39,160 nt of DNA, taken from assembly GCA_023266675.1 (NCBI GenBank), contig JAHFPP010000005.1:1-39160 (forward strand). The letters run 5' to 3'. Shown here in pieces: positions 1 through 39,160 of this stretch. Position 1 is the first letter of the stretch, and the number at the start of each line of letters is the position of its first letter. Position numbers and translations under genes: made by a program. The notes below the pieces were generated by a model. The model did no database searches, was not told the origin of the DNA, and worked only from the letters and a program-made list of their open reading frames with translations. Source of the stretch: Candidatus Woesearchaeota archaeon. GTDB taxonomy: Archaea; Nanobdellota; Nanobdellia; Woesearchaeales; BM511.

Positions 1-3000
1 ATCATCTTGTTTTTGTTTCTAATGTTGCAGGTTTCATTAAAGGATTCAATGGTAAGACTTATAATTATCAGATGATACTCCCAATTTACAATAATACAGG
101 GTATAAAAATCTTAGCAGTAATCAGATATATTATTTTTATGCAAATCCTTTTTCAGACATAACCTGCCCAGAAGGTGCGGGTGTTGCAGGCGATACCGGA
201 TTTGTTGATGGGTATGTTACTGATAATAATAAAAATCCGCTTGTAAATGTTACTGTTGGTATTGCTGAGTATAGATATACAGTAACTGATGAAACAGGAT
301 ATTATAAAATGCCAGCTCCTGCCGGGAATTCTTCTTTAAATCAGACTATTGGAGCATATAAACTAGGGTACGAGACATATTTTGGTACTGTCCTTGTATA
401 CATCGGTGAAGTAACATCTCATAATATCACAATGAATAAGCTTAACACAAAGACGGATATTGGTCCAGGTCAATCTGACCTTACAAATGTCGATGTAGGT
501 CCTGGAACATCAATGAATACAAAAACAAAGGATGGTGTTGGTCCTGGTATTGGTCCTGGTATTGGTCCTGGTATCGGGCCTTACCTTGAAGAGCCAAAAA
601 AGGTTGAAGGGCAGGATTTTATTGTTTCAATCCCTAACATTAACAGAAGATTAAAAATTGATAATTTTCTTGAGGAATCTATCTCATTATACAGTTTTAA
701 ATCTGACACAGCAACTCTTGATTTTAGCATTGAAGGAAATGTTTCAGATTTGATACAGCTTGAAAAAGAAAGAATAATTCTCGCTGGACGGTCAAGTGAT
801 GTTTTAAAGATGAAGATTTTTGGTAAAGGACCGCTTGGTGTTTACAATGGTTCTTTAAAGATTTCTGGCTCAGTAAATGAGATAATCCCTATACGAATTG
901 AGCTTACTGACAAGGATTTGCTTGATGTCCAGACTTTATTTTTGGATTTGGAGATGGTTACACCAAACGTAAATCCGGGAGATATTGTTCAGTATAAAAC
1001 AACGCTTCGAAACTTGCTTACAGATACAGCTTACCCTGTTAGTATATTTTATGTTATATCTGATCTTTCAGGAAAGAATGTTATTGTTGCATCTTCTGAA
1101 AATCTAAATTTAAAGACTACCTTCTCGCTTTTAAAAAGTACTCCGCTTCCAAAAACGCTTCCTCCCGGAGATTATACAATAACGGCGCAGGCAACTTATC
1201 TTGATTTGACTTCAACAGTTTCTACATATTTCAAAGTAACTTTGCCATTTTATCAGTATATGCTTTTTGGAAAAGTTCCTTTGTGGTGGATATTCGTTGC
1301 GATACTAATATTACTTATACTGATTGGTCTTGGGTATTGGTATTATAGAAACACGCAGTCAAAAAAGAAATTTCATCTTAAAGTTGAGTATGATGAAATT
1401 CCAAAACCAGGACCTAGAAATGTTTATGTTGGAAAAATTGCCGAAACTGACCATAAAGCCTATTTTAACCTTGAAAACTTTAAAGTTCATACAATAATTG
1501 CAGGAACAACCGGTAGTGGAAAGTCATTTTCATCACAAGGCATAATTGAAGAGATGCTTCTTCATAATGTTGCTGTAATAGTTTTTGACCCAACAGCTCA
1601 GTGGACTGGTTTTCTACGAAAACTTCAGTCAAAATCTTTATTATCTTTATATCCGACTTTTGGAATGAGAGTGCAGGATGCAAGGGCATTTAATGGAAAT
1701 ATTAGGATGATTAGAAACGCGCGTGAACTTATTGACATAAAAAAATACATGAAGCCTGGAGAAATTCAGATATTTGCATGTCATAAACTTGATCCTAAAG
1801 ATATGGATATCTATGTTTCAAATGCAATTAAAGAAGTATTCCACGGAAACTTTAATGAATCTCCTGAACTTCGATTAATGCTCGTATTTGATGAAATTCA
1901 CAGAATCCTTCCTAAGTTTGGAGGATCAGGTGCAGGATTTCTTCAGATTGAAAGAGGGTGCAGGGAATTTAGAAAATGGGGTATTGGTATCATGTTAATC
2001 TCGCAGGTCCTTGGAGACTTTATGGGTGAAATCAAGGCTAACATTAACACTGAGATTCAGATGAGAACCAGAGATGAAGGAGACCTTGACAGAATTTCTA
2101 CAAGATATGGTAAAGAGGTTTTACAATCTCTTGTAAAAGCGACTGTTGGTGCAGGCATGATAGAAAATCCTGCTTACAACCGTGGTAGACCCTACTTCGT
2201 TGCATTTAAGCCTATTATGCATTCTGTTGAAAGATTGTCCGACGAAGATATTGAAAAATATAATAAATACAATGAGATGATTGACCAGATTGAGTTTGAA
2301 CTTAAACAGTTTGAAGAGGAGCATGGACAGGATGTATTTGACATGAAACTTGAGCTAAAACTTTCGCTTGACAAAGTTAAAAGTGGAAATTTTAACATGG
2401 TTGATATTTATCTTGAGGGGCTTAAACCAAGAATAGAAAAATTATGGCAAAAACTTGGAAAAACTCCTAAAGCGTATCAGATTAAGCTTGCAAGTGAAGC
2501 TGACTTAGCTGCAGAGCTTGAGAAAGCAAAAGCTGAAAAAGCTAAAGCTGAAGCAGAAGAAAAGAAGAAGGCAAAAGAAGCAGGTGTTCCTGAAAGTGAA
2601 AATGCAAACAAGCCTAAGGAAAAAACATCTCTTGATTTAAGAACAAGTTTTACTGACGCATTTACTTTTGGAAATGGACAGCAGGTTACAAATTTGCAGG
2701 AGTTGCTTGATGTTTTGCCGTCAATTGGTCCTGCTGAGTTTGGAAAATCAGTATCCAAATCAGTAACAAAAGACAAAACAGAAATTATAAAGAATGATAT
2801 TGCTGATTGGATGAAGAATAAACTTGTCTTTCCTGAATTTGCAGAAAAGATAAGGACTGTTGTTGATCATGATGAACTTCTTGCAGCTATAGATCATGAA
2901 GTTAAAAAACCATCAAAGGTCAAGGATGTAAAACCTGTAGTCAGTGATTCAAAAGCAGATTCTAATAATGCTGAATTAAAGGATGTGGCTAGTAAACCTA

Positions 3001-3653
3001 CTGAAACAAAACCTGTTGAGGAAAAATCGTCTGAGCAAAAAGAAGAATCTAAAGATATTTCTTCAAAAACAGATATAACCAAAGAAGATGTAAAAATTGT
3101 GCAATCATCATCTTTAAAAAATAATTGGGAAGATATTAAACAGGAATATGAAAAATTAGCTACGTCTGATGCCAAGATATCTTATCTTTTGGAGCAGGAA
3201 AAAATAAATCTTAGTGATGCAAATATAAAATATGCTCTTGCTATAGAGTATCACAAAATTAAGGATTATAAGAATGCTGAGCAAAAATACCTTGATACGC
3301 TAACACTTCTTCCTAACAACCCGAAAGTTTTGAATTACTTAAAAGTTGTTCAGGATGCGATATCAAATGAAAAAAATAATCAATCCTCTGGAACAAATTT
3401 GGAAGTTAAAGGAGAAACTAAACATGTATCTTCAGATAAATATTTTAAATTAAGTGATGGCACTGAATTAAAATCGTATACTGACTTAAAGGAAGCAATA
3501 AAGAGGATGAATGATGACTCAATTAAAGTTTATGTTAATGATAGTAAAAATGATTTTGCTGTGTGGGTTGAAAATGCTCTTGAAAATAAGACTCTCGCTG
3601 ACAAGCTTAGGCAGGCGCATAATAAAAACGAGCTTGAGGCGGTGTTATCATGA
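1..3653 (+). CDS. Membrane-anchored HerA/FtsK-like (DUF87-type) ATPase with N-terminal carboxypeptidase-regulatory-like extracytoplasmic region; 5'-truncated by the window
   Basis: The ORF is open in frame upstream of the listed ATG72 (HLVFVSNVAGFIKGFNGKTYNYQ-M...). One TM helix (PLWWIFVAILILLILIGLGYWYY), Walker A GTTGSGKS, Walker B LMLVFDEIHR, and a C-terminal TPR-like segment (IKYALAIEYHKIKDYKNAEQKYLDTL). Confidence 0.8.
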   Translation, partial: HLVFVSNVAGFIKGFNGKTYNYQMILPIYNNTGYKNLSSNQIYYFYANPFSDITCPEGAGVAGDTGFVDGYVTDNNKNPLVNVTVGIAEYRYTVTDETGYYKMPAPAGNSSLNQTIGAYKLGYETYFGTVLVYIGEVTSHNITMNKLNTKTDIGPGQSDLTNVDVGPGTSMNTKTKDGVGPGIGPGIGPGIGPYLEEPKKVEGQDFIVSIPNINRRLKIDNFLEESISLYSFKSDTATLDFSIEGNVSDLIQLEKERIILAGRSSDVLKMKIFGKGPLGVYNGSLKISGSVNEIIPIRIELTDKDLLDVQTLFLDLEMVTPNVNPGDIVQYKTTLRNLLTDTAYPVSIFYVISDLSGKNVIVASSENLNLKTTFSLLKSTPLPKTLPPGDYTITAQATYLDLTSTVSTYFKVTLPFYQYMLFGKVPLWWIFVAILILLILIGLGYWYYRNTQSKKKFHLKVEYDEIPKPGPRNVYVGKIAETDHKAYFNLENFKVHTIIAGTTGSGKSFSSQGIIEEMLLHNVAVIVFDPTAQWTGFLRKLQSKSLLSLYPTFGMRVQDARAFNGNIRMIRNARELIDIKKYMKPGEIQIFACHKLDPKDMDIYVSNAIKEVFHGNFNESPELRLMLVFDEIHRILPKFGGSGAGFLQIERGCREFRKWGIGIMLISQVLGDFMGEIKANINTEIQMRTRDEGDLDRISTRYGKEVLQSLVKATVGAGMIENPAYNRGRPYFVAFKPIMHSVERLSDEDIEKYNKYNEMIDQIEFELKQFEEEHGQDVFDMKLELKLSLDKVKSGNFNMVDIYLEGLKPRIEKLWQKLGKTPKAYQIKLASEADLAAELEKAKAEKAKAEAEEKKKAKEAGVPESENANKPKEKTSLDLRTSFTDAFTFGNGQQVTNLQELLDVLPSIGPAEFGKSVSKSVTKDKTEIIKNDIADWMKNKLVFPEFAEKIRTVVDHDELLAAIDHEVKKPSKVKDVKPVVSDSKADSNNAELKDVASKPTETKPVEEKSSEQKEESKDISSKTDITKEDVKIVQSSSLKNNWEDIKQEYEKLATSDAKISYLLEQEKINLSDANIKYALAIEYHKIKDYKNAEQKYLDTLTLLPNNPKVLNYLKVVQDAISNEKNNQSSGTNLEVKGETKHVSSDKYFKLSDGTELKSYTDLKEAIKRMNDDSIKVYVNDSKNDFAVWVENALENKTLADKLRQAHNKNELEAVLS

Positions 3654-4003
3654 ATGCTAAAAGAGAAGTTCTTAATTTAGATGATATAAGTTCCAAGCCT
3701 TTTCCTAATAAGGTTGAGGAGTATAATCAATATTACGCTGATCTTAAGGAAAGAATTAAAGAAGCTAGAATAAACGGAAAAGATACTTTCATTGCCGAGC
3801 TAAATATCCATAATTTTAAGGCAAAACTTCATATTGCTGAGGTAACAAGAGAAGAAAAGGATTTTGATATTGTAAAAACTATGCTTGTTAAGGTAGAAAA
3901 AGAATTGAAGGAAGCTAAAGAGGAAAATATGGTTGATATCAGGGAAGAAATTGATAATGGAGCAAAAAGATTGATGGATGAAGAGAGTAAAAAAATCAGT
4001 TAA
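3650..4003 (+). CDS. Hypothetical protein, charged/helical, translationally coupled to the HerA-like ATPase
   Basis: 117-aa ORF whose ATG overlaps the stop of the ATPase gene (ATGA). Confidence 0.65.
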   Translation: MNAKREVLNLDDISSKPFPNKVEEYNQYYADLKERIKEARINGKDTFIAELNIHNFKAKLHIAEVTREEKDFDIVKTMLVKVEKELKEAKEENMVDIREEIDNGAKRLMDEESKKIS

Positions 4004-4113
4004 TTTGATTATTGTGTCAGTTGCGGCTAGTTATGGCTAAATATTAACTGTATTAATAATCGCTATATATAAAAACAGATAAACTAATCATATAAAGGGA
4101 AAGAGAGGTAAAT

Positions 4114-5067
4114 ATGTTTTGGCCATTTAAGAGAAAAAAGTCAGCGGATGAAATGATTGCTGATACTGTCAAGGCCGCTGCAGATAATATTGGCACTGGA
4201 GAAGAAAAGAAGGATGATTCTGTATCTACTGGTAATCCTAAACTTGATATCGAATTTACAAAAATAAAAGCCCAGATTGAAGGCTTTGCTGAGGTAAGGC
4301 ATGCTAATTCTGAGAGGTTTCAAAGATTAAGCGAGCAAATAGGCGAACTTCGTGGTATGATAATGGATACCAATAAATCTGTAGGTTCAATAGAAATAAA
4401 GTCTACCAAGGCTGCGGATATGGTCTCTTCAGTGCAGCCTGAAAAGCTGATGATCGATGTCAGGAAAGCCGAGGGAAAAGTTGATGCATTGCATGCGAAT
4501 ATTGAAAGCAATGACACTTTATTGCATAATATCATGGATGAGTTGAAGATTATGAGAAACCAGATTAAGTTCTACAAGGGAATTGAGCAGGTAATGAAAT
4601 TAAATGATGATGTCAAGGCTGAACTTATGGAGATAAAAAAAGTTGAGGCATCAGCAAAGCGTCATGCAGATAAGATTGACACAATTTTTCTTGATGTTAA
4701 CAAGAAATTTTCTGAGTTTGATAAATTTGACACAATAACAAAGGATCTTGACCGTACTTTTAAGGTAATCCAGTCTGATTTTGACAAAATGAAAGTTGCA
4801 ATTGAAAATAAAGAGGATAAAAAAGAGTTTATCAATCTTGTGAATAAATTTAATGATTTTGAAAAACACACTACCAATATAATAGATCTTCTTGATAAAA
4901 AATCAAAATCTGTTAAAAGGGATATGGAAGACAGTTTTGAAAAATTGAGATTACGTGCAGAAAAAAAATACAATATTGAACCTGAGGTTAAGCAAAAACC
5001 AACTGAAAAAAATGAACCTGCAGCTGTTCAAAAACCAAATGAAGCTCCTGCTACGCCGCCAAAATAA
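4114..5067 (+). CDS. Coiled-coil hypothetical protein
   Basis: 317-aa ORF, long charged helical/heptad-like sequence, preceded by a GAGAGG SD-like motif and a TATA-like tract. Confidence 0.7.
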   Translation: MFWPFKRKKSADEMIADTVKAAADNIGTGEEKKDDSVSTGNPKLDIEFTKIKAQIEGFAEVRHANSERFQRLSEQIGELRGMIMDTNKSVGSIEIKSTKAADMVSSVQPEKLMIDVRKAEGKVDALHANIESNDTLLHNIMDELKIMRNQIKFYKGIEQVMKLNDDVKAELMEIKKVEASAKRHADKIDTIFLDVNKKFSEFDKFDTITKDLDRTFKVIQSDFDKMKVAIENKEDKKEFINLVNKFNDFEKHTTNIIDLLDKKSKSVKRDMEDSFEKLRLRAEKKYNIEPEVKQKPTEKNEPAAVQKPNEAPATPPK

Positions 5068-5160
5068 TTTTTACTTATATAACTCTTAAAAGGTTATTTT
5101 ACCGATTTAAATTGCTGTCTTTGTCTTTTGAGCTGAAAATCCGTATCATATTAACTTAAC

Positions 5161-6324
5161 TCACCGCCTCTCAATTATTGTATTTCTTCCGTCAGAAACT
5201 ATGTGTATTGGAACATAATAATCATATCCTTCAAGAGCATATTCCTTCGCTATCTCCTGATCTATTCTTGAGATAATTTTAGAATCTGCAATTACCGAAA
5301 CTTGCGGCCTGAAAAGATTTGAAATTCCTAAATGATTAATCATTCCATCAGAAATAAAAGGTATTAACCAAGATGGGTCAATTTCGCCGGAATAAGCAGG
5401 AATTCTTCCAAGCAGCATATTAATCTCTTTTTCGTATAATAAATTTCTACTATGAACTGATGATTGACCAGATAACTTTGCACTAACATGTATCTCTGCA
5501 AATATTCCTTCTTTTCCTGTTGAGCCTCTCAAATATAACGCTTTAAATTCTGATGCAGAATCTCTTGGAAGTGTAAAATCTACTTCTTCAAAATCTCTGT
5601 TTCGTTTGTATTGCAAAAACATGTCTTCAAGTCCATTTTTTGTTTGCACAGTTTGCGCCTCTATTATTGGCATATGAACTGGGTCAAATCGATTTTGTGT
5701 TCTAAAATTATTATACATTTCAATTGTATTTGGAAGATGCGCTCTCAAATCATCAGGAAGACTAGCTCCCATTTCTAAAATAATTTTTCCATCTTCAATT
5801 ATGAGATAATTGCGAAAATCTGCATGATGTGATGGTGCGTATCCTTCCTTTCTTGTGAGAGGATAAGTGGAAATATCATTATGTCCTTGTTTGGTTATTA
5901 TGTGGTACCTTCCTTTGATTGCAGAGTCTCCAATGATTGACCTGTTGAATCCATCCAAAAGTTCAAAGCATGAGAATGAAAGTCCTTTGAGGAATTCTTC
6001 TTCAGATATTCCTTCAACTCTGCAATAATGCTTCCAAAGATATCCGCTGCTTTCTAAGGCTATCTCTTTTAATCTTTGTTCAGTAAGTCCATCTTTTCTT
6101 AATTTTGAGTTTGCAGGAATAACAATGCTGTCAATAAGACCTGAGGCGCCGTCATAATCCTGTGTCATTTCAGAACGTGCAATAATATTAACATCAGATA
6201 TAATCGCATCTTCAAGCGATAATTCTTTTGCAGTTGGAAAACCTTTTTCTGCAGAGTATCTGCTGATTGTTCTTTTTGGTTTTCCTTCAAGCGCTTCAGG
6301 ATTATTTAGATAGTAATCTGGCAT
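5161..6324 (-). CDS. Hypothetical protein
   Basis: 387-aa uninterrupted ORF in an otherwise uncovered interval; family not recognised. Confidence 0.65.
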   Translation of the reverse strand: MPDYYLNNPEALEGKPKRTISRYSAEKGFPTAKELSLEDAIISDVNIIARSEMTQDYDGASGLIDSIVIPANSKLRKDGLTEQRLKEIALESSGYLWKHYCRVEGISEEEFLKGLSFSCFELLDGFNRSIIGDSAIKGRYHIITKQGHNDISTYPLTRKEGYAPSHHADFRNYLIIEDGKIILEMGASLPDDLRAHLPNTIEMYNNFRTQNRFDPVHMPIIEAQTVQTKNGLEDMFLQYKRNRDFEEVDFTLPRDSASEFKALYLRGSTGKEGIFAEIHVSAKLSGQSSVHSRNLLYEKEINMLLGRIPAYSGEIDPSWLIPFISDGMINHLGISNLFRPQVSVIADSKIISRIDQEIAKEYALEGYDYYVPIHIVSDGRNTIIERR

Positions 6325-6399
6325 TTATCAAATAAAAAATAGCTAATTTATAAGCCTTACTATAGTTACTACTTTAAAAAGACAATATTTTAGAATTTA

Positions 6400-6765
6400 C
6401 TATTTTGTGCCTTTAAGTTCGTTTATTGCACTGACAATGTCATGCCTGCTAAACGGTTTATTCAGGTATCCTCTTGCTCCAATATCTTTTACCTGCTCAA
6501 ATTCCTTTTTATCTTTAAGAGATGTAACTATCACAATTTTAGATGATGAATCAAACTTTCTTATTTCTCTAAGAAGATTCTTTCCATCATCAAGCGTTGG
6601 AAGCAAAAGTTCCATGAAAACAAGTGCGGGCTTTTCAGTTTTATATTTTTTAAGAGCCTCCTTTACATCGGAGGTGTCTAAAAATTGGTGTCCCTCTTCT
6701 GAAACTATATTTCCCAAAACTTTTCTCATAAGTGAAGAACAATCTATAATTAGGATTTTAACCAT
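6400..6765 (-). CDS. CheY-like receiver-domain protein, atypical phosphoacceptor site
   Basis: MVKILIIDCSSLMRKVL...KPALVFMELLLPTLDDGK...KIVIVTSLKDK...GYLNKPF: receiver fold motifs with conserved T/S and K-P. Confidence 0.8.
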   Translation of the reverse strand: MVKILIIDCSSLMRKVLGNIVSEEGHQFLDTSDVKEALKKYKTEKPALVFMELLLPTLDDGKNLLREIRKFDSSSKIVIVTSLKDKKEFEQVKDIGARGYLNKPFSRHDIVSAINELKGTK

Positions 6766-6887
6766 TTTTCAAACCTCTCTTTATAATACTTTAAATTACT
6801 CTTCTATTTTATAAACTTTTTGATTGGTATAATGTATAGTAACATTTATTAAGAATAAACATATACAACTCTAAGGATGGTGATTAA

Positions 6888-7037
6888 ATGCTTGGAACAA
6901 CAGAAATAGTGCTGATTATCTTGGCAGTTGTTTTGTTATTTGGCGGGAAAAAAATTCCTGAACTAGCACGTGGCCTTGGCTCTGCAGTAAAAGAATTCAA
7001 TAATGCCAAAGACGGAAAAACTTCAAAGGCTAAATAA
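6888..7037 (+). CDS. tatA: Sec-independent translocase TatA-like protein (49 aa; below the ORF-track cutoff)
   Basis: [50 protein letters not shown]-terminal [16 protein letters not shown] hinge/amphipathic motif; SD-like AAGGATGGTGAT upstream. Confidence 0.88.
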
Positions 7038-7280
7038 TTTTTTTTTATTAAAATTAGGTATTCAATATGTAGTATGTGGCTGAAAAAGGAGATAGTACAG
7101 ACTTAAAAACATAGTGAATTCAAAAAAATAATTCATCTATTTAATGTTGGTAATGTAGGTAGCTTACATAACAAAATTTTGGTTATTTTAGGTTAAACAT
7201 ACTTTTTCTTATTATTTTTCAAAACCTTTTTAAATACCCAACTTTTTCTAGTGGTTATTACTATAACGAAAGGTGATTCT

Positions 7281-7559
7281 ATGGAGATCAATATTATTGA
7301 AGACAAGAAAAATAAGATGGTTTTTGAGATAAAAGGAGAAGATCATACTCTCCCAAATGCTTTAACAAAAGAATTATGGGGAATTAATGGAGTAAAGGTT
7401 GCAGCTTACGGAATTGATCATCCATTAATGGGAAGTCCAAAGCTAGTTATAGAGACAGATTCAAGTGTTGAACCAAGAAAGGCTCTTAAAAGCGCAGTTT
7501 CATCGTTACAGAAGAAAAACGCTGATTTGCTTGAAAAATTCAAAAAAGCGGCAAAATAA
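7281..7559 (+). CDS. rpoL: DNA-directed RNA polymerase subunit L
   Basis: MEINIIEDKKNKMVFEIKGEDHTLPNALTKELW...VKVAAYGIDHPLMGSPKLVIET. Start moved from 7251 to ATG7281, which has an AGGTGAT SD-like motif. Confidence 0.88.
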   Translation: MEINIIEDKKNKMVFEIKGEDHTLPNALTKELWGINGVKVAAYGIDHPLMGSPKLVIETDSSVEPRKALKSAVSSLQKKNADLLEKFKKAAK

Positions 7560-7570
7560 ATTTTTTTAAA

Positions 7571-8149
7571 ATGGTTTCTCTTACTGATGGGGAAAAACTT
7601 GTAGCTCTTGCAAAAGAAGCAGTTTTTCTATCATTTGATGGGAAAAAACCTGATTTGGCAAACTATTCTAAATATGGGACTCCGCAGGGAGTTTTTGTAA
7701 CACTTCATAAAAAAGGAAAACTTAGAGGGTGTGTTGGGTTCATTTCACCAGTTTATCCATTAAACGTAGCAATTGTTAAAGCAGCAAAAGCGGCAGCATT
7801 TGAGGATACGCGATTCTTGCCTCTTGAAAAAAAAGAACTTAAAGATGTAGAATTCGAGATATCAGTACTTACTCCTCCAATAAAAATTGTTGTAAAAAAA
7901 CCAGAAGAATATATTAAAAAAATAAATTTAGGTAAAGATGGGTTAATAGTAAAAACTTCGTTTACTCAAGGATTGCTTCTCCCTCAGGTGGCCCATGAAT
8001 GTGGCTTTGATGAACTGGAATTTTTAGAGGCAACATGTGAAAAGGCAGGTTTATCACGGTCTGCATGGAAAGAGTTTAATATAGAAGTATATAAATTTCA
8101 GGCAATAATATTTAAAGAGCAAAATGGAAAAGTTGTAAAATTAAAATGA
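7571..8149 (+). CDS. AMMECR1 domain protein
   Basis: GVFVTLHKKGKLRGCVGFISPVYPLNVAIVKAAKAAAFEDTRFLPL is the characteristic AMMECR1 LRGCIG-type motif. Confidence 0.88.
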   Translation: MVSLTDGEKLVALAKEAVFLSFDGKKPDLANYSKYGTPQGVFVTLHKKGKLRGCVGFISPVYPLNVAIVKAAKAAAFEDTRFLPLEKKELKDVEFEISVLTPPIKIVVKKPEEYIKKINLGKDGLIVKTSFTQGLLLPQVAHECGFDELEFLEATCEKAGLSRSAWKEFNIEVYKFQAIIFKEQNGKVVKLK

Positions 8150-9189
8150 TAGACCAAACATTAATGGATTTTAAGAAAATATTTGATAAAAAACTTATAG
8201 ATTACTTTGATACCAAAATAAATGAGGCAAAAGAGACTTCAGAAATCTCTGAAGGCATGCTTAAAATATTAAAGGAATTTACAGTTCGCGGCGGGAAAAG
8301 AATAAGGCCTGCGCTTGTTTATCATTCATATCTTTGTTTCTCAGACAAAAATCTTGACGAAGCGATAAAAGCAGGAATTGCAGCTGAACTAGTTCAGAGT
8401 TTCCTTCTGATTCATGATGATATAATGGATAATGATTCAATGCGCCGTGGAAAACCGACAGTTCATAAAATTTATTCAGAATATTTTAACGATGAAAAAC
8501 TTGGGGAATCACTTGGCATACTTTGCGGAGACCTCGCAATCTCGCTAGCCAACGAAGCACTTTTGTAAGTAAATCTTCCAAATGAAAGAAAAATCCAGGC
8601 GTGCATACTTTTAAACAACATATTGAATAAGGTTGAATTCGGTCAGGAGCTTGATGTTGTTTCAAGTAGGAAAGATGAGATAACAAAAGAGGAGATTTTC
8701 AGGATTCATAAGTTAAAGACTTCAAAATATACCTTTGAAGGGCCGCTCTTAATAGGTGCGCTTCTTGGAGGGGCAAAACAGTCTGATCTTGAAATATTAA
8801 AAGGATATTCAACACCTCTTGGTCTTGCATTTCAGCTTCAGGATGATATACTGGGTGTCTTTGGCGATGAGTCAAAGCTTGGAAAGCCAGTTGGTTCAGA
8901 TATACGAGAGGGGAAAAAAACCTTTCTTTTGCTTAAAGCAAAGGAAACATGCAGTAAATCCGACAAAAAAATATTGGAGTCAATCCTTGGTAGCAAGAAC
9001 TTAACTGCTAAAAACATAAACAAAGTCAGGGAGATTATAACACGTTCAGGTTCACTTGAACATAATAAACAATTAATACATGAATTACTGAAGGAAGCCA
9101 AAGATGAGATATCTGAACTTGAGATTAATGGAGACGGTAAAACTTTTATGATAAACCTTGTAGACTATCTTTCAGAACGTGATTATTAA
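8146..9189 (+). pseudogene. Geranylgeranyl/polyprenyl diphosphate synthase interrupted by in-frame TAA (8566-8568)
   Basis: GGKRIRPAL and HDDIMDNDSMRRGKPTVH (first Asp-rich motif) lie before the stop; QLQDDILGVFGD (second Asp-rich motif) lies after it in the same frame. The intervening translation is ...ANEALL*VNLPNERKIQACILLNNILNKVEFGQELDV. Confidence 0.75.
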
Positions 9190-9212
9190 TCAATGTATCT
9201 TAACTAATATCT

Positions 9213-9896
9213 CTATTTCCCAAATCTTCTTTTTCTGCTGTTAAATTCATCTATACATAAATGAAGGTCTTCTTTTGTAAACTGCGGCCACATTTTATCA
9301 ATAAATATCAACTCTGCATACACTCCTTGCCATGGAAGAAAACCTGAAGTTCTTTTCTCGCCACTAGTTCGTATTATCAAATCAACATCATTTTTAATGT
9401 AAAGATTATCGGAAATAATTTTCTCATCAATATTTTCCAAACTGACTTTTTTTGATATTATTTTCTTAACTGCATTTATTATCTCACTTCGCCCACCATA
9501 TGCCATTGCAAAATTAACAGTCATGTCTTTGTTGTTTTTTGTTTTTGATTCAATCGACGCCATAATTGTTTGTATCTCCTTTGGAAAAAGGGTTTTATCT
9601 CCTGCAAAAGTTATCTTTATTTTATCAATGTACTTTTTATCTTCTGCAAATTCCTTAAATCCTTTTTTGAAAAGCTTCATCAAAAACTCAACTTCAATTT
9701 TTGGTCTGTTAAAATTCTCTGTTGAGAATGTGAAAAGTGTGAGTTCATTAATTTTTAATGCAAGGCATTCTTCAACTATTTCAATGACTTTTTTTGCGCC
9801 TTCTTCATGGCCTTTCCATGGCTGCATGCTTAATTTTTCTGCGTAACGTCTGTTGCCGTCAAGAATTATTCCTATATGTCTTAATTTTTCACTCAT
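9213..9896 (-). CDS. uppS: Isoprenyl (undecaprenyl-type) diphosphate synthase, cis-prenyltransferase
   Basis: HIGIILDGNRRYAEKL, LTLFTFSTENFNRP, DLIIRTSGEKRTSGFLPWQGVYAELIFIDKMWPQF. Confidence 0.9.
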   Translation of the reverse strand: MSEKLRHIGIILDGNRRYAEKLSMQPWKGHEEGAKKVIEIVEECLALKINELTLFTFSTENFNRPKIEVEFLMKLFKKGFKEFAEDKKYIDKIKITFAGDKTLFPKEIQTIMASIESKTKNNKDMTVNFAMAYGGRSEIINAVKKIISKKVSLENIDEKIISDNLYIKNDVDLIIRTSGEKRTSGFLPWQGVYAELIFIDKMWPQFTKEDLHLCIDEFNSRKRRFGK

Positions 9897-9980
9897 ACAG
9901 GTTATTAAACATATTTCTATTTAAAACTCTTTCCAAATTGATATAACTTATTCAAAAGATAATGCAGAAAAAAATAAAAA

Positions 9981-10301
9981 TCAGTTTGTCAATAAAAGGA
10001 GTATAGCCAAGTCTTCACTCGCTTTAAGCGAATGAGGCGCATTTTTTGGCATGAATATGAAGACTCCTTCTTTCATATCGATTTCTTTGTCAAAGAGTGT
10101 AAAAGTTCCTTCTCCTTTTAAAACCTGCACAACACCATTCCTTGCTGATGTATGGGTGTCTATATCTGTTCCTTTTGATAGACACATCAACGTGTAATTG
10201 TAGCTGTCAGATTTTGCAAGGACGGTGCTAAATACGCCTTCCTTTGGAAACTTCATCAATTCGTTTAAATCTTTAAAAAATCCGTGGTCTTTGTCAATCA
10301 T
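9981..10301 (-). CDS. Cupin-domain protein
   Basis: 106 aa: IDTHTSARNGVVQVLKGEGTFTLFDKEIDMKEGVFIFMPKNAPHSLKA, a cupin-like beta-barrel pattern. Confidence 0.75.
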   Translation of the reverse strand: MIDKDHGFFKDLNELMKFPKEGVFSTVLAKSDSYNYTLMCLSKGTDIDTHTSARNGVVQVLKGEGTFTLFDKEIDMKEGVFIFMPKNAPHSLKASEDLAILLLLTN

Positions 10302-10458
10302 TCTAAACTCACCTTCTTATTTGTTTTATCGTTTAATATATCTTATGCTCTTGAATCAATCGGTTGTATTTAAATTATGTCTTTACTTTGGAACAACTTA
10401 TTTATTCTCTTATTTCAAAACAAAAAGAAATAAATAGTGCACATAGATTACATGGTTC

Positions 10459-11238
10459 ATGATAGTTGACGTACATGCGCATCTTGACCATCCAGACATT
10501 GAAAAGAGGATTGATGAAGTAATTCTAAACGCAAAAAATGCAGGAGTCAAGCTTATTGTAACAAATGGGATAAATCATGCAACAAACGTAAAATCACTTC
10601 TGCTTTCAAAAAAATATGATATAATCAAGTGTGCACTAGGCTTTTACCCTCAGGATGCTTTAAAAAAAGAAGTCGGAAGCGGCGAATACCCGCTGGCGCT
10701 TGCTGAAGAGCATATTGACGACGAGATAAACTTCATTGAAAAACACAAAAACGACATAATCGCAATAGGCGAAGTCGGTCTTGACTATCAGAACGGGCAT
10801 GACAAGGAAACCCAGAAAGATGCATTTCTAAAAATAATCAATCTAGCTAAAACGCTTGACAAGCCTTTGATTATCCACTCAAGAAAGGCAGAGGAAGATG
10901 TTATCACCATGCTTGAAGAAAATCATGCAAAAAAAGTTGTTTTGCACTGTTTTTGCGGAAAAAAATCACTTGTAGCCCGCGCGTCAAAAAACGGGTGGAG
11001 CTTTTCAGTCCCAACAAACATTGTTAGAGCAGAAAATTTTCAGCTGCTTGTAAAAGAAGTTCCGCTATCCCAACTATTGACTGAGACTGATGCGCCTTAC
11101 CTTTCTCCGTTTAAGGAAAAGAAAAATGAGCCGGCATTCATTGTTGAGACTATAAAGAAGATTGCAGAGATAAAACAGATGGAAACAGAGGAAGTTGAGA
11201 ACATACTGTATATGAACTTTCAAAGATTATTTTTATAA
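10459..11238 (+). CDS. TatD family hydrolase (metal-dependent DNase)
   Basis: DVHAHLDHP, IGEVGLDY, PLIIHSRKAEEDV, VLHCFCG, LTETDAPYLSP. Confidence 0.88.
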   Translation: MIVDVHAHLDHPDIEKRIDEVILNAKNAGVKLIVTNGINHATNVKSLLLSKKYDIIKCALGFYPQDALKKEVGSGEYPLALAEEHIDDEINFIEKHKNDIIAIGEVGLDYQNGHDKETQKDAFLKIINLAKTLDKPLIIHSRKAEEDVITMLEENHAKKVVLHCFCGKKSLVARASKNGWSFSVPTNIVRAENFQLLVKEVPLSQLLTETDAPYLSPFKEKKNEPAFIVETIKKIAEIKQMETEEVENILYMNFQRLFL

Positions 11239-11241
11239 AAA

Positions 11242-12222
11242 TTATAGAAAGTGACCTTTTAACATTATCAATGCCTGGTTGGTATCTTTGTATTGTGCGC
11301 TATTAGGTTGTAGATTTGGCAAAACATATCTTTCTCCAAAATCAACCAATACTCTTGCAACATCTCTTGTTTTTCCTCTTACTAAATGCACTGAAACTGG
11401 CTTTTGACCATCTACAAATATTTTAACATCTCCACCATTTGATTCCCTGATCCCTCCATAGTTCATATGGATATTATCAGTTTTTAATATTTCATCACCT
11501 TTAACAATTGCCTCAATCCTTCTATAATCCAGAAATCGGTTTCCATCTGATGGTTTTTTTAATCCGATGGAATCAGCATAATCTTCAAGCATATCCCTGT
11601 TTTCTTTTCTTACTTCATCAAATGCATATGATCTTCTTGTGTCTTTGCTTGTATTATAGACGATAACTCTTGCATTCTTCACCAACTCATCTAATTTTGT
11701 AGGGCGGTCTTCTGCTTTAACATCACTTAACCTTGGAAGAACTTTTTCCAATAGGTAGGGTGTGATAGTAATATTGTTAGGTGTTGACTCGCCAGGAAAC
11801 ATCTTCTTTTCATAACTGATTAATTCATCAATTTTCGAGAGAGCAAACATCGTTGTAGGAAGATCAAGCGGAGAAGTGACTGCAGCGATATTATCAAGGC
11901 TTTTTGAAGCATCATATTGTGTTTGATTATCCCAAAATATTATTCCCATCTTTAGCGCAAATCTTACTGCAAAATCAGAAGACTCACTTCGGTAATTATG
12001 TGCATCTTCACTTACTTTAAATTCAAAATCTTTAGGAATCTTCTTTCCTTCTGTCATTCTTCTTGCTTTTTCTATAATTCCTTCTTTAGTGTAGGGAGGG
12101 TCAAGTAATTCTAAACAGACATCAAAATTACCGAGAAGTGATTGGGAAAGAAAAGCTCTCTTTGTATTAGCTTCCAAAGAACTGTTCGTACTGCTTGTTA
12201 TTTCATTCACCAATCTAAACAC
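11242..12222 (-). CDS. Hypothetical protein
   Basis: 326-aa uninterrupted ORF; no family recognised. Confidence 0.6.
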   Translation of the reverse strand: MFRLVNEITSSTNSSLEANTKRAFLSQSLLGNFDVCLELLDPPYTKEGIIEKARRMTEGKKIPKDFEFKVSEDAHNYRSESSDFAVRFALKMGIIFWDNQTQYDASKSLDNIAAVTSPLDLPTTMFALSKIDELISYEKKMFPGESTPNNITITPYLLEKVLPRLSDVKAEDRPTKLDELVKNARVIVYNTSKDTRRSYAFDEVRKENRDMLEDYADSIGLKKPSDGNRFLDYRRIEAIVKGDEILKTDNIHMNYGGIRESNGGDVKIFVDGQKPVSVHLVRGKTRDVARVLVDFGERYVLPNLQPNSAQYKDTNQALIMLKGHFL

Positions 12223-12328
12223 TCATGTTATAATTTTTGTTTTCTTTGGAAAACCTTGGTTTAATATTTAAACATTTCTATTTAGTACTTTTAAGTGGTC
12301 TTATATTTTTATGCAATATCCTTTTCGG

Positions 12329-12503
12329 TGTTATTGAAAAGTTAATCGTCTGCGCCATTAATAGCAATTATTTGGATACAAATCCACAACAATAAAATTG
12401 TTGGGAGCCAAAAACTTTGTTTTTGAGCTAATGGCGTTGCCAGACGGAATCGAACGAAGCGGTTTTGCGTAGTGAGATGAAGTAGAGTAACTTTTCAATA
12501 ACA
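12329..12503. other. Highly structured intergenic element with 16-bp perfect terminal inverted repeats (ncRNA or MITE-like)
   Basis: TGTTATTGAAAAGTTA (12329-12344) pairs with TAACTTTTCAATAACA (12488-12503). Nested stems: CGTCTG/CAGACG (12347-12352/12441-12446), CGCCATTA/TAATGGCG (12353-12360/12429-12436), hairpins CAACAAT-AAA-ATTGTTG (12387-12403) and CAAAAAC-TTT-GTTTTTG (12409-12425). Confidence 0.7.
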
Positions 12504-12549
12504 TCCTTTTTTCAAAAACTTTATTAACATCCGGATTAATTCAATCATC

Positions 12550-13221
12550 ATGAAAACAATAGTGATTAAGCTTGGCGGCTCAATTGTTGCGCCAGATGAT
12601 GTTGATTCCAAACTCCTGACCGAATTCAAATCAATAATCGAGTCATATGTAAAAAAAGGATATCACTTTGCAATAATTGTCGGAGGCGGAAAAGTCTGCA
12701 GAAACTACCAGAATGCTGCAAGTAAAATCATCGGAACCAATCCAAAAACCCTTGATTGGCTTGGTATTGAAGTTACAAAGCTAAATGCGTACTTTGTAAA
12801 AACAATATTTGGGGAACTTGCAGACAAAAAAATAGTCACTGATTATTCCAAAAAAATATCCACAAAAAAACCGATTCTGATAGGTGCAGGCTACAAGCCT
12901 GACTGGAGCACATCATACGACGCTATAATGCTTTCAAAAAAACTTGGTGGAAATGAATTAATAGTTCTTTCAAACATAAGCCATGTGTATGACAAAGACC
13001 CAAAAAAATTTAAGGATGCAAAACCATATGACAACCTTTCCTGGGATATGATGCTAAAAATATGCTCTGGACCCTGGACGCCAGGTCTTAACGCTCCGCT
13101 TGACCCAATGGCAGCGTCTCTTGGTGCAAAATACAAAACAAAGGTTGTATTCTTGGATGGATTTGAAAATCTGAAAAATTATCTTGATAAAAAGAGTTTT
13201 GTTGGAACAGTTATAAACTAA
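12550..13221 (+). CDS. pyrH: Archaeal-type UMP kinase (amino acid kinase family)
   Basis: IVIKLGGSIVAPDD, AIIVGGGKVCRNY, LDWLGIEVTKLNA, GYKPDWSTSYDAIML, VLSNISHVYDKDPKKFKDAKP. Confidence 0.85.
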   Translation: MKTIVIKLGGSIVAPDDVDSKLLTEFKSIIESYVKKGYHFAIIVGGGKVCRNYQNAASKIIGTNPKTLDWLGIEVTKLNAYFVKTIFGELADKKIVTDYSKKISTKKPILIGAGYKPDWSTSYDAIMLSKKLGGNELIVLSNISHVYDKDPKKFKDAKPYDNLSWDMMLKICSGPWTPGLNAPLDPMAASLGAKYKTKVVFLDGFENLKNYLDKKSFVGTVIN

Positions 13222-13296
13222 CTAAGCATCTTTTATATTGACTACTATTCTCTTAACTTACAAAATTATTTAAACCCTTGAACTTAAGACACTTAT

Positions 13297-14574
13297 ATGA
13301 AAAGAGGTTTGGATAAAAAAGGATTGAATCAGATAGACTGGGTGATATCACTCGCCATTTTCCTGCTTTATATTGCATGGTTTTTTATCTTCCTAAAACC
13401 GCAGATACAAATTTCCTCATATCTCTCACCGCTGGGGTATGACGTAAAAGAGAGCTTTAAAAACGATTTTTATTACTCGATTGACAAATACCCAATTTTT
13501 TTTGCTTCCTCAAAGATTCAGAACGATACTCCTATATTTTTTGACTTCAACAACAAAACAGGAAAGAACTTTGACATAAGTGGCGGCAAAGACTATTTTC
13601 TCTATAAAAACCGCATGCTGGCACTTCAAAACTTTAACAACGATACAACATATCTCTGGGTAGTCGAGTCAGATAAGACGTATACACACACAAATAAAAA
13701 ACTTGACTTAATAAAATTCAATGACACAATTACAACATCAAAAGGACTTCTTGCAAGATTCAATAATTCTTTGCTAAATCACTTAAGTTACAACAACAAT
13801 AATATCGCAGATATAGAGTTTGGGATAAACTCCTATGGATTTACGCCGCAAACATCAAACTTTACTGAGTACATCATTCTTTCAGAATACAAAGCTAAAA
13901 CCCAACCTATAACACTTTTTACACGAGTCATTGCAAAAAACTCACTGATATGGTTTAGCGCTGAAAAAAATGATGTTGATGCAGCAAATAACCTCTTAAT
14001 GAAATACTCAGTTTATGGTGTCACAAATTATTTCTCAGACAATTCCCATTACGGAAACATCTCATCGTGTGAGTCATATCAGAATGATTTTCTGAAAGTT
14101 TATAACCAGAGATTTTCTATGTCATTTATCCTTCCTCAAAACACTTCAATATCATTCTGCAAGAATTCAACAGTCACGCGCTTAAATATCACGATGCGAA
14201 TTAACACCCAAAAAGATTTCTTTCTGATACTAGACACACCATTGTTTAAAGAGGAGAACTTTACGGACTATTCAATCTATTCAGGAGTCAAGCAAAACAT
14301 CGCAGGATTGGATTACTCTATCTTGTCAAACGAAACATATACAACCTACAAAACCAAAAAAACAGAGTGGGGTGTTTCCAATGATAATAATTTTCAAATT
14401 ATAGTGTGGAATTCAAGTCTTAATAATCTTTTGATGCGGGAGAATAACACTGTTTTTATTTTAGGGGATGCTCCATTGACAACTAGGGATGTTTACTCAA
14501 CTGAGTACCGTGATTTTATATTAAATGAAAACGGTGAAACGTCAGAGGTAACGGTGAGTGTAAAAACATGGTAG
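13297..14574 (+). CDS. Hypothetical secreted/membrane protein with N-terminal pilin-like hydrophobic segment
   Basis: MKRGLDKKGLNQIDWVISLAIFLLYIAWFFIF followed by a large Asn/Thr-rich soluble domain. Confidence 0.65.
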   Translation: MKRGLDKKGLNQIDWVISLAIFLLYIAWFFIFLKPQIQISSYLSPLGYDVKESFKNDFYYSIDKYPIFFASSKIQNDTPIFFDFNNKTGKNFDISGGKDYFLYKNRMLALQNFNNDTTYLWVVESDKTYTHTNKKLDLIKFNDTITTSKGLLARFNNSLLNHLSYNNNNIADIEFGINSYGFTPQTSNFTEYIILSEYKAKTQPITLFTRVIAKNSLIWFSAEKNDVDAANNLLMKYSVYGVTNYFSDNSHYGNISSCESYQNDFLKVYNQRFSMSFILPQNTSISFCKNSTVTRLNITMRINTQKDFFLILDTPLFKEENFTDYSIYSGVKQNIAGLDYSILSNETYTTYKTKKTEWGVSNDNNFQIIVWNSSLNNLLMRENNTVFILGDAPLTTRDVYSTEYRDFILNENGETSEVTVSVKTW

Positions 14575-14975
14575 CACTAAAACTAAAAAAACATGTGTTT
14601 GGAAAAAAAGCGTACTTAAAGACTCTTGAGGCGTTTTTGGCTTTGATAATCACTTTTGCATTTGTATTATATCTTATCCCAACTCCTGAAAATGATGTAA
14701 CCCAAGACACTTCAACTCTTCTCTCTTCCATGATTAAACGTGAAACTTTTCGTGTATACGCGGCAAATCTTACAACATGTATCTACAAAGGAGAAAACAC
14801 TTCCATAAATGTCCTATTAGATACTGAATTAAAAACCTATATCAACTATTCTATCTGCTTACAAGGAGACATCCCTTCTCTTCCACGAAAAAAAGTAAAT
14901 GTTGAATCTGTGTATATAACAGGGAATCTTACTGACCGAAATGACAGGATAATAAAACTGTATTATTGGGAATAG
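14568..14975 (+). CDS. Hypothetical protein with N-terminal pilin-like hydrophobic segment
   Basis: Overlaps the preceding ORF; FGKKAYLKTLEAFLALIITFAFVLYLIP N-terminus. Confidence 0.6.
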   Translation: MVALKLKKHVFGKKAYLKTLEAFLALIITFAFVLYLIPTPENDVTQDTSTLLSSMIKRETFRVYAANLTTCIYKGENTSINVLLDTELKTYINYSICLQGDIPSLPRKKVNVESVYITGNLTDRNDRIIKLYYWE

Positions 14976-14978
14976 CTT

Positions 14979-15263
14979 TTGGGAAAGTTATTTAAAGACA
15001 AAACATCTAGATATAATAAAAGAGGTGTAGATTTGAAAATAACAATAGATACAAAACTAGATTCTACTGATGATATAAGAAAAGCTATCTCATTTTTACA
15101 GGAATTTTTAGATGATTCCGTACCAACTTCAATTTCTAATCAAACATTCAAAAAAAGGTCAACTCCTGATGACTCAACTCTTGATTTAGCTGATGCGATA
15201 AGCGAAAAAAAGCAGAGCGGCTCCAAAAAAACTGATTCAAAGCCAAAAGATGGCGATCTTTAA
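14979..15263 (+). CDS. Small hypothetical protein (start uncertain: TTG14979 or TTG15033)
   Basis: In the same run of + strand genes; GAGGTG SD-like motif upstream of 15033. Confidence 0.5.
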   Translation: MGKLFKDKTSRYNKRGVDLKITIDTKLDSTDDIRKAISFLQEFLDDSVPTSISNQTFKKRSTPDDSTLDLADAISEKKQSGSKKTDSKPKDGDL

Positions 15264-15277
15264 CTAACGGTGTACTG

Positions 15278-15847
15278 ATGGTGCGACAAATAAAAAAACA
15301 AAATTTAAAGCAGCCAGAAACTCCTGCAGGAAATAGAATCGATGAAATTCGAGCGGAGCTTGAGCAGGAAGAAATGGACTTGACTGAAATACGCGAACTT
15401 GTTGCAAAAATGAAAGAGAAAATAATCGATAAAGAACCAAATTATTTTTCAAAAAAAGACATACTAAAAATCGCTTTTGGGTCGCTTGCTGTCGGGTTTG
15501 CATTCATTTTCTCAAGCGCTTTGATAAAAACAGCTTTGAATCTTGATGTCTTTCACATTGAACTTATAATAATCTCAACACTTGTTTTGCTTATACTCCA
15601 AATCTATTTTGTATGGTTTAACCTTGTAAAAGACAAGACTAAGCGAAAATTCGGGGAGTTTTTAACTAAACGCCTTACAACACTCTATATAGTGGCAATA
15701 TTGTCCTCATTTTTTCTCATATACATCTTCAACATAGATTCTCAGCTTCTGACATTTCTTGACGTCATGAAGCTTGTAGTTATGATGTCAATGCCATGCT
15801 CACTTGGCGCAGCAATTCCAAGCCTTATTGGCTCAAATGAGATTTGA
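15278..15847 (+). CDS. Hypothetical membrane protein with N-terminal coiled coil and about four TM helices
   Basis: 189-aa ORF; hydrophobic segments ILKIAFGSLAVGFAFIFSSALI, LIIISTLVLLILQIYFVWF, TLYIVAILSSFFLIYIF. Confidence 0.6.
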   Translation: MVRQIKKQNLKQPETPAGNRIDEIRAELEQEEMDLTEIRELVAKMKEKIIDKEPNYFSKKDILKIAFGSLAVGFAFIFSSALIKTALNLDVFHIELIIISTLVLLILQIYFVWFNLVKDKTKRKFGEFLTKRLTTLYIVAILSSFFLIYIFNIDSQLLTFLDVMKLVVMMSMPCSLGAAIPSLIGSNEI

Positions 15848-15987
15848 CATCTTTTACATCTCGGCTAGAAGATGATTTGCAGATTAAATATCACTGAACT
15901 ATTCTGCAAAATTTCGCGGTATGTTGTGCAGCAAAACAAATCGGTTAATGGCTGTTAGTCTTTCAAACACTAATCGACTATTTTTTC

Positions 15988-16545
15988 TCAGTAATGATAT
16001 TTACTCAGATAAAAAGTTATATCACCTGGGCTGTAATTGAATCCAAGTCTATTAATTCTATCTGCAACCGCGCCTCTGCTGGATAAGTGTTTTTCTATAT
16101 CTAAAATTTCAACAGCCCATGAACCATTCCAATTCTCTACATCTGGTTTGATAGTTGCACCATAAATCAGATAACTTCCCTTATCACTCCAACCTTTTAT
16201 CTCATGAAAAAGAAAATATAAAGAATTACTGTCCGCTAAATATCCTACTATTTTTGGGTGAGATTTAAATGGGAGGTAGTATTCTCCTGACGGAAATTTG
16301 TATGCTAAAGTAAATGGCAACGGTATGCGTCCATTATTCATCATGACTTCTAACGGATTTTCTGCTTTATACCTCTCTTTATATTCGCGAGCAGTACGCT
16401 CAAAATCCTTTGAATTGATTCCCATTTCCGTTAGGTGCATATCATTGGTGTCTGTATGTTGAATTGGCTTTCTATCGTGAGTTTCGACCACTACTCTTTC
16501 AATGGATAATTCTCTTCCAAATATTATGCTGAAATTATCTGACAT
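15988..16545 (-). CDS. Hypothetical protein
   Basis: 185-aa ORF, divergent from the Lrp-like gene. Confidence 0.55.
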   Translation of the reverse strand: MSDNFSIIFGRELSIERVVVETHDRKPIQHTDTNDMHLTEMGINSKDFERTAREYKERYKAENPLEVMMNNGRIPLPFTLAYKFPSGEYYLPFKSHPKIVGYLADSNSLYFLFHEIKGWSDKGSYLIYGATIKPDVENWNGSWAVEILDIEKHLSSRGAVADRINRLGFNYSPGDITFYLSKYHY

Positions 16546-16669
16546 TTTATTGTTTTCTCCACCTGCATATTTTGTTACTACTGGAATGATATACTTATTA
16601 ATAAATATTATGCTATATTTTTTCTATAAAAACACAATATTTATAAATAAATGTAGTATAATAGAAACT

Positions 16670-17626
16670 ATGATAAAATTAAGTCAGAAAGACAGAAAAA
16701 TACTTGCAATATTAAGCATAAATGCAAGGGCAACTTATTCGCAGATAGGAGTTAAAACAAGGATGCATAAAGATACAGTCGCCTATAGAATAAAACAGCT
16801 TGAGAAAAATAGTATAATATATGGTTATACTGCTTTTTTTGATTATTCCCTGCTTGGATATCGTGTTTATAAAATATATATTAAATTTAAAGGCTTGAAA
16901 CATGAAGATCATGAACAAATCATAGATTACCTAAAAAAACAGAAAAATGTCGGCTGGTTAGCAGAAGGAAACGGAAGCTGGGATATGATTATAGGTGTTA
17001 ATGAATATAATGTTCAAGATTTTTATACTCTTAAATTAGCTTTTGAGAGCAAGTTTAGCTATAACATCGCAGAGATTTCAACATCTACGCAGATTCAGGC
17101 TTATTTTTATCCTAGAACATATATTTATCCTTCACATAGGGAAGAAGTAATCCTCTACTCAAATAGAAAAAATATAGTTATAGACAAAAAAGATAAAGAT
17201 ATACTTACTGAACTTGCTGTTAATTCAAGAAATTCCATAATAAATATAGCAGACAAAACCAAATTAAGTGTCAGAACTGTCGGATACAGAATAAATCAAC
17301 TTGAGAAAAGAAAAGTAATCCTGCAATGCCGCGCTTCTATCAACCTAGAGAAAATAAATCATATTTTCATCAAAGCATTTATCAAACTGCATGATATTAC
17401 CACGGAAACAAGAAGAAAAATCCTTTTATTTTTTCGGCAAAACAATAATGTTGTCCATAATGTCGAGTCTTTGGGAGAGTGGGAGTTAGAACCTGAGTTT
17501 GAAATAGAGAATATAAGTGAATTCCACCGCATATTAAATGAGTTTAGAGTGCGTTTTTCATCCAATATCATCAGGATAGATTCTATGATAATTAACAAAG
17601 AACACAAATACAGGTATGTTCCATAA
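16670..17626 (+). CDS. Lrp/AsnC-family regulator with two HTH repeats
   Basis: LSQKDRKILAILSINARATYSQIGVKTRMHKDTVAYRIKQLEKN and IDKKDKDILTELAVNSRNSIINIADKTKLSVRTVGYRINQLEKR. Start moved to ATG16670; sequence upstream of it in the listed ORF overlaps the divergent gene. Confidence 0.8.
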   Translation: MIKLSQKDRKILAILSINARATYSQIGVKTRMHKDTVAYRIKQLEKNSIIYGYTAFFDYSLLGYRVYKIYIKFKGLKHEDHEQIIDYLKKQKNVGWLAEGNGSWDMIIGVNEYNVQDFYTLKLAFESKFSYNIAEISTSTQIQAYFYPRTYIYPSHREEVILYSNRKNIVIDKKDKDILTELAVNSRNSIINIADKTKLSVRTVGYRINQLEKRKVILQCRASINLEKINHIFIKAFIKLHDITTETRRKILLFFRQNNNVVHNVESLGEWELEPEFEIENISEFHRILNEFRVRFSSNIIRIDSMIINKEHKYRYVP

Positions 17627-17779
17627 TTAAAACATCTTAAAATTAACAGTTTTTTAACTGGCTTTTGCATCAGTAATTCGTTGGTTTACCATATTATCAT
17701 TTGTCACGAGGATTGAAATTAACCATCTGTTAAACTCCTAACACAAACTTTTAAAAACAGATTTTGAATTCTATCAGTA

Positions 17780-18859
17780 ATGAGTGCAATTAAGAAAACA
17801 AAATATGAATCATTTCGCTACGGTACATTTGCAAAAGGATGCAGGCTTTGCGTTACTGGCGAGAAATCCGTGCTTTTTGTGACAGGAAAATGTTCTCAAA
17901 ACTGCTATTACTGCTCACTATCAGACAACAAGAAAAATAATGAAAATATAATAATAAATGAGTGGGAAACAAAAAATTTCAATGATGTCTTGACCGAAAT
18001 AAAGCTTTGCGGCTCAAAAGGCGCAGGCATAACTGGCGGCGACCCGCTTTTAGTAATTGATAAGACTGTGTCTTTGATTAGACTTTTAAAAAAGAATTTT
18101 GGGAAAAAGTTTCATCTTCACTTATACACTCCATTAAAGCTTGTGAATGAGGAGCGGCTTTCAAAACTTTACAGCGCCGGGCTTGATGAGATAAGATTTC
18201 ATCCTGACGTTGATGACACGCGTTTTTGGGAGCGAATTAATCTTGCAGGCAAATATAACTGGGACTTTGGTGTTGAGATACCCTCTCTTCCGCATAGGAT
18301 GGTTGAAACGAAGAAACTGATTGATTATCTTTCAGGAAAAATTCAGTTTATGAATATAAACGAGCTTGAATTATCTGATAATAATTCTCAAAGTTTTGAC
18401 GGATTAGATTTTAAACCAAAAGACCAAACATCATATGCAATAAAAGGAAGCCTTAAAACTGCAAAATCTCTTGCAGATTACGCATTCTCAAAAGGAATAA
18501 AAAATGTTCATTTTTGCACAGCAACACTAAAAGACAAATATCAGCTAAGGCAAAGAATACTTAGACGGGCAAAAAACTCGAAAAAGGATTACGACTTCAT
18601 GACAAAAGAAGGAATGCTTATACGCGGCGCAATATACTATGGCAATAACGAGCCTAAACCAATCATATCATGGATTAAAAAAGAATATGGTGTTCCACAA
18701 AGTCTTTTATCCATTGATTCAGCGCGAAATAGGATACTAACACGTGAAGATGTTGCTGAAAAGCTAAAACTTCCTCTTAAAAAGAAAAAACTTAAAGTTG
18801 CAATAGTTGAGGAGTATCCAACGCATGACTGCTTTCCCATTGAGGTTAATTATATTTAA
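17780..18859 (+). CDS. Radical SAM protein
   Basis: CX3CX2C motif CSQNCYYC, upstream GCRLC pair, GITGGDPLL glycine-rich motif. Confidence 0.85.
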   Translation: MSAIKKTKYESFRYGTFAKGCRLCVTGEKSVLFVTGKCSQNCYYCSLSDNKKNNENIIINEWETKNFNDVLTEIKLCGSKGAGITGGDPLLVIDKTVSLIRLLKKNFGKKFHLHLYTPLKLVNEERLSKLYSAGLDEIRFHPDVDDTRFWERINLAGKYNWDFGVEIPSLPHRMVETKKLIDYLSGKIQFMNINELELSDNNSQSFDGLDFKPKDQTSYAIKGSLKTAKSLADYAFSKGIKNVHFCTATLKDKYQLRQRILRRAKNSKKDYDFMTKEGMLIRGAIYYGNNEPKPIISWIKKEYGVPQSLLSIDSARNRILTREDVAEKLKLPLKKKKLKVAIVEEYPTHDCFPIEVNYI

Positions 18860-18970
18860 GAAAATTCTTTTATCACGGTAAAAATTATATATTCAATGAA
18901 GCAAGAGAGTAACATGGTCAAGCGAAGAAGTTTAATTCATCTATTAAAAATATAAGAAATAATCTAAAAT

Positions 18971-19423
18971 TTATCTACTCAAATCTATTCTATTACTATA
19001 TGGTTCACCATATCCACTGATACCCTCTAAACAGTGTTCAAATCCATACCCTCTTAATTGTTCAAAAAACCACATTTTACGAGTCTCTTTTATTTTTTGA
19101 GGAACCGCCTTGAATATTTCAGTAATTCCTCCATCAAAATTTGAATGAAAACTTCCTTCCGTGAATAATAACCACGGATTTCCTTCAGTAAATCTTTTGT
19201 CATATTTTAATTCATCTAAAAAAGATTTAACAGTTCCGCCATTAAACGGAGAATTAAAAAATATCTCATTTTGTTCCCAATAAACTTTTTCTTGTTTTTT
19301 ACCAGATAACGCTAAATATTTATTAACATCAAATCCTGCTTTAGAAGGATCATAACAACCTTTAATATCATTTAAATCTAAATCTGAAACATTTATTCTT
19401 TCTATTAAATTTTGTTCTGACAT
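18971..19423 (-). CDS. Hypothetical protein
   Basis: 150-aa uninterrupted ORF. Confidence 0.5.
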   Translation of the reverse strand: MSEQNLIERINVSDLDLNDIKGCYDPSKAGFDVNKYLALSGKKQEKVYWEQNEIFFNSPFNGGTVKSFLDELKYDKRFTEGNPWLLFTEGSFHSNFDGGITEIFKAVPQKIKETRKMWFFEQLRGYGFEHCLEGISGYGEPYSNRIDLSR

Positions 19424-19624
19424 AATTTTGTTATTACTCTCTAGTTTATATATTTTTCTAGTCTTAATCTCAAATTACCCAACTTCTGCTTAACTTACAA
19501 ATCTCAGTTAATCATGTATTAAACGTCTTACTATTTTTAAATAGCAAAATTTATAAATGCAAATCCTTTGAATTTATCTAAGAGACAAATCTTATACTAA
19601 ATAAAAAAAACCGAGGTAATCATT

Positions 19625-20149
19625 ATGCATCGAGACGGACCATTAAAAAACATATTCAAAGAAGACAATTGGGGAGATGTAGGCAAGGCTTCAACATTCA
19701 TGTACACGCGAAAGGCAGATGAAAGTTTTGACCCAAAAGAATACGAAAAACTGAAAGAAAAAGCCAGAGAAACGCCAGCGGTCAATGAATCCGTAAAAAA
19801 AGAGGAATCACCTCAATCAGCTCAAGCGTCATCACCAAAAGAAGATTCTGTGTCAAAAGAAGCAGTTATGAAATTAAAAGCTGAAAAAGACCAAGAAGTT
19901 GCTATGATTGTGCAGAAAATCAATGACCTGATTGCACGGCAAAACAAGATGGAAACAGCGCTTGACGAAGCAAATAACAAAGTTAAGGAACTAAGCAACC
20001 AGATAACCCTTTACCTGAAAAAACCTGAGCCATCAACTCAAAAGATTGAAAAAAGAGAGCCAGTTGACGTTCCTATTGACAGAAACAATGTTGCACCATC
20101 TGACGTAACAATTGAGAAAATGTTTAATTTCTCAAATAAGAAGTTTTAG
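19625..20149 (+). CDS. Hypothetical coiled-coil protein
   Basis: 174-aa ORF with charged helical region KLKAEKDQEVAMIVQKINDLIARQNKMETALDEANNKVKELSNQ. Confidence 0.6.
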   Translation: MHRDGPLKNIFKEDNWGDVGKASTFMYTRKADESFDPKEYEKLKEKARETPAVNESVKKEESPQSAQASSPKEDSVSKEAVMKLKAEKDQEVAMIVQKINDLIARQNKMETALDEANNKVKELSNQITLYLKKPEPSTQKIEKREPVDVPIDRNNVAPSDVTIEKMFNFSNKKF

Positions 20150-20255
20150 TTTTATTTTTTTATAATTTTTTTCTAATTGTTTTAAATGAATTCATTTATG
20201 AATTAGCTCTGTTCTTACTAACTTTTTTTTACTCAAAAAATTGTCGAACTAAATC

Positions 20256-20263
20256 TTTATAAA
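20256..20263 (+). promoter_or_regulatory. TATA box of feoA (TTTATAAA, 30 nt before ATG)
   Basis: Spacing to ATG20286 implies leaderless or near-leaderless transcription. Confidence 0.6.
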
Positions 20264-20285
20264 CCACTATCCACTACTTTATTGT

Positions 20286-20534
20286 ATGAAAGAAATCTGC
20301 CTGAAGCTTTCTGATATACCTGAAGGAAAGAAGGTGAAAATAGATTCTGTTGTATGCGGTGATAATGTAAAGCACAGGCTTTGCTCCCTTGGTGTTTTAA
20401 AGGGAAAAACCGTTGAGATGATAAAAAACGATTCAAGCGGGCCTATCATACTAAAAGTTCTTGACTCAAAACTTGCCGTAGGACGAGAGCAGGCTAAAAA
20501 CATATTCATTTGCAAATCAGGATTGAAAAAATGA
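20286..20534 (+). CDS. feoA: FeoA-domain protein
   Basis: Small SH3-like ORF ([51 protein letters not shown]) overlapping feoB. Confidence 0.85.
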
Positions 20535-22555
20535 GAACTTTAAAGATTGCTCTGGCCGGAAATCCAAATTGCGGAAAAACAACGCTATTTAACACATTAA
20601 CTGGCGCAAATCAGCATGTAGGAAACTGGCCAGGAAAAACCATTGAGCAAAAGACAGGCAACTTTAATTTTAATGGTCGAAAGATAGAGCTTATAGACCT
20701 GCCAGGAACTTACAGTCTGACTTCATTCTCTGAAGAAGAGCAGATAACCATGGATTTTCTTATAAACGAAAAACCAGATATCACAATTAACATTGTTGAT
20801 GCAACAAATCTTGAGCGAAATCTGTTTCTTACTTTCGAGGTCCTTGAACATATATCAAGTGTTGTAATTCTGATAAACATGGATAAACTTGCAAAAGAAA
20901 AAGGAATAATCATCAATCCAAAAAGCATTGAAAGCAAGCTTGGCGTTCCTGTCAATGTATGCGACGCAAAAAATAAAGACGAATGTAGTGGATTCATGAA
21001 AAAAATGATTGCATACTCAGCTAAGAAAAAAAGAGAATCAAATCTAAAATTAAATTATGGAGACGAGCTTGAAGAGCACCTTTTAAAAGTTGAGGAGATA
21101 ATAAAAAACGACAAGATATCATTTCAAAATTATACGCCGCGGCTTCTTTCGGTAAAACTTTTACAAAACGACAAGTTAATCTCAAAAGAGGTTCTTAACC
21201 TTGACAATGCTTCAAATCTTAAGCGAGAGCTTGAAAAAATAAAAAGGCACTTGAGAAAAATATTTGGAAACGATTATGATACTGTGATGTCAGACAAAAA
21301 GCATGGTCTTGCCGCAGGTGTTGTAAAAGAGTCGCTTAAGCGGATAAATATTAACAGGGAGTCGAGGTCTGACAGGCTGGATAAGGTGTTGACAAATAAG
21401 TATGTTGGAATTCCAATTTTTCTTCTCATAATCTTCATTGTTTTTCAGATGACATTTACTTTTGCAAAGCCTTTTGTAGGATTAATCGAATTATGCGTGT
21501 CATTTTTTGCCAAAATCACGTCAGTATGGATTGCATCAACTCAGCTTCCTGCATGGGTTGGCTCACTAATATCTGATGGCATCATCGGCGGCGTTGGGTC
21601 AGTTATTGTGTTTTTGCCAAACATCTTCATAATGTTTTTCTTGATATCACTTCTTGAAGATTTTGGATACCTTGCAAGGGCAGCATTTATAATGGATGAG
21701 CTTATGCATAAAATAGGCCTTCATGGAAAATCATTTATTCCATTAATCCTCGGATTTGGATGCAACGTCCCTGCAATCATGTCTACAAGAAGCCTTGACA
21801 ACAAAAAAGATAAGCTGCTTACAATATTAATAATACCTTTCATGTCATGTTCTGCACGCCTTCCAGTCTACATTTTATTTGTCGGAGCATTTTTTATAAA
21901 GTATCAGGGACTGATTCTTTTCTCGCTTTACCTTTTAGGCATACTCCTTGCAATATCCTCGGGACTGTTATTCAAAAAATTTTTCTTCAAAAATGAGACC
22001 TCTGACTTAATCCTTGAGATACCTCCATACAGGCTTCCAACACTTAGCGGCGCAGTTATTCACACATGGGAACGTGGAAAACAGTTCATCTATAAAGCAG
22101 GAACACTGATACTATCTGCAAGCATTGTTGTATGGTTCTTCTCAAATCTTCCACTTGGAGTTGCATACGCATCAGAAGACAGTTTAATAGGGCAGATAGG
22201 AAAATTTGTTGCACCAATACTAGCACCTCTCGGGTTTGGTTTTTGGCAGGCAGCTGTAGCATTAATATTTGGTGTTGTCGCAAAAGAAGTTGTCGTCAGC
22301 ACTTTTGCCACGATTTATGGCGTCTCAGAAGGAAATTTGACAGGTGTTATCCATGGAATGTTCACGCCACTATCCGCGTACGCATTCATGGTTATGACTT
22401 TAATTTATATTCCTTGCGTTGCAACAATAACAACAATAAAGACTGAGACTGGTTCATGGATGATTGCACTCATGCTTGCAGCGTATACACTTACTCTTGG
22501 ATGGGTTTTTGCGTTAATAATATATAGAGGCGGACTATTGCTTGGGTTTGGATAA
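20531..22555 (+). CDS. feoB: Ferrous iron transport protein B
   Basis: [66 protein letters not shown] Cys motif, multi-TM. Confidence 0.95.
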
Positions 22556-22557
22556 AA

Positions 22558-22698
22558 ATGATTGAAACAATACTATTTGTCTTTGTGGGAATATCTGGTA
22601 TGTACTTTCTTTACAAAATTATGAGAAAGGAAGTCGTTGAAGGCAAATGCAGTTCATGCACGGATTCAAAAAGCTGCAAGTCAAAAAAATGCAATTAA
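22558..22698 (+). CDS. FeoB-associated Cys-rich membrane protein (46 aa; not in ORF track)
   Basis: MIETILFVFVGISGMYFLYKIMRKEVVEGKCSSCTDSKSCKSKKCN, directly after feoB; TM helix followed by a Cys-rich tail. Confidence 0.8.
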   Translation: MIETILFVFVGISGMYFLYKIMRKEVVEGKCSSCTDSKSCKSKKCN

Positions 22699-22714
22699 TA
22701 AGAAAGGTGGTAAA

Positions 22715-22993
22715 ATGAAAAGAGTAAACGCATCGCATATACTTGTAAAAACCGAAGAAAGCGCTAGAGTTGCGCTTTATGACGTAAAAAACGGCAAGAA
22801 GTTTGAAGAAGTCGCTAAATCAGTTTCAATCTGCCCTTCAGGAAAAAAAGGCGGAAATCTTGGCTGGTTTGGTAAAGGACAGATGGTAAAAGAGTTTGAG
22901 ACAGCATGCTTTAATGGCAAAAAAGGAGAAATCATCGGTCCAGTAAAAACACAGTTCGGTTTTCATATAATAAAAATCGAAGATTCTGAATAA
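22715..22993 (+). CDS. Parvulin-type peptidyl-prolyl isomerase
   Basis: ASHILVKTEESA...CPSGKKGGNLGWFGKGQMVKEFETACF...GPVKTQFGFHIIKI. Start moved to ATG22715 (AGGTGG SD). Confidence 0.92.
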   Translation: MKRVNASHILVKTEESARVALYDVKNGKKFEEVAKSVSICPSGKKGGNLGWFGKGQMVKEFETACFNGKKGEIIGPVKTQFGFHIIKIEDSE

Positions 22994-23193
22994 TACCTTT
23001 ATCTTTTGTTTTTTTAGTTAATTTTATAACGATAAAATATGAACCTATCAGAAGTATCAAACTAATTAAATCAATAGTGTCAAAGACAACACTTGTAAAT
23101 AACACCATTATTCATATAATAATTTACCATTATAATTTATATATAAGTATTAGATAATTAATAATTAAAGTTATTTTTTGAACGGGGGTTTAA

Positions 23194-24438
23194 ATGAGGT
23201 TTAACTTTAAGACTCTGGTCTTTATCATATTCTTAATATCCCTATTGCCGTTAACTTTAGCTATAGAAACTGCTCTTACTTTTGATGGTAATGGCAATTT
23301 AGAAAGTGGAGATGGATATTTTCGTGTTTATAATGGACTTAACCAGTTATCGAAGATATATACTGGCTCAAATGCTAGTGGAACACTTCTTTATGAATAT
23401 ACTTTTGACCCTACAGAAGATAGAGTTGCAATTAAGCATGATTATGTCAAAAATCGAACTATCTATTATTTTGATAAAGAGTATATGAGACTAGTTAATT
23501 CTTCGGGAACATTCAATTTTGAATTTGCTTATTTTGAAGGTCAGTTAATAGCACAAATCAATCCAGATGGTTCAAAATATTTCTTTATACTTGATCAGAA
23601 AGGTTCAATAGTTGGAGTTACGGATGAAAATGGGGCGTTAGTCGAAAATAAAAGTTACGACCCCTACGGAAATTCAGTTGATGGGATGACAATAACACCT
23701 TATGGCTATGAGGGAAAAGAACATGATTCAGTAGTGGGTGATATTGATTTTAAAGCGAGAAGATATAACCCTAACTTAGCTATGTTTGAACAGCCTGATA
23801 CCTTGATACAAAATGTTTATGACCCACAGAGTTTGAATAGGTATAGTTTTGAAAGAAATAATCCAATAAAAAATATAGACCCGACAGGACACGAAATTGC
23901 ATTACCTTTTGGTGACGCTTTTGGAGATTTATTCAAATTTCCAGTTGAAAATCCATATATTAATCCTTACAATCCACCAGTTGACGTACCAGTCGGTATT
24001 AATGTTGAGCAAAGCGATAAAGCGAGTGATGTTGGGTGGAGTGATTGGACAAAGAAAGATGTTTTCGGAGACGGAAGAGAGAAGTGGTTTAGGGAGAATG
24101 ATAATGAATTTGAAACTTGGGAAGAGAATGACCCACATCAAGGTATGCCATATCGACATATTAACGACCGAATTTATGATAAGAATAAACTAAAACAGGT
24201 TGAAGAATGGAAAAAAAGTGGTCGAGTTGGGCCAAAACCCAACTCAGATCCGATCAATGGTCCTGATGACCACCATGAAGCCGATCCTAACAATCATGAT
24301 CCAACCTCTTATAGATCTGGAAAATCAAAAACCTCACCGATATTCAGTTTTTTCTCTTACATCATAACAACAGCAAAAAAAGAAATTATTATAAGAACTA
24401 ATACTGGTGATGGATATAAAGATATGAAAATTTATTAG
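23194..24438 (+). CDS. Secreted mini-RHS-repeat protein with RHS-associated core and variable C-terminal domain
   Basis: Signal peptide MRFNFKTLVFIIFLISLLPLTLA; YD-repeat-like SYDPYGNSV; RHS core YGYEGKEHDSVVGDIDFKARRYNPNLAMFEQPDTLIQNVYDPQSLNRYSFERNNPIKNIDPTGH. Confidence 0.88.
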   Translation: MRFNFKTLVFIIFLISLLPLTLAIETALTFDGNGNLESGDGYFRVYNGLNQLSKIYTGSNASGTLLYEYTFDPTEDRVAIKHDYVKNRTIYYFDKEYMRLVNSSGTFNFEFAYFEGQLIAQINPDGSKYFFILDQKGSIVGVTDENGALVENKSYDPYGNSVDGMTITPYGYEGKEHDSVVGDIDFKARRYNPNLAMFEQPDTLIQNVYDPQSLNRYSFERNNPIKNIDPTGHEIALPFGDAFGDLFKFPVENPYINPYNPPVDVPVGINVEQSDKASDVGWSDWTKKDVFGDGREKWFRENDNEFETWEENDPHQGMPYRHINDRIYDKNKLKQVEEWKKSGRVGPKPNSDPINGPDDHHEADPNNHDPTSYRSGKSKTSPIFSFFSYIITTAKKEIIIRTNTGDGYKDMKIY

Positions 24439-24458
24439 AATATTTGAGAGGTTAACTA

Positions 24459-24791
24459 ATGGATAAAGAATTAGACATTGATGAAAATCACAAATTTCAT
24501 GATTCAATAATTTATGAGATTAAAAAAACAGATAATGAGTTGGAAATAGTAATTCACATAGACACTTACTGGTTTCAAGGTAAGAAAAATGGTAAATTAA
24601 CATTAAAAAATGCTAAATTCGATGAATCAATAATTAAATATGTAGATGATAAGTATCCTTTTGATAATCTTGATCGATTGACTCACATAAAAGTACATAA
24701 CGAGCATATATTTGAAATCGTTTTTCAATCAAACCAAGAAAAGATTTGGAAGATAACTGCTGATTCTTTTACCTTCGAAAGGTATGATTAA
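24459..24791 (+). CDS. Small acidic hypothetical protein, candidate immunity protein
   Basis: 110-aa ORF 20 bp after the RHS gene; starts MDKELDIDENHKFHDSIIYEI...ELEIVIHIDTYW. Confidence 0.6.
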   Translation: MDKELDIDENHKFHDSIIYEIKKTDNELEIVIHIDTYWFQGKKNGKLTLKNAKFDESIIKYVDDKYPFDNLDRLTHIKVHNEHIFEIVFQSNQEKIWKITADSFTFERYD

Positions 24792-24792
24792 A

Positions 24793-25347
24793 ATGGCAAA
24801 GAAAAGTAATACAAGAAATAAGGGTATAATTTCAAAATATCTGTTTTGGATAATCGTTTTAGTGGTTATAACTCTTATCGGTAATTGGTTTCTTTTTTAC
24901 TACTTTACCCACATTCCAATTCCTAAAGTGCCAAATCCTGTTAAATTAAAATGTAGTACTGCGTGTATTAAATATACAGAATATTTAGATTATAGAGTTG
25001 AGATTGGAAGTTTAACATATAATTGTTTTTGCACTTTAAGAACAGGAGAGAAAATAGAAACGGCTCATTTCCCAATAAATTATAATTATAATAAACCTAT
25101 CTTTATTTTCAAAATCGGATTTGAAAACGGGAATATAATAAACTCCACTATGGCTGGAAAACCATACTATATCAAATTTGTTGAAACTAATAAATATCCT
25201 GCAACACTACTTGCGATGGTTAATGGTGAATTAACAAATAAAATTGCAGAAGGAAACACCTATACCTTAAAAGATGGTTCTAAACTAGGATTTATCAGAT
25301 ATACAACAGAAAGCAACATATTTGAAGGATATATAATCCAAAAATAA
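24793..25347 (+). CDS. Hypothetical protein with one N-terminal TM helix, RHS-cassette associated
   Basis: Start within a few bp of the preceding stop (ATG24784 overlaps it; ATG24793 preferred); TM YLFWIIVLVVITLIGNWFLFYYF then a soluble domain with Cys. Confidence 0.6.
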   Translation: MAKKSNTRNKGIISKYLFWIIVLVVITLIGNWFLFYYFTHIPIPKVPNPVKLKCSTACIKYTEYLDYRVEIGSLTYNCFCTLRTGEKIETAHFPINYNYNKPIFIFKIGFENGNIINSTMAGKPYYIKFVETNKYPATLLAMVNGELTNKIAEGNTYTLKDGSKLGFIRYTTESNIFEGYIIQK

Positions 25348-25396
25348 AGAAACTGTTGTTAAGTATCAATATCTCATTCAGGTAACAGTGGAATGA

Positions 25397-26269
25397 CTAC
25401 CTCTTCTCATGTTTTACAAATGCTTTGCCCATGACTTCATCAGTAAATCCTTTTGGAATTTTTCCTTTCTCCGCGTAGACATAAAGCGCTGTGCTGTAAA
25501 TATTGTTTGCTAGCGCAAAGAAAACGCCAACAGCGACAAAATATACAACAACTAGCAATACTGACATTATAATTGCAATAGGGCCAAATACGGCGCTTGT
25601 AAACAGCAGCATTATTCCGATAATAACACCAAGTACAAAGAATATCATTTCCATAACTCCAAATCCAAACATTCTTATTAGGTTCTCTCCCCACGTTTTT
25701 TTGAAACTCTTTGCAGAATTTTTAATAGCATCAATAGGTCCGTAACCGTGATATACCATTCCAGGAACAACAAATATTGTTATCATACTCCAGGCAGCGC
25801 CAAGAAGTGAGTTGACTATCCTGATTATTAGTTCTCCAATTCCGCCCATCCTTTCGGCAATATTATTTATTATTCGAAGTATCAGTCCAACTACTGCTGA
25901 AACTATGCTCCAGTAAAATATCAAATGAATTTTTGTGAATGCAAACTTTATAGTCTCGCTAAAAGTTGCGTTTCCACCTTCAAACCGTTTTTTAGCAGTA
26001 TACACAACGCAGACATTGAAGAATGTTGCAATGAATGCAAGCCCTAAATAAATTATGAATATTAAGACAAAACTTGTCATACCAAAAAACAATGGCATTC
26101 TGTCTTGGCCAACAAATGATAATAACATAGGAAAAATCATAGCTAATATGAATAATAATGAGAATACTCCTGCAAGGATTGGAAAAGCAATTAATTCCTT
26201 GTCTTGCCTAATAACCTCTAACGTTAACTTTGTCAGATTCCAACTTCTTTTAAATTCTCCAGCCATCAA
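25397..26269 (-). CDS. Multi-TM membrane protein (DUF6159-like)
   Basis: FKRSWNLTKLTLEVIRQDKELIAFPILAGVFSLLF N-terminus and about six hydrophobic segments. Confidence 0.65.
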   Translation of the reverse strand: MMAGEFKRSWNLTKLTLEVIRQDKELIAFPILAGVFSLLFILAMIFPMLLSFVGQDRMPLFFGMTSFVLIFIIYLGLAFIATFFNVCVVYTAKKRFEGGNATFSETIKFAFTKIHLIFYWSIVSAVVGLILRIINNIAERMGGIGELIIRIVNSLLGAAWSMITIFVVPGMVYHGYGPIDAIKNSAKSFKKTWGENLIRMFGFGVMEMIFFVLGVIIGIMLLFTSAVFGPIAIIMSVLLVVVYFVAVGVFFALANNIYSTALYVYAEKGKIPKGFTDEVMGKAFVKHEKR

Positions 26270-26340
26270 TAATCACCTTGATTTCTAAGATAATTGTTTT
26301 ATTTAAAAATATTGCTCTTAATTAAATCTAAAAGTCAGTA

Positions 26341-27492
26341 CTAGAACGGAATTCTAAATTGGTAATCTCTAAGGTTGCCGTCTCGTGATTTGTATGAGAC
26401 AAGCGTTGCATCGTGACCTAAAAGCGGAACTGCCTTTTGGAGTCCGATTTCTATCTCTGCATTGTTCAAAGGATATAACTTCGCTTTTTCTTGATTTTTG
26501 GTTTCCTTAGTATAAACTAATGTTTGATATCTCATTATTTCATGAATATCTACAAGAAGTTGTGCAGGCATTGGAATAATTGACATTTCCAATGGAACTT
26601 TATTTCTAACTTTTGATCTTGGGTTTGAAAAATGGTCAAGTGTCAAGTAATAACCCGCTATGTCATGTGCATCCCAATTGAATAATTTTGAATTTTCTTT
26701 TCCGTAATCCCAGGTGAATCTATCGCGATGTTGAACATCAGTACATAAATGGTTTGAAATTAATGACATCGAAAGAGCATATTTTGAATCATCATTTATT
26801 ACAGGTATCCCGTATAAATTGAATTTATAATTCTCTCTGTGTGGAATTCTTGAAGGGACAGTAACTCTAGCTATCGCTCCTTCAATATCTACTCTCTTCG
26901 CATCTTGGTATAACTCAATTTTAACAGGGAATCCTTGACGCATGATATAACCATATAGTTTTGTGCCTTCAATTATCTCATTTAAATGAAACTTTCTTTT
27001 TCTTCCGTCATTTCCAAAAATAGGCATGTATGAAACTGCAGCGCGAGGACCTGAAACTTGACTGAATCTTTCTTTTAACAGGTCTCTTGGGATTTTTCCG
27101 GTGTCTCTCATTGCCTTAACAGCTTCATCTTTACTGTGGAATCTTGGGAAATAGATTTCCTCGCCGTGCTTCATAAATTTTCTGCTTGCAGCGCTTCTTG
27201 TAAAATAAATTCTCTCTTCATCCAATCCACTTTTATTATCTGATTCATCATCCTCATTTACTCTTTTCTTTTTATTCACTTTATAACTGGTATATTCTTC
27301 AGGAACTAAATACTGTTCTTTTGCATCAATAATTATTAGTACATCTCTTGGAAGAATTAGCTTTCCAAACGAGTCTTGTCTTGATGCAAGTTCTACGGCT
27401 TCATCAATACTCTTTACAATAACTCTTTCAGGCTTGCCTTCACTAATCTCTCTGGCTTTCGGTTTGTGGAATATCTGTTCTTTGTTTGACAT
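26341..27492 (-). CDS. Hypothetical protein
   Basis: 383-aa uninterrupted ORF; no family recognised. Confidence 0.6.
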   Translation of the reverse strand: MSNKEQIFHKPKAREISEGKPERVIVKSIDEAVELASRQDSFGKLILPRDVLIIIDAKEQYLVPEEYTSYKVNKKKRVNEDDESDNKSGLDEERIYFTRSAASRKFMKHGEEIYFPRFHSKDEAVKAMRDTGKIPRDLLKERFSQVSGPRAAVSYMPIFGNDGRKRKFHLNEIIEGTKLYGYIMRQGFPVKIELYQDAKRVDIEGAIARVTVPSRIPHRENYKFNLYGIPVINDDSKYALSMSLISNHLCTDVQHRDRFTWDYGKENSKLFNWDAHDIAGYYLTLDHFSNPRSKVRNKVPLEMSIIPMPAQLLVDIHEIMRYQTLVYTKETKNQEKAKLYPLNNAEIEIGLQKAVPLLGHDATLVSYKSRDGNLRDYQFRIPF

Positions 27493-27604
27493 ATGTATTC
27501 AACTCTTAATAGCGAGTCATACACAATATATAAATTCTTCTTTACTAAAAAGTGATTACCTAATTATAATTAGAAGCAGAAAATAAATAATTAAAATAAT
27601 AAAT

Positions 27605-27784
27605 AAATGAGCCAGAAGTTGATTGTCACCGACCTTTTTAATAAAAAGCTCGAGCAAAAACAGGAAGAATTGAAAAAATGAGCCAGAAGTTGATTGTCAC
27701 TAAACTTTTACAAAAGTTTAATCAAAAGAGGATTGATTTTTAAAACAAAATCAATTTTTTTAAAAATAATAAATGAGCCAGAAG
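27605..27784. repeat. Three copies of AAATGAGCCAGAAG: two 25-bp units (27605-27629, 27676-27700) plus the tRNA-Arg 3' end (27771-27784)
   Basis: AAATGAGCCAGAAGTTGATTGTCAC occurs twice; its first 14 nt equal the tRNA acceptor 3' end and flank. Hairpins CTTTTT-AAT-AAAAAG and TAAACTTTT-AC-AAAAGTTTA adjoin the copies. Confidence 0.85.
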
Positions 27785-27867
27785 GGATTTGAACCCTCGT
27801 CAACCGGTAGCTTCGCAAATATTTTGCACCGAAGCCGGCCGCACTATCCAGGTTATGCTACAGGCCC
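27774..27867 (-). tRNA. tRNA-Arg(UCG) with 20-nt BHB intron
   Basis: Minus strand GGGCCTGTAGCATAACCTGGATAGTGCGGCCGGCTTCGG^TGCAAAATATTTGCGAAGCT^ACCGGTTGACGAGGGTTCAAATCCCTTCTGGCTCA. Intron after position 37; CTTC/GAAG 4-bp helix between two 3-nt bulges. One U-U mismatch in the acceptor stem. Confidence 0.88.
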
Positions 27868-27906
27868 ACTGATATTCTTATTAAAAATTCGCCGTACTTA
27901 AAAAGC

Positions 27907-28743
27907 TTATGGCTCAATCATTCTGTCTTTGGAAGTTTCTTCCCGTCCAATGTACTTGTTTACGTTGTCAACATATTTCTGGTTAGTTTCAAACTTTCGT
28001 GAAAGTTCAAGAAATTCTTCTCTTAACTTATTAATATCTGGAACTTCTTTTCCTTTCATCATGTTGAATATCGCAGGATTTGTTACGGCAGCTCGCCCAA
28101 TCATTGCCCCTTTGACTCCAATCTCTTTTAGCCTTTGTATATCCTCTTTTGTTTTTACGTCTCCATTTGCAATAATCATTTTCCCTGTTTTCACACAATC
28201 AGTATATGCACTCCAGTCTGCTTTTTCAGAATACTTCTCTCCTCCGTGTCTTGCGTGCACTACATAGAAATCAGCTTCAACGTTGTTTATAAGATTCAAA
28301 TATACTTTTTTTTCTTTCTCAAACCTATTCATTCCAAGGCGCATTTTAAGGCTCACGTTGTATCCGTGGTCTTTGACGATATTTGTAAGCGTTTTTATCT
28401 TGTTTGTCCTCTTTATAAGTGCGCAGCCCTGCCCTGTGTTTATTATCTTTGGGCTAGGGCACCCAAGGTTAAAGTTAAATCCTGTAAACCCTTTACCGTT
28501 TGGCGAGAAATCTTTTAGGAATTTTTTTAAAACATCATCTTTAGAAACGAGTATCTGTATCTGCGTTGGCGTATCATTATCAACTGTCAGGCGCGCCCAT
28601 GTGGACTTGTTGTTTCGTGTGAGTCCTGCAACTCTTACCATCTCAGTGAACGTCAGGTCTGCTCCGTATTTGTAGCATAGTGCTCTGAATGCCTGGCAGG
28701 AGTAATCTTCAAGCGGCGCAACCATGTACTTAAAATCCGTCAT
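27907..28743 (-). CDS. tRNA-dihydrouridine synthase family protein
   Basis: YMVAPLEDYSCQAFRALCYKYGADLTFTEMV, FNLGCPSPKIINTGQGCAL, ANGDVKTKEDIQRLKEIGVKGAMIGRAAVTNPAIF. Confidence 0.9.
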   Translation of the reverse strand: MTDFKYMVAPLEDYSCQAFRALCYKYGADLTFTEMVRVAGLTRNNKSTWARLTVDNDTPTQIQILVSKDDVLKKFLKDFSPNGKGFTGFNFNLGCPSPKIINTGQGCALIKRTNKIKTLTNIVKDHGYNVSLKMRLGMNRFEKEKKVYLNLINNVEADFYVVHARHGGEKYSEKADWSAYTDCVKTGKMIIANGDVKTKEDIQRLKEIGVKGAMIGRAAVTNPAIFNMMKGKEVPDINKLREEFLELSRKFETNQKYVDNVNKYIGREETSKDRMIEP

Positions 28744-28829
28744 AAAACTCTAAAACTTTCTTTTTTTTAAAAAACTTTGCTAATAAAATTTATATATTTT
28801 GTATCTTATTAGTAGTAATAACAGTAAAA

Positions 28830-28837
28830 TTTATAAA
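28830..28837 (+). promoter_or_regulatory. TATA box (TTTATAAA, 30 nt before ATG28860)
   Basis: Same spacing as at other gene starts in this window. Confidence 0.6.
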
Positions 28838-28859
28838 CCATAACTAATTCTTCATCATT

Positions 28860-29630
28860 ATGTCAATATTAATAGGAGTACAGGCAAAAGAAGGTGCAGT
28901 ATTCGTAAGTGATTATACTCCTCAAAGAGAAGGGAAAAAACCAAGAATTAGTCATTTATTACATTTAACTGAATCTAACGGAGAAGCTCTCCTTAAATCA
29001 GGAATCTATTTTGGTACAATCTGTGAACTCCCTATTCTTGTTACATCAAATATTGACAAAAAACATTTATCAGAATTCCCGGATATTTTTGACTTATTAA
29101 CAGATCCTTTTTTCAGTGGACTTAATCTTGATGCTAATTATGAGCCTCTGTCTGAGTTTAAAAGGAAACTTCAAAATATTCCACATGAATTAAAAGATAA
29201 GTATAATGCTGTAGGTTTATATCTTCGATCCACTGTTAGTATAAATGAAGATGTTGGTGTTCTAAGATTATCTGAAAAATCTTTGCCAGATATTTTAAGA
29301 ATAAGCCATTCTCGAGTTTTGGATAAACAGCCATTTATGGTTATAGGCCAAAAATCAACTTTTTACTCCAGTGAATATCTTTTTAAGATGCTTCACGGAA
29401 ACTCTCCTACTTCGCTTCCATCAATTGAAGATGCGTTGGAACTTGCTGCTACTGCCATGAATATCGCTTTTGATAAAGGGCGAAATATTCATTCAGGATA
29501 CCAAGTGGTTGTTGCAGAGAGAATTAATGGAAGTAACCGAATAAAAACCGCAATGAACCCATCTGCGAACTATATTGATACATCTTCAATACAATATTTA
29601 TGCCCAAGATTTGAGAGAACACTTAATTAG
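28860..29630 (+). CDS. Divergent proteasome-like / Ntn-hydrolase-fold protein
   Basis: N-terminus MSILIGVQAKEGAVFVSD resembles proteasome beta TTTVGIxxKDGVVLAAD; C-terminus IEDALELAATAMNIAFDKGRNIHSGYQVVVAERING resembles the proteasome C-terminal helix/strand. Confidence 0.55.
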   Translation: MSILIGVQAKEGAVFVSDYTPQREGKKPRISHLLHLTESNGEALLKSGIYFGTICELPILVTSNIDKKHLSEFPDIFDLLTDPFFSGLNLDANYEPLSEFKRKLQNIPHELKDKYNAVGLYLRSTVSINEDVGVLRLSEKSLPDILRISHSRVLDKQPFMVIGQKSTFYSSEYLFKMLHGNSPTSLPSIEDALELAATAMNIAFDKGRNIHSGYQVVVAERINGSNRIKTAMNPSANYIDTSSIQYLCPRFERTLN

Positions 29631-29643
29631 TCATTCTTCAATA

Positions 29644-29651
29644 TTTATATA
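29644..29651 (+). promoter_or_regulatory. TATA box of rlmH (TTTATATA, 29 nt before ATG29673)
   Basis: Consistent spacing with other leaderless-type starts. Confidence 0.6.
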
Positions 29652-29672
29652 TAGAAACAAACTCTTACTCTT

Positions 29673-30098
29673 ATGGCATCTAAAATAAGAATAATATGTG
29701 TCGGAAAAGTAAAGGAATCTCATATCACAACTGGAATAAATGAATTCTTAAAACGATTAACTCCTTTTGTTAAAGTTGAAATTGTTGAGTTGAAAGATGA
29801 GGGTGTAAAAAAGGAAGCGGAGAAACTTACTAACTACCTTGGTTCAAACACGTTTACGCTTGACGAGAATGGAAAAGAATATTCATCAGTAAGTTTTTCA
29901 GAACTTATAAAAAAACAAGAGGGCACACTCACTTTTATTATCGGCGGGCATGATGGCATTGATGATTCCCTAAAATTGAAGTCAACCAGGATATCTCTTT
30001 CCAAAATGACTTTCACCCATGAAATGGCAAGGCTTTTTCTAATCGAGCAGGTATACAGAGCGTATATGATCATTGGCAACAGAAAATACCACAGATAA
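29673..30098 (+). CDS. rlmH: 23S rRNA (pseudouridine) methyltransferase RlmH, SPOUT family
   Basis: IRIICVGKVKE, LDENGKEYSSVSFSELI, TFIIGGHDGI, SLSKMTFTHEMARLFLIEQVYRAYMIIGNRKYHR. Confidence 0.93.
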   Translation: MASKIRIICVGKVKESHITTGINEFLKRLTPFVKVEIVELKDEGVKKEAEKLTNYLGSNTFTLDENGKEYSSVSFSELIKKQEGTLTFIIGGHDGIDDSLKLKSTRISLSKMTFTHEMARLFLIEQVYRAYMIIGNRKYHR

Positions 30099-30160
30099 TA
30101 AATCTCTTTTTCTCTATTTTATCACATAGTTTTTTAAATAACAATCAAATAATTTAGATA

Positions 30161-30919
30161 ATGAACAAAAAAATTCTTTTTTTTGCAGTTCTTTTTTTAC
30201 TATCATTTAACCTAATATACCTTGTTTCAGCAGAAAAACCTGAAGACATTAAACTCACAAATTATGTTAATGATTACGCAGGCATTCTCACTTCAGAACA
30301 GAATTCAGCAATCTCAAAAGAGCTTGAGCAGATATTTAAAAGCGGAGAAGCAGAAGTTGCGATTCTAACAGTAAGATCACTAGATGGGATGCCAATTGAG
30401 GACTTTTCATACAAAGTTGCTGAAGGAAAACTTGGAGACGCAACAAAAAACAACGGACTTTTGATTCTAATCGCAGTTGAAGACAGAAAATACCGCTTTG
30501 AAGTTGGACGAGGACTTGAGCCAATATTTAATGACGCAAAGATAACAAGAATAGGAAGAACTTACCTTGTTCCAAGTTTTAAGCAGGGAGATTATTACAC
30601 AGGGCTCTACTCTTCAACGCTTGCAATAAAAAGCGTATTACTAAATGATACAGCGTCAGAATATTATGTCAAAGAGCCATTAACAACTTTTCAGGTAAGT
30701 CCGCTGATGGTATTCTTCGCAATATTCATCTTAATTTCCTTAATCTCTGCATTAATCCGAACAGCGGCAAGAAAGAAAAAAGATGACAATCTTTTCTTTG
30801 CAGCAATACTTGTCTCAGAACTATTAAAGGGAGGAGGCAAAGGAGGCTTTGGCGGAGGCGGTTTTGGAGGATTTGGAGGAGGGTCGTTTGGGGGAGGCGG
30901 CGGTGGAGGGAGTTGGTAA
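30161..30919 (+). CDS. TPM-domain (YgcG-like) membrane protein with Gly-rich C-terminus
   Basis: Signal/TM start; YVNDYAGILTSEQNSAISKELEQIFKSGEAEVAILTVRSLDGMPIEDFSYKVAEGKLGDATKNNGLLILIAVEDRKYRFEVGRGLEPIFND; GGGKGGFGGGGFGGFGGGSFGGGGGGGSW tail. Confidence 0.9.
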   Translation: MNKKILFFAVLFLLSFNLIYLVSAEKPEDIKLTNYVNDYAGILTSEQNSAISKELEQIFKSGEAEVAILTVRSLDGMPIEDFSYKVAEGKLGDATKNNGLLILIAVEDRKYRFEVGRGLEPIFNDAKITRIGRTYLVPSFKQGDYYTGLYSSTLAIKSVLLNDTASEYYVKEPLTTFQVSPLMVFFAIFILISLISALIRTAARKKKDDNLFFAAILVSELLKGGGKGGFGGGGFGGFGGGSFGGGGGGGSW

Positions 30920-30921
30920 AC

Positions 30922-31173
30922 ATGTTTAACTTTTTTAAAAAATCAAGAGAAGAAATGAAAAAAGAAATTAAAGGAAAGACAAAGTTTGGAGAGCCGATAC
31001 TTATTTGTCCAAGATGTAACAAAGGCATGGATAAGATAAAAAAGCATGAAATCATAATTGACACTTGCCGTAAATGCAACGGGCTTTGGCTTGATGACAA
31101 AGAAATTGAAAAGATAATTGAAGCAGCGCATAATGCAGCAAACAAGGATAAAGCTTTTAAAAAGAAAAAATAA
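30922..31173 (+). CDS. zf-TFIIB-domain protein
   Basis: CPRCNKGMDKIKKHEIIIDTCRKCNGLWLDDKEIEKI. Confidence 0.88.
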   Translation: MFNFFKKSREEMKKEIKGKTKFGEPILICPRCNKGMDKIKKHEIIIDTCRKCNGLWLDDKEIEKIIEAAHNAANKDKAFKKKK

Positions 31174-31198
31174 ACAATGAACTGGAGGAGAGAAAAAA

Positions 31199-31822
31199 AT
31201 GGCAAAAAAAGAAACTAATTTTTTTAGCGCAAATAAGACATGGATAATTATTGGAGTAATAATTCTGTTTGTGCTTATGTTAATAGGCTGGTTTGCAGGA
31301 ACATACAACTCGCTTGTTAGTAACGACGAGAATGTGAATGCGAAGTGGGCAAACGTGCAGTCAGCATACCAGCGAAGGGCAGACCTTATACCAAACCTTG
31401 TATCAACAGTGCAGGGAGCAGTCAAGTTTGAACAAACAACACAGACACAGATTGCAGCGCTTAGAACTGGCGCAGTAGCTGCAGCAGCAGAAGTAAAGGC
31501 AGCAACAACACCAGCACAGCTTGATGCAGCAAACGCAAAAGTAGACGCACAATTACAGGCATATAGGTCGCTTAACATCAACGTTGAAAATTATCCTCAG
31601 CTTAAGGCAACTGAAAACTTCCTATCACTTCAGGATGAACTGGCAGGAACTGAAAACAGGGTCAAAGTTGAAAGAGACAATTTTAACGCGGCAGTAAAAG
31701 CATACAATATCAATGTAAGGCGTTTCCCGTCAAATCTTGTTGCAGGAATGTTCGGATTTTCAACTAAAACATCATTTGAAGCAGAAAGCGGCTCAGAAAA
31801 AGCACCAAGCGTTAAGTTTTGA
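31199..31822 (+). CDS. LemA family protein
   Basis: N-terminal TM then YNSLVSNDENVNAKWANVQSAYQRRADLIPNLVSTVQG ... FNAAVKAYNINVRRFPSNLVAGMFGF. Confidence 0.95.
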   Translation: MAKKETNFFSANKTWIIIGVIILFVLMLIGWFAGTYNSLVSNDENVNAKWANVQSAYQRRADLIPNLVSTVQGAVKFEQTTQTQIAALRTGAVAAAAEVKAATTPAQLDAANAKVDAQLQAYRSLNINVENYPQLKATENFLSLQDELAGTENRVKVERDNFNAAVKAYNINVRRFPSNLVAGMFGFSTKTSFEAESGSEKAPSVKF

Positions 31823-31908
31823 ATAAAAGCTTTTTTTATTTTTTATCTTATCTTTTTATGGATTTTTTATACATTCTATCTTTTTTCAAAATAAATACCG
31901 ACTTAATC

Positions 31909-31939
31909 AAAAAAATAAAAAAGTCCCAAGCTTAGGGAC
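31909..31939 (-). terminator. Hairpin plus T-run terminator-like structure on the minus strand
   Basis: Minus strand GTCCC-TAAGCTT-GGGAC followed by TTTTTTATTTTTTT. Confidence 0.5.
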
Positions 31940-31957
31940 AAATGGAAGCTAGTTGAT

Positions 31958-32071
31958 TTAGGTCATGGAAACCACCTCCTCTGGTATATTATCCATTTTG
32001 TTGGGGATAATAAACATAAGAAGAACTTCCTTTTTAATGATGTGAAAGCGACTTAAAGAATCAACCTTCAT
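31958..32071 (-). CDS. Possible small protein, 37 aa (below ORF-track cutoff)
   Basis: MKVDSLSRFHIIKKEVLLMFIIPNKMDNIPEEVVSMT, followed at 3' by the hairpin/T-run. Coding potential unproven. Confidence 0.3.
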   Translation of the reverse strand: MKVDSLSRFHIIKKEVLLMFIIPNKMDNIPEEVVSMT

Positions 32072-32146
32072 AAGCTTTATAACTCAACTTTTATTATCAT
32101 ATTATATCCCTTATTATATTGTTCAACAAATTTCAGGTGGTAATAA

Positions 32147-32845
32147 ATGCTTCATTTGGTATACAGCCCCAAATGGTTTTATGGCGAAGCCATATTAATC
32201 GACTTAGTGAGTGTTTTTGTACTCGCGCTTGTCGCATTTTTTAGTCTAAGATACTATAAAATAAAAAAGAATGAGAACTATCTTTACCTTGCAATCTCAT
32301 TTGGTATTCTTGCACTCTCATTCATCTTTAAAATATTGATGAACTTTTCAATAAACTATAACGAGGTTGAAACAAGGCAGGTTGGGCTTATGGTATTAAC
32401 CTATCAAACGGTAGAATCATCGGATATACTTTTCTTCCTTGGATTTCTGCTTTATAGAATCCTGACATTAGTTGGTCTGTATGTGCTGTATTCGTTATAC
32501 CATAAGCAGACAAAGCAAAATCATTTCCTCATAGTCTCGTTATTGGTTGCTTTGGCATACTTTAGCTATTCATCCTATTACGTCTTTCACACAGTATCAT
32601 TCATACTGTTAATATTGATTTTAATACAGTATCTAACAAATTATGTTGACAAGAAACATTTCTCAACTATCCTCATGACTATAAGCTTTGTAACAATTGC
32701 GTTTAGTCAGATACTCTTCATCCTCATCGGATTCAATCCGGAAATATATGTGGCTGCAGAATTAACACAGCTTATAGGGTACATTGGTATATTAACAACT
32801 TTTTTAACGGTGCTAAAGAGTGGCTACAAAAAGAACAAGAATTGA
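32147..32845 (+). CDS. Hypothetical multi-TM membrane protein
   Basis: 232 aa with about seven hydrophobic segments; SD-like CAGGTGGTAATAAATG. Confidence 0.7.
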   Translation: MLHLVYSPKWFYGEAILIDLVSVFVLALVAFFSLRYYKIKKNENYLYLAISFGILALSFIFKILMNFSINYNEVETRQVGLMVLTYQTVESSDILFFLGFLLYRILTLVGLYVLYSLYHKQTKQNHFLIVSLLVALAYFSYSSYYVFHTVSFILLILILIQYLTNYVDKKHFSTILMTISFVTIAFSQILFILIGFNPEIYVAAELTQLIGYIGILTTFLTVLKSGYKKNKN

Positions 32846-33092
32846 CATCATTGGTGACATGCTTGAGTCCATAGTAAACAAGGGCGGAAGCATAAAACCG
32901 ACACACTTGATGTACAAATCCAACCTTGCGCACGGGCAGATGCAGCTGTATCTTGAAGAGCTTGTATCAAAAGAGCTTGTTGAGAAAATCAAAAAAGGAG
33001 ACTATGACTACATAACAATAACCAATAAGGGCTACGAGTTTGCGCACAAGTTAAAAGAGATGAAAGAATTCGAGAAGGCTTTCGGGCTTTAA
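32820..33092 (+). CDS. Winged-helix transcriptional regulator (GTG start, overlaps upstream gene)
   Basis: RTRIDIIGDMLESIVNKGGSIKPTHLMYKSNLAHGQMQLYLEELVSKELVEKIKKGDYDYITITNKGYEFAHKLKEM: archaeal wHTH (HTH_45-like) pattern. Confidence 0.8.
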   Translation: MATKRTRIDIIGDMLESIVNKGGSIKPTHLMYKSNLAHGQMQLYLEELVSKELVEKIKKGDYDYITITNKGYEFAHKLKEMKEFEKAFGL

Positions 33093-33147
33093 TATTTTCT
33101 AACTAAAAACAGTATAATTTTTAAACTATTATTCAATTCTTTATCTC

Positions 33148-33396
33148 ATGGAGAAAGATTCAGCAACGCAAGCTAAGGACGATGTCAAAAAACAGGTTGT
33201 TTACTCTAAAAACAACTATAAAAAACTTAACAGCCACATAAACTTTAATATTGAAAAAAAGAAGGGAAACGCCAGAAAAAGAGACACAAGCCTACGCTGC
33301 TGTCTTTGCAGAAAGAAATTCGTTCTTCCATTCAAACCTCGTTTTCCTGAAGTGTACTGCGATGAATGCTTTAAGAAAAAAGATAATTACAGATAA
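33148..33396 (+). CDS. Small basic zinc-ribbon protein
   Basis: 82 aa with CCLCRKKF...YCDECF, two CxxC pairs. Confidence 0.65.
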   Translation: MEKDSATQAKDDVKKQVVYSKNNYKKLNSHINFNIEKKKGNARKRDTSLRCCLCRKKFVLPFKPRFPEVYCDECFKKKDNYR

Positions 33397-33418
33397 TTCT
33401 CTAATAATTTAATAAAAA

Positions 33419-33493
33419 TGGACAAGCCGGGATTTGAACCCGGAGTCTCCTCGCTGCCAGCGAGGCACGATAACCGGATTACGCTACTTGCCC
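33419..33493 (-). tRNA. tRNA-Ala(GGC)
   Basis: Minus strand GGGCAAGTAGCGTAATCCGGTTATCGTGCCTCGCTGGCAGCGAGGAGACTCCGGGTTCAAATCCCGGCTTGTCCA. Anticodon loop CUGGCAG; acceptor contains the G3:U70 alanine identity pair. Confidence 0.93.
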
Positions 33494-33543
33494 GCGGACT
33501 AACTTTTTAGAAAAATGTTTTTGTTTAAAAAACTTTGTCAATA

Positions 33544-33762
33544 CTATTTCTTTCTCACTGCAAGCCGAACGTCGCCGTCATTCACAGTTGTTCTTCCTGA
33601 GTGTTTTGCTATCTTTACTGCCTGCTCGCAGATTTCATTTGCCTTTTCATGTACAGCGTCGGCAAGCTTCTCCGCAGCATCCTTGGAAACCCTGTGTGCG
33701 CCGCACTCTTCAAGGATTCTTGCCATGACTTTTGCTGGTATCGGTTTAGTGTTTCTTCCCAT
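33544..33762 (-). CDS. Archaeal histone
   Basis: IPAKVMARILEECGAHRVSKDAAEKLADAVHEKANEICEQAVKIAKHSGRTTVNDGDVRLAVRKK: HMf-like histone fold. Confidence 0.93.
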   Translation of the reverse strand: MGRNTKPIPAKVMARILEECGAHRVSKDAAEKLADAVHEKANEICEQAVKIAKHSGRTTVNDGDVRLAVRKK

Positions 33763-33884
33763 AAAACTCTTTCTTTAATTTGAATTATAAAAACGTTGTG
33801 ATTTGATATGTTACTATTTATAACTACTTATTAGTAAGTATAACAGAAAGTTTTTTAAATAACTCTTATTTTCTTGTTAGTACA

Positions 33885-34295
33885 ATGGATTATTTTAATA
33901 TAGATGTTATAATTCCTCTCAGTGAATGTATGTCTTCTAGTATGTCATATAGTTTAAAATCAAATTCATTACAGGAAGCCGTGGATATGGCTTTTTCAAG
34001 AGAAATTTATAATGGAGAACGAATTTTAGCTGAAAAATCCATGTTAAAAAAAGAGCCTGTTGTTAAAAGAGGAGATATTCGAATAGTTGCGTATTGCACA
34101 TTTGATGAGAACAAAGAGTTAAAAGAAAGATTTTCTGTTGATGACATTTTTGGAAAAACTCCTCAAAGCGGGCTTTATCAACCACCTTCACGATTAAGCG
34201 ACGCAGAAATCAAGAAGCTTCTTCTAAAAGATGCAGAGATAAATAAAACAGATATTGATGTGTCCGCGCTTGAAGACATGGTTTTCTTAATATAA
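33885..34295 (+). CDS. Hypothetical protein
   Basis: 136-aa ORF with TTTAAATA 31 nt upstream of ATG. Confidence 0.55.
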   Translation: MDYFNIDVIIPLSECMSSSMSYSLKSNSLQEAVDMAFSREIYNGERILAEKSMLKKEPVVKRGDIRIVAYCTFDENKELKERFSVDDIFGKTPQSGLYQPPSRLSDAEIKKLLLKDAEINKTDIDVSALEDMVFLI

Positions 34296-34325
34296 TTAGT
34301 TTAACAAATCTCATATTAACTTTTT

Positions 34326-36863
34326 TTAAAAATCATTATACTTGTAAAATATCCTTTTTGCAATCTCAATAACAACAAGGTATAAAAGCACTATTCCAAC
34401 AAGAACTGAGAGTATCATAATTGACAATGGTTCAAATCCAAAAAGTTTTCCAAGTGGGGTGTATGGCAGCATCCATCCAATGGCAACGCACAGCATTGTG
34501 CTGATTAAAAGGTACTTGCTAGGCGAGCTTTGAAGGAAAGGTATCTTCTTTGTCCTTATCACATATATCACAAGCGTCTGTGTGGCAAGCGACTCCAAAA
34601 ACCATCCCGTCTGAAAACTCTTTGCGCTAAACGAGAATACAAAAAACAGCACAAAAAATGTCAGGTAATCAAATAGTGAACTTAGAGGTCCAAAAACATA
34701 CATGAATCTCTTGATGAACTTAAGGTTCCACCTCTTTGGTCGCTTCACCCACTCACTGTCTACCTTATCATTTGGAATTGTTATCTGTGAAAAATCATAA
34801 ATGAAATTAATAAGCAGTATCTGTATTGGAAGCATTGGTAAAAACGGCAAAAAGAGTATTGCGCCTGCTGCTGAGAACATGTTTCCAAAATTCGATGATA
34901 ACCCCATCATGATATACTTCATTGTGTTGCCAAATGCCTTCCTGCCCTCAATAATGCCTTCTTTTAGCGCTCTAAGGCTTTTTTGCGTAAGCACAATATC
35001 CGCAGAGTCTTTCGCGACGTCAACAGCGTTGTTTACAGATATCCCAACGTCAGCAGTCTTAAGCGATGGCGCGTCATTTATTCCGTCACCCATGTAGCCG
35101 ACGACGTGGTTGTTTGATTTTAAAACGCTTATTATCCTGTTTTTCTGCTCAGGCGAGAACCTGGCAAAAATAGTTGTATTCTCAACTCTGTGTTTTAGCG
35201 CATCATCATTTAGTGTTGCCAATTCTTTGCCTGTCATCACACCTTTTACTTTAAGGCCGATATCTCTGCAAATTTTCTCTGTTACAAGCTCATTGTCGCC
35301 AGTTATAACTTTTATTTCAACGCCAATCTCTTCAAGGTGCAAAAGCACATCCTTGACGTCTTCTTTTGCGGGGTCAAGAAAAGCGACAAATCCAATAAGC
35401 TCCAAATCTTTTTCATCTTCTTTTTTGTAAACTTTATTTTTGGCATCAACATCTTTAACTGCTATTGCAAGAACTCTGTACCCGTCTTTGCTTAGTTTTT
35501 GATAATAATCAAAAGCAGCATTTTCTTTTATTTTGTCAATCTTTTGTGTCTTGCCTGCTGATATCTTGCTGCAGCACTTGATAACTTCTTCTGGAGCGCC
35601 TTTTGTTATCATTATTCTCTTTTTGTCTTTTCCATGAACTATTATGCTCATCCTTTTTCTTTGAAAGTCAAAAGGTATCTCGTCAATCTTCTTGTACAAC
35701 AAAACATCAATTTTTTTGTAATTCAAAATGGCGTCGTCAAGAGGATTTTTAATGCCTGTTTGGTTAAAGCTGTTTAAGTATGCGTAAAGCAATGTTTTAT
35801 CTGACTCTTTGCCTTTTATGTCAGTGTATTTTACAAGCGAGATTTTATCCTCAGTGAGTGTGCCTGTCTTGTCTGTGCAAAGAATATCCATGCTTCCAAG
35901 GTTTGGTATGGAATTTAGTTTTTTCACAATCACTCCTTTCTTTGCCATGTTGTTTGAGCCTTTTGCCATAGTCACTGACATTATCATTGGCAAGAGTTCA
36001 GGCGTTATTCCAACTGCAATTGCAATTGAGAACATGAAAGCCTCAAGAATATTCTTGTGCATAAGCGAATTGAAAAGGAAGATAAACATAACAATGAATA
36101 TCATTATCTTCATGATGAGGTAGCCAAAATTGGATATTCCAATTTCAAACTCTGACTTTGATTCTTTCTTTAGAAGGTGCGACGCAATTTTTCCAAACTC
36201 TGTATCTTTGCCTATTTTCAAGATTATTGCAGTTGCCTGGCCGGACACGACGCTTGTACCTGAAAATACTATATTTGTAAGTTCTGAAATTGATGAAAAT
36301 TTTTCTGTCAGAACTTTCTCAGTTTTTTCTGACGGGTAGGACTCACCTGTAAGCGCCGACTGGTTAACAAAGAGGTCTTTTGAAGATATTATTCTTGCGT
36401 CAGCAGGCACAAGGTCACCGGAACTTAAAAAAATAACGTCACCAACGCAAACATATTTTACGTTAACTTCTTTCTTTTCTCCGCCTCTGATGACTGTTGC
36501 AGTTGTTTTTACCGAGTCAAGAAGTTTCTTCACTGAGTTTCTGGCATCATACTCCTTAACAAAATCAAGCAGAATGCTAAAAATTACAAGAAGGAATATT
36601 ATGACTGCGTCAATAGTCTGTCCAAAATAAAATGACATGCCAGCTGCAAACAAAAGGATGAGTATGAGCGGATTTAGAAAGTATTTCAGGAACTCAAAGA
36701 TTATTCCGATTTCTTTCTTTTCTGATATGACATTATGTCCTTTCTCCTCTAATCTTCTAATTGCTTCCGAGTCTAAAATACCTTTATAAGATGAACCAAG
36801 TTCACTATATATACTATTAATCTCTAATACAGAATACTCATTAACACCCTCTTTTTCAATCAT
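34326..36863 (-). CDS. mgtA: P-type ATPase, magnesium-translocating (MgtA/B-like)
   Basis: DKTGTLTE, TGES, GDGINDAPSLKTADVGISV, multiple TM segments; FMYVFGPLSSLFDYLTFFVLFF as in MgtA-type pumps. Confidence 0.9.
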   Translation of the reverse strand: MIEKEGVNEYSVLEINSIYSELGSSYKGILDSEAIRRLEEKGHNVISEKKEIGIIFEFLKYFLNPLILILLFAAGMSFYFGQTIDAVIIFLLVIFSILLDFVKEYDARNSVKKLLDSVKTTATVIRGGEKKEVNVKYVCVGDVIFLSSGDLVPADARIISSKDLFVNQSALTGESYPSEKTEKVLTEKFSSISELTNIVFSGTSVVSGQATAIILKIGKDTEFGKIASHLLKKESKSEFEIGISNFGYLIMKIMIFIVMFIFLFNSLMHKNILEAFMFSIAIAVGITPELLPMIMSVTMAKGSNNMAKKGVIVKKLNSIPNLGSMDILCTDKTGTLTEDKISLVKYTDIKGKESDKTLLYAYLNSFNQTGIKNPLDDAILNYKKIDVLLYKKIDEIPFDFQRKRMSIIVHGKDKKRIMITKGAPEEVIKCCSKISAGKTQKIDKIKENAAFDYYQKLSKDGYRVLAIAVKDVDAKNKVYKKEDEKDLELIGFVAFLDPAKEDVKDVLLHLEEIGVEIKVITGDNELVTEKICRDIGLKVKGVMTGKELATLNDDALKHRVENTTIFARFSPEQKNRIISVLKSNNHVVGYMGDGINDAPSLKTADVGISVNNAVDVAKDSADIVLTQKSLRALKEGIIEGRKAFGNTMKYIMMGLSSNFGNMFSAAGAILFLPFLPMLPIQILLINFIYDFSQITIPNDKVDSEWVKRPKRWNLKFIKRFMYVFGPLSSLFDYLTFFVLFFVFSFSAKSFQTGWFLESLATQTLVIYVIRTKKIPFLQSSPSKYLLISTMLCVAIGWMLPYTPLGKLFGFEPLSIMILSVLVGIVLLYLVVIEIAKRIFYKYNDF

Positions 36864-37185
36864 TAAGCTAACTATAACCTTGTTTCTTAATAAAACTTTT
36901 TATTGCATCCATTCTCTTTCAATGTTTCATACTTTTTCAAAATCGATATGTTTAAATACTTAAAAAAATATTCTAAAAAGATTATTATTCAGTATGTAAT
37001 TAATTGAGAGGAATGGGATTATTAATATTAAAAAATGCAAAAAATTATACTCAATAAAAATGCTGGCGCAGTAGCACGAATGCATGAATCAGTCTTCTCA
37101 TTAATTTCTAAATCATTAAACAAAAAAACTTTAAAATCTTCACAATCTTATAAAAAAATAAAAACAACATAAACTTGGGGTGAAA

Positions 37186-37767
37186 ATGAACCAGACATTT
37201 AAATCGAAACATCAAAGCGCATTAACAACAAGCGGAATCCTAACATCAAACAGGATACCAAAAGACTACTTTATCACAAAAGGTAAAGGAGAAAGCGACA
37301 TTACAGTCCACGCAGGGTCATATCACCTAGCACTAAAAGATGCAGGGATAGAGATGTACAACATCATGACCTATTCATCAATTCTACCAAAAATTGCAAA
37401 CCGTGTAGAAAGGCCTGCAAAAACAACTCATGGAGCAGTCATGGAATCAATCATGGCAGTTGCAAACGCGCCACGCGGAAAACTTGCAACAGCAGGAATA
37501 ATCTACGGTTGGCTTCATAACAAGATAACTGGCGAAAAATACGGTGGACTCGTTTGTGAATACAACGGAAACCTACCTGAAAAAGAAGCAGGAGAACAGC
37601 TAAAAGAAAGCTTGAGCGAACTCTACACAAACGGATACTCAGACGATTACGAATTAAAAGATATGATGCTAATCTCTGAAAGCATGGTGCCAAAAAAGAA
37701 ATTCGGAACAGTGATTGTATCACTTTGTTTTACAACTTACCTGTTTCCAATAGTAGAAAGACACTAG
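37186..37767 (+). CDS. Pyruvoyl-dependent arginine decarboxylase
   Basis: KDYFITKGKGESDITVHAGSYHLALKDAGIEMYNIMTYSSILPKIA contains the Ser-Ser self-cleavage motif (SSILP). Start ATG37186 preferred over GTG37180; GGGGTGA SD-like. Confidence 0.92.
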   Translation: MNQTFKSKHQSALTTSGILTSNRIPKDYFITKGKGESDITVHAGSYHLALKDAGIEMYNIMTYSSILPKIANRVERPAKTTHGAVMESIMAVANAPRGKLATAGIIYGWLHNKITGEKYGGLVCEYNGNLPEKEAGEQLKESLSELYTNGYSDDYELKDMMLISESMVPKKKFGTVIVSLCFTTYLFPIVERH

Positions 37768-38645
37768 AATATATTAGGGATAAAATGAGTTCGGGGGAAA
37801 AATATCTTGAGGAGTCTGAAGAGTTTTCTAAAAACTATGATCTCTCAGACACAGTCATACTTTCGGTTCCGTACGACAAGACAAGTACTTACGGCAAAGG
37901 AGCTGACAAGGGGCCAAAGGCAATAATAGACGCTTACCCAAATCTTGAATTCTATGACGCAGAAACTAAAGAAGAGTTTTACCCAAACAAGATATTTATT
38001 GACAAGCCAATCCTAGAAAACTCTTCACCGGATAAAATGGTTGAAGAAGTTAAAAAACGAGTCGAGTCGCACTTAAGCAAAAACAAGTTTGTAGTTTTAA
38101 TCGGTGGCGAGCATTCAGTCAGCGTTGGCACAATATACGCGCATGCAAAGAAATTCAAGAACATGTCAATACTTCAGTTTGACGCGCATGCAGACCTTCG
38201 CGAGGATTATCACGGCTCAAAATACAACCACGCATGCATAATGAGGCGAGCGCAGGAAGTTTCAAAAACCGTTCAAGTTGGAATACGAAGCGTTGCAGCA
38301 AATGAGAAAAATAATCTTCAAAAAGTATTCTTTGCACATGACATTGCCGGTAAATCTGGTTGGCAGAAAAAAGTTGCAGACTCTTTATCTAAAAACGTTT
38401 ACGTTACAATAGACCTTGACGTTTTTGACTCGTCAATCATGCCGTCAACAGGCACGCCTGAACCTGGAGGACTCAATTGGTACGAAGTTGTAAACACGCT
38501 AAAAGAAGTGGCAAAAACAAAAAATATAGTCGGCTTTGACATCGTCGAGCTTTGCCCAAAAAAAGAGAACAGCGCACCGGACTTCTTGGCAGCAAAACTA
38601 CTATTCAAGCTTTTGATATACAAAAAACTTTACGCTAAAAAATAA
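37725..38645 (+). CDS. speB: Agmatinase / ureohydrolase family (start TTG37725 or ATG37785)
   Basis: LIGGEHSVSVGTI, QFDAHADLREDYHGSKYNHACIMRR, VYVTIDLDVFDSSIMPSTGTPEPGGL. Confidence 0.93.
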   Translation: MFYNLPVSNSRKTLEYIRDKMSSGEKYLEESEEFSKNYDLSDTVILSVPYDKTSTYGKGADKGPKAIIDAYPNLEFYDAETKEEFYPNKIFIDKPILENSSPDKMVEEVKKRVESHLSKNKFVVLIGGEHSVSVGTIYAHAKKFKNMSILQFDAHADLREDYHGSKYNHACIMRRAQEVSKTVQVGIRSVAANEKNNLQKVFFAHDIAGKSGWQKKVADSLSKNVYVTIDLDVFDSSIMPSTGTPEPGGLNWYEVVNTLKEVAKTKNIVGFDIVELCPKKENSAPDFLAAKLLFKLLIYKKLYAKK

Positions 38646-38681
38646 AACTAACATTCAATAAATACTGTGGGGGAAATAAAC

Positions 38682-39160
38682 ATGGCAAATTCAGGAAAAG
38701 TCTTAATCATTGGAGCCGGAGGCGTTGGTGCAGTAGTAGCTCACAAATGCGCGCAGGTAAAAGAAGTCTTCAAGGAAATCACGCTTGCATCACGCACAGT
38801 CTCAAAATGTGAAATAATCAAGAAAGAAATAAAACAAAAAACAGGAAGAGAGATTCGCACTGAACAGGTTGACGCTGACAACGTAGCGCAGCTTATACTT
38901 CTGATAAAAAAGGTAAAACCAGAACTTGTAATAAACGTTGCACTGCCATACCAGGACTTGACAATAATGGACGCATGCCTTGACTGCGGCGTAAACTATA
39001 TGGATACAGCAAATTATGAGCCAAAAGACATTGCAAATTTTGAATACAAATGGCAATGGGCGTACCAGGAAAAATTCAGAAAAAAAGGACTCATGGCTCT
39101 GCTTGGCTGCGGATTTGACTCTGGAGTCACAAACGTGTTCTCCGCTTACGCGCAAAAAAA
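38682..39160 (+). CDS. Saccharopine dehydrogenase-like / carboxynorspermidine synthase, 3'-truncated by window
   Basis: MANSGKVLIIGAGGVGAVVAHKCAQVKEVFKEITLASRTVSKCEII...LVINVALPYQDLTIMDACLDCGVNYMDTANYEPKD; adjacent to agmatinase. Confidence 0.87.
   Translation, partial: MANSGKVLIIGAGGVGAVVAHKCAQVKEVFKEITLASRTVSKCEIIKKEIKQKTGREIRTEQVDADNVAQLILLIKKVKPELVINVALPYQDLTIMDACLDCGVNYMDTANYEPKDIANFEYKWQWAYQEKFRKKGLMALLGCGFDSGVTNVFSAYAQK

What the first reader, a model, noticed from the sequence alone, without database searches (positions are those of the whole stretch)
23194..25347. Secreted mini-RHS cassette with candidate immunity genes in an archaeal genome
A 414-aa protein carries a Sec-type signal peptide, a very short YD/RHS segment, a complete RHS-associated core ending in DPTGH, and a variable C-terminal extension of about 175 aa. 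Two small ORFs follow on the same strand, 20 bp away and then start/stop-coupled. Known fact: in bacteria this order (RHS core, CT toxin, small immunity gene) defines polymorphic toxins. Inference: this is a compact archaeal toxin/immunity module, much smaller than usual RHS proteins and lacking a large cage, so its export and encapsulation would have to differ.
Basis: partly seen in the sequence, partly recalled or inferred. Interest (0 to 1): 0.78.

Follow-up and report, generated by a model that had tools for sequence, protein, structure and literature searches.

The report
Orphan secreted RHS toxin-tip cassette
This archaeal gene is the detached tail end (last cage strands, plug and variable toxin-like tip) of a two-gene RHS toxin; its relatives sit next to a large plug-less cage gene, so an exported cage may be loaded with separately exported toxin cartridges.

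Summary
Window 23194-24438 encodes 414 aa: Sec signal, about 120 aa of YD strands, a complete RHS-associated core (TIGR03696, 57 bits) ending PIKNIDPTGH, and a 181-aa tail found nowhere else searched. A 110-aa ORF starts 20 bp downstream and a 187-aa ORF overlaps its end.

Across related archaeal loci the cores are all alike (528/528 pairs) and the tails are not (4/703). Sister cassettes carry Colicin D with Colicin_immun, and Ntox47 with DUF6756. In the one testable pair the downstream ORFs co-vary with the tails. So this is a polymorphic-toxin cassette.

The "lacks a cage" part needs correcting. The window protein falls in a 100/100-supported clade of seven. The other six start at the stop codon of an RHS gene that lacks the core (five by a 4-bp overlap). 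On single-chain RHS references the two proteins cover adjacent, essentially non-overlapping parts. The gene pair therefore looks like one RHS protein split in two, each part with its own signal peptide. The window copy is an orphan; the only cage gene found in its genome is on another contig.

Loading in trans, toxicity and immunity are untested. Known kind, new variant.

The parts
23136..23146 (+). TATA-box-like TTTATATATAA, about 48 bp upstream of the start codon (possible archaeal promoter of an independently expressed cassette)
   Evidence: read from sequence; not tested for function
23194..23262 (+). Sec-type signal peptide (residues 1-23)
   Evidence: sequence; helix 5-25 in the model; N-terminal hydrophobic segment shared by the sister minis
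23275..23655 (+). short YD-strand segment (residues about 28-154), equivalent to the last strands of an RHS shell
   Evidence: AF2 pLDDT mostly about 90 or more; Foldseek to teneurin/Rhs/Tc C-terminal shell, E about 1e-11 to 1e-6
23656..23892 (+). RHS-associated core / C-terminal plug (residues 155-233), with D202 and D229 invariant in 34 aligned sequences; ends PIKNIDPTGH
   Evidence: TIGR03696 57.3 bits; invariant columns
23893..24438 (+). variable C-terminal domain, 181 aa plus stop, candidate toxin of unknown activity
   Evidence: no homologue in 279 genomes of the phylum, in viral contigs or in plasmids
24459..24791 (+). 110-aa soluble ORF, most likely cognate immunity protein
   Evidence: 20 bp downstream; as orphan as the tail; no family match
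24784..25347 (+). 187-aa ORF: transmembrane anchor plus region (113-171) weakly similar to archaeal S-layer proteins; second, weaker immunity candidate or unrelated surface protein
   Evidence: about 20-25-bit matches to the same region in many genomes, mostly in long ORFs; the two of those ORFs that were scanned match PF05124 S_layer_C

Best explanation
The 414-aa protein is the detached C-terminal part of a split RHS polymorphic toxin: last shell strands, aspartyl-protease-type plug, variable toxin. In this lineage one RHS chain is encoded as two adjacent, translationally coupled genes, each with its own Sec signal: a large TcdB-mid/FG-GAP/YD cage without a core, and a small core-toxin 'cartridge'. 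The window carries an orphan cartridge, away from any cage gene, with its own putative promoter and a private immunity gene (110 aa). Proposed mechanism: cage and cartridge are exported separately; the cartridge's strands and plug complete and close the cage outside the membrane, with the tail inside; the plug protease (D202, D229) cuts after the core; the tail is delivered to a neighbouring cell; the 110-aa protein protects the producer. Shown: architecture, polymorphism, gene coupling in sisters, complementary coverage. Inferred: toxicity, immunity, assembly, use of the C9 cage in trans, autocleavage, delivery route.
For: Core and border motif. Cores 528/528 pairs alike, tails 4/703; the testable tail pair (L032/L036) has related downstream ORFs (E 1.6e-5), and outside one tandem array no downstream pair is related without its tails. 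Sister tails: Colicin_D 43 bits with Colicin_immun 65 bits; Ntox47 71 bits with DUF6756 35 bits. Window in a 100/100 clade of 7 minis. The other six follow a core-less RHS gene (or, in two loci, its truncated or displaced 3' part), stop and start overlapping, by 4 bp in five of them. No TIGR03696 in 5/5 large proteins; found in 10/10 minis, one just under cut-off. On references such as L047 and G028 the large proteins' leading C-terminal-most main alignments end at 1335-1377 and 1051-1081, and the minis begin at 1367-1378 and 1709-1727. Cage and core co-occur in 9 of 60 genomes against 2.4 expected, p = 2e-6. Same genome: one cage, two full minis and one displaced tip.
Against: No cage gene near the window cassette; pairing with the C9 cage is inferred. 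The tail has no recognisable toxin motif and its model is low confidence. The 110-aa ORF matches no immunity family and its single-sequence model is poor. A G043 array of six minis has no immunity genes between them. Four core-bearing genomes of 13 had no cage hit (some are incomplete). The p-value ignores phylogenetic relatedness and counts some weak cage hits. On L042 and L074 the large proteins' alignments overlap the mini region by tens of residues or more, and repeats give further secondary alignments.
Confidence: 0.6

Rival explanations
1. Stand-alone secreted effector: the mini-RHS acts by itself. The short YD strands and core serve only as a fold, processing or attachment module, and no cage is involved.
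For: The window copy is unlinked to any cage; six minis in G043 stand in a row, each with its own signal peptide and mostly different tails, some with HExxH-like motifs; a few bacteria have short core proteins with a hydrophobic N-terminus (Hahella L096, Exilibacterium L112).
Against: The closest six relatives are all coupled to a core-less cage gene or its 3' part, and cage and core co-occur. In solved Rhs1 the equivalent plug is embedded in the barrel (PMC8636562).
Confidence: 0.25
2. Archived, silent cassette: a displaced tip kept as a recombination donor for the main locus, not a functional protein in place.
For: A displaced tip without signal peptide exists in the same genome (L021:3776-4459); AR15 shows displaced 3' fragments of the cage gene in front of its second mini (84 and 59% identity).
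Against: The window copy has an intact start, signal peptide, complete core, open tail, a TATA-like box 48 bp upstream, and a downstream ORF.
Confidence: 0.2
3. Surface display or adhesion protein: the variable tails diversify the cell surface rather than poison neighbours; the S-layer-like 187-aa ORF belongs to the same surface function.
For: Secreted protein with LamG match upstream of cage genes; S-layer-like region downstream in the window; teneurins, which share the shell fold, are adhesive (own knowledge).
Against: Two sister tails are bona fide toxin domains, one with its matching immunity family.
Confidence: 0.1
4. Artefact: truncated RHS gene, mis-assembly or bacterial contaminant contig.
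For: Draft assembly in 83 contigs.
Against: Sixteen short core proteins from several archaeal families were placed in the tree, most with the same start and signal peptide, and the AR15 chromosome record has the same arrangement.
Confidence: 0.03

Closest known systems
RHS polymorphic toxins (bacterial Rhs/WapA type; Methanosarcina RHS loci, PMC3482391)
   Same: TIGR03696 core, PxxxxDPxG border, variable C-terminal domain, small downstream ORF, displaced tips
   Different: Shell and core are separate genes, each with a Sec signal; the mini holds only about 120 aa of shell; no T6SS-type N-terminus
Tc toxin TcB/TcC pair
   Same: Two polypeptides together make up one RHS cage; the large one has TcdB_toxin_midN, FG-GAP and YD repeats; the small one carries core and variable C-terminus
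   Different: The split is much later, at the last shell strands, so the small piece has about 233 aa before the tail instead of about 680; separate Sec signals; no TcA-like translocator was looked for
Displaced (orphan) rhs-CT/immunity tips of bacterial rhs loci
   Same: Unlinked core-CT-immunity cassettes, likely moved by recombination
   Different: Orphan tips usually lack a start and an export signal (own knowledge); this one has both
Nanohaloarchaeal SPEARE proteins (PMC6642349)
   Same: DPANN surface proteins with a predicted BC-toxin-like (RHS cage) domain
   Different: Giant single chains with protease, adhesion and nuclease domains, not core-toxin cassettes

Membership tests
RHS polymorphic toxin/immunity system | RHS-associated core with PxxxxDPxG border | tested here: met
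   TIGR03696 57.3 bits; PIKNIDPTGH
RHS polymorphic toxin/immunity system | C-terminal domain variable behind a conserved core | tested here: met
   cores 528/528 pairs alike, tails 4/703; tail unique in 279 genomes
RHS polymorphic toxin/immunity system | Downstream small gene that co-varies with the tail | tested here: inconclusive
   met in the one testable sister pair and in the Colicin_D/Colicin_immun pair; window tail and 110-aa ORF are both orphans, so untestable for the window itself
RHS polymorphic toxin/immunity system | Large YD-repeat cage in the same chain | tested here: not met
   only about 120 aa of YD strands; the cage is a separate gene in sister loci
RHS polymorphic toxin/immunity system | Tail is toxic and neutralised by the adjacent protein | not testable with these tools
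   needs expression; sister tails match Colicin_D and Ntox47
T6SS-associated Rhs effector | N-terminal PAAR/VgrG-type region | tested here: not met
   no such Pfam match; N-terminus is a signal peptide
Tc toxin BC component | Two chains together covering one RHS shell; large chain with TcdB_toxin_midN | tested here: met
   for the sister loci, not for the window locus, which has no cage gene
Tc toxin BC component | Small chain carries a long (about 680 aa) shell part | tested here: not met
   mini has 233 aa to the end of the core, aligned to roughly the last 200-300 residues before the TcC variable region
Tc toxin | TcA pore/translocator | not tested
   not searched
Core aspartyl autoprotease | Catalytic Asp residues in the plug | tested here: inconclusive
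   D202 and D229 invariant in 34 aligned sequences; equivalence to the cleavage residues of Tse15 or Rhs1 is inferred from the motif, not shown

The most novel reading that the evidence does not exclude
A cartridge system: DPANN archaea export one shared core-less RHS cage and several interchangeable, separately exported core-toxin cartridges that load it from outside, with orphan cartridges such as this one widening the arsenal in trans.
Probability: 0.35. Interest if true: 0.75.

Novelty: new variant of a known kind. Interest (0 to 1): 0.56.

Why it matters
Weapons of DPANN archaea are little known, and how they act on hosts or competitors is open. If cage and toxin tip are separate exported proteins, encapsulation must happen after export, unlike the single-chain Rhs effectors whose structures are solved, and one cage could carry many toxins. 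The system is small and directly testable by co-expression, and it gives a clear marker (core-less cage gene followed by a secreted mini-RHS) for finding more.

Tried and rejected
Tail and 110-aa ORF: Pfam, NCBIfam, PADLOC, tail in viral contigs and both in plasmids, phylum genomes: nothing. AF2 of the tail (part) and of the 110-aa ORF alone: low confidence, so no fold was assigned to them. Empty-site test for insertion between the PPIase gene and the DUF6159 gene: not possible, because the right-hand neighbour has no homologue in the other 24 genomes searched and the nearby FeoB-like gene has a close homologue in only one. DNA similarity between window cassette and C9 locus: none beyond 21 bp, so not a recent copy. 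Sigma-70 promoter and terminator scan: near chance level, and not suited to archaea. A 2019 mBio survey of archaeal toxins that I remember is not held.

Full report
Observation. The ORF at 23194-24438 is as described: signal peptide, a short YD segment, complete RHS-associated core (TIGR03696 over its full 76 positions, 57.3 bits), border PIKNIDPTGH and a 181-aa tail. The 110-aa ORF follows after 20 bp and the 187-aa ORF overlaps it by 8 bp. Pfam models do not reach their cut-offs. An AlphaFold model (34 sequences) is confident over roughly 30-205, with a low-confidence tail. The confident part matches the C-terminal shell and plug of teneurins, T6SS Rhs effectors and Tc BC components (Foldseek E down to 2e-11; profile search E down to 1e-44). 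In the solved P. laumondii Rhs1 the barrel spans residues 420-1262 and the plug 1263-1357 (PMC8636562); the window protein corresponds to the plug plus only the last stretch of barrel, and is too short to enclose a toxin by itself (inference).

Polymorphism. The core is found in 13 of 60 order-level genomes, and nearly all alignments stop at residues 232-256, that is at or just after the border. I collected 39 archaeal core-bearing ORFs and compared them all against all: 528 of 528 core pairs (33 cores) are similar at E < 0.01, but only 4 of 703 tail pairs. Of these four, one pair shares only its linker region, one lies within a tandem array, one has unrelated downstream ORFs over a partial tail match, and the L032/L036 pair has downstream ORFs that are also related (29.5% identity, E 1.6e-5). 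No downstream ORFs are related without related tails, except in the array, where the 'downstream ORF' is the next cassette. The window tail and its 110-aa ORF each occur only here among 279 genomes of the phylum.

Toxin domains in sisters. G017's mini ends in Colicin_D (PF11429, 43 bits, cut-off 25) and is followed by Colicin_immun (PF09204, 65 bits, cut-off 22). G054's ends in Ntox47 (PF15540, 71 bits, cut-off 25), followed by DUF6756 (PF20541, 35 bits, cut-off 27). This makes the toxin/immunity reading of the class strong, though not proven for the window member.

The missing cage. In the same genome, contig C9, a second mini (408 aa, different tail, followed by a 95-aa membrane-like ORF) starts at the stop codon of an 1845-aa gene with signal peptide, FG-GAP, TcdB_toxin_midN and RHS repeats but no RHS-associated core domain. 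The same pair occurs in G051:C70 (1831 + 452 aa) and in the chromosome of archaeon GW2011_AR15 (1488 + 430 aa). Upstream in all three lies a secreted protein with a shared C-terminal region, with a LamG match in the two that were scanned successfully; the C9 one had no Pfam match.

Clade and coupling. In a maximum-likelihood tree of 40 cores the window protein sits in a 100/100-supported group of seven: window, C9, two from AR15, L036, L037 and G051. All six others follow a core-less cage gene or its 3' part. Start and stop overlap by 4 bp in five of them (C9, AR15 twice, L036, L037) and by more in G051, at a conserved GTGGT-rich sequence that could serve as ribosome-binding site. In L036 the upstream ORF has its own signal-like start and covers only the 3' half of a cage gene; in front of AR15's second mini lie pieces of a cage gene 84 and 59% identical to the intact one. 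L037's cage is cut by the end of the contig. The window copy alone has no such neighbour: 200 bp of non-coding DNA with a TATA-like TTTATATATAA separates it from a PPIase gene.

Complementarity. Seven cage proteins and nine minis were aligned to single-chain RHS proteins. On Mariprofundus L047 the main cage alignments end at 1335-1377 and the minis start at 1367-1378; on L057 the cages end at 1419-1460 and the minis start at 1501-1529; on the archaeal single chain of G028 the cages end at 1051-1081 and the minis start at 1709-1727. On L042 and L074 there is some overlap, and repeats give secondary matches. The simplest reading is one RHS chain cut at a fixed place. Cage and core co-occur in 9 genomes of 60 where 2.4 are expected (hypergeometric p = 2e-6). 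Relatedness is not corrected for and some cage hits are distant (E about 1e-4), so the number is approximate.

Mechanism. Both pieces carry Sec-like signals, so they would meet outside the membrane. I propose that the mini's strands and plug complete and close the cage with the tail inside, and that the plug's invariant aspartates (D202, D229) release the tail as in solved Rhs and Tc proteins. The orphan window cartridge would use the C9 cage in trans. None of this is shown. The stand-alone effector reading and the silent donor reading remain possible; the first is helped by the six-mini array of G043, which has no immunity genes.

Membership and novelty. It is a member of the RHS polymorphic-toxin class by core, border and tail variability, and departs from it in having its cage on another gene. 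It works like a TcB/TcC pair in principle, but the split point and export differ and no TcA was looked for, so it is not filed as a Tc toxin. Archaeal RHS toxins are known from a few methanogens and haloarchaea (PMC3482391), archaeal colicin D loci have been called polymorphic toxins (PMC6393860), and DPANN SPEARE proteins have a BC-like domain (PMC6642349). I found no description of a split, doubly exported RHS, but the library searched is incomplete. Bacterial relatives in the collection were mostly long single chains or fragments; at least two (Hahella L096, Exilibacterium L112) look like short secreted core proteins, so the mini form is not exclusively archaeal.

Noticed in passing
L022:4494-11143 (G043:C35): Six head-to-tail mini-RHS genes, each with its own signal peptide, a near-identical core and mostly different tails (two with HExxH-like motifs), and no immunity genes between them, directly after two large RHS genes.
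   Followed up: partly
L021:6658-7800 (G000:C9); L032:12964-14010; L036:10547-11668; G052:C42:3698-4195; G017:C28:11218-11304: IS110-family transposase genes or fragments lie within about 3 kb of RHS cores or their tips in five genomes (search, Pfam for the C9 one, L036 by inspection); possibly a cassette-shuffling recombinase or simply an insertion hot spot.
   Followed up: partly
window 24784-25347: The 187-aa ORF's region 113-171 weakly matches (about 20-25 bits) the same region in many genomes, mostly inside 850-1000-aa ORFs; the two scanned match PF05124 S_layer_C. A membrane-anchored S-layer-like protein beside a toxin cassette could be a surface decoy.
   Followed up: partly
L021:3776-4459 (G000:C9): Displaced RHS tip without signal peptide (end of core plus a hydrophobic tail), followed by a 98-aa membrane-like ORF: a relic cassette in the same genome.
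   Followed up: no
L031:5577-7328, L032:3702-5045, L035:1-1515: Secreted protein with a conserved C-terminal region (LamG match in two of three) directly upstream of the core-less cage genes in three loci; possible third component.
   Followed up: partly
downstream ORFs listed: Roughly half of the ORFs behind archaeal mini-RHS genes look like membrane proteins, suggesting that many tails act at the membrane.
   Followed up: no
L096, L112: Hahella and Exilibacterium encode short proteins with a hydrophobic N-terminal segment and an RHS core (about 315-350 aa), similar in size to the G043 minis.
   Followed up: partly
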